Source: an uncultured Eubacteriales bacterium (GTDB lineage: Bacteria > Bacillota > Clostridia > Christensenellales > Aristaeellaceae). Taken from it: a stretch of DNA of 47,995 nucleotides. Positions 1-47,995 of the stretch are shown here, one piece after another. The first letter of the stretch is position 1. Each line of letters starts with the position of its first letter. Location: the NCBI GenBank assembly GCA_944349855.1, contig CALVNS010000021.1, forward strand, positions 1 through 47,995. Reading direction: 5' to 3'. A program made the position numbers and the translations under genes. The notes beneath the pieces are model-generated. The model was not told where the DNA came from. It saw nothing but the letters and a program-made list of their open reading frames with translations, and did no database searches.

Positions 1-990
1 GTGATCTCCACCTTCATCGGCTGGAAGCCCTTCACCTCGTACACGCCGCTCGACGACCCCGTGGTGGCTGTCGCTTCGGCATCCGTGGAAGCCGAAACGC
101 TCTCATCCGTACCCGCACCCGTCGCCTCCGCGGCCTGCTTCAGCGCTTCGTTGATCGCATTTTCAGTCATCGTCGCATTCGACACCACGTCGAACTCCGC
201 CGTCGCGATGTCCTGACCAATCAGGCTGTCAAAGCCGTTCGCGATCACATCCGCGCCATAGCCCGGCGTCTCGTTGTGCTCTACCACCGCAAAGTTCGTG
301 ATCTTCCCGTCTTCGACGGTGATCTCCACCTTCATCGGCTGGAAGCCCTTCACCTCGTACACGCCGCTCGACGACCCCGTGGTGGCTGTCGCTTCAGCAG
401 AAGCGGCCGCACTCTCTTCTTCGCTCGACCCCGTCGCCTCCGCAGCCTGCTTCAGCGCCTCGTTGATCGCGTTGGACGTCATCGTCGCGTTCGACACCAC
501 GTCGAACTCCGCCGTCGCAATGTCCTGACCGATCAGGCTGTCAAAGCCAGCCGCGATCACATCCGCGCCATAGCCCGGCGTCTCATTGTGCTCCGTTACC
601 TCAAAGCTCGTGATCTTTCCATCCTCGACGGTGATCTCCACCTTCATCGGCTGGAAGCCCGTCACCTCGTACACGCCGCTCGATGACCCTGTCAAGGCCA
701 CAGTCTCAGCGCCCGTACCCGTCGCCTCCGCAGCCTGCTTCAGCGCCTCGTTGATCGCGTCGGACGTCAGCGTCGCGCCGGATACCACGTCGAACTCCGC
801 CGTCGCAATGTCCTGACCGATCAGGCTGTCAAAGCCAGCCGCGATCACATCCGCGCCATAGCCCGGCGTCTCATTGTGCTCCGTTACCTCAAAGCTCGTG
901 ATCTTTCCATCCTCGACGGTGATCTCCACCTTCATCGGCTGGAAGCCCGTCACCTCGTACACGCCGCTCGACGATCCCGTGGTGGCCGCC
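1..990 (-). repeat. In-frame tandem repeat encoding small FMN-binding modules of RnfG
   Basis: A conserved block begins on the plus strand at 1, 319, 631 and 919, giving periods of 318, 312 and 288 bases, all multiples of three. Each unit encodes a module of about 80-90 residues running from GVYEV-GFQPMKVEITVEDG to INEALKQAAEATG, joined by variable Ser/Ala/Thr/Glu-rich linkers such as TGTGAETVALTGSS. Sequence identity between copies is very high at DNA level, which implies recent duplication or gene conversion; the linkers differ most. The array continues beyond base 1. Confidence 0.93.
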
Positions 991-1997
991 GCTTCAGGCT
1001 TGGGCACCAAGTACTGATTGTAGAAATCGACCGCCTGACCAACCGCCTTGAAGACCGCATTGGAAGAGACCGTCGCACCGGACATCGCGTCGACGCCCTC
1101 CATATAGCCTTCCGCCGTCGCCGCATTGCCGTCGAACTGGCCGCAGAAGGCCGGATCCGTCGTCTTGGCGCCATAGTCCGGGGTTTCGTTATTGGCCGTC
1201 ATGACAACCTTGGAGATCACGCCGTCCGTCGTGATGCCCATGCGCAGGCCAATCTGATCGGCAAATCCCTTCGACGAGAGCTCAAAGACATAACCCACTG
1301 CATCGTCGCCGACTGTGCCCGTGTAGATGGACTGGATGGTTTCGTAATCGCCCAGCAGGCTCATCACATCCAGCGCCTCAAAGGCCTCGGCCGCATCGAC
1401 GAACTCCTTGCGCACAAGGTCGTCGCCTTCAAGCGTCGGAACCGCCGCATTGGGCACGACGCCCAGCACATCCTTCGAATAGGCCGTCATCTGGCGAACC
1501 GCCGTAACAAACGCCTGCGAGCTGATCGTTGCGCCAGAAATCGTCTGCACGTTCGCATCGATCTCGGCCGGATCGGCGGCCAAGCCGGGGAACTGTCCCA
1601 TGAACGGCTCTTCGCCGACCTTAGAACCCAGACCGGCGGTCTCCTGCAAATCCCCCACAGACACGCCATGGATGGAACCGTCCGTCCCGATGCCCAGCGT
1701 AATCGGGATCGGGCCGCCGTATCCCTGAGGAGCGGCAGTCATCACATAGCCGACGACCTCGTCGCCCGTCTTGCCCACGTACAGCTCCGTGATCTGGTCG
1801 TACTCGGGCGCAGTCTGGATTTCCTGCGTCTCAAAGATCTCCGCCTCGGGCAGCACCGCGCGCTGCGCGGCCTGGCTGGCGGCCAGCTCCTGCTGCGCGA
1901 TCGGGCCGGACGTGATCTCGTTGGTGACGGCCAGCGCCAGCGCGGCAATCAACGTAAAGATGAACAATCTGAGGCCGAGCTTCGTCACATCACGCAT
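1..1997 (-). CDS. rnfG: RnfG, electron transport complex subunit G, with C-terminal tandem FMN-binding modules (3' end outside window)
   Basis: RnfG is the membrane-anchored flavoprotein subunit of the Rnf ferredoxin:NAD+ oxidoreductase. The frame opens with ATG at 1997, eight bases inside the end of rnfD, behind GGGGAGG. It starts with one membrane anchor (KLGLRLFIFTLIAALALAV) followed by NEITSGPIA, typical of RnfG. The first FMN_bind domain has ISGATISS (plus-strand 1527-1538, about residue 155) and a second has DAMSGATVSS (1071-1082, about residue 307). A classical RnfG has one such domain and about 200 residues. Here the frame stays open for 665 codons to the window edge and continues into near-identical modules of about 100 residues, each with ETPGYGAD and a flavinylation-type motif: DVVSGAT at 771-782, then DVVSNAT at 483-494 and 171-182, with a further module beginning. 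The flavin is expected on the Thr, placed by ApbE outside the cytoplasm. The tandem array is seen directly; multi-flavin function is inferred. Confidence 0.9.
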   Translation of the reverse strand, partial: MRDVTKLGLRLFIFTLIAALALAVTNEITSGPIAQQELAASQAAQRAVLPEAEIFETQEIQTAPEYDQITELYVGKTGDEVVGYVMTAAPQGYGGPIPITLGIGTDGSIHGVSVGDLQETAGLGSKVGEEPFMGQFPGLAADPAEIDANVQTISGATISSQAFVTAVRQMTAYSKDVLGVVPNAAVPTLEGDDLVRKEFVDAAEAFEALDVMSLLGDYETIQSIYTGTVGDDAVGYVFELSSKGFADQIGLRMGITTDGVISKVVMTANNETPDYGAKTTDPAFCGQFDGNAATAEGYMEGVDAMSGATVSSNAVFKAVGQAVDFYNQYLVPKPEAAATTGSSSGVYEVTGFQPMKVEITVEDGKITSFEVTEHNETPGYGADVIAAGFDSLIGQDIATAEFDVVSGATLTSDAINEALKQAAEATGTGAETVALTGSSSGVYEVTGFQPMKVEITVEDGKITSFEVTEHNETPGYGADVIAAGFDSLIGQDIATAEFDVVSNATMTSNAINEALKQAAEATGSSEEESAAASAEATATTGSSSGVYEVKGFQPMKVEITVEDGKITNFAVVEHNETPGYGADVIANGFDSLIGQDIATAEFDVVSNATMTENAINEALKQAAEATGAGTDESVSASTDAEATATTGSSSGVYEVKGFQPMKVEI

Positions 1998-2976
1998 GGC
2001 TCTTTACCTCCCCAAAGGACTTCGGCGTCGTCACGCGCTCAATCAGCGGCGCGGCAACGTTCATAAACAGGATCGCATAGGAGCAGCCCTCGGGCATGGA
2101 GCTGTTAAACGTGCGGATGATGAACAGCAACGCGCCACACCCCACGCCGAAGATGATCTGCCCCCAAGGCGTCACGGGAGAAGAAGAATAGTCCGTCGCC
2201 ATAAACAGCGCGCCCAGCATCAGGCCGCCGCTCAGCAGCTGATAGAGCGCGGAATTAGCGCCCGCCTCAGCGCTGTAGAACGTGCCCGTCTGAATCCAGA
2301 ACAGAATCAGGCAGGTGCCAAGGAACGTGGCGGGAATGCGCCAGTTGATCACGCGGCGGAAGAGCAGGTAGGCCGCGCCGATGAGCAGCGCCAGCGCGCT
2401 CGTCTCGCCCAGCGTACCAGGACAGTTACCAATGAATAGATCCCAAAGACTGTACGCGCCAGCCTCAGCCTGCAGCGGCGTCGCGCCAGAAACGACGTCC
2501 GTCGCCGCAGGGGTCAGGCCAGCCAACCAGTTCCCGCCCTGCGGAGCGACCCAGGCGGTCATCAGCGTCGCCCAAGAAGCCAGCAGGATTGCACGCGCCG
2601 CCAGAGCCGGGTTCATGAAGTTCTGGCCAATGCCGCCAAAGAACTGCTTGACCAACACGATGGCGATGGCCGAGCCGATCGCCGCAAGCCACCACGGCGC
2701 GGAAGCGGGCAGATTATACGCCAGCAGCAGGCCCGTCACGACCGCGCTGAAATCCCCGACCGGAATCGGCTTTTTCGCATGCTTGCAGTAAAACCACTCG
2801 CAGAACACCGCCGACAGCACCGATACGGCAATCAGAATCGCTGCGCGAAGGCCGAAAAACCAGATGCTTGCCAGGCCCGCCGGAATCAGTGCGATGCACA
2901 CGTCCTGCATCACGCGGCGGGTGGATACGTTGTCCCGCAGATGCGGAGAAGAGGATACGGTATATTGCTTTTGCAT
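1990..2976 (-). CDS. rnfD: RnfD, integral membrane flavoprotein subunit of the Rnf complex
   Basis: RnfD belongs to the NqrB/RnfD family, a multi-pass inner-membrane subunit that carries a covalently bound FMN and takes part in ion translocation. The 328-residue product has the family N-terminus (SSSPHLRD), multiple hydrophobic helices, the central QNFMNPALAARAILLASW segment and the flavinylation motif DVVSGATPL, with the attachment Thr near residue 166. The length fits the family. It sits 21 bases after rnfC and overlaps the start of rnfG by eight bases, the usual C-D-G order. Nothing suggests degradation. Confidence 0.95.
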   Translation of the reverse strand: MQKQYTVSSSPHLRDNVSTRRVMQDVCIALIPAGLASIWFFGLRAAILIAVSVLSAVFCEWFYCKHAKKPIPVGDFSAVVTGLLLAYNLPASAPWWLAAIGSAIAIVLVKQFFGGIGQNFMNPALAARAILLASWATLMTAWVAPQGGNWLAGLTPAATDVVSGATPLQAEAGAYSLWDLFIGNCPGTLGETSALALLIGAAYLLFRRVINWRIPATFLGTCLILFWIQTGTFYSAEAGANSALYQLLSGGLMLGALFMATDYSSSPVTPWGQIIFGVGCGALLFIIRTFNSSMPEGCSYAILFMNVAAPLIERVTTPKSFGEVKSHA

Positions 2977-2997
2977 ATCAACATTCCTCCGAAACGA

Positions 2998-4323
2998 TCA
3001 AGACTTCTTCGCGCTGGCGCGGATGCCCATCTTGGCCATGCGGCAGCTCTGGGTCAATTCGCGCTTGGCGGGACAGACGAACGTACAGGCTCCACACTCC
3101 ATGCAGTTCATGGTGCCAAGCTTGGAGCACTCTTCCCATTGAGACCGGCGCGCATATGCGTCGATGCGGGTCGGCACCAAGCGCATCGGGCAGGCCTCCA
3201 CACAGCGCCCACAGCGAATGCAGGGCGACTCCTGCGCATGCACGCCCTCTTCGCCCAGCGCAAGCAGCCCACCGGTTGACTTGGTGACCGGGATATCCAA
3301 CGAGGAAATCGCCATGCCCATCATTGGGCCGCCAAGCACGACCTTGCGCACGCCGTCTTCCAAGCCGCCGCACGCCTCCACGAGCTCATAAATCGGCGTG
3401 CCAATGCGCGCGCGCAGATTGGCGGGCTTCTTCACACGGCCCGCAACCGTCACCACGCGGTCGATCAGCGGGCGGTTCTCGCGCACGGCCTTCGACACGG
3501 CGTAAGCGGTGGAAACGTTGCTCACGACCGTTTGCACGTCTGCGGGAAGCGCACCATTGGGCACGCGCCTGCCAGTGAGCGCAAAGATCAACTGTTTTTC
3601 ACCGCCCTGCGGGTAACGCGTGGGCAGCGCAACGACCTCGATGTTCTTACCCTCGGCAGCCTGACGCATGGCGGCGACGGCATCGGGTTTATTGTCCTCA
3701 ATGCCGATGAGCAGCTTCGTCGCGTTCAAGATCTTGGCCTCGAGCAGCATGCCGTCGATGACTTCCGCCGCATGCTCGACCATCAGACGATGGTCGCTCG
3801 TCAGGTACGGCTCACACTCTGCGCCGTTGAGAATCAGCGTGTCCACGTGCTTTTCAGCGGGCGGCGCCAGCTTGACCGCTGTCGGGAACGTTGCGCCGCC
3901 CAGGCCGACGATACCCCGATCCCGCACAATTTCAAGCAGCTGCTTGGCGTCCAAGGAGCCTACATTCTGGCGCGGTTTGACGTTTTCATCCCAGCGGTCC
4001 TGGAAATCGTTCTCGATGACGACCGCGGGCACGCGCTGGCCGCTTGCCACCACGCAGCTCGAAATCGCCTTCACCGTGCCGGAGACGGACGCATGTACCG
4101 GCGCGGACACGAAGCCGCCCGCCTCACCGATTACCTGACCCATGGCGACCGCCTGTCCGGGGGTCACGACGCACTTGCAGGGTGCGCCGATGTGCTGGGA
4201 AAGCGGAATCACAACACATGCGGGAACCTTCGCATCGATCACCGGCTGCGCATTGGTGGATTGCTTTCCATTCCCCGTCTCATGCGGGTGCACGCCGCCC
4301 TTAAACGTCCGTGTATTTGCCAC
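2998..4323 (-). CDS. rnfC: RnfC, peripheral iron-sulfur/NADH-side subunit of the Rnf complex
   Basis: RnfC is the cytoplasmic-face subunit that exchanges electrons with NAD(H). The protein has the FKGGVHPHE start region, the glycine-rich GLGGATFPTAVKL nucleotide/flavin-binding loop near residue 145, NGAECEPYLTSDH, and two 4Fe-4S motifs near residues 368-378 (CIRCGRCVEACP) and 407-417 (CMECGACTFVCP). I chose the GTG at 4323 (441 residues) because GGGAGG lies nine bases ahead of it; an in-frame TTG at 4329 is too close to that site. It is the first gene of the operon, 60 bases below a strong extended -10 promoter, and is followed by rnfD and rnfG; rnfE, rnfA and rnfB are expected just outside the window. 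Confidence 0.95.
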   Translation of the reverse strand: MANTRTFKGGVHPHETGNGKQSTNAQPVIDAKVPACVVIPLSQHIGAPCKCVVTPGQAVAMGQVIGEAGGFVSAPVHASVSGTVKAISSCVVASGQRVPAVVIENDFQDRWDENVKPRQNVGSLDAKQLLEIVRDRGIVGLGGATFPTAVKLAPPAEKHVDTLILNGAECEPYLTSDHRLMVEHAAEVIDGMLLEAKILNATKLLIGIEDNKPDAVAAMRQAAEGKNIEVVALPTRYPQGGEKQLIFALTGRRVPNGALPADVQTVVSNVSTAYAVSKAVRENRPLIDRVVTVAGRVKKPANLRARIGTPIYELVEACGGLEDGVRKVVLGGPMMGMAISSLDIPVTKSTGGLLALGEEGVHAQESPCIRCGRCVEACPMRLVPTRIDAYARRSQWEECSKLGTMNCMECGACTFVCPAKRELTQSCRMAKMGIRASAKKS

Positions 4324-4383
4324 AGACAAGTTCCTCCCTTCAGCCCAACAACGTTAATTGGATCACAAAATCATCCGCCCAAT

Positions 4384-4412
4384 ATTATAGCACGAAACAA
4401 CGGCCATTTGTA
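4384..4412 (-). promoter_or_regulatory. Probable promoter of the rnf operon (extended -10)
   Basis: Read on the minus strand, TGCTATAAT is a perfect extended -10 (TATAAT at 4389-4384, TG at 4392-4391). The -35 position at the usual 17-base spacing holds only TACAAA, consistent with dependence on the extended -10. The start of transcription would be near 4377, leaving a leader of about 55 bases before the rnfC GTG. The surrounding 4330-4570 stretch is AT-rich and holds no convincing gene. Confidence 0.65.
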
Positions 4413-4566
4413 TGACATTTTTCGTAATAATTCAGTTTCTCAGGAGGTTTTTTACATTCACCGGGCTTGCTTTGCTTCTGCATATTTCTTTTAGCGCACA
4501 GACCAGACCAATATTCTGTTTTATTTTTATCATTCAAACCAACAGTCCGCTTTATTTTCTTCAAAA

Positions 4567-4599
4567 TTTGTACGAAAAGGCGGCGCCTAGGCGCCGCCT
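4567..4599 (-). terminator. Terminator downstream of recN
   Basis: A perfect inverted repeat (4578-4599, arms AGGCGGCGCCT and its complement with no loop as written, so the centre opens) is followed on the minus strand by TTTTCGT and an AT-rich stretch. It lies 25 bases after the recN stop codon and separates recN from the rnf promoter. The short T-run makes it a moderate rather than ideal terminator. Confidence 0.6.
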
Positions 4600-4623
4600 G
4601 CAAAGGCTTATCGGCGAAAAGCG

Positions 4624-6336
4624 CTATTTTCGAAGCGCCTCTCTTCGCTGTGCAGCCTCACTGAGCAATGTGCTCGCATGGCGCAAGCTGCTCGCATTGG
4701 TCTCCTGCGTCCCACTGACCATGCGAGCCAGTTCCTCCCTGCGTCCCGCCTCATCCAGACGCGTCACACGCGTGCGGGTACGTCCGTCGGCCTCTCCCTT
4801 CTCAACGACATACTGTGCGTCTGCCATCGCCGCGATCTGGGGAAGATGCGTCACACAGATCACCTGATGCCTTCCCGCAATCTGCGCCATCTTCTCTGCG
4901 ACCACTTGTGCCATGCGCCCACTGATGCCCGTATCAATTTCGTCAAAGACCATGCTCGGAATGCCGGAACGCTCCGCCTCCAAATTTTTGAGCGCCAGCA
5001 TGATACGCGACAGCTCGCCGCCGGATGCCACGCGCGCGAGCGGACGAAGCGGTTGCCCCAGATTGGCAGACATCGCAAAGGACACTTCGTCAATGCCGTC
5101 CACCGTAAAATCATTCGGTTGATGATCAGCGAAGGTCACCTGAAATTTGGCATGGCGCATGCCCAGATCTTGCAGTTGCTCCTCCACCTGGCGCTCAAAC
5201 GCCGACGCGACCTCCCGACGTGCAGCGCTCAGCGCTTGGCTGGCCTGCGCAAGTGCACGCTGTTGACGAGACAGCGTCTTTTTCAATTGATCCGACAGGT
5301 CGTCTGCGTGCTCCAGACGGTCGAGTTCCGACGCCGCTTCTTCCCGAAACCGCAGAATTTCCTGGATGTCCTTTCCGTATTTGCGCCGAAGCTTCCCAAT
5401 CAGGTCGAAACGCTCCTCAACTGCCTCAGCATCCGCTTCATCGTAGTCCAGCTCTGCGTGCAGCGCGCGCACATCGGAAACTGCGTCTTCCAGCTGATAA
5501 TATAGTTCATCAAGTCGGGCATACAGCCGTTCATAGCGCGCATCCAATGGCGCGATGCTCTCCAGATCGTCGATACCGCCCCGCAGTGCGTCCAGTGCGC
5601 TGCTCTGGCCCTCTGCTCCCGCATACAGGGATGCATAGGCTGCCTCGACGCTCTTGATGATCTTTTCCGCATTGCGGTAAAACATTCGTTGATGCTCCAG
5701 CTCTTCGGCTTCTCCCGGCCGCAACCTCGCCGCATCAATCTCCTGCACCTGATAGCGCAGCATGTCCATCCGCCGCTCTCGGTCCGCCGCATCCGCAAGC
5801 AGACGGTCCAGTTGCATGCGAGTTCCCCGCCATGCTCCATAGAGTGAAGCCACCTGCGCCCGCAGCTCATCCAGCCTTGCGCCGCCGAATCCATCCAAAA
5901 AGGCGAGGTGCCGCCGTTCGTCGAGCAACGACTGATGTTCGTGTTGTCCATGGAGATCCAGCAGCAGCGCAGAAACGCGCTTGAGCGTCGAAAGCGGAAC
6001 GACGCTGCCCATCACACGGCAGATATTGCGTCCACCGCTCGTCAGTTCCCTCGAGATGGAAATCATGCCTTCTTCGGCCTCAAGCTGCAGCTCCTGTAGC
6101 AGCGACAGCAGAGGCGCGTTATCCGCGACGTCAAAGAGTGCCTCCACCCGCGCCTTCTGCGCGCCGCTTTGGATGAGATCCCGCTCTGCCCGCTCTCCGA
6201 GCACAAGGTTCATCGCGTCCACGACGATCGACTTGCCGGCGCCCGTTTCACCGGTCAGCGCGTTAAATCCCGGGGCAAATTCAATCGTGATGTCGTCAAT
6301 GAGCGCCAACTGGTGAATGGAAAGCTGCAACAGCAT
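4624..6336 (-). CDS. recN: DNA repair protein RecN
   Basis: RecN is an SMC-like ATPase that acts early at DNA double-strand breaks. The 570-residue protein has the N-terminal Walker A GETGAGKS near residue 30 after ALIDDITIEF, a long central coiled coil rich in Glu, Arg and Leu, the signature loop VASGGELSRIMLALK and the Walker B/D-loop MVFDEIDTGISG. Length and domain order fit the family. It is the last gene of nadK-argR-recN, 22 bases after argR, and a hairpin follows it. In many Clostridia recN is followed by spoIVB and spo0A; here the rnf operon follows instead. Confidence 0.96.
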   Translation of the reverse strand: MLLQLSIHQLALIDDITIEFAPGFNALTGETGAGKSIVVDAMNLVLGERAERDLIQSGAQKARVEALFDVADNAPLLSLLQELQLEAEEGMISISRELTSGGRNICRVMGSVVPLSTLKRVSALLLDLHGQHEHQSLLDERRHLAFLDGFGGARLDELRAQVASLYGAWRGTRMQLDRLLADAADRERRMDMLRYQVQEIDAARLRPGEAEELEHQRMFYRNAEKIIKSVEAAYASLYAGAEGQSSALDALRGGIDDLESIAPLDARYERLYARLDELYYQLEDAVSDVRALHAELDYDEADAEAVEERFDLIGKLRRKYGKDIQEILRFREEAASELDRLEHADDLSDQLKKTLSRQQRALAQASQALSAARREVASAFERQVEEQLQDLGMRHAKFQVTFADHQPNDFTVDGIDEVSFAMSANLGQPLRPLARVASGGELSRIMLALKNLEAERSGIPSMVFDEIDTGISGRMAQVVAEKMAQIAGRHQVICVTHLPQIAAMADAQYVVEKGEADGRTRTRVTRLDEAGRREELARMVSGTQETNASSLRHASTLLSEAAQRREALRK

Positions 6337-6358
6337 CGCTCTTCCCCTTTTCGCTGCC

Positions 6359-6808
6359 TTACTTCATCATGCTGCGGAAGCGCTCCGCCACCTGCAGCGC
6401 ATCGTCATTGCTTCGGCAAATGACGAGGATCGTATTATCCCCAGCAATGCTGCCAAGAATCTCGGGCCATCGCAGCGTGTCAACGGCTTCGCCAGCCACA
6501 TGCGCACTACCGGCCAGGGTTTTGACGACGACGAGATTATTTGCACACACGGCACTGAGCACGGACTCGCTGAACATGCGGATGAACCGCTCGTTCATGC
6601 CCTTCTCGGCCTTGTCCAGCGTCGCATATTTGTATCCCCCCGTCTCGGAGAGCACCTTGATTAGGTGCAGTTCCTTGATATCGCGAGAGACTGTCGCCTG
6701 CGTCACCCGAATGCCGCGCTCCTGCAGCGCAGCGGCCAGTTCCTCCTGGGTCTCAATGTTCCGTGATTCGATGATCTGGGCAATCGCCGCATGACGGGCT
6801 GACTTCAT
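6359..6808 (-). CDS. argR: Arginine repressor ArgR/AhrC
   Basis: ArgR is a hexameric arginine-responsive repressor/activator of arginine biosynthesis and catabolism genes. The 149-residue length is typical. The N-terminal winged helix-turn-helix shows IETQEELAAALQERG and the recognition segment TQATVSRDIKELHLIK; the C-terminal oligomerization and arginine-binding domain contains GSIAGDNTILVICR, matching the family GTIAGDDT core. It lies between nadK (21 bases) and recN (22 bases) in one transcription unit, the arrangement common in Bacillota. No arginine genes are in the window. Confidence 0.96.
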   Translation of the reverse strand: MKSARHAAIAQIIESRNIETQEELAAALQERGIRVTQATVSRDIKELHLIKVLSETGGYKYATLDKAEKGMNERFIRMFSESVLSAVCANNLVVVKTLAGSAHVAGEAVDTLRWPEILGSIAGDNTILVICRSNDDALQVAERFRSMMK

Positions 6809-6829
6809 GTCCTCGATCTTCCTTTCATC

Positions 6830-7693
6830 TTACAGGCTCCACTGCGACAATTTGGTGCGCAACATGGAGAAAAAGTTGTTGTCCCTCTGAAAGCGAATAA
6901 ACTGCGCGTCCACGCGGGCCCGGCACACCCGTATGCGCTCATGCGCACCCACAGCAAATGTGCGATGGCCATCAATACAAATCGCCATGCCTTGGCGTTC
7001 CTCTCCCGCCTCGACGCGTAAGGTCACATTTTCATGATCGGACAGTACGATCGGACGCGACTGCAGCGAGTGCGCGCAGATCGGCGCCAGGATGAAGCAG
7101 GGCACGTCGGGGCTCACGATCGGACCGCCAGCCGAAAGCGAATAAGCCGTTGAACCCGTCGGCGCTGCGACAACCAGGCCATCGGCAATATAGCGATCGA
7201 CAAGCGTATCGCCCACAAACGCTTCAAACCCCACCATGCGCGCACACGCACCGCGCGACAGCACGACCTCATTGAGTGCAAGCACGCCTTCTGGCGCTTC
7301 CGCCAAGCGCACGTCGAGCATCATGCGCCGCTCAATCCGGTATTGGCCGGTGCGCAACAGCAGCAGCGAGTTCTCAGCCTGTTCCGGCTCTACCTCCGCC
7401 AGAAAGCCAACGCGCCCCAGATTGACGCCCAGCAATGGGATATTCGCCGCAGCCGCACCCGGCGCCACGCGCAGCAGCGTGCCATCTCCGCCCAACACGA
7501 CCAGCGCATCAATGCCGCAGGCAGTGGGATCGGCCGCCGTCTCAACGCCTTCCCTTTCAAGCGCCGCGCTCAGCGCACAATCAACGACGGCATGCAGCCC
7601 CAACTTTTCGCAGGCGCGCAGAAAGGTCCGCGCCACACCCGCCGCCTCCGGCTTCTTGGGATTCGCCGTCAGACCGATGGAATGAACCTCCAT
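6830..7693 (-). CDS. nadK: NAD kinase
   Basis: NAD kinase phosphorylates NAD+ to NADP+ in the cytoplasm. The protein shows the catalytic GGDGTLLRVA loop, GVNLGRVGFLAEV, the NE-type motif LALNEVVLSRG and the PTGSTAYSLSAGGPIV substrate loop, in family order. I chose the ATG at 7693 (287 residues) because GGAGG stands eight bases before it; a GTG five codons upstream lacks a site. The Shine-Dalgarno site and a promoter at 7732-7760 lie in the gap after tlyA, so nadK-argR-recN can be transcribed separately from the upstream block. Confidence 0.95.
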   Translation of the reverse strand: MEVHSIGLTANPKKPEAAGVARTFLRACEKLGLHAVVDCALSAALEREGVETAADPTACGIDALVVLGGDGTLLRVAPGAAAANIPLLGVNLGRVGFLAEVEPEQAENSLLLLRTGQYRIERRMMLDVRLAEAPEGVLALNEVVLSRGACARMVGFEAFVGDTLVDRYIADGLVVAAPTGSTAYSLSAGGPIVSPDVPCFILAPICAHSLQSRPIVLSDHENVTLRVEAGEERQGMAICIDGHRTFAVGAHERIRVCRARVDAQFIRFQRDNNFFSMLRTKLSQWSL

Positions 7694-7731
7694 GCCGCAC
7701 GCCTCCACATCGCCGGTCCTGAAACACTTCT

Positions 7732-7760
7732 ATTATATCATCGAATGCATAAACATGCAA
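7732..7760 (-). promoter_or_regulatory. Sigma-A-type promoter for nadK-argR-recN
   Basis: On the minus strand TTGCAT (7760-7755) and TATAAT (7737-7732) are separated by exactly 17 bases. It sits in the short tlyA-nadK gap with an expected start near 7725, about 30 bases before the nadK ATG. Confidence 0.7.
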
Positions 7761-7765
7761 GACAT

Positions 7766-8572
7766 TCATTGCAAAGCGCAATGGGCCTCTGCAACCACCT
7801 GCGCGATGCGCGCCTCGTCCACGCACTGCGTCGCGCGTGCGGCAGGGAGCAGGTATATGAGGAACTCGATGTTTCCCTCTGGCCCGGTGATCGGCGAAAA
7901 GGAAAGCGCCTGCGCGCTCCATCCGATGGACTGTACAAAGTGCACGATCTGTGCGATGACGTCCGCATGTACAGCCGGGTCGCGCACGACGCCCTTTTTC
8001 CCCACGCGTTCCCGGCCCGCCTCAAACTGCGGCTTGATCAGTGAGACAAAAGCGCCATGCTCACCCAAGATGTCTGTGGCGGCCGGCAGAATCTTCGTAA
8101 TGGAGATAAAAGATACATCCATCACTGCGAGCGTAGGACCCAGCGGCACGTCTTCCGGCTTAAGGTAGCGCGCGTTGGTGCGCTCCATGACGGTAACGCG
8201 TGGGTCGTTTCGCAGCCGCCAGTCGAGCTGCCCGTAACCGACGTCGACCGCATAGACATGCTTGCAGCCCCTGCGCAGCAGCACGTCGGTGAATCCGCCC
8301 GTCGACGCGCCCAGATCCATCGCCACGACGCCGCTGACATCCAGCTCAAAGACGTCCAGCGCCTTATCAAGCTTGAGCGCTCCACGGCTGACAAAGTCGT
8401 GCGCCGCGCCACGCACCTCCACGCGGCTGTCCGGCGTTACCTGGGCGTAGGGCTTTTCCGCCTTCTGCCCTTCGATGTACACGATGCCGGACATGATGAC
8501 CGCCTGTGCCCGCTCGCGGCTTGGCGCCAAGCCATTCTCCACCATGTATGCATCCAACCGCTTTTTTTCCAT
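7766..8572 (-). CDS. tlyA: TlyA family rRNA 2'-O-methyltransferase / S4-domain protein
   Basis: TlyA proteins combine an N-terminal S4 RNA-binding domain with an FtsJ-like SAM-dependent methyltransferase and, in characterised members, 2'-O-methylate 16S and 23S rRNA; some are also described as haemolysins. Here the S4 segment is MEKKRLDAYMVENGLAPSRE through VYIEGQKAEKP, followed by the SAM motif MDLGASTGGFTDVLL and the catalytic-region LIKPQFEAGRERV. The ATG at 8572 (268 residues) is preferred: GAGGGG lies just upstream and the N-terminus matches the family. It follows dxs by about 21 bases, a common clostridial order. Which rRNA it modifies cannot be read from sequence. Confidence 0.92.
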   Translation of the reverse strand: MEKKRLDAYMVENGLAPSRERAQAVIMSGIVYIEGQKAEKPYAQVTPDSRVEVRGAAHDFVSRGALKLDKALDVFELDVSGVVAMDLGASTGGFTDVLLRRGCKHVYAVDVGYGQLDWRLRNDPRVTVMERTNARYLKPEDVPLGPTLAVMDVSFISITKILPAATDILGEHGAFVSLIKPQFEAGRERVGKKGVVRDPAVHADVIAQIVHFVQSIGWSAQALSFSPITGPEGNIEFLIYLLPAARATQCVDEARIAQVVAEAHCALQ

Positions 8573-8593
8573 GCGCATTCCCCTCGTCATTCG

Positions 8594-10474
8594 TTACAGG
8601 CGCTCGCGAACGCCCTGTGCGATCTGCTCCGGCATGAGCCCGCACAGGGTGAGCAGCTCGTCGACAGATCCATGTGTCACAAACCGATCTCCGATCGTCA
8701 TGCAGCCGCGCGGCGAGGGGAGCCCTTCCTCCATGCACGCCATGGCGATGGACTGTCCCAGCCCTCCGGCGGGAACATTTTCCTCGATCACAAAGACCGG
8801 TCGTCCGCCGGAAAATGCGCGACACACGCTCTGCCGGTCCAGCGGTTTGAGCGTCGAAGCATTGATCACCGCGACCTCGACGCCCGCGTCATGCAACAGT
8901 CCTGCCGCAAGCAGCGCATGGCGCACCATCCGCCCGTGCGCAATCAAGACGGCCTGTTCTCCCTCTCGCAGCCACTGCCAGACGCCGGGCTCAAACGCCC
9001 GCGCTTCACACAGGTCGCTCAGGTCAATGCCTTCCTTCACATATCGAATGGCCAAAGGCCCTTCGCACGCAATGCTCTTTTGGAGCATCTGCGCCAGCTC
9101 TGTATTGCTGCTCGCCTCCCACACCTGCATGTTTGGCATGGAGGAAAACATCGCCAGGTCAAACACGCCGTGATGTGTCTTTCCGTCCGAACCTACGAGC
9201 CCTGCATGGTCGACCAGCAGGCAAACGGGTAACCCCTGGAGGCAAATATCGTGTAGAATCTGGTCGTATGCACGCTGTAGAAATGTCGAATATACCGCAA
9301 AATATGGGCGCATGCCACCGCGAGCGAGACCTGCCGCCATGGTGACGGCATGCTCCTCTGCGATGCCCACATCGAAAAAGCGATCCCTATGCCGGCTCAC
9401 AAAGGGCAAAAGCCCGGTGCCCGAGGTCATGGCCGCCGTGATTGCAACGACGCGCGCGTCCGCATCGGCCATCTGCGTCAGCGTCTGGCCGATGATGCTG
9501 CTCGTTCCCGGCAATGCCGGCTGCTTTTTCTGCGCGCCATCCTCCAGAAAGAACGGTGCGATGCCATGGTACTTCTCCGGTTTGCGTTCCGCACGCTCGT
9601 ATCCGCGCCCCTTGCAGGTGATCACGTGAATGAGAATCGGCGTATCGGTCACCTTCTTGGCCTGCGAAAGCACGTGCTCCATCATCGCGATGTCATGCCC
9701 GTCGATCGGACCCAGATAGCGGAAGCCAAGCGACTCGAAAAACTCGCCATGCACCCAGAAATGCTTGACAGCATTCTTCATCTTTTCCAAGCGCGCCGCT
9801 GCGCGCAGCCCGATGAAGGGGATGCGTTCGATACCACGCTTGACCGCCTTTTTCGTGCCGCGCCAGCTTGCGCTCGAGCGCAGCTTTGTCAGGTGATTGG
9901 CCATCGCGCCGACATTGCGCGAGATGGACATCTCGTTGTCGTTGAGCACGACGATCAGGCGCGTAGCCCTTCCGTTTTCCTCATTGAAGTTCCCCGCGTC
10001 GTTCATCGCCTCGTAGCACATTCCGCCGGTCAAAGCTCCGTCGCCCACGATCGCCACGACATTATAGTCCTCCCCCGCAATATCGCGCGCGCGCGCCATA
10101 CCGAGCGCGGAGGAAATGGCCGTGGAGGAATGGCCCGTGTCGAACACGTCGTGCTCGCTCTCTTCCCTGCACGGAAACCCGCTGATGCCCCCATAGGTGC
10201 GCAGGGTACGAAATGCGTTCAGGCGCCCCGTCAGCAGCTTATGCGCATACGTCTGGTGTCCAACGTCAAAGATCAGCTTGTCACGGCCGCTGTCAAACAC
10301 GCGGTGTAGCGCCACCGTCAGATCGACGATACCGAGGTTGGACGCCAGATGTCCTCCATTTTCCGCCACAGTATCGATGATCTCCTGGCGCAGCTCGCCG
10401 GCCAGCTGCTCAAGTTCGGGCGTTGACAGGCTCTTCAGGTCCTGCGGCCCCCGGATTTTGGGAAGTATCTCCAT
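8594..10474 (-). CDS. dxs: 1-deoxy-D-xylulose-5-phosphate synthase
   Basis: DXS condenses pyruvate and glyceraldehyde-3-phosphate, with thiamine diphosphate, to start the MEP isoprenoid pathway. The 626-residue protein has DVGHQTYAHKLLTGR near the N-terminus, the thiamine-diphosphate motif GDGALTGGMCYEAMNDAG continuing to NDNEMSIS, and the transketolase-type DVGIAEEHAVTMAAGLA. The start at 10474 (MEILPKI) matches the family; upstream codons in frame are not homologous. With ispA close by, the cluster covers early and late steps of isoprenoid synthesis. Confidence 0.96.
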   Translation of the reverse strand: MEILPKIRGPQDLKSLSTPELEQLAGELRQEIIDTVAENGGHLASNLGIVDLTVALHRVFDSGRDKLIFDVGHQTYAHKLLTGRLNAFRTLRTYGGISGFPCREESEHDVFDTGHSSTAISSALGMARARDIAGEDYNVVAIVGDGALTGGMCYEAMNDAGNFNEENGRATRLIVVLNDNEMSISRNVGAMANHLTKLRSSASWRGTKKAVKRGIERIPFIGLRAAARLEKMKNAVKHFWVHGEFFESLGFRYLGPIDGHDIAMMEHVLSQAKKVTDTPILIHVITCKGRGYERAERKPEKYHGIAPFFLEDGAQKKQPALPGTSSIIGQTLTQMADADARVVAITAAMTSGTGLLPFVSRHRDRFFDVGIAEEHAVTMAAGLARGGMRPYFAVYSTFLQRAYDQILHDICLQGLPVCLLVDHAGLVGSDGKTHHGVFDLAMFSSMPNMQVWEASSNTELAQMLQKSIACEGPLAIRYVKEGIDLSDLCEARAFEPGVWQWLREGEQAVLIAHGRMVRHALLAAGLLHDAGVEVAVINASTLKPLDRQSVCRAFSGGRPVFVIEENVPAGGLGQSIAMACMEEGLPSPRGCMTIGDRFVTHGSVDELLTLCGLMPEQIAQGVRERL

Positions 10475-10546
10475 GCATCTACACACTCCGTCTCGTACAA
10501 TGCGCCGCCCTCCGCCTGTCTTCAGGTCACGTTCAAGCGGCAAAAA

Positions 10547-10586
10547 AGCGGTCGTTTTCCGCCCGCCACCAGCCTGTCCGGCGGGC
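10547..10586 (-). terminator. Possible terminator or attenuator between the DUF212 gene and dxs
   Basis: On the minus strand GCCCGCC and GGCGGGC (10561-10567 and 10580-10586) can pair around a 12-base loop, followed by GGAAAACGACCGCTTTTTT. The T-run is displaced by about 14 bases, so termination is doubtful. The gap of 123 bases is the largest between genes of this block. I saw no convincing promoter for dxs. Confidence 0.35.
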
Positions 10587-10597
10587 TGCAACCCACC

Positions 10598-11044
10598 TCA
10601 GCCCAACAGTATGCCGACCAGCACCCCCAGGAGCGCACCTGCGGCGACCTGCACCGGCGTATGTCCGATGAGTTCCTTGAGCTTTTCCTCGTCCCATCCC
10701 TGTCCGCTCTTGAACATATCCTCTAGGATGCGGTTCAAAACGGCAGCCTGCCGGCCCGCTGCCCGCCGCACCCCCGCCGCATCGTACATGACAATCAGCG
10801 TAAAGCACACCGACAGTGCGAAGATAGACGAAGAAGCCCCATTGTGAAAGCCGATCGCGGTGGTGATCGCGCACACAAAAGCCGAATGCGAGCTGGGCAT
10901 GCCGCCCGCACCGACCAAGCGATGCACGTCAAACCGCTTTTGCAGCACCAATGTCAGCAGCACCTTGATGCCTTGTGCAGCAAGCCACGCAGCCAATCCC
11001 GCCCAAAGAACCCGATTTTCAAAGGCTTCGAACAGCGTATCCAA
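10598..11044 (-). CDS. DUF212 (divergent PAP2-like) membrane protein
   Basis: The 148-residue product matches the YuiD/DUF212 family, distantly related to PAP2 acid phosphatases: QGIKVLLTLVLQKRFDVHRLVGAGGMPSSHSAFVCA carries the family GGMPSSHSA segment, followed by MYDAAGVRRAAGRQA and a C-terminal GHTPVQVAAGALLG. About four hydrophobic segments are visible. The TTG at 11044 is the start: AAGGAGGG lies seven bases before it and upstream codons are not conserved. It sits 13 bases after ispA. A lipid-phosphate role (for example on prenyl diphosphates, given ispA and dxs next door) is an inference only. Confidence 0.85.
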   Translation of the reverse strand: MDTLFEAFENRVLWAGLAAWLAAQGIKVLLTLVLQKRFDVHRLVGAGGMPSSHSAFVCAITTAIGFHNGASSSIFALSVCFTLIVMYDAAGVRRAAGRQAAVLNRILEDMFKSGQGWDEEKLKELIGHTPVQVAAGALLGVLVGILLG

Positions 11045-11057
11045 CGTCGTTCCCTCC

Positions 11058-11966
11058 TTATGCGCGGCGAGCACGCAAGTTTTGTACAAACGCACGCAGG
11101 TACGCCGCACGATCGCCAAATTCCTCCAGTGATGCGATCGCTTGCGTCCAGAGCGCATCCGCCATGGCGTGCGCTCGTTGTACGCCATACAGGGCGGGCC
11201 ATGTCATCTTCCCGCGTTCCGCATCCATGCCGGTTGCCTTTCCCAAGCTCGCCGCATCACCTTCAATATCCAGCAGATCGTCCTGAATTTGAAAGGCCAT
11301 GCCGATGCTATGTCCGAATGCTTCGAGCGCATGCATGATGTGTTCATCCGCCTCAGCGATACAGGCTGCGGCCAGCAGCGGGGCGGTCAGCAGGTCTGCC
11401 GTCTTGTGCTGATGAACATAGGAAAGCGCTGCTTCGTCCATCTGCCGGTGTTCATATAGCAGATCAATGCTTTGCCCTGCAATCATGCCCGTCACCCCAG
11501 CGCGCACGGCAATGGCCTCTATGGCGCGCACATGCCCTTGCAGGTGTTGCGGGTAGCGCAGGGCATTTTGTAACATGCATTCAAATGCGAAGTTAAGCAG
11601 TCCATCGCCCGCCAAAATGGCCGCTCCGACGCCGTATACCTTATGGTTTGTGGGCTTGCCGCGGCGCAGGTCATCATCATCCATGCCCGGCAGGTCGTCA
11701 TGGATCAGCGAATAGGTATGGATCATTTCAATTGCGCAGGCAGGGCACAGCGCCTCTTGCGGATCGACATGCAACATATCCGCAGTTGCCAGCATCAGCA
11801 CGGGCCTCACGCGCTTCCCGCCAGCCAGCAAGCTGTAACGCATGCTCTGACACAGCCCTTCTGGAATTTTACCGGTTTCCCATGCCGCCTGCGCCTCGGG
11901 CAGCAGCGCACGGAGCCCTTCCTCTACGCGCGCGACATAGCGGGCATTTTGCGCTTCATAGTTCAT
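11058..11966 (-). CDS. ispA: Geranylgeranyl/farnesyl diphosphate synthase (polyprenyl synthetase)
   Basis: This enzyme chain-elongates dimethylallyl diphosphate with isopentenyl diphosphate. The 302-residue protein carries the first Asp-rich motif in IHDDLPGMDDDDLRRGKPTNH, and the second in FQIQDDLLDIEGD, plus GGKRVRPVLML and HQHKTADLLTAP. The two small residues and length agree with short-chain (C15) bacterial enzymes. It overlaps the end of xseB by four bases (ATGA), so the two are translationally coupled. Confidence 0.94.
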   Translation of the reverse strand: MNYEAQNARYVARVEEGLRALLPEAQAAWETGKIPEGLCQSMRYSLLAGGKRVRPVLMLATADMLHVDPQEALCPACAIEMIHTYSLIHDDLPGMDDDDLRRGKPTNHKVYGVGAAILAGDGLLNFAFECMLQNALRYPQHLQGHVRAIEAIAVRAGVTGMIAGQSIDLLYEHRQMDEAALSYVHQHKTADLLTAPLLAAACIAEADEHIMHALEAFGHSIGMAFQIQDDLLDIEGDAASLGKATGMDAERGKMTWPALYGVQRAHAMADALWTQAIASLEEFGDRAAYLRAFVQNLRARRA

Positions 11967-12205
11967 TTCTCCACCTCAAAAGGCGTCGCCTCTTTTTCGT
12001 CCCTCGCCCCGGCGCGGATCTGCTCGATGCGCTGCTGAGCGCCCTGCAGCATTGCGCTCAGCTCTCCATACAGCGCCATTCCCTCTTCGTACGCGCCAAG
12101 CGCCTGCTCCAACGCCATGGAACCATCCTCCATTCCAGAGGCCAACGCCTCCAGCTTCTCCAGGCCTTCTTCAAACGTCGGCTTTGCCTTTTTCTTCGCA
12201 GGCAT
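11963..12205 (-). CDS. xseB: Exodeoxyribonuclease VII small subunit
   Basis: XseB binds the large subunit XseA to form exonuclease VII, a single-strand-specific nuclease. The 80-residue protein has the family core FEEGLEKLEALASGMEDG and LEQALGAYEEGMAL. The ATG at 12205 follows GGAGG at seven bases; an ATG two codons earlier is possible. It starts inside the 3' end of xseA (35-base overlap) and ends in the ispA start codon. Confidence 0.94.
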   Translation of the reverse strand: MPAKKKAKPTFEEGLEKLEALASGMEDGSMALEQALGAYEEGMALYGELSAMLQGAQQRIEQIRAGARDEKEATPFEVEK

Positions 12206-13391
12206 GCGCATCCCTCCAATCCTTCACCTCGGCCCGAGCCTGGCCGGCTTCCAGGTGAAGCGTAATTTGATCTCCTCTTTCCAGGCGACGCACAGGCTTC
12301 TCTGCCAGTGTCACATAGGCATATCCGCGCGAGAGGACGCCCTTGGGGCTGAGCGCATCCAGCCGCCCTTTTACGGACTGCAGTGCCTGCGCACGCGCAT
12401 CCAGCGCGCGTATCATGCGCGCATCCAACAGCGTACGCATGTGTAAAAGCTGCTCGCGCCGTCTTTCCAATGTGCGCGTAGGGCCATACGCTTGCACAAC
12501 TGCGCGCGCATGCATCAGGCGCGCACCCAGCGCCTGCATACGTGCATCCATGCGCTGCTCAAGCAGGGCTGCGCAGCCCTCCAGAACGGCGCGGAGCTCC
12601 TCCTGCGACGGCACCACACGTTCCGCCGCCGCCGATGGGGTCGGCGCACGCAGGTCCGCAACAAAGTCTGCGATGGTAAAGTCCGTCTCATGCCCGACAG
12701 CCGAGACGACGGGCTTCTTGCAGGCAAAGATCGCGCGCGCAACGGCCTCTTCATTAAAGGCCCATAGCTCTTCAAGGGAGCCGCCGCCACGCCCGACGAT
12801 GATGACGTCGACCGAAGGAAGCGCATCCAGTGTGCGCAGAGCCTTGACGATTTCACCTGCAGCCGCCTCTCCCTGAACGCTGGCCGGGCAGAGGAGTAAA
12901 TGCACGCCCGGATTGCGGCGTGTTGCGACGCTGATGATGTCTCGCACGGCCGCCCCCGTCGCCGAGGTCACGACCCCCACTGTTCGCGGCAACAGCGGAA
13001 TGGGTTTTTTGAGAGACGCATCGAAAAGGCCCTCCTGTTCCAGGGTGGCCTTGAGCTGTTCAAAGCGCAAATATAAATCGCCAACGCCATCACGGCGCAT
13101 GGACTCCGCATAAAACTGATACTGTCCCGTCTGCGCATAGAGGCTGACCGAACCTTCAAGCACGACGCGCATGCCATCGCGCGGCTCCATGCGCAAGCCG
13201 AACGCATGCTGGCGAAACATTACGCACGCGATGCGGGCCCCCTCGTCCTTGAGCGAAAAATACAGGTGTCCGGAGGGCGTATGCCGCTTAAAGTTGCTGA
13301 TCTCTCCGCGCAGCGACAGGCCGCGCAGCATCGGGTCGGACGCGAGCGTTCGCCGCACGTATTCGTTGAGTTGGGATACCGATACGACCAC
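12171..13391 (-). CDS. xseA: Exodeoxyribonuclease VII large subunit
   Basis: XseA is the catalytic subunit of exonuclease VII. The 406-residue product has the N-terminal OB-fold (VSQLNEYVRRTLASDP, LRGEISNFKRHTPSGHLYFSLKD) and the catalytic region with TSATGAAVRDII, the IIVGRGGGSLEELWAFN segment and SAVGHETDFTIADFVADLRAPTPSAAAE. A GTG start at 13391 follows GAGGGGG. It lies 18 bases after folD and overlaps xseB. Complete. Confidence 0.96.
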   Translation of the reverse strand: MVVSVSQLNEYVRRTLASDPMLRGLSLRGEISNFKRHTPSGHLYFSLKDEGARIACVMFRQHAFGLRMEPRDGMRVVLEGSVSLYAQTGQYQFYAESMRRDGVGDLYLRFEQLKATLEQEGLFDASLKKPIPLLPRTVGVVTSATGAAVRDIISVATRRNPGVHLLLCPASVQGEAAAGEIVKALRTLDALPSVDVIIVGRGGGSLEELWAFNEEAVARAIFACKKPVVSAVGHETDFTIADFVADLRAPTPSAAAERVVPSQEELRAVLEGCAALLEQRMDARMQALGARLMHARAVVQAYGPTRTLERRREQLLHMRTLLDARMIRALDARAQALQSVKGRLDALSPKGVLSRGYAYVTLAEKPVRRLERGDQITLHLEAGQARAEVKDWRDAHACEEKGKADV

Positions 13392-13409
13392 GCGTCCCCC
13401 TCACTTTCG

Positions 13410-14258
13410 TCACTTCATCTGCAGACGCGCCGCATCGAGCGTATTTTTGAGCAACATGGTGATCGTCATCTGCCCTACGCCGCCGGGAACGGGCGTCAAA
13501 AAACCCGCGACCTCGCTGACGGATTCGAAGTCTACGTCGCCGACGACCTGACCGTTCACGCGGTTGATGCCAACGTCTACGACCACCGCGCCCGGTTTGA
13601 CCATATCTGCCGTGATGAAACCCGCCTTGCCCACTGCGGCGACGAGGATATCTGCGCCGCGCGTCATTTGCGCCAGGTTCTTTGTGCGCGAGTGGCAGAT
13701 GGTCACCGTCGCGTTCTGCGCGAGCAAAAGCAGCGCCATGGGCTTGCCTACGATGTTGGAGCGTCCCACGACCACCGCGTTACGCCCGCAGATCGGCACG
13801 TCATAATGACGAAGAATTTCCATCACACCGCCGGGCGTACAGGCGACGAATCCCTTTTCTCCGTTGAGCAGCTTGCCCGCATTGACGGGCGTAAAGCCGT
13901 CCACGTCCTTGCGGGGATCGATCAACGCGATGACGGGCGTCGCATCCAAGTGGCGCGGCAGCGGCAGCTGAACAAGAATGCCATGCACCTGCGGATCCGC
14001 GCTCAGCTTGCGCACGGTGTCCTCCAGTTCCGCCTGCGTGCATTCCGCGCAGAGGCGAAGGACCGTAGAACGAATGCCCAACTTTTCGCAGGCGCGCTCT
14101 TTGTTGCGCACATAGATCTGGCTGGCCGGATCTTCGCCCACGAGCACGACGGCCAAATGTGGCTTTACGCCCTCGGCTTCCAGCTCCCGCACGCGCAGCG
14201 CAAGCTTGTCCCGAACGGCCGCGGATACGGCCCTGCCATCCATCAGGGTTGCAGACAT
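13410..14258 (-). CDS. folD: Bifunctional methylenetetrahydrofolate dehydrogenase/cyclohydrolase FolD
   Basis: FolD interconverts 5,10-methylene-, methenyl- and 10-formyl-tetrahydrofolate with NADP. Seen are [19 protein letters not shown] (with the catalytic Lys region), [13 protein letters not shown], the DPRKDVDGF stretch, [21 protein letters not shown] for NADP binding and [12 protein letters not shown]. The ATG at 14258 (282 residues) follows GGAGG at nine bases; the longer frame upstream is unrelated. It sits four bases after the TsaD-like gene and works with glyA (36306) in one-carbon metabolism. Confidence 0.96.
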
Positions 14259-14262
14259 GTCT

Positions 14263-15210
14263 TCACGCCTCCATTTCTCTTTTTCTCTCCAGACCGAGCA
14301 GCGCAACGCCCACTGCGTTGTCTCCCGCCAGCTCAGGTCTTGCAAAGTACAGCTCCACTTTCAAGCGCCTGCGTTGCACGCGCTCCGTCAACAGACGGCG
14401 CAGGTATGCAGAGGATGCCACGCCGCCCGCGAGCAGCGCCTTGCGCATGCCCGTCTGCTCGACAGCTGCCGTGAGCATGCGCAGGATCGAGCGCGCAAGC
14501 AGCGAGAAGACCTCTGCCGCCGCATCCTCCTGTGAGATATCGCCTGCATCGATCAATCGCAGGATCTTCGTCTCCGCCCCTGAAAGCGAGCAGTTCAACC
14601 CTCGAATGCTGACGCCGAGGCGCTCGCAGGCCTGTCCACGCATCGCCAGGCGCTCCAACGCAGGCCCGGCCGGAAATGAAAGCCCTATCCGCACGCCCAC
14701 TCGATCGATAAGCTGGCCCGCATGCAAGTCAAGCGAGCCGCCCAGCAGAGAAAGCCCTCCGTCGCGAACGCCCAGCAGCTCCGTCGTCCCGCCGGACAGG
14801 TGCAGCGCCAAGAACTTCTCCGCGTCCAGTCCGGAATCCACCCGTGCGGCGCGAACATGCCCTTCCTGGTGGCTGACGAAAAAAAACGGCACGCGCAGCA
14901 GCGATGCGGCCGCGCGTGCATGACTCTCGCCGGCTTTGAATACCGGCATATAGGATGCTTCCGCCGGCCGGGGACGCGTGCTGGCGCATACTGCGGCCAC
15001 CTCGCATCCCGAAAGGTCATGCATCGCCTCCTGTAGAAGCTCAGGCAGCGCAGCGACGTGCTGAAACAGCCCCTCGGACTGCTGCAAACCCCGCTCACCC
15101 ATCGGTACGTGAAGAAGGCGGCGGCGTGAGGACAGGATTTGCCCATCCCATGAGACGGCCGCCACCGAGGTCGTATAACAGCTCGTATCAAATCCCAGAA
15201 CGGCCCTCAT
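14263..15210 (-). CDS. TsaD/Kae1-like paralogue (peptidase M22 family protein)
   Basis: The 315-residue protein resembles TsaD (the tRNA t6A enzyme) but is a divergent paralogue. It keeps the ASKHA-type start [15 protein letters not shown], the metal-ligand-like motif HQEGH near residue 127, [11 protein letters not shown] and [13 protein letters not shown], but the family-wide NTDNAAMI-like ending is replaced by [12 protein letters not shown]. Genes like this are common between nusB and xseA/folD in Clostridia and are usually annotated as O-sialoglycoprotein endopeptidase, a name without support. The start overlaps nusB by four bases. Whether it is a t6A enzyme, a TsaB-like partner or something else is not visible. 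Confidence 0.8.
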
Positions 15211-15611
15211 CTCTCGCGCTCCAACTTACGGTTCAGGTTGCCCAGCACGCCGTTGATAAACGCGCCCGACTGCTCCGTAGAAAACTTTCGGGCCAGCTCA
15301 ATCGCCTCGTTGATGGTGACAGCCGGTGGGATGTCATCCATGTGCAGCAATTCATACGTAGCCAAGCGCAAAATTGCCAGATCGACCCGTGCGAGGCGAT
15401 CGATCGCCCAATCCTGCGCAAACTCGCCGATCCTCCGGTCGACGTCATGCAGCGCCGCAAAGACGCCCTCCGTGACCGTCTCAATGTATCTTGCGTCGTC
15501 TTGATCCGGCACAAATTCGATCATGCCGCCGAGGGTTTCCTCGCCCGAGCCGCCCATCATGCGCTCGTAAATCAGTTGCATCGCCGCCTCGCGGGCTGCA
15601 GATCGCGCCAT
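15207..15611 (-). CDS. nusB: Transcription antitermination factor NusB
   Basis: NusB with NusE binds boxA RNA to prevent termination in rRNA operons. The 134-residue product has RSAAREAAMQLIYER, IDRRIGEFAQDW, LARVDLAILRLATYELL and TINEAIELARKFS with FINGVLG near the end, all in family order. It is the first gene of the block running to tlyA, 45 bases after the DUF2273 gene. Confidence 0.95.
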   Translation of the reverse strand: MARSAAREAAMQLIYERMMGGSGEETLGGMIEFVPDQDDARYIETVTEGVFAALHDVDRRIGEFAQDWAIDRLARVDLAILRLATYELLHMDDIPPAVTINEAIELARKFSTEQSGAFINGVLGNLNRKLERER

Positions 15612-15656
15612 CTTCTTCTCCTACTCCGTTTCCATGATCATTTTTTCCTGCGTACA

Positions 15657-15890
15657 TCACCTTTCCTGGCGATGAAACAGGTCCAGCAGCCGCCCAATAA
15701 AGGCCCGCTTGTCCCGCACGCCGCCAAGAAACGCGCTCACCGCAAAGCATACGCAGATCAGCAACGTACGCCAAAACCCGATGAGCAAGAGCAAAATCGC
15801 AACGACCACGCCTACCAGGCCCCATACAATCACGGAAACCGGCGTGCCAGGCGTAAAAGCCTGCGAAAGAATCTGCTTTAACTTTTCCAC
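15657..15890 (-). CDS. DUF2273 small membrane protein
   Basis: A 77-residue protein with two hydrophobic segments (VIVWGLVGVVVAILLLLIGF and TLLICVCFAVSAFLGGVR) and the C-terminal FIGRLLDLFHRQ, matching the DUF2273 proteins that accompany AmaP and Asp23 in Firmicutes. It overlaps the end of amaP by 13 bases. Its role is unknown; association with the Asp23-AmaP envelope-stress assembly is inferred from the neighbourhood. Confidence 0.85.
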   Translation of the reverse strand: MEKLKQILSQAFTPGTPVSVIVWGLVGVVVAILLLLIGFWRTLLICVCFAVSAFLGGVRDKRAFIGRLLDLFHRQER

Positions 15891-16732
15891 GGGTACCCCT
15901 CATTTGCGCTGGTCGCGCCGTCTGTTTCGTCTTGCACGTCTTCCCGCATATCCTGTGGCTTTTCCGCATCCATCGCCTGATCAACGCCCTGCGTTTCCGG
16001 AGCATTCTCCGCTTCCGTCCGCTGTTGCTGCGAAACCTGAGAGGCTTGCGCAGCAGGCGCCTCCGGCTCCTTCTGCGGTGTCTTTTCCGGTTCCTTCTTG
16101 GGCAGAGGATCAAACACGGGCTCCGGACTACGCGCAAATGCGGGCGCTGTCTGAAGGCGGGCGGGAATCGCATAGGGCGAGGCGCTAGACTCCTGCGCGT
16201 CCGTTGTGTTATCCACTATCACACGTACCTCGCGCACGTCGACGCCAGAACAGGCCTCCAAGTATTGCTTGATCTGCTTTTGTAACGCTGCCACGGCCAG
16301 CGGAATGCTGATGTCCGCCGCGAGCGTCACATGCACGTCGACCTGCACGGCATCGCCGTCGCTGCGCAGGGTGGAAGAGATGATTTTCAATTCGGCATGC
16401 TGCGCAAGGCACTTAGCGACGAGCGCCTCCAGCGCCTTCACGGAGATCTTGACGCTGCCGTTCTCGTTCTTCTGCACGGCAAAATTGCGCCGCTGTCCGC
16501 GCCCGCCTGGAAGAATGATCCAAAACAGCGCCACTCCAAAGGCAGCAAACGCCACCGCGAGCGCGCATGCCAAGATGCGCCGCCAGACGCCGCTTTGAAG
16601 CCATTCAAGCGCATAGCCCAACGTCTGCGCAGTACCCGTCCTGATGCCGACCGCGCCCAACGTCACAGCCGCGCCGAGGAAAACCAGCGCGGCGACGACG
16701 ATCAGCAGACGATCCAAAAAGGGATGCTTCAT
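15878..16732 (-). CDS. amaP: Alkaline shock response membrane anchor protein AmaP
   Basis: AmaP anchors Asp23 to the cytoplasmic membrane. The 284-residue protein has two N-terminal membrane segments (about residues 8-31 and 49-72) and a soluble domain with ISVKALEALVAKCL and LEACSGVDVREVRVIVDNT, itself related to Asp23. It then carries an unusually long, low-complexity Pro/Glu/Gln/Asp-rich tail of about 100 residues, which is probably disordered. It starts 33 bases after asp23. The tail is longer than in AmaP proteins I recall, so its function is open. Confidence 0.85.
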   Translation of the reverse strand: MKHPFLDRLLIVVAALVFLGAAVTLGAVGIRTGTAQTLGYALEWLQSGVWRRILACALAVAFAAFGVALFWIILPGGRGQRRNFAVQKNENGSVKISVKALEALVAKCLAQHAELKIISSTLRSDGDAVQVDVHVTLAADISIPLAVAALQKQIKQYLEACSGVDVREVRVIVDNTTDAQESSASPYAIPARLQTAPAFARSPEPVFDPLPKKEPEKTPQKEPEAPAAQASQVSQQQRTEAENAPETQGVDQAMDAEKPQDMREDVQDETDGATSANEGYPWKS

Positions 16733-16765
16733 CTTCTCATCCTCCGTTCATGCGCTTTGCCGGCC

Positions 16766-17263
16766 TCATGCTTTTGGCGATTCATCCTCCTGCGCCCCTT
16801 CGCCCGGCGCGGCGGTTTCCTCTGCAACCTTGGCCTCCACTTGGGCCTGCAACCGCGCCATCTCCTGGCTCTGTTGCAGCTCCTTGTTTTCCTTTTCGAA
16901 GCTGACGCCCATCACATGCACGTCCACGCTGATGACGTGCAAGCCCGTCATGGACTCGACGGACTTACGGATGTTCTCCTGCACGTTTTGACCGACCACC
17001 TGAATGGGCATGCCATAGTCCACCACGATGGACACGTCGACGGTCACCTCTTCGGCTCCAACCTCGACCTTCACGCCGCGCAAAAGCGCGGACTTCGCCT
17101 TGCCGCTGAGGATGCCGGAAATTGCCGACGGACCCGACATACCCGCAACGCCGTCCACTTCAGAGGTCGCCACGCCCACGATGGTCGCGATGACCTCATT
17201 GGCATACGTGATGGTTCCCTTTGCGCTCGTATCGTCAACGTTTACAGGCAGATTTTCGCTCAT
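16766..17263 (-). CDS. asp23: Asp23/Gls24 family alkaline shock protein
   Basis: Asp23-family proteins polymerise at the membrane through AmaP and are linked to cell-envelope stress. The 165-residue product has the typical GTITYANEVIATIVGVATSEVDGVAGM start, followed by KVEVGAEEVTVDVSIVVDYG and VENIRKSVESMTGLHVISVDVHVMGVSF (read in pieces from the sequence), with a short acidic C-terminus. The ATG at 17263 follows AGGAGG at ten bases. A promoter at 17294-17322 lets asp23-amaP-DUF2273 be expressed apart from spoIIIA. Confidence 0.92.
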   Translation of the reverse strand: MSENLPVNVDDTSAKGTITYANEVIATIVGVATSEVDGVAGMSGPSAISGILSGKAKSALLRGVKVEVGAEEVTVDVSIVVDYGMPIQVVGQNVQENIRKSVESMTGLHVISVDVHVMGVSFEKENKELQQSQEMARLQAQVEAKVAEETAAPGEGAQEDESPKA

Positions 17264-17293
17264 GTTTTTTACACCTCCTTGAGGATATACTCT

Positions 17294-17322
17294 AGTATAA
17301 CAGATTTTGATCGGAATGACAA
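17294..17322 (-). promoter_or_regulatory. Sigma-A-type promoter for asp23-amaP-DUF2273
   Basis: On the minus strand TTGTCA (17322-17317) and TATACT (17299-17294) are spaced by exactly 17 bases. It lies just after the spoIIIAH stop, with an expected start near 17287 and the asp23 Shine-Dalgarno site AGGAGG directly after. Confidence 0.75.
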
Positions 17323-17331
17323 ATCCCAGCT

Positions 17332-17868
17332 TCATTTTGTCTGGATTATTTTGATATCCTCGGCCTCCTGCTGCGTTTCATCCACGGCAATATCCAGAAT
17401 CTGCACGGCCTGCGCGTCTGAAAGCGCCCCGCCGCCGACCACAACCGTGACACTCCCAGGCTTGGCGGACACCAACGCGCTTTCAAACCCGCGCGCCTTG
17501 AGCAGCGTTTCCAAGCTCGTCTCCGTCTCCATGGCCTGCACCAGCGCGAGCTTTTGTGCCTGCGCCTGCGCGACGGTCTCCGCTCCGGCGCTCTCGTCGG
17601 CAATGATCTCCTCGAGCATGCTCAGCTCCTGTGCCCTTGCGCTCGCGCGTTCCTGCTGATAGGCAGAAAATGTGTCCTGCGCCTCAGGCGTGGGACTCGG
17701 CTGCGCCGTGGGCCGCTCGCCCTCAATGCGCACGACCGATACTTCGCCGCCGATCGGTTCCGTCGCCGTCTTGCGATAGTTGACATAGCCCGAAACCACC
17801 AGTAACCCCAGCAGCGTGAGCAGCATCGCGGTCTTTCCGTCGAGAAATCCCTTCTTCTTTTTTTCCAT
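17332..17868 (-). CDS. spoIIIAH: Stage III sporulation protein AH
   Basis: SpoIIIAH sits in the mother-cell membrane around the forespore and binds forespore SpoIIQ, forming the channel between the two cells. The 178-residue product has a short basic N-terminus (MEKKKKGFLDGKTAM), one membrane segment (LLTLLGLLVVSGYVNY) and an extracellular domain ending GSVTVVVGGGALSDAQAVQI, the ring-building fold region. The ATG at 17868 follows AAGGAGG at eight bases. It starts 13 bases after spoIIIAG and is the last gene of the operon. No SpoIIQ gene is in the window. Confidence 0.92.
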   Translation of the reverse strand: MEKKKKGFLDGKTAMLLTLLGLLVVSGYVNYRKTATEPIGGEVSVVRIEGERPTAQPSPTPEAQDTFSAYQQERASARAQELSMLEEIIADESAGAETVAQAQAQKLALVQAMETETSLETLLKARGFESALVSAKPGSVTVVVGGGALSDAQAVQILDIAVDETQQEAEDIKIIQTK

Positions 17869-17881
17869 GCGCCTTTCCTCC

Positions 17882-18274
17882 TTATTGGTTGACATCCCGT
17901 TGCAAGACCTCTACCGCCGAAGACGGCAACGAGAGCAGCGTCTGCACCGCGCGCGCAAGTTCCAGGCGCACCTGCAGATCGCCGGCCCCATCCGCCACGA
18001 CCACCACGCCGCTGGGCCGCTGGACGGCAGTTTGCACGCCGCCGAACGCCGCTACCGCCTGCGCCTCCTCTCCGGCCGTGTAGACGATCACGTCCACGCT
18101 GCCCGCTCCCTGTACTTTTGAGAGCACTGAAGCGAGCCGCGCCTCCAGACCATCCTGCGAAACGTCCTGTCGCACGCCGCCCATCATGGACAGCAGCAGT
18201 AGCGACAGCGCGCCCAGCCCAATTAACCACTCCACGCCACGAATGGCGCGCAGCCTTTCGAAGAGTTCCTTCAT
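17882..18274 (-). CDS. spoIIIAG: Stage III sporulation protein AG (short form)
   Basis: SpoIIIAG forms a large ring in the intermembrane space during engulfment. The 130-residue product has an N-terminal membrane segment (VEWLIGLGALSLLLLSM) and a ring-building-type domain with LASVLSKVQGAGSVDVIVYTA, then GVVVVADGAGDLQVRLELARAVQTLL, matching the family. It is much shorter than B. subtilis SpoIIIAG (about 230 residues), mainly because the region between membrane segment and ring domain is reduced. The ATG at 18274 follows GGGAGG and overlaps the end of spoIIIAF by four bases. Confidence 0.87.
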   Translation of the reverse strand: MKELFERLRAIRGVEWLIGLGALSLLLLSMMGGVRQDVSQDGLEARLASVLSKVQGAGSVDVIVYTAGEEAQAVAAFGGVQTAVQRPSGVVVVADGAGDLQVRLELARAVQTLLSLPSSAVEVLQRDVNQ

Positions 18275-18468
18275 GGCGCACCTCCCGGCGCCTGCGCAGC
18301 GACGCCCAGCAGCGCTGAAAGCTGCGAAACCATCATATGTAGCAATAGCAATCCGCATACCAGGCGTACATGTCCGCGCAGCCTTCCAGGGCCCAGCAGC
18401 AGCTGGCAGAGCGCGGACAGACAGCTGAGCGCGCACAACCGCACGATCAGCGCGATCAACTCATCCAT
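18271..18468 (-). CDS. spoIIIAF: SpoIIIAF-like protein reduced to its membrane segment
   Basis: Between spoIIIAE and spoIIIAG lies a 65-residue gene with an excellent site (AGGAGG, ATG at 18468). The product consists of two hydrophobic stretches (IVRLCALSCLSALCQLLL and VCGLLLLHMMVSQLSALLG) separated by GPGRLRGHVR, which matches the membrane part of SpoIIIAF (a P-x-x-x-x-R-K-Y-V-R-like turn followed by GLLLL). The soluble domain of about 140 residues found in B. subtilis SpoIIIAF is absent, and the frame ends cleanly with ATGA coupling to spoIIIAG. Assignment rests on position plus this pattern. Confidence 0.75.
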   Translation of the reverse strand: MDELIALIVRLCALSCLSALCQLLLGPGRLRGHVRLVCGLLLLHMMVSQLSALLGVAAQAPGGAP

Positions 18469-18479
18469 ATCTTTCCTCC

Positions 18480-19628
18480 TCATCTGAGCATGACGGTCAT
18501 GTTGCCCACGACGAGCACCTGCGCCACCAACAGAAAGAACATCGCGCCCACACAGAGCAGCGCGGAAAAGAGCGCCATGAGCACATCGGCCAGATCGCCC
18601 ACACAGGCGACCAATCGCTCGTCCGCGACCGGTTCGAGCAACGCAGCGCAGACCTTGAACACCAGCACCGAGGCCAGCGCCTGCGCCAGCGGCGTCAGCA
18701 GCACGCCCAACAGCACGAGCAACGCGAAGACACCCAGGGCATTTTTGACCAGCAGCGAACAGCCGACCAGGGTGTCGACTGTGTCGGCAAACATGCCGCC
18801 CACGACCGGTACAAAGTTGTCGATGGCATATTTGGCCGTTCGGATCGACACGCCGTCGACGGCGGCGCTGCTGACCCCCTGCACAACCATCACGCCGATG
18901 AAGACCGTAAAGCACACGCCCAGCGTCCAGTTTGCCGCGTCACGCAAAAGCGAGGCCAACCGTCCCAGATGAATGCGGTCGGACAGATGGCAGATTGCCG
19001 TCACCGCTCCCGCACACAGCAGCAGGCGCAGCGTCACATCCCGCACGATGGCCGTCATCGTCCCGGACGCCGCGAGCACCGCCGGCTGCAGGACAGCCGA
19101 GGATACGCTGCCGCCCACCGCCGCCAACAGCGAAAGCAGCATCGGAAAGATGACTTGCATTGCGTCCGACATCGCCCGAATCGCTTCGCCTATGGCCTCA
19201 GCCCGCGACGCCAGGTGCGCAATGACCGGAATCAGGACCAGCAGAAAACACGCATAGCGGCAGATGCCCGAAACGCTCTCCGATGAAAATGCTTCGCCCA
19301 TCTGCGCCGCCGCTGCACACAGCACCGCCGGAACCATGATCTGCAGCGCCAGGCCCACGAGCGAGCGCAGCGCACTCTGCAGCGCATGAACGATCCGATT
19401 GAGCAGCGCCTCTGCATCGAGCACAGCCGTCCCTTCAGCCAAACTTTGCACAAGCGCACGGGCGTCGGTCTCTCCTCCCAACATCGCCTGTGCAAGCGCG
19501 TCGAGTCCAGAAAAGTCCAGCCCATCCAGCACGCCCTGCATCTGATCGGTCCAGGTCTCTGCCTGTCCGAGGCACGGGCAGAAAAAAAACAGCGCCAGCG
19601 CCAGCGCGAAGGCGACCCGCCGCCTCAC
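18480..19628 (-). CDS. spoIIIAE: Stage III sporulation protein AE
   Basis: SpoIIIAE is a polytopic membrane component of the SpoIIIA complex. The frame begins with GTG at 19628, overlapping the end of spoIIIAD by four bases. The 382-residue protein starts with a signal-like hydrophobic segment (VAFALALALFFFCPCLGQA), then has about six further membrane helices, including VPAVLCAAAAQMGEAFSSE, VISVIFPMLLSLLA-like and the conserved YAIDNFVPVVGGMFADTVDT near residue 260. Length matches B. subtilis (399). Complete. Confidence 0.93.
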   Translation of the reverse strand: MRRRVAFALALALFFFCPCLGQAETWTDQMQGVLDGLDFSGLDALAQAMLGGETDARALVQSLAEGTAVLDAEALLNRIVHALQSALRSLVGLALQIMVPAVLCAAAAQMGEAFSSESVSGICRYACFLLVLIPVIAHLASRAEAIGEAIRAMSDAMQVIFPMLLSLLAAVGGSVSSAVLQPAVLAASGTMTAIVRDVTLRLLLCAGAVTAICHLSDRIHLGRLASLLRDAANWTLGVCFTVFIGVMVVQGVSSAAVDGVSIRTAKYAIDNFVPVVGGMFADTVDTLVGCSLLVKNALGVFALLVLLGVLLTPLAQALASVLVFKVCAALLEPVADERLVACVGDLADVLMALFSALLCVGAMFFLLVAQVLVVGNMTVMLR

Positions 19629-20011
19629 ACGAGCACCCCCGTCACCACATCCATCAGCGAAACGACGACGGGCGCCGCGATGGACAGCACCGCCACCTTG
19701 CCGCACAGTTCCACCTTGTCCGCAATGCCGCCGGCTCCGGCATCCCTGCAGGCCTGCGCGCCAAACTGTGCCAGATAGGCAATGCCGATCACGCGCAAGA
19801 GCGTGGATACGTAGGTCCCCTCCAGTCCGACGCGGCTGGAGAGACTTCGCATGGCCTCCAACACTTCCTGCACGCCTCCGAGCACGCCAAGCATCAACAC
19901 GGCGCCAGCCGCCAGCGACAACAGCGCCGCCATGTCCGGCTTTGCCTCGCGCAGCACCGCATACAGTACGGCGGCGCCGATGCCAAGGCCCACCCAACGT
20001 GCGATGTCCAC
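19625..20011 (-). CDS. spoIIIAD: Stage III sporulation protein AD
   Basis: A 128-residue membrane protein with four hydrophobic segments and the family stretch YVSTLLRVIGIAYLAQFGAQ, then CRDAGAGGIADKVELCGK, which is diagnostic for SpoIIIAD. The length equals that of known members. It sits 14 bases after spoIIIAC and is coupled to spoIIIAE. Its exact part in the SpoIIIA-SpoIIQ complex is not known; it is thought to be a membrane platform component. Confidence 0.94.
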   Translation of the reverse strand: MDIARWVGLGIGAAVLYAVLREAKPDMAALLSLAAGAVLMLGVLGGVQEVLEAMRSLSSRVGLEGTYVSTLLRVIGIAYLAQFGAQACRDAGAGGIADKVELCGKVAVLSIAAPVVVSLMDVVTGVLV

Positions 20012-20025
20012 TCAACCGCCTCCCG

Positions 20026-20223
20026 TCAATAGAGCTGAAAGATGCTCTTGACATTGTTCAGCAGCTGTGCAACGACATTGACGACCATCAGCAGCACGAC
20101 CACCAGCCCGGCGACGGAGGCCAGCATGGCCATGTCCTCCCGCCCCGTACGGCTCAGCACCTGCGCGATCACCGAGACGAGAATGCCGATTCCGGCGATC
20201 TGAAACAGCAGATCTACGTTCAT
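20026..20223 (-). CDS. spoIIIAC: Stage III sporulation protein AC
   Basis: A 65-residue protein with two membrane helices and the family features LLFQIAGIGILVSVIAQVL, RTGREDMAMLASVAGLVVVL and a C-terminal LFNNVKSIFQLY-like end (here LLNNVKSIFQLY). Length and order match SpoIIIAC. The ATG at 20223 is 19 bases after spoIIIAB with a GGAAAAGGGGGG-type site. Confidence 0.94.
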   Translation of the reverse strand: MNVDLLFQIAGIGILVSVIAQVLSRTGREDMAMLASVAGLVVVLLMVVNVVAQLLNNVKSIFQLY

Positions 20224-20242
20224 GCGCGTCCCCCCTTTTCCT

Positions 20243-20776
20243 TCACCATAGCAGCAATACCAGCGCCGCCCCCGCGGCCAGGCCAAGTGTGCGGCACAGA
20301 CGCACCTGTGCTGGCAACTGCGCATTTGCCTCGCGCTCGAGCCGTTCGGCCACAGCGGTCGCCCCCTCCAGCGCGCGGCGCTGTTGGTCCCTGCCCCCCT
20401 CGCCAATGAGCGCGAGCCAGGGGGAGAGTGCTTCCAGATCGCCCGCACGCAGCGCACGCAGCGGACCTGCGCGCTGTTCGCCCACGGCGGCAAGAAACGC
20501 CGCTTGAAAGCGAAGATCAGGCGATGTTTCCAAGATCTCTCCCGCGCGCACCATCGCCATGCCTACGGCCCGACGCGCGCCGTGCCCGCCATCGCCGAGC
20601 CCGCGCAGCAATGCAGGCAGCGGCATGGAGGCGAGCAGCATGGCATCCATCATCTGCGACAGGACGGCGCGCAGCGCCAGCAGCAAAGCGGCGCGCGTTC
20701 GAAGCGCCTGCGCCTGGCCCAAGCCGATGCCGGCGGCGCAGGCCCCGGCGAGCGAGAGCAGCAAGATTCGGATCAC
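20243..20776 (-). CDS. spoIIIAB: Stage III sporulation protein AB
   Basis: SpoIIIAB is a GspF-like membrane protein needed for SpoIIIA complex function. The 177-residue product has an N-terminal membrane helix (ILLLSLAGACAAGIGLG), a charged helical middle and a C-terminal membrane helix (GLAAGAALVLLLW), with the family LRAVLSQMMDAMLLASMPLP and ALSPWLALIGEGGRDQQRR. GTG at 20776 follows GGAGGGG. It lies 12 bases after spoIIIAA. Confidence 0.92.
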   Translation of the reverse strand: MIRILLLSLAGACAAGIGLGQAQALRTRAALLLALRAVLSQMMDAMLLASMPLPALLRGLGDGGHGARRAVGMAMVRAGEILETSPDLRFQAAFLAAVGEQRAGPLRALRAGDLEALSPWLALIGEGGRDQQRRALEGATAVAERLEREANAQLPAQVRLCRTLGLAAGAALVLLLW

Positions 20777-20788
20777 CGTATCCCCTCC

Positions 20789-21691
20789 TCACGCTTCATG
20801 GAGCGCTTCGCCCCGCGCATCATAGCGGGACGCAATGCGTCCACGCCTTTGAAGCAGCACATATCCGCTGAATGCGCCCGCATCCATGAGCCCGCGCAGT
20901 TCAGGCCGGCTGCGCAGCGCCGTCAGCCCGTCCGCATGCGCGCTGGCAAGCACTGCCACGCCGCATCGCATCGCGTCAAGCACTGCCTGTGCGTCTGCTG
21001 CGCGCCCCAGCTCATCCGTCACAATCCAGTCCGGGTTCATCGCACGCAGCAGCATCTGCATGGCCTGTGCCTTGGGGCATCCGTCCATTACATCGGTACG
21101 GCTGCCGACCGGCATCTGTGGAACGCCGTCGATGACGGCGCACAACTCCGATCGCTCGTCCGCAACGCACACATGCTGTCCGCGCTGCGAGAGCTGGCGG
21201 ATCGCATCGCGCAACACAGTCGTCTTGCCGCAGCCAGGCGGCGAGAGGATCAACGTGCTCCGCGGACGTCCCGACGCGTCAAAGAGCGCAGGCATCAGCC
21301 CGTCCGCCGCGCCCAGGATGGGACGAGCGATGCGGATGCACAGGGAACCGACCGTGTGCAGGCCGACGATGCGCCCCTCCTGTACACTTGCCCGGCCGCA
21401 CAGGCCGACCCGGTGCCCGCCGCGCACCGTGACAAACCCCTGGCAGATCTCCTCCTGACGCGCGTATGCGGAATGATCGCACAGCGCCGCGAGCGTGGAC
21501 TGCACCTCCGGCGCGCCGGGCCGCCAGTCGAGTTCGAACGCGCCCGATCGATCCGTCACAAATTCCACGCGCTGCCCTGCCCGCATCCGGATCTCCACCA
21601 CCGACTGCGCCTGCGCTTCGCTCAGCTCCTGTGCGCGCCGCCGGACGGATGCAGGCAGATAGCGCAGCAGGTCGTCCCGCCAATCGCTCAT
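20789..21691 (-). CDS. spoIIIAA: Stage III sporulation protein AA, secretion-type ATPase
   Basis: SpoIIIAA is a cytoplasmic ATPase related to type II/IV secretion motors, thought to energise the SpoIIIA channel. The 300-residue protein has EIRMRAGQRVEFV, GGHRVGLCGRA, the Walker A loop SPPGCGKTTVLRD (residues 150-160) and the Walker B-type IVTDELGR (about 223-230), plus VLASAHADG. Length is normal. It is the first gene of the eight-gene operon; the 54-base gap upstream contains a sequence like a sigma-E -10 box. Confidence 0.94.
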   Translation of the reverse strand: MSDWRDDLLRYLPASVRRRAQELSEAQAQSVVEIRMRAGQRVEFVTDRSGAFELDWRPGAPEVQSTLAALCDHSAYARQEEICQGFVTVRGGHRVGLCGRASVQEGRIVGLHTVGSLCIRIARPILGAADGLMPALFDASGRPRSTLILSPPGCGKTTVLRDAIRQLSQRGQHVCVADERSELCAVIDGVPQMPVGSRTDVMDGCPKAQAMQMLLRAMNPDWIVTDELGRAADAQAVLDAMRCGVAVLASAHADGLTALRSRPELRGLMDAGAFSGYVLLQRRGRIASRYDARGEALHEA

Positions 21692-21714
21692 GCGCGTTCC
21701 CCCTTTCGCCCTGC

Positions 21715-21722
21715 ATCGTATG
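21715..21722 (-). promoter_or_regulatory. Candidate sporulation (sigma-E-like) -10 element for spoIIIA
   Basis: The minus strand reads CATACGAT, close to the sigma-E -10 consensus (CATACAAT type), about 24 bases before the spoIIIAA start. The matching -35 is weak, so the element is a candidate only. In B. subtilis this operon is sigma-E dependent. Confidence 0.35.
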
Positions 21723-21745
21723 CAGCCCGTCCATGCTTCATGCCC

Positions 21746-22408
21746 CTATTCGAACAGCATCAGCCCCAACGCCGCGTATACGTTCCCATCCACGACGTCT
21801 TCCCTCCCCAAGTTTTCGCTTTCCCTGAATTGCAGCACCGCCTTGCTTGTCGCCGCTCCATAAATACCATCCGGTTCGCCGGCATACCATCCCAGCGCGC
21901 GCAGCCGCCGCTGAACGGCGCGCACATGCGAGCAGCGATCCCCTGGGTGCAGCGTGCGCAGGCCGTCGCCCAATTCGCCGTAAGGGCCGCCCTCGATGAT
22001 GACCGTCGCCCCGTTGCGCACGCGCGCATAGAGCGCCTCGGCATCCCGGTTGTACATGCGAATGCATCCGTGCGACGCAAGGGAGCCGATAGAACCTGGA
22101 CGGTTTGTGCCATGGATGCCGTATTCGCCCCACGGAACGTCCAGCCCCAGAAAGCATGTACCAAACCCTCCGTTCTCCGGGCGAAAGCGTCGGACGATGT
22201 GAAAGACGCCCAACGGCGACGGCGTCTCGGCCGTGCCCGCCGCGACGGGATAGCGGGCGACCTCTCTCCGGTCTTCATAGAGCGTGAGCGACATGCGCTG
22301 CACGTCCACGACGATCACCTGTTCCGGTGTGCGCGCGTGCGCACGCGCCGTGAACGCGAGAATGACCGCGCAGAGCAGCGCCGTGCAGAAAAGAATCCCT
22401 CGCCGCAT
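21746..22408 (-). CDS. Secreted L,D-transpeptidase (YkuD) with C-terminal peptidoglycan-binding domain
   Basis: L,D-transpeptidases cross-link or modify peptidoglycan outside the membrane through a catalytic Cys. The 220-residue product has a signal peptide (FCTALLCAVILAFTARAHA), a YkuD domain beginning VIVVDVQRMSLTLYED, with the catalytic set H99 and C115 in YGIHGTNRP and SLASHGCIRMYN, and a C-terminal PG_binding_1 domain (VRAVQRRLRALGWYAGEPDG, continuing to AVLQFR). The ATG at 22408 follows GGAGG. It precedes spoIIIA, so a role in spore cortex or coat-side wall is possible, though vegetative use is equally likely. Confidence 0.92.
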   Translation of the reverse strand: MRRGILFCTALLCAVILAFTARAHARTPEQVIVVDVQRMSLTLYEDRREVARYPVAAGTAETPSPLGVFHIVRRFRPENGGFGTCFLGLDVPWGEYGIHGTNRPGSIGSLASHGCIRMYNRDAEALYARVRNGATVIIEGGPYGELGDGLRTLHPGDRCSHVRAVQRRLRALGWYAGEPDGIYGAATSKAVLQFRESENLGREDVVDGNVYAALGLMLFE

Positions 22409-22454
22409 GAACGCACCCCTCCTGGCAAAGCGTATGCGCCCGAAGACGCAAAAT

Positions 22455-22492
22455 GCTCCGCCGCCGGCAGACAGCCGGCAGCGGAGCGTCGA
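22455..22492 (-). terminator. Probable terminator after the nuclease-helicase-MazG-membrane gene unit
   Basis: Arms GCTCCGC and GCCGGC pair with GCCGGC and GCGGAGC (22455-22488), one bulged base on each side, around a five-base loop. The minus strand continues ATTTTGCG and the plus strand GATTTTCTGTTTT. It separates the four-gene unit from the L,D-transpeptidase gene. Confidence 0.5.
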
Positions 22493-22509
22493 TTTTCTGT
22501 TTTGAGGAT

Positions 22510-22740
22510 TCAGCGTCTGCGCCCTGCGCGAAGGGCCAGCTTGACGCACGCGCACGCGCACACGACGAGCAGCGTCACCACGGCGCTGGGTACAAGGCGC
22601 GCATACCATGGCGCGGATTGCGCGGCGTACAGGCCGGGATGCGCACGGTACGCCCAGTACAGGTATGCGCCGCGGCCGATCAGGGCCCCCACGAACGCCC
22701 CCATGACGGCGTTCAGCGCCCTGTTCAGCCCTGCGCGCAC
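22510..22740 (-). CDS. Small two-helix membrane protein, unknown function
   Basis: A 76-residue frame starting with GTG at 22740 behind GAGGGGG and overlapping the MazG-like gene by 16 bases. The product has two likely membrane segments (about residues 9-28, and LVPSAVVTLLVVCACACVKLAL) and a basic C-terminus (RAGRRR). I do not recognise the family. Position as the last gene of the four-gene unit makes an association with the nuclease, helicase and pyrophosphohydrolase plausible; a membrane effector is one possible reading. The overlap and good ribosome site support it being a real gene. Confidence 0.6.
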   Translation of the reverse strand: MRAGLNRALNAVMGAFVGALIGRGAYLYWAYRAHPGLYAAQSAPWYARLVPSAVVTLLVVCACACVKLALRAGRRR

Positions 22741-23117
22741 GGCTGCGCCCCCTCTTCATGCATGCCCTCAAGCATGCGCGCATGCTCTGTATCCCAGTCG
22801 CGCTTCATGTTGTGCGCGTGCTTTTTCAGGAACGCCTCGCTGAACTCTTCGGGTTGGATGCCATAGCAGAGCAGCACCGCGCCGAAGTACATCAGCACGT
22901 CTACCATCTCCTCCGTAAAATGCGCGCGCACGCCAGGATCGTCCATGATCGCCTCGTCGCCCATCTTCTTGATGATGTCGATGACCTCGCCGCACTCGCT
23001 CAGCATCCACAGCAGGTGATCGCCTCCCTTCTGCGGATAGACGCCGCCCCACTTTTCCCGGTACTTGTCCTGCAGCTCCGCCTGCGTGCGCAGAAGATCC
23101 TTCATTCCGATGTCCAT
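22725..23117 (-). CDS. MazG-like nucleotide pyrophosphohydrolase
   Basis: All-alpha NTP pyrophosphohydrolases of the MazG family hydrolyse (d)NTPs or modified nucleotides to monophosphate and diphosphate using an Mg-binding acidic set. The 130-residue product has LLWMLSECGEVIDIIKK (E41, E44, D47) and TEEMVDVLMYFGAVLL (E70, D73), the expected EExxE/ExxD pattern, in a single-domain helical protein. The ATG at 23117 is preceded by AAGGAGA. It starts 19 bases after the SNF2 gene and overlaps the membrane-protein gene. Substrate is unknown. Confidence 0.85.
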   Translation of the reverse strand: MDIGMKDLLRTQAELQDKYREKWGGVYPQKGGDHLLWMLSECGEVIDIIKKMGDEAIMDDPGVRAHFTEEMVDVLMYFGAVLLCYGIQPEEFSEAFLKKHAHNMKRDWDTEHARMLEGMHEEGAQPCAQG

Positions 23118-23136
23118 GTCGCTCTCTCCTTTTATT

Positions 23137-24888
23137 TTATGCATTCGCCGCCTCGCGCGAGAGGCGTGCGACCAGTCGCTCCATGTGTTCCCGCGCCTGC
23201 GCGCCGGCCAGGGCCTCGCGCTGCCGGTCGGGCATGCCGTCGCCCATGAGCGCGACGAACTGGCTGACCTTCAGGCCCAGCGCCTCCTGCATGTCCTGAT
23301 CCGACCCGCGCGGCGAGACGAGGTAGTAGCACAGCAGCGAATCCCGCTGGCCGATGCGGTGCGCCCGGTCCTCCGCCTGGCTGTGCACGGCCGGCGACCA
23401 GTCCAACTCGCCGAACACGACGCACGTGGCCCGCTGCAGGTTCAGCCCTGCGGCCGCGCGCAGCGACACGCAGCACAGGTCCGTTTGTCCGCCCATGAAG
23501 GCCCCGGCAGCCGCATCCTTTTGCGTCTGCGTCTCGCGGCCCGTGATGAAGACCGGCTTGAAGGCGCGCAGCTCTTTTTTATAGCAGTCCATCACCTGAT
23601 GGTGGTGCGCAAACAGCAGCACGCGCTCGCCGCCCTCCAGCAGCGCGCGCACGAACGCACAGACGAACGGCGCCTTGGCCAGTCCCGTGGCCTGGCGCTC
23701 GCCCTGGCAGACCTGCTCTTCCAGCAGCGCGCGCTCGGACGCACCCAATTCCGCATCGTTGAGCCGCTTGGCCTTTTCCCACACCGCGCGCATGAGGCTC
23801 CTATAGAGCGCATCGTCCGCGTCGATCTCCTGCACCAGCCGCCGCTTGGGCGGCAACTCGGCGAGCACCTGGTCCTTCGTTCGGCGCAGCATCATTCCCT
23901 CACGGCGCAGATGCTCGCCCAGCAGGTCCGGCTTGGCGACCAGCGCGCTGCCATAGCCGTAGCACCATTCACGCGAGAAGCTCTCCCAGTCGCCCAGGAA
24001 GTGATAGTCCAGGATGTTGACGACGTTCCAAATCTCCCCGCCCTTGTTGTAGATGGGCGTGCCGGACAGGCCGACGACGTGCTCGCAGCTCTCGGCGAGC
24101 AGGCTTGCGGCGGAGTACTTTTCCGTCCCCGCGCGGCGCAGCTCCTGAATCTCATCGAAGATGACGGTCTGCATGCACAGCTTGGGCAACACGTCCTTCC
24201 ATCCGCGCAGGAGCAAATAGTGCACGATATAGACGTCCGCGACGGGGAGTTCATAGGGCGTCAGGCCCCGCAGGACGTGCACGCGCACGCCGCCCGGCAG
24301 GCGCAGAAAGCGCTCGATCTCCCGCTCCCAGTTGCGCACCAAATGCGGGGGCACGACGAGCATGGCCGGCAACAGGCGCGTGGTCGCCAGCAGCGCGATC
24401 GCCTGAACGGTCTTGCCCAGGCCCATCTCGTCGGCCAGCAGCGCACGCGGGTTGGCCAGAAGCCACGCCAAGCCCTCCTTTTGAAACGGGCGCAATTCGC
24501 CCTCAAAGTATGCCTGCGGCGGCGTGGCCGTCTGCGGCATGTGCTGGGCGCGCAGCCGGGCCTGTGCGTATGCCCGCGCCTGCCCCAACGCCTCGTCCCA
24601 GCGCGCGACGTCGCGCTCGACCACCCGCAACGGGTAGCGCATCATCAGCCAGTTGAGCTCTCCGACGATGCGCCGATGCGCCGTGAAGCGCGCCTCGCCG
24701 CGGCCGTGGCCGTGGCAGCCTGGGAAGAGCCGCTTGGCCAGCTCCGTGACGCAGGGCTCCCCCTTGATCGTCCAGCAGCGGCTGCGCCGGTTGTAGCTGA
24801 GCGTGCCATAGTAATGCGCCGCCTCACCCACCGAGTGCAGATAGGCCGGCAGCGCTTCCGTATTCAGCGCATCGAATGTGTCCCTCAT
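23137..24888 (-). CDS. SNF2-family helicase/ATPase
   Basis: A 583-residue SNF2-type DNA translocase. An N-terminal region of about 125 residues (no motif I recognise) precedes the ATPase: ELRPFQKEGLAWLLANP, Walker A DEMGLGKT (153-160), VVPPHLVRNWEREI, motif II DEIQ (245-248, in place of DEAH or DEGH), SGTPIYNKGGEIWN (about 275), then helicase C with LLFAHHHQVMDCY, SLRAAAGLNLQ and motif VI SQAEDRAHRIGQRD. The ATG at 24888 overlaps the stop of the nuclease gene (ATGA), so the two are coupled. Such helicases serve repair, phage replication and phage defence; the neighbours favour one of the latter two. Confidence 0.92.
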   Translation of the reverse strand: MRDTFDALNTEALPAYLHSVGEAAHYYGTLSYNRRSRCWTIKGEPCVTELAKRLFPGCHGHGRGEARFTAHRRIVGELNWLMMRYPLRVVERDVARWDEALGQARAYAQARLRAQHMPQTATPPQAYFEGELRPFQKEGLAWLLANPRALLADEMGLGKTVQAIALLATTRLLPAMLVVPPHLVRNWEREIERFLRLPGGVRVHVLRGLTPYELPVADVYIVHYLLLRGWKDVLPKLCMQTVIFDEIQELRRAGTEKYSAASLLAESCEHVVGLSGTPIYNKGGEIWNVVNILDYHFLGDWESFSREWCYGYGSALVAKPDLLGEHLRREGMMLRRTKDQVLAELPPKRRLVQEIDADDALYRSLMRAVWEKAKRLNDAELGASERALLEEQVCQGERQATGLAKAPFVCAFVRALLEGGERVLLFAHHHQVMDCYKKELRAFKPVFITGRETQTQKDAAAGAFMGGQTDLCCVSLRAAAGLNLQRATCVVFGELDWSPAVHSQAEDRAHRIGQRDSLLCYYLVSPRGSDQDMQEALGLKVSQFVALMGDGMPDRQREALAGAQAREHMERLVARLSREAANA

Positions 24889-25253
24889 GGAAGGCTGATC
24901 CCCCATTGCCTGTTCAGGCTGACGACGCATATGGGCTTCCCGCCCACCGTGGCGGGCAGGTGTGCACTGCGCTCCACGACGAGCACGATGCCCTGGATCG
25001 CGTCGCTCCGTGCGTACCGGGTCAACTGGCGCAAGAGCGCGCTGCGGGCGGGCTTTCCCCGCTTGACCTCGACGCCCACACTGCCGCACAGGAAGTCGAT
25101 GCGCCGTCCGCCGCCCAGATTGACCTCATGCGCAGCCTGCAGCCCTGCCTCTTCCAGTGCGCGTGCAACCTGAGCATGCAGCTGCATCTCGTTCTGTCCG
25201 GGGCCAGTGCGCAGCACACGGATTGCCCGTTCTACCCGGAGCATCTCTTCCAA
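24885..25253 (-). CDS. Small PD-(D/E)XK nuclease (VRR-NUC-like)
   Basis: A 122-residue protein with a compact PD-(D/E)XK core: NEMQLHAQVARALEEAG (helix with E22), GGRRIDFLCG (D53), VGVEVKRGKP (E62 and K64) and ALLRQLTRYARS. This is the layout of standalone VRR-NUC/endonuclease-like proteins. I take the TTG at 25253 because GAGGGGGG lies about eight bases ahead; an ATG at 25244 is also possible. The gene is first in the unit and is translationally coupled to the SNF2 gene, which suggests the nuclease and translocase act together. Confidence 0.82.
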   Translation of the reverse strand: MEEMLRVERAIRVLRTGPGQNEMQLHAQVARALEEAGLQAAHEVNLGGGRRIDFLCGSVGVEVKRGKPARSALLRQLTRYARSDAIQGIVLVVERSAHLPATVGGKPICVVSLNRQWGISLP

Positions 25254-25364
25254 TTGCCCGCCCCCCTCGACCGTATATGTGCCACTTTACCATCATACCC
25301 GCGCGCTGTCAACCGTCCTCGCGCTTTTTTCGCGCGTCCTGCACGCCCTTTTTCCGCGCGGGCC

Positions 25365-25393
25365 TTGCAACAATCGTCATTTTGCTGTATGAT
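25365..25393 (+). promoter_or_regulatory. Sigma-A-type promoter for the secreted Ig-like/SH3 protein
   Basis: TTGCAA (25365-25370) and TATGAT (25388-25393) are spaced by exactly 17 bases, about 49 bases before the ATG at 25442. The intergenic stretch 25254-25441 otherwise shows no gene; it separates divergent units and must also hold the minus-strand promoter of the nuclease gene, which I could not identify. Confidence 0.7.
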
Positions 25394-25441
25394 GAACATA
25401 TTCCATATCGATACCATCATCAGAGGAAAGGGGATTCCTAC

Positions 25442-26512
25442 ATGCCTCGGATTCGTCGTCTGCTCATCTTTGCGCTTCTTGCGCTCATCGCGCTTCTCCC
25501 TGCCGCCGGTGTTTTGGCCGAGGAGGCGATTCGTCAAGTGGATCCCAAGGTCGAAACGGACGCCAAATCCTACACATTGCGGCCCGGGCTGGCAACGGAC
25601 ATGACGCTCACCCTCAGCATGCCCGGCTTCCTGACCGTGCGCGCTCTGAGCGCAGATGAGGTCGAGCTGGAGACAATCTGCACAGACATGGAGTTCCCCA
25701 GCGGAAAGAGCGTCTTTTCTTGGAACGGCGAACATCCGGACGGCTCGTTCTACGATCAGGGCGAATACCAGCTCGGCTTCGTCCTGCGCGACGAATACGG
25801 CAATGTCTCCTCTGAAAAGCTCGTGAAGGTCGAAGTGGGTGAGCCCCGTCCTGTCGTCTCCAACGTATCCTTCAGCAACGAGAGCGCCAAGAAGCCTTGG
25901 ACGTTTGACGTGACGCTCTCCATGGCCGGCTCCGTGCGCCTGGACATCTTCCGCACGAGCAACCTGCAAAGTCCTGCCTGCCAGATCGAGGTTTCCAAAA
26001 AGGCCGAGGCCGGCACCGCGACCATCGCCTGGGATGGCAAACTGGAGAGCGGCGATACCCTCGCGCCCGGTGACTATGCGGTTCGCGTCGTGCTGATCGA
26101 CAAGGACGACGTCGAAAGCTACGACGAACTCGTATACATCACCGTCGTCGAGGAGGGAAAGAGCGTCATGCCGTACTTGACCGGCACCGAGCCCGCCGCC
26201 GAGGATGAAGCCGCTGGCGACGCTCAGGACGGCGAGGAACCCTCTGCCGGCGATGAGGAAGCCCGTGAGACGACGTCAAACGATGATGGCGAACAAAAAG
26301 GTGACAGCAACTCTGCCCTCGTCCTCAAGCCGGACGTGAACCTGCGCGCCAAGCCCACGACGGACAGCGTGCGCATCCTCTTCCTGGACAAGGGCGAATT
26401 TGTGACGGTGCTGGATACCGTGACCGCCGAAAACGGCGAGGTCTGGTACCACGTCTATGCACACGGCGGCTATGAGGGGTATGTCCGCGGAGACCTGCTG
26501 GAGCTGCAATAA
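25442..26512 (+). CDS. Secreted protein with FlgD-like Ig domains and C-terminal SH3 domain
   Basis: The 356-residue product begins with a signal peptide (LLIFALLALIALLPAAGVLA). Two repeats resemble the beta-sandwich Ig-like fold of FlgD/FlaD: KSVFSWNGEHPDGSFYDQGEYQL-like region near residue 90-115 and ATIAWDGKLESGDTLAPGDY (about 195-215), each with W(N/D)G...L..G.Y. A long acidic, Glu/Asp/Ala-rich linker (about 250-290) follows, then a bacterial SH3 domain (DVNLRAKPTTDSVRIL, WYHVYAHGGYEGYV). SH3 domains of this type often bind cell wall. The ATG follows AGGAAAGGGG. Target and function are unknown; it is one of few plus-strand genes. Confidence 0.85.
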   Translation: MPRIRRLLIFALLALIALLPAAGVLAEEAIRQVDPKVETDAKSYTLRPGLATDMTLTLSMPGFLTVRALSADEVELETICTDMEFPSGKSVFSWNGEHPDGSFYDQGEYQLGFVLRDEYGNVSSEKLVKVEVGEPRPVVSNVSFSNESAKKPWTFDVTLSMAGSVRLDIFRTSNLQSPACQIEVSKKAEAGTATIAWDGKLESGDTLAPGDYAVRVVLIDKDDVESYDELVYITVVEEGKSVMPYLTGTEPAAEDEAAGDAQDGEEPSAGDEEARETTSNDDGEQKGDSNSALVLKPDVNLRAKPTTDSVRILFLDKGEFVTVLDTVTAENGEVWYHVYAHGGYEGYVRGDLLELQ

Positions 26513-26526
26513 ATAAAGAAGATGTC

Positions 26527-26563
26527 GAAACGGCCCTTCTCTGCTACAGAGGAGGGCCGTTTC
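26527..26563 (+). terminator. Hairpin after the secreted-protein gene
   Basis: Arms GAAACGGCCCT and AGGGCCGTTTC are perfectly complementary around a loop that can itself pair (TCTC/GAG). It begins 14 bases after the stop codon at 26512. No T-run follows (TTTCATGCG), so it may be a terminator of low efficiency or an RNA-stability hairpin. Confidence 0.5.
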
Positions 26564-26717
26564 ATGCGTTCGCGATGGCGCCCTTTGCCGTCTTGGGCCG
26601 CCGCTATCTCCCTGGCTCCGACGCAAAAGGCCCCGGCGCATGCGCAAAGCATTTCTGCTGGCCGTGTGGCCTCGCATCCGCAAAGCCCAAGGGCCCACCG
26701 CCTTCAACGGATGGCGG

Positions 26718-26797
26718 TAGGCCCTTCGACTTTCTTCAATATAGGGACTTTTCAATAGGCGCTTTCAATAGGCGCTTTCGTCAGATAGGTACTTTCA
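26718..26797. repeat. Degenerate 13-base direct repeats in a gene-free stretch
   Basis: The stretch 26564-26934 has no convincing gene on either strand. Within it a unit ATAGGNRCTTTCA recurs at 26741-26754 (one extra T), 26755-26767, 26768-26784 (with an extra GTCAG-like tail) and 26785-26797; a related GTAGGCCCTTCGA lies at 26718-26730. The first three exact-core copies are back to back. No function is known; possibilities are a protein-binding array, a slippage product or decayed sequence. Confidence 0.7.
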
Positions 26798-26934
26798 TAA
26801 TGAAAGGATTTAATATGGACGGTTTGCAATGGATGCTGTCAGCAGATTTTCTTTACAGCAGATCCTCTGTATGATTGCCTGCGACACAGACGCTTTCCCC
26901 CGCCATCCACATACATGGGTACGTCCACCGGCGC

Positions 26935-27624
26935 TCAATCCAGAATCACATATGCGAGCGCCTGGGCGCTTGCCGGCTTAATGCCCTGCGCATTCCACGC
27001 CGTTTCGATCTCTCCATCCACAACTGTGTTCAGTTCCACCGTGCTGCCAGACGGCAGTCCCAGATACGTCGCAGACAGCGTGTCAACAAACAGCAGATTG
27101 CCTGACGCATCGTAGAGCGCATAGACGACCATGATGCCGCGCGCCGTCTCCGACTGAGGGTTGGTGAGCGTAGCGGTGATCGTCGTACTCGTCTCGTTCT
27201 CATACAGCGTCCTCTGTTCAAACGAAGGCGTGCACGTCAGATAGGACACAGAGCCTTCCGACGCAGGGCTTGCGGAAAGATCGAATCGATAGCTGGCCAC
27301 CGCGTCCGGCGTATCCATGTTGGTATACTCGCGCACGTACCCGATCTCTCCAGGGCCAAGCACGGAGGGATAGCAGTTGTACACCTGAGCGCTGTAGATC
27401 GTTCCTCCCTCGGCGTTGTATAGCTCCAGCGTTCCCCCATTGAGCACGATCGGCGCGTCGCCGGTGTTTTGCACCTCCGCGAAGTAATACGTGAAAAACA
27501 CGTCGCCGTAGTCGTATGTCTGTGCCAGCTGACGGGTAATCGTCGCCTGCCCGTCCGCCAGCGCAGAGCCGGCGCAAAGCATCAGCAGCAAAGCGGCGCA
27601 AAGCGCAATCCATCCTTTTTTCAT
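26935..27624 (-). CDS. Secreted FxLYD-like protein, unknown function
   Basis: A 229-residue product with a clear signal peptide (GWIALCAALLLMLCAGSALA). The rest is predicted beta-rich: two similar halves, first DVFFTYYFAEVQNTGDAPIVLNGG then ITATLTNPQSETARGIMVVYALYDASGNLLFVD (read in pieces), a pattern common to FxLYD/DUF-type extracellular domains that carry NTG..P and a late YDA.G.L motif. The ATG follows AAGGAGG at ten bases. An extended -10 lies upstream. I cannot assign a role; it is a cell-surface or secreted protein. The gene is monocistronic and convergent with the plus-strand gene ending at 26512. Confidence 0.78.
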   Translation of the reverse strand: MKKGWIALCAALLLMLCAGSALADGQATITRQLAQTYDYGDVFFTYYFAEVQNTGDAPIVLNGGTLELYNAEGGTIYSAQVYNCYPSVLGPGEIGYVREYTNMDTPDAVASYRFDLSASPASEGSVSYLTCTPSFEQRTLYENETSTTITATLTNPQSETARGIMVVYALYDASGNLLFVDTLSATYLGLPSGSTVELNTVVDGEIETAWNAQGIKPASAQALAYVILD

Positions 27625-27671
27625 CTGTCTCTAGCCTCCTTGTTCGGGGTTTACCACATTGGGCTTCTATC

Positions 27672-27680
27672 ACTATACCA
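27672..27680 (-). promoter_or_regulatory. Extended -10 promoter for the FxLYD-like gene
   Basis: The minus strand reads TGGTATAGT, an extended -10 with TATAGT at 27677-27672. The -35 position is weak. The expected start is about 40 bases before the ATG at 27624. Confidence 0.5.
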
Positions 27681-27751
27681 TAAAACCGTTCAAAGATGTA
27701 CCCCTCTATGCGAAAAATCAAATCACAAATACGCCAATTCTTCAATAACAT

Positions 27752-27775
27752 ATTAAAATTTCAAAATATTTTAAT
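27752..27775. promoter_or_regulatory. Inverted repeat upstream of the metal-ATPase promoter, possible operator or UP element
   Basis: ATTAAAAT and ATTTTAAT form an inverted repeat with an eight-base AT spacer, ending six bases before the -35 box. The whole stretch is strikingly AT-rich compared with the surrounding DNA. It could bind a repressor or simply act as an UP element. Confidence 0.5.
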
Positions 27776-27781
27776 TTTTTA

Positions 27782-27810
27782 TTGACGTTTTCATTTCATT
27801 GGTCTATAAT
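27782..27810 (+). promoter_or_regulatory. Strong sigma-A promoter of the HMA/P-type ATPase unit
   Basis: TTGACG (27782-27787) and TATAAT (27805-27810) are spaced by 17 bases. Transcription would begin near 27817, giving a leader of about 90 bases before the ATG at 27906. Confidence 0.8.
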
Positions 27811-27847
27811 ATCAACAGATGAAGAGATATTGGCAAAGCGCTTCATC

Positions 27848-27868
27848 CCGCAGCGCGCGGCGCTGCGG
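27848..27868 (+). promoter_or_regulatory. Leader hairpin ahead of the HMA gene
   Basis: CCGCAGCGC and GCGCTGCGG form a perfect nine-base stem with a three-base loop in the 5' untranslated region. No T-run follows, so it is not a simple terminator. A role in RNA stability or binding is possible. Confidence 0.5.
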
Positions 27869-27905
27869 CATGTTCAGTCCATTCATTGAAAGGAGCGAAC
27901 GCATC

Positions 27906-28118
27906 ATGAAGAAATTTTTCAAGATCGCCGACCTGGACTGTGCGCACTGCGCCCTCAAGCTGGAGGATGCCCTACGCAAAATCGAGGGCGTCGAAAACGT
28001 GTCGGTCAACTTCCTTTCGCAGAAGCTGACATTGCAGGCGCCGGACGACCGCTTTGACGACGTGCTGCGCCAGGCCGTAAAGGTTTGCCGCAAGTCCGAC
28101 TGCTCGGTGGTCTTGTAA
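27906..28118 (+). CDS. Heavy-metal-associated (HMA) domain protein
   Basis: A 70-residue HMA/ferredoxin-fold metallochaperone-like protein. The metal-binding loop is DLDCAHCALKLEDAL (CxxC), followed by the family beta-strand pattern IEGVENVSVNFLSQKLTLQ. The second half has two further Cys (VCRKSDC), which is unusual. The ATG at 27906 follows AAAGGAG at ten bases. It is 61 bases before the P-type ATPase gene and probably delivers metal to it or is the detached N-terminal domain of that pump, which itself starts without an HMA domain. Confidence 0.9.
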   Translation: MKKFFKIADLDCAHCALKLEDALRKIEGVENVSVNFLSQKLTLQAPDDRFDDVLRQAVKVCRKSDCSVVL

Positions 28119-28179
28119 GGCCCCATCAATAGGAGCGCTCATCCGCGCTTGATGCTGTTTGATGAAGGAGAGAAGAATT

Positions 28180-30027
28180 ATGACCCCCAAACAACGGCGG
28201 TTGCTCGCGCGCATCCTTGCCGGCGGCGCGCTGTTCCTCGCGGCCAATCTGATGCCTGTGACGGGCTGGCTTCGAGTGGTTGTATTTCTCATTCCCTATG
28301 CGCTCGTGGGTTGGGACGTGCTGTATCGCGCTGCGCGCAACATCCGCCAAGGACAGGTGTTCGACGAGAATTTTCTCATGGCCGTCGCCACGCTCGGCGC
28401 GCTTGCACTGGGTGAATATGCCGAAGCGGTGGCCGTATTGCTCTTTTACCAAATCGGAGAGCTATTCCAAGGATATGCTGTCGGCCGTTCCAGGCGCTCC
28501 ATCGCCGCGTTGATGGACATACGGCCTGACTACGCAAACGTCGAGCGCGGCGGCGATCTGGAGCAGGTAGATCCTGAGGAGGTCAAGGTTGGCGACGTGA
28601 TCGTCGTAAAGCCCGGCGAAAAAGTGCCGTTGGACGGAACGGTGCTGGAAGGCGTCTCGACGTTGGATACCTCTGCGCTGACCGGCGAATCGCTGCCGCG
28701 CGACACAGCGCCAGGCGATGAGATCGTCAGCGGCTGCGTCAATCTGTCAGGAGCGCTGCGCATACGCGTCACGCAGCCCTTTGGAGAAACCACTGTAGCC
28801 AAAATTCTCGACCTGGTCGAAAATGCGAGCTCCAAAAAGGCACAGGCCGAAAACTTCATCACCAAGTTTGCGCGTTACTATACGCCTGCCGTTGTTGGCG
28901 GCGCCGTCGCGCTGTGCGTTCTGCCGTCGTTGGCGTTTGGCAACTGGGTAGAGTGGTTTAGGCGCGCGCTGACATTCCTGGTCATCTCTTGCCCGTGCGC
29001 ATTGGTCATTTCGATTCCGCTGAGTTTTTTCGGCGGCATCGGTGGCGCCTCCAGGCGTGGCATCCTCGTCAAGGGCAGTAACTATCTGGAGGCCCTTGCC
29101 GAAGCCGGTATCGTGGTCTTTGACAAGACGGGAACCCTCACGCGCGGCAGCTTTGACGTGACGGCCGTACATCCCAGCGAAGTTTCGCCTGAAGATCTGT
29201 TGGAGATCGCCGCCCTGGCCGAGCTCCTGTCCGATCATCCGATCTCCCGGTCGCTGAAGGCGGCCTGCCGTCGCGACCTGGACCGCGGGCGCGTGCGCGA
29301 CGTGACGGAGATCGCCGGCGAGGGCGTACAGGCGTATGTCGACGGCCGGCTGATCAGCGCCGGAAACGGAAAGCTCATGGACCGCGTCGGCGCTGCATGG
29401 CACGACTGTCACCGGACCGGCACTATCGTCCACGTGGCGGCCGACGGGCGTTATATGGGGCATGTGGTGATCTCCGATACCGTCAAGCCGGACGCGCAGC
29501 AGGCCATAAGCGGTCTCAGAGAGGCCGGCGTGCGCAAAACCGTCATGCTCACCGGCGATTCTGCCAAGGTCGGCGAATCTGTCGCCACTCAGCTCGGCCT
29601 GGATGAGGTGCGTGCCCAGCTGCTCCCCGCGCAGAAGCTTGAGCAGATCGAACGCCTGCTCGGTGAGCGGAAGGGACGGGAAAAGCTCGTGTTCGTCGGC
29701 GACGGCATCAATGATGCGCCCGCCCTCTCGCGCGCGGACATCGGCATTGCGATGGGGGCGTTGGGCTCCGCGGCAGCCATCGAGGCTGCGGACGTCGTGC
29801 TGATGGACGATCAACCCTCCAAGATCGCCACGGCGATCCGCATCTCGCGCCGAACGCTGCGCATCGTTCACCAGAACATTGTCTTCGCGCTATCCGTCAA
29901 GGCGCTCGTGCTCGTGCTGGGCGCGTTGGGCTTGGCCAACATGTGGGCGGCCGTCTTTGCGGATGTGGGCGTCTCCGTGATCGCCATTCTTAACGCCATG
30001 CGTGCGCTGCGCACCAAAAAACTCTGA
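28180..30027 (+). CDS. Heavy-metal translocating P-type ATPase (CadA/ZntA type)
   Basis: A 615-residue PIB-type ATPase that exports divalent metal across the membrane. Features: TGE loop DTSALTGES (153-161), transmembrane metal-site SCPCALVIS (C271 and C273), phosphorylation site DKTGTLT (D315), the HP motif in LSDHPISRSLK, ATP-binding and hinge GDGINDAPALSRADIGIAMG. The late helices carry a Lys (SVKALVLVLG) and AVFADVGVS, the K...DxG pattern of the Zn/Cd/Pb subgroup rather than the copper subgroup. No N-terminal HMA domain is fused; it is encoded separately upstream. ATG at 28180 follows AAGGAGA. Confidence 0.93.
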   Translation: MTPKQRRLLARILAGGALFLAANLMPVTGWLRVVVFLIPYALVGWDVLYRAARNIRQGQVFDENFLMAVATLGALALGEYAEAVAVLLFYQIGELFQGYAVGRSRRSIAALMDIRPDYANVERGGDLEQVDPEEVKVGDVIVVKPGEKVPLDGTVLEGVSTLDTSALTGESLPRDTAPGDEIVSGCVNLSGALRIRVTQPFGETTVAKILDLVENASSKKAQAENFITKFARYYTPAVVGGAVALCVLPSLAFGNWVEWFRRALTFLVISCPCALVISIPLSFFGGIGGASRRGILVKGSNYLEALAEAGIVVFDKTGTLTRGSFDVTAVHPSEVSPEDLLEIAALAELLSDHPISRSLKAACRRDLDRGRVRDVTEIAGEGVQAYVDGRLISAGNGKLMDRVGAAWHDCHRTGTIVHVAADGRYMGHVVISDTVKPDAQQAISGLREAGVRKTVMLTGDSAKVGESVATQLGLDEVRAQLLPAQKLEQIERLLGERKGREKLVFVGDGINDAPALSRADIGIAMGALGSAAAIEAADVVLMDDQPSKIATAIRISRRTLRIVHQNIVFALSVKALVLVLGALGLANMWAAVFADVGVSVIAILNAMRALRTKKL

Positions 30028-30035
30028 CGTGCGGC

Positions 30036-30072
30036 AAAGGGCCGGTTCCCTTACTTGGGGACCGGCCCTTTA
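30036..30072 (+). terminator. Terminator between the P-type ATPase and the convergent zincin gene
   Basis: AAAGGGCCGGT and ACCGGCCCTTT are perfect 11-base arms; the loop (TCCC..GGGG) can pair further. The plus-strand continuation ATATGCCTTTTCC is T-rich. The same hairpin contains the stop codon of the convergent minus-strand gene (30051), so it can act for both. Confidence 0.75.
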
Positions 30073-30443
30073 TATGCCTTTTCCTCGTAATATCGGCGCA
30101 GCTCCTCCTCATCTTCAATCTCCAGATCGCGCTCTCCTGCCAGGCGCTCGATATGATGGCGAAACTCGTGGCGTAGCGTGTCCCGCACGTGGCCCATGAG
30201 CTCTTCTTGCGTACAGCGGCCGAATACTTTTTTGAACGATCCGTAGAAGATGACGATGCGGCTGCCCATGACCGTACTGTACTGATACTCGCCGAGCGTA
30301 TACAGATCGGCATCCAGGGCATGCTCGCTCAACTTGCTCTGCGGCAGAAGCAACACGCCGCCGTTAAGCTGGGCGTACAGCTCCTCCGGCAGCTCCTCCG
30401 CTGCCGCTTCCAGCATTTCGTGAAATTGCTCCAGCGATACCAC
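30051..30443 (-). CDS. Zincin-like metallopeptidase family protein (DUF1025/PF06262)
   Basis: A 130-residue small putative metalloprotease. The zinc-binding motif is LRHEFRHHIERLAGERDLE (H92, E93, H96, with a downstream Glu), as in the family often annotated as metallopeptidase. Other landmarks are LEAAAEELPEELYAQLNGGV and SRIVIFYGSFKKVF. GTG at 30443 follows AGGAGG at eight bases; the longer frame upstream is not conserved. Substrate is unknown and some members may not be proteolytic. It stands alone, convergent to the P-type ATPase. Confidence 0.87.
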   Translation of the reverse strand: MVSLEQFHEMLEAAAEELPEELYAQLNGGVLLLPQSKLSEHALDADLYTLGEYQYSTVMGSRIVIFYGSFKKVFGRCTQEELMGHVRDTLRHEFRHHIERLAGERDLEIEDEEELRRYYEEKAYKGPVPK

Positions 30444-30574
30444 CGTTTTTTCCTCCTCTCCCAATCGAATGGGTTCATCTTCCCTTCGATCTTTTTCACA
30501 ATTCTTCTGTGACGGGTTCATCCTGCGGACATAGTTTGCCGGTATACTGATGCCATCAACAGGAGGTGATCCAT

Positions 30575-30703
30575 ATGATTGAAAAACTCGCTTCGAAGAT
30601 CGCGCTTCGCCGTCCCAAGGCGTATCTCTTTCTCGCTTCGCTCGACGCGCGGTTTGGCATGGCGCTGCTTCCGCTTCCAGCGCTTGTGCGCCGTTTCCGT
30701 TGA
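30575..30703 (+). CDS. 42-residue basic small protein with consensus ribosome-binding site
   Basis: ATG at 30575 follows AGGAGGTGATC, which matches the 16S anti-Shine-Dalgarno end over its full length. The product (MIEKLASKIALRRPKAYLFL, then a Leu/Pro/Arg-rich end) has a net positive charge and an amphipathic or membrane-touching middle (KAYLFLASLDARFGMALLPLP). A TATACT hexamer lies at 30543-30548, though its -35 is weak. A strong terminator follows at 30741. No homologue is recognised. The site, spacing and terminator together support real expression. Confidence 0.6.
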   Translation: MIEKLASKIALRRPKAYLFLASLDARFGMALLPLPALVRRFR

Positions 30704-30740
30704 GCGCTTCCCAAGGCAACCCGCCTTTTGACATAGATTT

Positions 30741-30775
30741 GCCCCGGCCGGTCGCATCGAACCGCCGGGGCCTTT
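30741..30775 (+). terminator. Terminator downstream of the 42-residue gene
   Basis: GCCCCGGC and GCCGGGGC pair, with an inner CGGT/ACCG extension, followed by CTTTTC. It lies 38 bases after the stop at 30703. Confidence 0.7.
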
Positions 30776-30851
30776 TCATCTGTTCAGGCGCGACGCCGGT
30801 ATGCACAACGCACTGCGGTAGAGCTTGTCCATTTTCCCCCGTCCGCGCGCC

Positions 30852-31385
30852 TCAATCCTCCGCCAGAGCGCGTTCGATCCGCTCGATCAACCCAACCCAT
30901 TCGCGTGGAGAATGGGCGACATGGTCCGGCGTCTGCCCGGCATCTGCCGGCGTCATGTCATAGCGCGGGCTCCAGTCCAGCAGTATCGAAGTCATGCCCA
31001 TGCAGTTGGCGCCGAGCACGTCGCGCTTGACGTTGTTGCCGATCATCACCGCGCGCCGCGCGTCCGACGGCGTGCAGTGCAGGCGCTCCAGCGCCGCACG
31101 GAACATGCGCGCGTCGGGCTTTTCGGCGCCCACCTCCTCGGAGATGGCCCGCGCGTCGAACACATCCCACAGCCCGAGCCGGCCGAGGATGTTCTCAAAC
31201 GAGATGATGCGCCCGTCGGCGACGAGCGCGAGCGGGTGGCCGCGCCGCTTGATCTCCAGCACGGCCTCCACCGCGCCGGGGATCTCCTCGGCGCGCAGCA
31301 CGTTGCCCGCGCCGTCAAACACCTGCGTCGACTCGTCCACGATCGTATCGCCGCAGTCAATGCAGACGATCAGCCTTTTCTTCAT
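30852..31385 (-). CDS. HAD-superfamily hydrolase
   Basis: A HAD phosphatase-like protein of about 177 residues. Motif I is IVCIDCGDTIVDES (DxGDT in place of DxDGT), motif II is the ALVADGR region, motif III is EKPDARMFRAAL and motif IV is MIGNNVKRDVLGAN. The DxGDT form fits a subgroup of HAD enzymes. The ATG at 31385 is chosen; another lies three codons upstream. Substrate cannot be predicted. Nothing upstream or downstream gives a pathway. Confidence 0.87.
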   Translation of the reverse strand: MKKRLIVCIDCGDTIVDESTQVFDGAGNVLRAEEIPGAVEAVLEIKRRGHPLALVADGRIISFENILGRLGLWDVFDARAISEEVGAEKPDARMFRAALERLHCTPSDARRAVMIGNNVKRDVLGANCMGMTSILLDWSPRYDMTPADAGQTPDHVAHSPREWVGLIERIERALAED

Positions 31386-31460
31386 GCGCACCATCCATCC
31401 TGTACACGGAAATATTTCACTACACTATTCGTCAGCTCCGGCCGCATTTCCTGCCCCGGC

Positions 31461-31500
31461 GCGCAAAGAACCCGCGAGGCAATGCCGCCCCGCGGGCTTC
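31461..31500 (-). terminator. Terminator after the VanY-like gene
   Basis: CCCGCG (31471-31476) and CGCGGG (31491-31496) pair; on the minus strand the hairpin is followed by TTCTTTGCG. It begins directly after the stop at 31504. The T-run is short, so efficiency is uncertain. Confidence 0.45.
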
Positions 31501-31503
31501 CAA

Positions 31504-32211
31504 TCACGGCGTATCCGCAGCCTGCGTACCGGATGACAGCTCCTGCGCGCGCGCCTCCTGCAACAGGTCGACGTACCACTCCAGGGGGATGTTCAGCTGC
31601 GCGATGGCCGTCGCGTGCTCCACGCCGACATAGCGCAGATGCCAGGGCTCGTAGGCGTAGCCGGTGATCTCCTCCCAGCCGCGCTTATAGCGGATGATGA
31701 ACCCGAAGCGGTGCGCGTTCTCCGCGACCCAGATGCCCTCCGGCGATGCGCCGAACGACTCCTCCAGCCCGTCGTAGAGCGTGCTTTCGCCGTCGATGTC
31801 CATCGCCAGGCCCGTCTGGTGCTCGGAATGCCCCGGCTCGGCCACGAGCATGCTGGCGCGCGCCGTGCCGATCTCCCCCGTCCTGCGCTCATAGATGGCC
31901 TTCTGCGTCGCGTAGCTTCGGTATCCAGAGGTCGCGTACAGCGTATACCCCGCCTCCTGCGCGGCCTGAAACAGCGCCTCCAGCGCCGCGGCGGCCTCCG
32001 GGCGCATGTAGATGTTTTCGGCATACGCGGGCTTGGTCGGCGTCACGTCCGGCAGCACGAGCACGGGCTGTACGTCCGGCGCCCGGTGCTCCTTGTTGAC
32101 GAGCAGGAGCAAACCCAGCGGATCGTCCTGTGGCAGGGCATATCCCCACGAGCCAAAGAGCACGGAGACGGTCGTCGCCAGTGCGGCGAAGGCCCGAAAC
32201 GGCAGGATCAT
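31504..32211 (-). CDS. VanY-like D-alanyl-D-alanine carboxypeptidase (peptidase M15B)
   Basis: VanY/DdcY enzymes remove the terminal D-Ala from peptidoglycan stem peptides. The 235-residue product has an N-terminal signal/anchor (LPFRAFAALATTVSVLFGSWG) and the M15 zinc site: SGYRSYATQKAIYE, EPGHSEHQTGLAMDID (His/Asp) and EPWHLRYVG (second His). Order and spacing are normal. ATG at 32211 follows AAAGGA. It is not near any vancomycin-resistance regulator, so a housekeeping wall-trimming role is more likely than resistance. Confidence 0.9.
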   Translation of the reverse strand: MILPFRAFAALATTVSVLFGSWGYALPQDDPLGLLLLVNKEHRAPDVQPVLVLPDVTPTKPAYAENIYMRPEAAAALEALFQAAQEAGYTLYATSGYRSYATQKAIYERRTGEIGTARASMLVAEPGHSEHQTGLAMDIDGESTLYDGLEESFGASPEGIWVAENAHRFGFIIRYKRGWEEITGYAYEPWHLRYVGVEHATAIAQLNIPLEWYVDLLQEARAQELSSGTQAADTP

Positions 32212-32253
32212 AGCATCAGTCCTTTCGCGGGATATTCCCCTGCATCCAACGGA

Positions 32254-33639
32254 TCAGCATTCCGTTTCCGTGCCATCCTGCGCACTTTCTATTCCCTCGC
32301 ACACGGCGTCCGGCCCCAGCGCGCGCACCAGGCGGGCAAGCGTCTCGTCATCGACGAGCGCGCGCACGCGCGTGCCCTCGGCCTCATAGCGCTCCTCAAG
32401 CACGCGATTTTCGTCGTGCAGACGCGACAGCTCCGTCGTGCGCGCATAGGGCACCATCAGCCACACGGGCCGCTGCAGGCGCAGCAGCTGGGCCGAGATG
32501 GCCTCCAGCAGCGCATCGATGCCATCCCCCCGCTTGGCGCTGATCGGGATGCCGCCTGGGATGTCGGGCAGCTGCTTGGCTGCATCCGCCTTGTTGAGCG
32601 CGTCGATCACGGGCTTGTCCTGCGCGCCCAGCGAGGCGAGCACGTCACGAACGACGTCGCGCTGCGCGTAGACCTGTTCGGAGGAGGCGTCGGACACCAC
32701 GACCAGCAGATCCGCCAGCGCGGCCTCCTCCAGCGTGGAGCGGAACGCATCGACGAGCGCGTGCGGCAGCTTGCTGATGAAGCCGACCGTGTCCACGAGC
32801 AGGAACTCCCCGCCCTGCGGCGCGCGCACGCTGCGCGTGACGGGATCCAGCGTCGCGAAGAGCTTGTCCTCGGCCATGACACCCGCCTCGGTCAGCCGGT
32901 TGAGCAGCGTGGACTTTCCGGCATTCGTGTAACCCACCAGCGCCACGACGGGCACGGCATTGCGTTCGCGCCGCGCACGCCGGACCGAGCGCTGGGCGCG
33001 CAGGTCGTCGATTTCACGCCGCAGGTCGGTCATGCGCTTGCGGATGCGCCGCCTGTCCACCTCCAGGCGGGTCTCGCCCGGACCACGCGTGCCGATGCCG
33101 CCGCCCAGGCGGGACATGGACAGGCCATGGCCGATCAGGCGCGGCAGCTGATAGCTCATCTGCGCCAACTCCACCTGCAGCCGGCCCTCGCGCGACTGCG
33201 CGCGCTGGGCGAAGATATCCAAGATGAGCGCCGTGCGGTCCACGACCTTGACGCCCAGGATGTTCTCCAGGTTGCGCGTCTGCGCGCCCGTCAGCTCGTC
33301 GTCAAAGATCGCCAGGTCGACATCCAGCGCCTGGCAGTCCAGGGCGATCTCCTCGGCCTTGCCGCTGCCCACGTACGTCGAGCCCTCAGCCCGCGCGCGG
33401 CGCTGCAGCACGCTGCCCACCACTTTGGCGCCAGCCGTCTCCGCCAGCCGCGCAAGCTCCTGCAGCGACGCCTCGCTGTCCAAACCCACCAGATACGCGC
33501 GCTCCGGCCCGCCCGCCTCGGGCAAGGGCTCACCCTGAAGGACGCGCGCGTCCGATCGCAGGATCTCCTCCATCCACGCGCGCTGCGGTAGGCGCTGACG
33601 ACGTCCGTCAGCTCCTCCTGGGGCACGCCCGCCTTGCAC
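32254..33639 (-). CDS. hflX: HflX GTPase domain, reading frame separated from its N-terminal domain
   Basis: HflX is a ribosome-associated GTPase that can split stalled 70S ribosomes. The frame encodes the HflX-type domain (VDRTALILDIFAQRAQSREG, GGIGTRGPGETRLEVDRRRI), the G-domain with G1 GYTNAGKSTLLNRL, switch region ATLDPVTRSV, G3 DTVGFI and G4 NKAD (about residues 370). The family's start is not clear here: the frame's first ATG (33639) lies in N-terminal-domain coding sequence of the other frame, and the next ATG (33573) has no ribosome site. Together with the neighbouring frame this makes one HflX of about 590 residues, as in other Clostridia. Frame relation: minus one relative to the upstream frame. 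Confidence 0.85.
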   Translation of the reverse strand: MQGGRAPGGADGRRQRLPQRAWMEEILRSDARVLQGEPLPEAGGPERAYLVGLDSEASLQELARLAETAGAKVVGSVLQRRARAEGSTYVGSGKAEEIALDCQALDVDLAIFDDELTGAQTRNLENILGVKVVDRTALILDIFAQRAQSREGRLQVELAQMSYQLPRLIGHGLSMSRLGGGIGTRGPGETRLEVDRRRIRKRMTDLRREIDDLRAQRSVRRARRERNAVPVVALVGYTNAGKSTLLNRLTEAGVMAEDKLFATLDPVTRSVRAPQGGEFLLVDTVGFISKLPHALVDAFRSTLEEAALADLLVVVSDASSEQVYAQRDVVRDVLASLGAQDKPVIDALNKADAAKQLPDIPGGIPISAKRGDGIDALLEAISAQLLRLQRPVWLMVPYARTTELSRLHDENRVLEERYEAEGTRVRALVDDETLARLVRALGPDAVCEGIESAQDGTETEC

Positions 33640-34049
33640 TCACCCAGAAAGGCGGCCTGCACGCCGGTGGGCTTGCCATCCCGCGCGCCCACGGCCGCCA
33701 TCGCGTCAAAGCGCAGCGTGCGCAGGGAGCTGATGTCCACATCCGACAGACGGGCGTCTCCGCCGGGATGGGTGTGGATGCAGCGGATCATCGACAGGCG
33801 GCGGGCGTTTCGCCTCAGGTGCATATCCTTGAGCGGCACGCTCTCCAGCCCGCCGATGGTCACATCCAGCACCTCGCCGCTTCGGGAGATGTAGACGCTG
33901 ATCTCCCGGTTGATCAGGCACGTATAGCGCGCGAGGCGCTCAAGCAGGTCCACCGGCGCAAACTCGCCCTCTTCGATCGCAACCTCGTAGAGCGTCTCGA
34001 TCTCGGCGAGCAGCGAATCGCGAATTCCCTGCGTATTACCGTATAGCAA
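33291..34049 (-). CDS. hflX: N-terminal domain of clostridial HflX in a different frame (frameshifted)
   Basis: Codons from about 34049 to 33585 encode the N-terminal domain seen on long clostridial HflX proteins: NTQGIRDSLLAEIETLYEV, INREISVYISRSGEVLDVTI, IRCIHTHPGGDARLSDVDIS and RFDAMAAVGARDGKPTGVQ. After VSAYRSA the family sequence continues only in the other frame; this frame then reads Arg/Ser/Cys-rich nonsense until 33291. The likely start is TTG at 34049 behind AGAAGG, though ATG at 34055 is possible. The crossing point is near the GC run CGCAGCGCGCG around 33580. A sequencing indel, a real mutation or programmed frameshifting would all give this picture. Confidence 0.8.
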   Translation of the reverse strand: MLYGNTQGIRDSLLAEIETLYEVAIEEGEFAPVDLLERLARYTCLINREISVYISRSGEVLDVTIGGLESVPLKDMHLRRNARRLSMIRCIHTHPGGDARLSDVDISSLRTLRFDAMAAVGARDGKPTGVQAAFLGECKAGVPQEELTDVVSAYRSARGWRRSCDRTRASFRVSPCPRRAGRSARIWWVWTARRRCRSLRGWRRRLAPKWWAACCSAARGLRARRTWAAARPRRSPWTARRWMSTWRSLTTS

Positions 34050-34066
34050 AAGCATCCTTCTTTCTG

Positions 34067-34097
34067 ATAAAAGGGCGGATGTGCCAGCCATCCGCCC
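34067..34097 (-). terminator. Terminator of the iscR-iscS-iscU operon
   Basis: GGGCGGATG and CATCCGCCC (34073-34081 and 34089-34097) pair around a seven-base loop, followed on the minus strand by TTTTAT. It begins six bases after the iscU stop and just before the HflX N-terminal start. Confidence 0.85.
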
Positions 34098-34102
34098 GGT
34101 GA

Positions 34103-34498
34103 TCAATCCGCCTGCGCAGCTTCCTTTTGCGCCTGCTGCTTCTTCTGATAGTCCTCAATGGCCGCCTTGAGCGCCTCCTCGGCCAGCAGCGAGCAGTGCA
34201 TCTTGACCGGCGGCAGCCCGTCCAGCGCCTCGGCGACCGCCTGGTTGGTGATCTTCAGCGCCTCTTCCACGGTCTTGCCCTTGACCATCTCGGTGGCCAT
34301 GCTGCTGGTGGCGATCGCCGCTCCACAGCCGAACGTCTTAAACTTCACGTCGACGATCACGTCGTTTTCGATCTTGAGGAAGATGCGCATGATGTCGCCG
34401 CACTTGGCGTTGCCGACCGTGCCCACACCGCTGGCGTCCTCAATCTCGCCGACGTTGCGCGGGTTGCTGAAGTGATCCATGACCTTTTCGCTGTACAT
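34103..34498 (-). CDS. iscU: Iron-sulfur cluster assembly scaffold IscU
   Basis: IscU assembles [2Fe-2S]/[4Fe-4S] clusters from sulfur delivered by IscS. The 131-residue product has the three ligand cysteines C33 (NAKCGD, with D35), C58 ([12 protein letters not shown]) and C102 ([11 protein letters not shown]). Length and spacing match. It starts one base after iscS ends. Chaperones HscA/HscB and IscA/Fdx are absent here, as in many Clostridia. Confidence 0.95.
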
Positions 34499-34499
34499 T

Positions 34500-35678
34500 T
34501 TATTTCAACGCTCCTTCCAGCATGTCCTGATACATGGGCGACATGTCGCGCAGCGTGCGCACGATCTCCGGCAGCGCCGCGAGCGTCGCATCCACATCTG
34601 CCTCGGTGTTATAATCGCCCAGCGTCAACCTGAGAGAGCCGTGCGCGATCTCATGCGGCAGGCCGATGGCCAGCAGCACATGCGATGGATCGAGCGAGCC
34701 GGAGGTGCAGGCCGAGCCGCTGGAACCCTCGATGCCGGCCAGATCCAAGCGCAGCAACAGCGCCTCCCCTTCAATGTACTCGATCGAGACGTTGACGTTG
34801 CCAGGCAGTCGGCGCGTGCGGTGGCCGTTGAGGCGCGCGTACGGGATTTCCTTCAGGATGCCGTCGATCAGCCGGTCGCGCATCGCCGTCAGGCGCGCGG
34901 CGTGTCCGGCGATGTCGGCAGTGGCCAGCTCGATGGCCTTGCCCAGGCCCACAATGCCCGGCAGGTATTCCGTGCCCGCGCGGCGCCCGCGCTCCTGCGC
35001 GCCCCCGTGCATGTACGTGTCGAGCTTGACCCCGCGGCGCACGTAGAGCGCGCCCACGCCCTTGGGGCCGTAGAACTTATGCCCGGAGAGTGAGAGCATG
35101 TCCACGCCCAGGGCGCGCACATCGACTTCGACAGCGCCGACAGCCTGCACGGCGTCGGTGTGCATGAGCACGCCGTGCGCACGTGCGATGCGGGCGATCT
35201 CGGCGATGGGCTCGATGGTGCCGATCTCGTTATTGGCCATCATCACGCTGACCAAGATCGTCTTGTCGGTGATCGCACGCTCCACGTCCGCGGGATCGAC
35301 CAGGCCGTCGGCGTCGACGGGCAGATACGTCACCTCAAAGCCCTGACGCTCCAGCCACTGACAGGTGTGCAGCACCGCGTGGTGCTCGATCTGCGTGGTG
35401 ATGATGTGGTTGCCCTTGGCGCGGTGCGCAAACGCCGTGCCCTTGATGGCCCAGTTGTCCGACTCGCTGCCGCCCGCGGTGAAGTAGATCTCGCCCTTGT
35501 CGGCGTTCAGCGCGGCGGCCACCTGTTCGCGCGCACGCTCCACGGCGCGGCGGGCATCGCGTCCCGTGCGATGGATGCTGCTTGGGTTTCCGTATACCTG
35601 GGTGAAGTAGGGAAGCATCGCCTCCAGCACCTCGGGCTTGGTCGCCGTCGTCGCGGCATTATCCAGATAGATGCTCAT
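34500..35678 (-). CDS. iscS: Cysteine desulfurase IscS/NifS
   Basis: A PLP enzyme that removes sulfur from cysteine for Fe-S assembly. The 392-residue protein has YLDNAATT at the N-terminus, [27 protein letters not shown], the PLP lysine K201 in [10 protein letters not shown] and the persulfide cysteine C324 in [16 protein letters not shown]. It overlaps the end of iscR by four bases (ATGA) and feeds IscU. Confidence 0.96.
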
Positions 35679-36115
35679 TGTGTCTCCTTTCCGGCCTTGT
35701 CCACCATGCGTCTTTGATCGTCAATCATATCCTGCAGCGTCACGGCGTAGAGCACATCGTCGATGCTCTTTGACAGGCGTTCCCAGACGACGCGGGTCGG
35801 GCACGCGCAAGAGCGCTCACATCCCCGCTCGTCAGTCAGGCAATCTGCCAGAAGGATGGGCCCTTCCAGCACGTGCATCAGCTCGCCCATTGTGATCTGT
35901 CCGGGCGCCTTGCCGAGCATGTAGCCACCCTGTGCGCCGCGTACGCTCTCCACCAGACCTTCACGCCGCAGCAGGCCCATGAGCTGCTCAAGGTACTGCT
36001 CGGGAATGCTCTGGCTCTCCGCAATGCTCTTGAGCGGCTGCGGCCCCTGTCCGTAGCGCGTGGCCAGTTCGAACATCGCGTGGATGCCGTAGCGCGCGCG
36101 CGTTGAAAGCTTCAT
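35675..36115 (-). CDS. iscR: Rrf2-family Fe-S regulator IscR
   Basis: A 146-residue transcription factor that senses Fe-S status. It has the winged helix [38 protein letters not shown] and AQGGYMLGK, and a cysteine cluster C92, C99, C103 and C105 ([15 protein letters not shown]), comparable to the three cluster-binding Cys of IscR. It is first in the operon and likely represses its own promoter at 36168-36196. Confidence 0.93.
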
Positions 36116-36167
36116 GTGCCGTCTCCTCTCGCCGAATCTTGATTGTTTTTATCGGAATTGCATGCAT

Positions 36168-36196
36168 ATCCTATCATGCGCGCCTTTTCTTGTCAA
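36168..36196 (-). promoter_or_regulatory. Promoter of iscR-iscS-iscU
   Basis: On the minus strand TTGACA (36196-36191, perfect) and TAGGAT (36173-36168) are spaced by 17 bases. TGCATGCA at 36160-36167 lies directly after the -10 and could be part of a palindromic operator. The start is near 36161. Confidence 0.75.
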
Positions 36197-36260
36197 TAGG
36201 CGTCGCTTTAATTTTGACTAAATTCATCAGAAATAAACGCCGGATGCACGTCAGCGCACA

Positions 36261-36289
36261 AAAACCCGCCGTTTCTCTCAAACGGCGGG
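36261..36289 (-). terminator. Terminator of glyA
   Basis: CCCGCCGTTT and AAACGGCGGG (36265-36274 and 36280-36289) form a perfect ten-base stem around CTCTC, followed on the minus strand by TTTTGTG. It lies 17 bases after the glyA stop. Confidence 0.85.
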
Positions 36290-36305
36290 CGGATAGAGCA
36301 AACGT

Positions 36306-37559
36306 TTACAGGCGCGTGACGCCCTCATACAGCGGAAAGGCTGCGCACAGCCGTCCGACGCTTTCGCGCACCTGCGGCAGGGCGTCTTCCTTTTCCCGCA
36401 CGACGCGCGCGATGAGGCCGGCGATGGTGCGCATCTCTCCCTCCTTCATGCCGCGGGTGGTCACGGCGGGCGTGCCCACGCGAATGCCGCTGGTGACGAA
36501 GGGGCTGAGCGTCTCCTTGGGGATGGTGTTCTTGTTGACGGTGATGTTGGCCTGACCGAGCAGAGACTCCAGCTCCTTGCCGGTGACGCCGGTGCCGGTC
36601 AGATCCAGCAGCATCAGGTGGTTGTCCGTACCGCCGGAGACGAGGCGGATGCCCTCGTCCTGCAGCGCCTGGGCCATGGCCTTGGCGTTGAGCACAACCT
36701 GGTGCTGATAGGCCTTGAACGAGGGCTCAAGCGCCTCCTTGAAGCACACGGCCTTGCCCGCGATGACGTGCATGAGCGGGCCGCCCTGCGTACCCGGGAA
36801 GATGGCCTTGTCGATCGCCTTGGCATAGCGCTCCTTGCACAGGATCAGGCCGCCGCGCGGGCCGCGCAGCGTCTTGTGCGTGGTGCTGGTGACAAAGTCC
36901 GCATAGGGCACGGGGCTGGGATGCTCGCCCGCCGCGACCAGGCCGGCGATGTGCGCCATATCGACCATGAGCAGCGCGCCGACCTCATCGGCAATGTCGC
37001 GCAGGCGTTCAAAATCAATCACGCGCGAATATGCCGAAGCGCCTGCGACGATCATCTTCGGATGGCATGAACGCGCGATACGCAGCACATCGTCGTAGTC
37101 GATGACCTCCTCATCCTCCGTGACGCCGTAGGGAACAAAGTGAAAATACTTGCCCGACATGTTCACCGGACTGCCATGCGTCAGGTGTCCGCCGTGAGAG
37201 AGGTTCATGCCCATGACGGTATCGCCCGGTTCGAGCATCGCGAAGTATACGGCCATGTTGGCCTGTGCGCCGGAATGCGGCTGCACGTTGGCATGCTCCG
37301 CGCCGAACAGCTCCTTCACGCGATCGCGCGCGAGGTTTTCTACGACGTCCACATACTGACAGCCGCCATAGTAACGCTTTCCAGGATACCCTTCTGCGTA
37401 TTTGTTTGTCAGATGGGAGCCCATTGCGGCCAGCACCGCGTCGCTGACAAAGTTTTCCGACGCGATCAGCTCGATATGCGCGCGCTGGCGCGCCAGCTCA
37501 TCTTCCATCGCCTGTGCAACCTGCGGATCCACCGCGCGCACGGCAGCAAAGTCAATCAT
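36306..37559 (-). CDS. glyA: Serine hydroxymethyltransferase
   Basis: GlyA converts serine and tetrahydrofolate to glycine and 5,10-methylene-THF. The protein has [34 protein letters not shown], the PLP-lysine segment [17 protein letters not shown] and [16 protein letters not shown] prefer the ATG at 37559 (417 residues), eight bases after AGGTG; another ATG lies two codons upstream. It has its own promoter (37592-37620) and terminator. With folD it supplies one-carbon units. Confidence 0.96.
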
Positions 37560-37591
37560 GGTCATCGCACCTTTCGTCCTTCGATGAGCCT

Positions 37592-37620
37592 ATTATATCG
37601 AAAGACGCGCGCCTTGACAA
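37592..37620 (-). promoter_or_regulatory. Promoter of glyA
   Basis: On the minus strand TTGTCA (37620-37615) and TATAAT (37597-37592) are spaced by 17 bases, directly after the kinase gene stop at 37630. Confidence 0.8.
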
Positions 37621-37629
37621 GGGGGTAGC

Positions 37630-38508
37630 CTAACAGACGGTGGACAGCTCGATCTTCAATTCCGTCTCGGGGATGGTCGGATGCACCGCGCCGGTGCAGA
37701 TGCATGCGGCGTCGACGGCGGGCAAAAGGATTGACACACGCGTTCCCTTTCCCAGGGCGCTGTCCACCTCGAGATGTCCGCGCATGCCTTCCACAAAGCG
37801 GCGCGTCACGGCCAGGCCAATGCCCCGCCCGTTGCCAGGCAGTGGGCCATCCAGACTTGCGCGCCCTGAGAGCAGCCTACGGGCCTGCGCCTTGCCCATA
37901 CCGCGTCCGTCGTCCTGAACCGTGAGGATCATGCCCTGTGCGCTGCGCTCGGTATGCAGGACGATCTTCCCGCCGTCGGTTGAAAACTGTATGGCGTTGG
38001 AGATCAGGTTGAGCGCGCAGCGCAGCAGCTTGTCCCCGTCGCAGACGATCCAGCCCGTTTGTTGCGCCAAATCGACCTGAAGCTCCCTATTGCATGCCGT
38101 CAGGCGCGTGCCAATCGCCTTCGCCAGCGCGGACGTCCAGCTGTTCAGGTCGATCGCCTCCTGTCCAAAGCGCAAGAGGCAGCGTTCAATGCGCGCCAGG
38201 TCGCAGAGATTGCGAAACAGGCGAAGGAATATGCACAAGTCGTGCACCGCCTCATCGTTACATCCTCTCTCCCGGCACATCGTCTTGAGCGCATCTCCCA
38301 GCGGCGCCACCATGGCGTCTCCCGTTTCCGCCAGGCGGCGTGTGAGTCGCTCGTCCTTGTCCGCCGCAATGCGCGGCAGGCGGTTGATCTTCTCCAATAC
38401 CTCCGGTGCGGCGCAGTACAGCGCCCCATGGGCCTGAACAAAGCGTTGGGCCTCTTGCGGATCGGTCATCTTGATCCAGCCGTACGGCAAGTTTTCTCCG
38501 TGGTACAT
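37630..38508 (-). CDS. Orphan sensor histidine kinase-like protein
   Basis: The C-terminal half of this 292-residue protein is a HATPase_c domain: N-box ALNLISNAIQFS, G1 DDGRGMG and G2 NGRGIGLAVTRRFVEG, ending in LEVDSALGKGTRVSILLP. The N-terminal half (about 130 residues) is soluble, with no membrane segment. A candidate phosphoacceptor is H89 in EAVHDLCIF, but the surrounding H-box is not canonical. The last 35 residues are Cys-containing and not conserved-looking. No response-regulator gene is adjacent. The ATG at 38508 follows AAGGAG. Partner and signal are unknown. Confidence 0.85.
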   Translation of the reverse strand: MYHGENLPYGWIKMTDPQEAQRFVQAHGALYCAAPEVLEKINRLPRIAADKDERLTRRLAETGDAMVAPLGDALKTMCRERGCNDEAVHDLCIFLRLFRNLCDLARIERCLLRFGQEAIDLNSWTSALAKAIGTRLTACNRELQVDLAQQTGWIVCDGDKLLRCALNLISNAIQFSTDGGKIVLHTERSAQGMILTVQDDGRGMGKAQARRLLSGRASLDGPLPGNGRGIGLAVTRRFVEGMRGHLEVDSALGKGTRVSILLPAVDAACICTGAVHPTIPETELKIELSTVC

Positions 38509-38549
38509 CTTTTGATCGCTCCTTCAAAAGAGCTGCATTGTCTATATTT

Positions 38550-38577
38550 ATTATAGCAAACTCTCCCCCACTTGCAA
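38550..38577 (-). promoter_or_regulatory. Promoter of the orphan kinase gene
   Basis: On the minus strand TTGCAA (38577-38572) and TATAAT (38555-38550) are spaced by 16 bases, with a TG one base before the -10 (extended -10). The start is about 35 bases before the ATG. Confidence 0.7.
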
Positions 38578-38618
38578 TACCAAATAGCAAAAAACATACG
38601 ACCAAAAGAAGTATTTTG

Positions 38619-38660
38619 AAAAAAGGCAAAGCGGACACCGCGAATTACGCCGGTGTCCGC
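38619..38660 (-). terminator. Terminator of the SRP RNA gene
   Basis: GCGGACACCG and CGGTGTCCGC (38631-38640 and 38651-38660) form a perfect stem with a ten-base loop; the minus strand continues TTTGCCTTTTTT. Confidence 0.85.
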
Positions 38661-38677
38661 CATTGGCACGACAGTAC

Positions 38678-38804
38678 TGTAAGGGCTCAGGCCAGGCAAC
38701 CCCGCGGCACATGCCGCAAAGCGCTTATTGCTGCTTCCTTCCGGACCTGACAAGGTTCACGCCGCGCCATTGCACGGGACCCGTCCGTCATCGCCCTTAC
38801 AGCC
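38678..38804 (-). ncRNA. ffs: Signal recognition particle RNA (4.5S-type)
   Basis: Read on the minus strand the DNA contains the SRP apical signature GTCAGGTCCGGAAGGAAGCA, continued by GCAATAAG and, on the other side of the loop, TTGCCTGGCCTGAG. The ends TGTAAGGGC and GCCCTTACA close a terminal stem, giving a molecule of about 125 bases. The RNA binds Ffh for co-translational targeting. Clostridia often have a longer form with an Alu domain; this one looks short. A promoter at 38810-38838 places its start near 38803 and a strong terminator follows. Confidence 0.9.
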
Positions 38805-38809
38805 TTTTT

Positions 38810-38838
38810 ATTGTAGACGATTTTTCGAAGGAAATCAA
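38810..38838 (-). promoter_or_regulatory. Promoter of the SRP RNA gene
   Basis: On the minus strand TTGATT (38838-38833) and TACAAT (38815-38810) are spaced by 17 bases; the -10 lies seven bases before the SRP RNA 5' end. Confidence 0.75.
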
Positions 38839-38860
38839 GCCTTTCTTTTGGAATTTTGCT

Positions 38861-40900
38861 TTACAGGTCCATCACCAGCAGGTGGGTGACGCGCCGGTCG
38901 TCCTCTTGGGCATCATACCCCCAGCTGACGATCGCGGCCTGACCATCCGATCCGACGGGCAGCAGCTGCCAGGCTGCCCCCATCATATCCTGTTCGTCCG
39001 CGCCCTGCGGGTAGCGCTCCGTCAGGCCGCCGTCCGCGTCGCAGAAGAAGATGCCCAGATGGCGGGAGGGCGTATAGGCGTTGACGTCGTGGCGCGCGGC
39101 GAAGACAAAGCCGTCGCCGGAAGGAATGGGCGCGGTCACGCTCAGCGCCAACGCGGTCTGTATGCGCTCCGACGTCCACAGGACCGTGCCGTCCGCCTCG
39201 AAGGCGACGAGGCAGACCGTCTCGTCCTCCCCGATTCCGGCAGCCAGGAAACTGCCATCCGCCTGCTGCAGAGGCGTGCCCAGCGTCATGCCCTCCAGCC
39301 CCGCAAGGGACGCCCGGCCGGTGATGTTGCCCTGCATGTCCAGCGTCCACAGAACGGGCGAATTGCCGCTGCGGCCCTGGGCGATGTAGCCCTCCTGCGT
39401 CGGGTACAGGCGCACGGCGCAGCCGGCGAACGCCTCGAACGTATGGGCCCAGACGACCTGACCCGCCGCGTCCAGCTGGGCGAAGAACGGCGTGTTCGTC
39501 TGGCCCAGGGCCGCCATGAGCAGGAAGCCCTCGTGGCCGGTATAGGGGAAGTTCTGATCTTCATCCTCCGACTGCACGCCCGACATCTCCAGCGTCGTGG
39601 GCAGCGACAGGGTTTCAAGCACTTCGCCCTGCGCGCTGAGGCGTACCTGCCGGTACGGGCCGCAGGTGAACACATCCGCGCTGACGTAGAGCAGGATGTC
39701 GCCGTTTGCGAGCTGTACGGCGCCGTCCACCGCAGCCCCCTCCTCCGGCAGCGTCAGGCTCCAGCGCTCCTCGCCCTGCGCGTCCACGCACGTCGCATAG
39801 GGGATCGGGTCGTCGCTGCTCTGCGAGTCATTGTCGCCGTGCAGCCTGCCATAGTGGAGCAGCGTGCCGTCTTTCAGCGCCATGGAGCCCTCGGGCAGAT
39901 ACGCGCCATCGATGGGATGCAGCGCCGCCTCCAGCGCCTCCAGCTGCGCGCGGTGTTCGTCGAGGAACGCCTCGCCGCCGACCTGCTCCGCCTCCGCTTG
40001 CGCCCGCTGCGCGTCGGCGTTCTCCTGGGGCGAGGTGATGAACCGGTATCCGTCCGCACTGCTCAGGATGCGTCCATCGCCCGCGACGTAGCAGGTGTAG
40101 TCATATGCGTAGTCGGCGATCCCGCCGTCCTCATCGCGCGTGACGAAGTATACGGTGTAATACGGGTCCTTGTACTCGGCCTCGGCGCGGTACACGCCGT
40201 AGTCGATCAACGCGTCGTAGGCGTCCATCTCCGCCGGGTCCACGCCGAACGCCTCCGCCGCCGCGGCGCGCGCGGCCTGCTCGGCCTCCTCGGGCGAAAT
40301 GACGTCCTCGCCCGGCAGCAGGTACAGGTCCGTGTCGTAGCCCAGCAGGCCCAGCTCGAGCATCATCCCGGTATACCAGGCCTTTTCCTCGAGCGTCCAC
40401 TCGGTCTGCGGGCCCATCTCGGTCGTCAGGATGCTCTCGATGCCGATGTTCTCCAGCATCCAGGGCTCCGTGACGCCGCCTCCGTAGCGCTCGAGCATGA
40501 GCGCGTCGAGCGCCGCCTCGCGCGCATCGTCGTCCATGTCGCCCTCGAGGATGGCCTGCACGTCGCCCTCCGCGGCGACGATGCCGTTTTCGACCATCAT
40601 GTCGAGCACCTCGACCTTTTCCTCCAGCGACCACGCGTTGTAGTATCCGCTCTCCAGCTGTAGCCGGGCGACGTCCTCAAAGAACGTCCTGGAGATCGTA
40701 AAGGCCAGCGCCGTCGCCGCGGTCGCGACGATCAGCACGATGGCGAGCACCAATCCGACAGACAGTTTCCGTTTCACAGCGCTTTCCTCCCTTTGCTGAG
40801 GCAGTGCGTGAATCGTGCGCAGCATCCGCTGTTCAAAGGCCGGGTCCATCGCCGGGTAGAGGCGTTGAAGTTCCTGCGCCTGGATGATTCGCTTTTTCAT
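38861..40900 (-). CDS. Large membrane-anchored protein coupled to an ECF sigma factor (candidate anti-sigma/sensor)
   Basis: A 679-residue product with a short cytoplasmic N-terminus (about 44 residues, QELQRLYPAMDPAFEQRML), one membrane helix (about 46-68) and a very large outside domain. The outer part first shows helical, Glu/Ala/Asp-rich repeats (for example WSLEEKVEVLDMMVENG and WTLEEKAWYTGMMLELG, two similar units), then from about residue 330 a beta-propeller-like domain with repeated D..G..LW/W motifs (DAQGEERWSL, LDMQGNITG, FEADGTVLWTSE). The gene is coupled to the sigma gene by an ATGA overlap. An anti-sigma role is inferred from coupling and topology; the typical zinc-binding anti-sigma motif is absent. 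Confidence 0.8.
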   Translation of the reverse strand: MKKRIIQAQELQRLYPAMDPAFEQRMLRTIHALPQQREESAVKRKLSVGLVLAIVLIVATAATALAFTISRTFFEDVARLQLESGYYNAWSLEEKVEVLDMMVENGIVAAEGDVQAILEGDMDDDAREAALDALMLERYGGGVTEPWMLENIGIESILTTEMGPQTEWTLEEKAWYTGMMLELGLLGYDTDLYLLPGEDVISPEEAEQAARAAAAEAFGVDPAEMDAYDALIDYGVYRAEAEYKDPYYTVYFVTRDEDGGIADYAYDYTCYVAGDGRILSSADGYRFITSPQENADAQRAQAEAEQVGGEAFLDEHRAQLEALEAALHPIDGAYLPEGSMALKDGTLLHYGRLHGDNDSQSSDDPIPYATCVDAQGEERWSLTLPEEGAAVDGAVQLANGDILLYVSADVFTCGPYRQVRLSAQGEVLETLSLPTTLEMSGVQSEDEDQNFPYTGHEGFLLMAALGQTNTPFFAQLDAAGQVVWAHTFEAFAGCAVRLYPTQEGYIAQGRSGNSPVLWTLDMQGNITGRASLAGLEGMTLGTPLQQADGSFLAAGIGEDETVCLVAFEADGTVLWTSERIQTALALSVTAPIPSGDGFVFAARHDVNAYTPSRHLGIFFCDADGGLTERYPQGADEQDMMGAAWQLLPVGSDGQAAIVSWGYDAQEDDRRVTHLLVMDL

Positions 40901-41370
40901 TCAAACCTCACCTCCGACAGCCGTCTTTCCAGCGCGCGCCGGGCGCGGTACAGGCGATTCTTGACCGTCGTGACCGGCACGCCCAGGGACGCGGCGATCT
41001 CGCGCTCGGAATATCGCTCCATGTAGCGCAGCAGCAGCGGCGTTCGCAGCTTTTCCGGCAGGCCGTCGATGGCCTCGTACAGCCCCAGGTCTTCCGGGAT
41101 ATGCTGCGGCGCCGGCTCCGCCACGCGCTCGGCGGGGAACACGCGCATGCGCGAACGCTGGATGTTGCGGCATTCGTTGATGACGATGCGCGTGATCCAG
41201 GCGCGCAGGCTCTCCGGCCTGGCCCTGTTGCGGGCGGCCCACGCCCTGAGCAGCCCCTGCTGCACGGCGTCCTGCGCGTCGGCCTGCGCGTGCAGGATGC
41301 TCATGCTCAGCCGGTACAGCCTGGGAAGCATCGCGGACGATTCACGGGTGAACGTAGCGTCGTCGACCAT
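40897..41370 (-). CDS. ECF-family RNA polymerase sigma factor
   Basis: A 157-residue extracytoplasmic-function sigma factor. Region 2 is LYRLSMSILHAQADAQDAVQ with AWITRIVINECRNIQRSR, and region 4 is LPEKLRTPLLLRYMERYSER leading to the helix-turn-helix GVPVTTVKNRLYRARRALE. No extra domain is fused. ATG at 41370 follows GGAGG at six bases. Its own promoter probably lies in 41371-41480; a GCGGT/ACCGC inverted repeat sits at 41406-41421. Target genes are unknown; the linked membrane protein suggests an envelope signal. Confidence 0.93.
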   Translation of the reverse strand: MVDDATFTRESSAMLPRLYRLSMSILHAQADAQDAVQQGLLRAWAARNRARPESLRAWITRIVINECRNIQRSRMRVFPAERVAEPAPQHIPEDLGLYEAIDGLPEKLRTPLLLRYMERYSEREIAASLGVPVTTVKNRLYRARRALERRLSEVRFE

Positions 41371-41482
41371 GGTCTACCTCCGAAGGATGTGCGTTCGGAA
41401 AGGTTGCGGTCCGGGAACCGCGTTCAAGGATCCTTTCGCCTTGAATACGGTTTTGCCGCCGCAGAAGTTTCATGCGCGCAAC

Positions 41483-41522
41483 AAAAAAAGGAGGAAAATT
41501 TCCGATGGCGGAAGTTTTCCTC
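41483..41522 (-). terminator. Terminator of the mutS-mutL-miaA-lyase unit
   Basis: Arms GAGGAAAATTTCCG and CGGAAGTTTTCCTC (41491-41504 and 41509-41522) pair with one mismatch around ATGG; the minus strand continues CTTTTTTTG. It lies 12 bases after the lyase gene stop. Confidence 0.85.
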
Positions 41523-41533
41523 GGGAGATGGGA

Positions 41534-42805
41534 TCAAATCGTCAGCAGGCCCTTGTCCGCCATGCGCCGCACCGCGCTGGCGATGCCCGCGCGCCCGTGC
41601 GAGAGCGTCAGGCCGCCCTGCATGTACACGGCGAAGGGCTCGCGCATCGGCGCGTCGGCGCTCAGCTCGATGGACGCGCCGGAGACGAACGTGCCGGCGG
41701 CCATGATGACCTGGTCCTGATAGCCAGGCATGGCCCAGGGCTCGGGCAGCGCGAAGCTGTCCACGGGCGAGGCCATCTGGATGCCCTCGCAGAAGGCGAT
41801 CAGGCGCTCGGGCGTCTCCAGGCGCAGCGCCTGAATGATGTCGCTGCGCGCGTCGTCCACGCCGGGATGCACGGTGAAGCCCAGCCGCGAAAACACCGCC
41901 GCCGCCAGCACCGCCGTCTTGACCGCCTGGCACACGACGTGCGGGGCGAAGAAGAATCCCTGATAGAACGGCTGATAGCCGTACGCATAGGAGCCCACCT
42001 CGCGGCCGATGCCCGGCGAGGTCAGGCGGCAGGCGATGCGCTCGATCAGGTCGTGCCGACCCGCGATGTAGCCGCCCGTGGGCGCCAGGCCGCCGCCCGC
42101 GTTCTTGATGAGCGAGCCGACCATTACGTCCGCGCCCACATGCGTGGGCTCCTGCACGTCTACAAACTCGCCGTAGCAGTTGTCGACCATGACGATGGCG
42201 TCGGGCTTGCGCGCGTGGATGGCGCGCGCGGCCTCGCCGATCTGTCCGACCGTCAGCGCGGGACGCCAGGCGTAGCCGCGCGAGCGCTGGATCATCACCA
42301 CGCGCGTCCGGTCCGTGATCGCGTCGCACACGGCGGGCAGGTCGATCTCGCCCGCGCCGGTCAGCTCGACCTGTGCATAGCCGACGCCCATCTCCGCCAG
42401 CGAGCCGTCGCTCGCCCTGGAGATGCCGATGACCTCGTCCATCGTGTCGTAGGGCATGCCGACCGCCGAGAGCAGCTGATCGCCGGGCCGCAGCAGGCCG
42501 AACAGGCAGACGGCCAGCGCGTGCGTGCCGGACACGAACTGCGGCCGCACCAGCGCGTCCTGCGCGCCGAAGGCCTGCGCGAACACGCGCTCGAGCGCGT
42601 CGCGCCCGATGTCGTCATAGCCGTATCCGGTCGTGGCCTGAAAGTGCTGCACGCCCACGCGCTGCGCCTGCATGGCCGCGAGCACGCGCTCAAAGTTCTC
42701 CGATTCGATGCGCTCCAGCTGCGCAAACCGCCCGGCGCAGTCCTCCTGCGCCCCATCGATCAGCGCCCGGAGCCTCTGCTCCTGCGCATCCGTCCACTCG
42801 CTCAT
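41534..42805 (-). CDS. Methionine-gamma-lyase family PLP protein (YnbB/aluminium-resistance family)
   Basis: A 423-residue PLP-dependent protein of the Met_gamma_lyase family (PF06838), related to B. subtilis YnbB. Landmarks: FQATTGYGYDDIGRD, RPQFVSGTHALAVCLFG, QRSRGYAWRPAL, VMVDNCYGEFVD, the PLP-lysine region GSLIKNAGGGLAPTGGY and PEPWAMPGYQDQVIMAAGTF. It overlaps the end of miaA by four bases; this linkage with mutS-mutL-miaA is common in Firmicutes. Biochemical activity is unproven for the family. Confidence 0.9.
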   Translation of the reverse strand: MSEWTDAQEQRLRALIDGAQEDCAGRFAQLERIESENFERVLAAMQAQRVGVQHFQATTGYGYDDIGRDALERVFAQAFGAQDALVRPQFVSGTHALAVCLFGLLRPGDQLLSAVGMPYDTMDEVIGISRASDGSLAEMGVGYAQVELTGAGEIDLPAVCDAITDRTRVVMIQRSRGYAWRPALTVGQIGEAARAIHARKPDAIVMVDNCYGEFVDVQEPTHVGADVMVGSLIKNAGGGLAPTGGYIAGRHDLIERIACRLTSPGIGREVGSYAYGYQPFYQGFFFAPHVVCQAVKTAVLAAAVFSRLGFTVHPGVDDARSDIIQALRLETPERLIAFCEGIQMASPVDSFALPEPWAMPGYQDQVIMAAGTFVSGASIELSADAPMREPFAVYMQGGLTLSHGRAGIASAVRRMADKGLLTI

Positions 42806-43764
42806 GGCTGCATCTCCTTCAATTCATCCAAGTCCGCGCGCACGCGCGCGACAAAGGCCTCCTCCAGCTCCTGCGCGGAGGCATAATCTTCCCAGCGGAT
42901 CCACCGCACGCGCGCGTCGGCGCGAAACCAGGTCATCTGCCTCTTGGCATACCGGCGCGACTCGCGCTTGATGAGGCGCACGGCCTCGTCCATGCCGTAG
43001 GCGCCGCGCAGCGCAAAGGCGATCTCCTTATAGCCGATCGCCTGCATCGCGCCCTCGTCCTCCGGCCACAGGCCGCGATCCGTCAGCGCGCGCACCTCGC
43101 GCTCCAGGCCGGCGACCATCATCTCGTCCACGCGCGCATCGATACGCGCATACAGCCGCTCCCGCTCCATCTCCAGGCCATAGATCAGCGGCGCGTACCG
43201 CTCGTCCGGCACGCGGTCGTCCTGGCGCTGCGAGATGGGTTTGCCCGTCACCTCGTAGACCTCCAGCGCGCGCACGACGCGGCGCACGTCGTTTTCGTGC
43301 AGCCGGGCGGCGCTGACGGGATCGACGGATGCAAGCATCGCGTGCAGGCGGGCGCGCCCGCCCGGCGCTGCGGCGACGGCATGCAGCCGTTCCCGAATCG
43401 CCTCGTCGCCCGTGGCCTCGCCCAGCGTCATGCGGTAGGTCAGGGCGTTCAGGTACAGCCCCGTGCCGCCCACGAGCACCGGCAGGCGTCCGCGCGACGC
43501 GACCTGTTCAATCGCGCGGGCGGCCTCCTCGCGATAGCGGGAGACGGTGTACGCCTCGCCCGGATCGGCCACGTCCAGCATGTGGTGCGCGACGCCGCCG
43601 CGCTCGTCCTGCGTGGGCTTGGCCGTGCCCACGTCCATGCCGCGGTAGATCTGCATGGAGTCCATGGAGATCACCTCGCCCGGGATCCGTTGGCACAGCG
43701 CGACGGACAGCCGCGTCTTGCCCGAGGCCGTCGGCCCCACAATCGCCACGATGGGCAGGCCCAT
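42802..43764 (-). CDS. miaA: tRNA dimethylallyltransferase
   Basis: MiaA adds dimethylallyl from DMAPP to A37 of tRNAs reading UNN codons. The protein shows P-loop GPTASGKTRLSVAL, the segment DSMQIYRGMDVGTAKP, HHMLDV, the GGTGLYLNAL motif, and C-terminal region IGYKEIAFALRG with RRYAKRQMTWFR. ATG at 43764 (320 residues) follows GGAGG at eight bases; a GTG three codons upstream is less likely. It follows mutL by 14 bases. Confidence 0.95.
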   Translation of the reverse strand: MGLPIVAIVGPTASGKTRLSVALCQRIPGEVISMDSMQIYRGMDVGTAKPTQDERGGVAHHMLDVADPGEAYTVSRYREEAARAIEQVASRGRLPVLVGGTGLYLNALTYRMTLGEATGDEAIRERLHAVAAAPGGRARLHAMLASVDPVSAARLHENDVRRVVRALEVYEVTGKPISQRQDDRVPDERYAPLIYGLEMERERLYARIDARVDEMMVAGLEREVRALTDRGLWPEDEGAMQAIGYKEIAFALRGAYGMDEAVRLIKRESRRYAKRQMTWFRADARVRWIRWEDYASAQELEEAFVARVRADLDELKEMQP

Positions 43765-43778
43765 GCGCCCCACCTCCG

Positions 43779-45764
43779 TCAGTTGTTGATGCGCCTGAAG
43801 CGCTTCTCCAGCTCACTGCGCGTCAGGCGCACGACGAGCGGCCGCCCATGCGGGCAGGTCGGGGGCGCGTCCGTCTCCTCCATCTGGCGGATGAGCGAGG
43901 CGATCTCCTCCTGCGTGAGCGCGTCGCCGCCCTTGACCGCGCGCTTGCAGGCCATCTGCAGGATGGCCTCGCGCCTGCGCTCCCGGGTGGCCAGCACGCG
44001 CAGCTCGCCCAGGCGGTCGAGCATCTCGACGAAGGCCGCCCGCGCCTGGGGCTCGCCGAGCACCACGGGCACCGCGCGGATCTGATACGTATCCTCCCCG
44101 AACGGCTCAAACGCGAAGCCGGCCGCCTCGATCTCGGCCCGGTACTGCTCCAGCCGGTCGCGCTCCTGCGGCGTGACGGGCACGACCTGCGCCACGAGCA
44201 TCTGCTGCGAGCCCGTCCCCTGGTCCAGCGAGCGCATGAGGCGCTCGTAGAGGATGCGCTCGTGCGCGGCGTGCTGGTCGATCAGCAGGAGCTCCTGCCC
44301 CCGCTGTACGATGACATACGTGTCAAACGCCACGCCGATCACGCGCGGCGGCCTTTCGGTCGGAGCGGCGGCCATGTTCTGCTGCTGCGGCGGCGTCTCC
44401 GGCTGCACGGGGGCGGCCTGCGCATCCGGCGCGGTCTCGACCGGCTGGGGAGCCAGGCGCGCGCTCATCGCGGAAAAAGCTCCGACGCCGGGCACGTTGC
44501 GCAGGGTATGCGCCCGCTTTTCCGGGCTGCCAAAATAGGAGGTCACCACGCGCGCAAACGCCGCGGCCTCCCCCTCCGCCGGCTTCACGGGCACAGTTCT
44601 GGGCGCCGGTGAGACCGAGCGGGCGGGCTCCGGCTGTGCGGGCGGCTCCGGCTGCGCGGGCGGCTCCGGCTGCGCGGGCGGCTCCGGCTTGTGTTCCGGC
44701 GCCGGCACGACGCGCACGCTCGCCACCGGCTCCGGATCGTTCGAGAGCGTCATCTCGGGCGCCTGGGCAAACGCCCCGGTCTCAAACCCGCCGCGCACCG
44801 CGGCGAACACGCTGTCATAGACGACGGGTTCGCTGGAAAAGCGCACCTCCAGCTTGTTGGGGTGCACGTTCACATCCAGCATGGGGCCGGGCATGGACAC
44901 GTGCAGCATGCAGATCGGATAATGCCCGACCGTGACCCGCTCGCGGCAGGCGTCCTCCAGCGCCTGGGTGAGCAGGGCGTTGCGCACGTAGCGTCCGTTG
45001 AGGATGAACGTCTGATGCGTGCGGTTGGCGCGCGCCAGCGGGCCGACGCCGACCAGGCCGCGCACGCCCACGCCGCCCTCGCCGCGCACGTCGATCAGCT
45101 GGCGGGCGACGTCGCGGCCGTATACGCTCAGCGCCGCGGCGCGCAGGTCGCCGTTGCCGGGGCTGGCATAGATCTGCCGGTCGTTGTGCGTGAGGCGGAT
45201 GGCGACCTCGGGGTGGGCGAGGATCATGCGCAGGATCATGTCGGCCACGCGCGCGCCCTCGGTCGCCGGCTTTTTGAGGAATTTGCGGCGCGCGGGCGTG
45301 TTGTAGAACAGCTCGCGCGCGACGATCGTCGTGCCCTCCGGACTGGCTGCGTCGGAGATGGACGTGATGACGCCGCCCTCGTTGATCACGCGCGTGCCCG
45401 ACTCGTCGCCGCGCGTGCGCGTGGTCATGGTGACTTTCGAGACCGCGGCGATGGAGGCCAGCGCCTCGCCGCGAAAGCCCAGCGAGCGCAGGTCGAACAG
45501 ATCGTCGGCCCGGGTGATCTTGCTGGTCGCGTTGCGCTCAAAGGCCATGCGCACGTCCTCGCGCCGGATGCCGCTGCCGTTGTCCGTGACGCGCAGATAG
45601 CTGATCCCGCCCTCGCGGATCTCGACCGCAACGGCGCGCGCGCCCGCGTCGATGCTGTTCTCGACCAGCTCCTTGATTGCGGCCGCCGGGCTCTCCACGA
45701 CCTCGCCCGCCGCGATCTTGCCGACGATGTCGGCATCCAGCTTGCGAATCGGCCTGTATTCCAT
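43779..45764 (-). CDS. mutL: DNA mismatch repair protein MutL
   Basis: MutL couples mismatch recognition by MutS to strand incision. The 661-residue protein has the N-terminal GHKL ATPase (AAGEVVESPAAAIKELVENS, DNGSGI, GFRGEAL, FYNTPARRKFL), a Pro-rich linker from about 340 to 475 containing PEPPAQ repeats (about 359-381), and the C-terminal dimerization/endonuclease domain with DQHAAHERILYE (D496 to E507), ACKRAVKGG and CPHGRPLVVRL. The DQHA(X)2E(X)4E motif marks the nicking endonuclease type. Complete; 42 bases after mutS. Confidence 0.96.
   Translation of the reverse strand: MEYRPIRKLDADIVGKIAAGEVVESPAAAIKELVENSIDAGARAVAVEIREGGISYLRVTDNGSGIRREDVRMAFERNATSKITRADDLFDLRSLGFRGEALASIAAVSKVTMTTRTRGDESGTRVINEGGVITSISDAASPEGTTIVARELFYNTPARRKFLKKPATEGARVADMILRMILAHPEVAIRLTHNDRQIYASPGNGDLRAAALSVYGRDVARQLIDVRGEGGVGVRGLVGVGPLARANRTHQTFILNGRYVRNALLTQALEDACRERVTVGHYPICMLHVSMPGPMLDVNVHPNKLEVRFSSEPVVYDSVFAAVRGGFETGAFAQAPEMTLSNDPEPVASVRVVPAPEHKPEPPAQPEPPAQPEPPAQPEPARSVSPAPRTVPVKPAEGEAAAFARVVTSYFGSPEKRAHTLRNVPGVGAFSAMSARLAPQPVETAPDAQAAPVQPETPPQQQNMAAAPTERPPRVIGVAFDTYVIVQRGQELLLIDQHAAHERILYERLMRSLDQGTGSQQMLVAQVVPVTPQERDRLEQYRAEIEAAGFAFEPFGEDTYQIRAVPVVLGEPQARAAFVEMLDRLGELRVLATRERRREAILQMACKRAVKGGDALTQEEIASLIRQMEETDAPPTCPHGRPLVVRLTRSELEKRFRRINN
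44623..44690 (-). repeat. In-frame 18-base tandem repeat in the mutL linker (PEPPAQ)
   Basis: The plus strand reads GGCGGCTCCGGCTGCGCG at 44641-44658 and 44659-44676, with a variant copy before and a partial copy after. Each unit encodes six residues (PEPPAQ), so copy-number change keeps the frame and only alters the linker length. Confidence 0.85.
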
Positions 45765-45806
45765 CGCGCGCTCCTTTCATGTCATGATCGGGTTGCGGTT
45801 CTGTCG

Positions 45807-47995
45807 TCATTGAATGCGGCGCGCCTCTTCGCGCAGTTTGAAGATCAGGTTCATCGCGTCAATGGGCGTGAGCGCCATGACGTCGATGGCCTTGAGCTCC
45901 TCGACGATGTCCATCGCGCCACTGTCAAAGAGCGTCATCTGCGCGGGGCCCTCCTGCGGCTTTTCGCCGATGATGTTCTGTCCAATGCTCAGCTGGTTCT
46001 TGTCGCGCGTCTCCAGCCGGGCCAGGATCTCATGCGCGCGCAGGAGGACCGGGCGCGGAATGCCCGCCAGGCGCGCGACATGGATGCCAAAGCTCTTGTC
46101 CGCGCCGCCGGGGACGATCTTGCGCAGGAAGATGACGTCCTCTCCGTGTTCCTTGACCGCGATGCGGAAATTCACCACGCCGGGCAGGTGCCCCTCCAGT
46201 TCGCTGAGCTCGTGGTAATGCGTGGCAAACAGCGTCTTGGCGCCGAGGATCTTTTTGTCGGCCATGTATTCGACGACCGCCCAGGCAATGCTCAGCCCAT
46301 CGAACGTGCTCGTGCCGCGGCCGATCTCGTCCAGCACGATCAGCGAGCGGGCGGTGGCGTTCATCAGGATGTGGGCCAGCTCGCTCATTTCGACCATGAA
46401 CGTGGACTGGCCGCTGGCCAGGTCATCCGACGCGCCCACGCGCGTGAAGATGCGGTCCGTCAGCGCAATGCGCGCCGTGCGCGCGGGCACGAAGCTGCCC
46501 ATGTGCGCCATGAGCGTGATGAGCGCGACCTGGCGCATGTAGGTGCTCTTGCCGGCCATGTTCGGGCCGGTGATGATGAGCATGCGGTTTGCGTCCGCAT
46601 CCATGTGCGTGTCGTTGGGGACGAACTGTCCGCCCTCCATGTTCTGCTCGACGACGGGATGACGGCCATCCTCGATGTCAATGCTTCCATCGTCCGTGAT
46701 CTCGGGGCGCGCATAGCCGTACTCGACCGCGGCGAGCGCGAGCGAGAGCAGCGCATCCAGCGTCTTGAGCGCCTGCGCTGTGGCCTGCAGACGGCCGATG
46801 TGCTCTGACAGGCGCTCACGGATGTCGGCAAAGAGCTGCTGCTCCAGGCGCAGCGAATGCTCCTGCGCGCCGAGGATCTGCTCCTCGAGCTCGTGCAATT
46901 CCGGCGTGACATACCGCTCGCTGTTGGCCAGCGTCTGCTTGCGCGTATAGCGATACGGCACCTGCGCGTAGTTGGACTTCGTGACCTCGATGTAGTAGCC
47001 GAACACCTTGTTGTAGCGAATGCGCAGGTTCTTGATGCCCGTCTCCTCGCGCTCTTTGGCCTCCAGCTCGGCCACCCACTGCACGCCCTCCTTGGACGCG
47101 CGGCGCAGCTTGTCCAGCTCCTCGTTGTAGCCCTCGCGAATGATGTTTCCGTCGGAGATCAGGGGCGGCGCGTCCGGATTGATCGCGCACAACAGCAGAT
47201 CGCGCACATCCTCGACGGGATCGAGTTGCTCGAGCAGCTCGCGCAGCATCGCGCTCTTTCCCTGCGCAATCAGGGCGCGCACCTGCGGAATGCGCGACAG
47301 CGACGCGCCCAGCGAAAGGCAATCGCGCGCGTTGATGCTCCTGTAGGAGACGCGGCTGAGCAAGCGCTCCACGTCGTACACGCCGCGCAGCTCCTCAAAG
47401 AGGGACTGCGCCATCATCGGGTCGTCCTTGAGTTCGGCGACGGCGTCGAGCCTGCGCTCGATGTCATCCCGCACGCAAAGCGGCTGTTCGATCCAGGTGC
47501 GCAGCGTGCGCCCGCCCATGGACGTGGCGGTCTTGTCCAGCAGCGCAAGCAGGGACCCCTTGCGCTCGCCGCGCAGGGACTCCGTCAGCTCCAGGTTGCG
47601 CCGGGCCGTGCGGTCCAGCGCCATGTACTGCTCGCGGCGGTACAGGCGCAGGGTGGCGATGTGCTCCAGGGCGTTCTTCTGCGTGTCGCCCAGGTAGCGC
47701 ATCAGCGCGCCGGCAGCGCGCGCGGCCATCTTCAAGTCGCGCAGGCCGAACACGTCCAGCGAGGCGACGTGAAAGTGATGAAGCAGCGCCTCCTTGGCAC
47801 TGCTCAGGCGAAATGCGCCCTGCGCATACGGCGAGACGGGCACCTGCGCGCCCAGGGAATCCGCCAGCGCCATGGCGCCCTCGTCGGCGATGATCTCACG
47901 CGGCGCGATGCGCGCCAGCTCGTCCGCCAGGCGCGAGGCGTCGGACTCATAGGTGAAGAACTCGCCCGTGGACACATCCGCAAAGGCGACACCCG
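45807..47995 (-). CDS. mutS: DNA mismatch repair protein MutS (5' end outside window)
   Basis: MutS recognises mismatches and recruits MutL. The window holds about 728 residues; the N-terminal mismatch-contact domain lies beyond base 47995. The frame enters as GVAFADVSTGEF (about residue 135 in full-length proteins), then the connector and lever/clamp regions (LRTWIEQPL, RIRYNKVFGYYIEVTKSN), and the ATPase: ITGPNMAGKSTYMRQVALI, SELAHILMNATARSLIVLDE, IGRGTSTFDGLSIAWAVVEY and FATHYHEL. The MutL-interaction end is present. Transcription runs mutS, mutL, miaA, lyase. Confidence 0.96.
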   Translation of the reverse strand, partial: GVAFADVSTGEFFTYESDASRLADELARIAPREIIADEGAMALADSLGAQVPVSPYAQGAFRLSSAKEALLHHFHVASLDVFGLRDLKMAARAAGALMRYLGDTQKNALEHIATLRLYRREQYMALDRTARRNLELTESLRGERKGSLLALLDKTATSMGGRTLRTWIEQPLCVRDDIERRLDAVAELKDDPMMAQSLFEELRGVYDVERLLSRVSYRSINARDCLSLGASLSRIPQVRALIAQGKSAMLRELLEQLDPVEDVRDLLLCAINPDAPPLISDGNIIREGYNEELDKLRRASKEGVQWVAELEAKEREETGIKNLRIRYNKVFGYYIEVTKSNYAQVPYRYTRKQTLANSERYVTPELHELEEQILGAQEHSLRLEQQLFADIRERLSEHIGRLQATAQALKTLDALLSLALAAVEYGYARPEITDDGSIDIEDGRHPVVEQNMEGGQFVPNDTHMDADANRMLIITGPNMAGKSTYMRQVALITLMAHMGSFVPARTARIALTDRIFTRVGASDDLASGQSTFMVEMSELAHILMNATARSLIVLDEIGRGTSTFDGLSIAWAVVEYMADKKILGAKTLFATHYHELSELEGHLPGVVNFRIAVKEHGEDVIFLRKIVPGGADKSFGIHVARLAGIPRPVLLRAHEILARLETRDKNQLSIGQNIIGEKPQEGPAQMTLFDSGAMDIVEELKAIDVMALTPIDAMNLIFKLREEARRIQ

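Follow-up and report, generated by a model that had tools for sequence, protein, structure and literature searches.

The window, the whole stretch of 47,995 nucleotides that was analysed, is an entire contig (C21) of a 2.73 Mb genome (G000, 99 contigs, 92.8% complete). At its beginning, a single open frame runs on the minus strand from position 1997 to 3 and is still open at the contig end, giving 665 residues. The frame is identified as rnfG by NCBIfam TIGR01947, with 223 bits summed over five stretches and the best of these at residues 8-175; the stretch of the first domain alone scores 112.8 bits against a cut-off of 102. Pfam finds five FMN_bind (PF04205) domains in the same frame, and a tandem repeat of period 288 (score 1397) covers positions 1-997. 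Upstream of rnfG and in the same direction lie rnfD and rnfC, see Table 1. The rnfD translation contains the motif SGATPL, which we take to be the RnfD flavinylation site.

The three genomes of the genus (G000, G001 and G002) each have all six rnf genes, spread over two contigs in G000 and G002. In G001 the operon is unbroken and the intact array-bearing gene sits between rnfD and rnfE. No apbE gene was found within the window; each of the three genomes has one ApbE match, which in G000 is on contig C61. Far from the rnf genes, an 18-bp repeat at window positions 44619-44689 encodes a Pro/Glu/Ala/Gln-rich linker inside a frame at 43782-45776 on the minus strand, presumably MutL-like.

Table 1. 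Features of the rnf locus in the window, with the residues of the 665-residue frame
Feature	Position	Strand	Residues	Motif and putative acceptor	Evidence or remark
rnfG with FMN_bind array	3..1997	-	665 aa in window		Truncated by contig end; Pfam, TIGR01947
rnfD	1990..2976	-			TIGR01946, 325 bits, cut-off 207
rnfC	2998..4329	-			TIGR01945, 555 bits, cut-off 246
N-terminal membrane-anchor and linker helix of RnfG	1854..1991	-	3-48		AlphaFold helix; chain matches
FMN_bind domain 1, RnfG type	1491..1724	-	92-169	SGATISS, Thr157 (1527-1529)	
FMN_bind domain 2	1035..1268	-	244-321	SGATVSS, Thr309	
Array unit u1	678..965	-	345-440	SGATLTS, Thr409	Resembles CbFMN4 domain 1 (8p2b)
Array unit u2	366..677	-	441-544	SNATMTS, Thr505	
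Array unit u3	48..365	-	545-650	SNATMTE, Thr609	
Array unit u4	3..47	-	First 15 residues		Cut by contig end
Terminal 77 bp, identical to 319-395	1..77	.			Exact repeat; assembly stop point

Array anatomy and the flavin-accepting residue

Residues 4-169 of the frame match the RnfG chain 9eri_G and residues 6-169 match 7zc6_G, while residues 353-423 match domain 1 of CbFMN4 (8p2b, a crystallised covalent-FMN module) with an E-value of 6.6e-07. A Foldseek search with the predicted model ranks 7zc6_G first (E 1.4e-10, TMt 0.71), then 9eri_G (E 6.4e-10), and lower in the ranking CbFMN4 domain 1 (E 0.007, TMt 0.81). Thus, the protein is a canonical RnfG that carries modules of the multi-flavin type.

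Domains 1 and 2 are separated by 74 residues, and units u1, u2 and u3 are 96, 104 and 106 residues long. AlphaFold, given 22 sequences drawn only from the window and the named loci, predicts five confident domains (mean pLDDT 85, pTM 0.36) joined by linkers in which pLDDT falls below 50 (residues 186-209, 335-340, 525-540 and 630-648). The model therefore suggests modules arranged as beads on a flexible string, without any fixed mutual arrangement. The array is acidic, with a pI of 4.05 and a charge of about -42 over 330 residues.

The original prediction described a second domain and at least four smaller modules, four copies of which were said to be near-identical in DNA. The expanded FMN_bind array on RnfG stands, but the window holds only three complete modules and 15 residues of a fourth. 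Near-identity applies just to u1 and u2 (228/234 positions); u2 and u3 share 210/234, u1 and u3 204/234, and the stub of u4 is identical to u3 at 45/45 positions. Pfam also reports Peptidase_Prp inside the array (31.2 bits, above the cut-off of 27), with no single stretch that passes, and we take this to be a chance resemblance repeated by the array. IceA2 (Pfam) and several Prp models (NCBIfam), all below their cut-offs, have their best stretches in the FMN_bind modules and were likewise set aside.

The flavin-accepting position was compared over a wider set of modules, detected with a profile built from the 25 of 29 seed rows that passed a motif filter and then refined. It detected 330 modules; six were incomplete at a contig or locus end and were set aside, which left 324, of which 315 are distinct. 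The accepting residue is T (303) or S (12) in all 315 distinct modules, a count to be read with the seeding in mind, as modules that had lost the motif along with much of their remaining sequence could escape such a profile. Leaving out locus L167, T or S is found in 85/85 single-domain proteins, 43/43 first domains of arrays and 186/186 later modules, and the canonical motif [ST]GA[TS] in 76/85, 21/43 and 112/186, respectively. The residue is also kept in all 134 modules from 23 rnf-adjacent array loci. In an alignment of 192 later modules the acceptor (189 T, 3 S) is the most conserved fully occupied column, and neighbouring motif positions vary. Multi-flavinylated proteins are expected to show Dxx[ST]GA[ST] in each domain. 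Within the window, three of the five domains have [ST]GA[ST] and two have SNAT, which lies outside this canonical pattern; all five have the acceptor Thr.

According to the consulted part of a review (PMC12052999), changing this Thr to Ala abolishes flavinylation, and the G-to-A and A-to-V changes lower its degree, to about 50%; the G-to-N change that would correspond to SNAT is not mentioned in that part. Reading the motif variation as loss of flavinylation is not supported, as the acceptor is never lost among the detected modules. Most likely, each module carries FMN on its motif Thr, attached by the ApbE of the same genome, and the flavinylation by ApbE that the original prediction had set as a condition is in this respect plausible: the acceptor is kept and an ApbE gene is present in G000.

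It is conceivable, though unlikely, that the modules are mainly a spacer or a stalk crossing the cell wall and that most of them are not flavinylated. The many noncanonical motifs noted above and the free variation in module number would suit such a role. However, an acceptor retained in every distinct later module, together with strong conservation of further positions in the motif region, argues against it.

The contig break and the extent of the arrays

The contig ends inside an exact 77-bp repeat, which is the pattern expected of a short-read assembler halting at a repeat, so that the modules counted in the window are a minimum for G000. A misassembled or collapsed repeat could leave the same trace, particularly in a genome of 99 contigs. 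In G001, however, which is assembled in three contigs, a contig of 3.97 Mb spans the array; the gene is whole and encodes 925 residues with 2 + 6 = 8 FMN_bind domains (found with the profile built here), followed by rnfE, rnfA and rnfB. The G002 array is divided between two contigs: one carries six FMN_bind domains, of which the last is cut, and the other carries three, which makes at least nine in total. Because G001 spans the array whole and G002 carries modules on both sides of its own break, the array is real in this genus, and an assembly artefact, which the original prediction had named as a risk, is refuted as the source of the array.

Contig C24 of G000 opens with an rnfG-like tail, after which come rnfE, rnfA and rnfB, and the genes beyond rnfB resemble, in their translations, those beyond rnfB in G002. 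It is probably the other side of the break. Its start (L052:1-54) resembles a diverged final module and contains an in-frame TAG, which is either a contig-end error or the mark of a damaged or truncated last module. The downstream sequence from which the modules were to be counted is probably that of C24, and a whole gene is available from G001.

How common such arrays are depends on the taxonomic level. In a sample of 200 genomes of the family, 190 have a TIGR01947 match at an E-value of 0.001 or better, 77 of them over the cut-off. Frame lengths were taken from the best 150 of these matches, which represent 147 genomes after the second rows of three were dropped (the window, G001 and G002 are included): 21 frames have at most 260 residues, 14 have 261-400 and 112 have more than 400. 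Among these 112 listed frames, 36 fall at 510-585 residues, the size range of the RnfD-RnfG fusions seen here (not each frame was individually confirmed as one), 59 are longer than 585 and 10 are longer than 1000; a long frame alone is no proof of adjacent rnf genes. For the class, 202 of 291 genomes match TIGR01947 at 1e-15. The list has 149 matches in addition to that of the window, with a few genomes occurring twice; none of the 149 exceeds 400 residues and four exceed 300, although weaker class-wide matches outside those listed could hide arrays, as members of the family often score low.

From 402 named loci with similarity to RnfG domain 1, 80 were kept, and 12 of the 80 have two or more FMN_bind domains. 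Five of these 12 have rnf genes in the stretch (L125, L126, L127, L149 and L196), and several of the other seven are cut by contig ends. By RnfG domain 1, the nearest named loci are metagenome-assembled genomes of Clostridia, the two best (53-54%) from water-deer rectum.

The fusion of an expanded array to RnfG had been called unusual. This holds for the class-wide matches listed but not for the family, where more than three quarters of the listed genomes (112 of 147) exceed 400 residues. Here, the arrays are common rather than rare, as the 59 frames above the fusion size indicate, and this is the survey outcome that the original prediction had itself named as refuting it. Judged from these comparisons, the array appears to be a widespread, actively reshuffled trait of one bacterial family.

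Homogenisation, selection and rearrangement

Between G000 and G002, the two nearest species, the RnfG core (first 330 residues) has a Ks of 0.396 and a Ka of 0.014. The modules of the window differ from each other with Ks 0.043 for u1-u2, 0.458 (Ka 0.084) for u1-u3 and 0.395 for u2-u3, i.e., u1 and u2 are far closer than the cores of the two species. The modules of G001 have a median Ks of 0.190 among themselves (Ka 0.006) but of 0.593 and 0.680 against the modules of G002 and G000, respectively. In each of the 30 proteins that have three or more modules after the first, the modules resemble one another more than they resemble those of other proteins (medians of the mean values 0.59 vs 0.36); L118 and L167, both among the 30, are apparently one contig, and proteins of the same genus were kept separate. 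The sequences thus point to duplication and/or gene conversion within the arrays, by which modules are homogenised within species, and the proposal that the array is still expanding or being homogenised is borne out by them.

The Ka/Ks of about 0.03 among the G001 modules indicates purifying selection on that array, and the window modules show weaker-looking selection than this. One could therefore ask whether the arrays are a selfish or neutral repeat expansion whose extra modules have no selected role. Homogenisation, copy numbers that differ among close species, the in-frame TAG at the start of C24 and the higher Ka/Ks in the window would all fit, and relaxation in the species of the window is possible. 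Nevertheless, the low Ka/Ks inside the G001 array, together with the fact that many genera of the family have arrays adjoining rnf genes, makes neutral expansion a distinctly improbable general explanation.

Several motif variants are common to whole arrays: SGVT or AGVT occurs in most modules of L096, L125 and L127, xRAT in six modules of L098 and AGAT in four of L102. The six modules at L098:3173-6370 are near-identical, and their motifs alternate between TRAT and SRAT, as would result from the copying of a two-module unit.

The origin of the array was examined by nearest neighbours in other loci, where the three genomes of the window genus were taken as one locus and other same-genus pairs were left in. 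Of 92 array modules, 80 lie closest to an rnf-linked array module, 10 to a non-rnf-adjacent array module, two to a single-domain RnfG and none to a domain 1. Domain 1 itself neighbours another domain 1 or a single-domain RnfG in 18 of 22 cases. Because none of the 92 has domain 1 as its nearest neighbour, an array made of serial copies of RnfG domain 1 is not favoured. Descent from a detached multi-FMN protein was not adopted either; detached modules neighbour each other in 14 of 15 cases, nearly all from one genus.

Arrangements were surveyed with tblastn, using the G001 Rnf proteins, in 40 loci, of which 37 belong to the same family and were hand-chosen towards long frames (ARRANGEMENTS). 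In 13 of the 37, an RnfG-type frame containing between 2 and 11 FMN_bind domains adjoins rnf genes; it is found between rnfD and rnfE (L096, L100, L124) or ahead of rnfC (L086-L088, L092-L095, L105, L109, L116). Nine others have rnfD and an FMN domain in one frame (L085, L089, L091, L104, L106, L107, L108, L110 and L112), and one more locus, L117, is ambiguous; Pfam confirms the fusion (PF03116 and PF04205) in L091 (2289-3839), the one frame to which it was applied. In L091, L106, L107 and L108, which are of one genus and of the fusion type, a separate frame with at least three FMN_bind domains follows rnfB. Single-domain RnfG occurs in three loci (L103, L111 and L113). The stretch holds no rnf gene in 11 of the 37, and in five of these the array extends up to the point where the contig or locus stops.

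The loci that have RnfG-like multi-FMN arrays but no rnf genes in the stretch are L097:2693-5842, L098:3173-6370, L101:3163-5778 and eight others. Some neighbours of non-rnf-adjacent arrays have a start that, to our eye, looks like ApbE. At L094:3125-7867, a 1581-residue RnfG-type protein continues beyond its eight FMN_bind domains for about 630 residues in which Pfam finds no match.

A possible electron branch from Rnf and its known relatives

According to a review (PMC12174285, as far as consulted), RnfG probably passes electrons by swinging from RnfA-RnfE to RnfD and back, and a second pathway to extracytosolic acceptors has been proposed for multi-flavinylated RnfGs in the RNF section of Méheust et al. 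2021 (PMC8238504). We suggest, with a probability of roughly 60%, that the arm is an electron exit or entry branch off Rnf, i.e., a true RnfG with a flexible multi-FMN array that reaches extracytosolic partners. The protein would be membrane-anchored, and domain 1 would do the normal job in Rnf, taking electrons from the iron-sulphur cluster of RnfA-RnfE to RnfD. C-terminal to it would follow a flexible arm consisting of FMN domain 2 and of short, flavinylated modules, variable in number, on disordered linkers. Tied to the mobile domain 1, this arm would be placed to take or give electrons there, so that RnfG would be the point at which electrons pass out of, or into, the Rnf circuit, with the arm bridging the distance to their partners. 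We infer flavinylation of the modules, as well as electron flow through the arm and its direction. Counting against this reading are the two SNAT motifs of the window, the zero count of CxxCH haem motifs in the window and G001 ORFs, the single potential of the FMNs in SaFMN3 and the weaker-looking selection on the window modules, besides the lack of a partner in G000 described next.

What the partners might be was approached from the gene content of the genus. FAD_binding_2 (PF00890) is a family of fumarate-reductase-like enzymes. A profile search of G000 found no FMN_bind domain outside RnfG (5/5 matches fall in RnfG), and neither G000 (best match 37.6 bits over 41/414 positions) nor G002 has a full-length FAD_binding_2 protein; for G000, at 92.8% completeness, these absences are provisional. 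G001 has eight full-length matches on contig C3, and in four cases the same frame contains an FMN_bind match as well. The array thus does not follow the presence of the reductase in the genus, and the idea that it generally feeds flavinylated fumarate-reductase-like enzymes of the same cell is not supported there. Nor did the proposed link to extracellular electron transfer gain from G000, with no other FMN_bind protein and no full-length FAD_binding_2 protein to take part in it.

With no partner found in G000, an electron buffer or scavenger becomes a reasonable rival, although a clearly less probable one: the covalent flavins would store electrons near Rnf or pass them to oxygen or peroxide, without a dedicated partner. 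In the consulted part of PMC10339131, the three FMNs of SaFMN3 have a single potential, and reduced SaFMN3 reacts with oxygen; both would suit a buffer, and the shared potential implies that such a string has no built-in direction. A buffer does not by itself account for up to 11 domains with long linkers, however, and the four frames of G001 that combine FAD_binding_2 and FMN_bind are possible partners within the same genus.

Building on the electron-branch reading, it can be speculated, more tentatively, that in this family Rnf carries the flavin arm as an interchangeable add-on, which may sit on RnfG at its usual place, on an RnfG moved to the head of the operon or on a separate multi-FMN protein behind an operon with an RnfD-RnfG fusion. 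As the arm holds all FMN_bind domains found in the assembled G000, Rnf itself would in the species of the window be the sole flavin-based exit to the outside, and its ion pumping could be linked with extracellular electron transfer directly, with no need for a dedicated reductase. If the arm conducts, it would give the Rnf ion pump a built-in respiratory side exit that is free of haem and composed solely of protein and flavin. The family offers natural variants, with one to eleven FMN domains, fused or detached arrays and noncanonical motifs across whole arrays, which could serve to test conduction along a flavin string, the reading of the motif by ApbE and the use of electrons on the outer face of Rnf.

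The multi-flavinylated kind of RnfG and the branch model are known since 2021 (PMC8238504). As here, the RNF clusters described in that section include RnfGs with several FMN-binding domains, with a subset in Christensenellales. That subset has a multi-haem domain, whereas the CxxCH motif count is zero in both the truncated window ORF and the intact G001 ORF, and a multi-haem RnfG identity was rejected on this ground. The section says nothing on homogenisation of modules, motif variants, RnfD-RnfG fusions or the extent across the family. A literature search likewise found no account of module homogenisation or of the fused and detached arrangements; the supplementary cluster table of that paper, outside the search, may list the genus. 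New here are the extent across the family, the concerted evolution, the motif variants of whole arrays, the RnfD-RnfG fusions with a detached array and the lack of any other FMN_bind protein in G000.

SaFMN3 and CbFMN4 (PMC10339131) and the beads-on-a-string models of Huang et al. 2024 (PMC11334425, with PMC10979944 as another version) share, in the parts consulted, the tandem short FMN_bind modules on flexible linkers. However, SaFMN3 and CbFMN4 are not described there as parts of Rnf, while here the modules hang on RnfG. The RnfG chains of Acetobacterium woodii (9eri_G, 207 residues) and Clostridium tetanomorphum (7zc6_G, 189 residues) share the helix and one FMN domain with residues 4-169 of the window protein, but they end after that domain where the window protein continues. 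Finally, the Rnf of Methanosarcina acetivorans with its multi-haem cytochrome (PMC12174285, as far as consulted) is likewise an Rnf with an added multi-cofactor conduit. That conduit is archaeal, uses haem and is a separate subunit, whereas the array of the window is predicted to be of the flavin type and is fused to RnfG.
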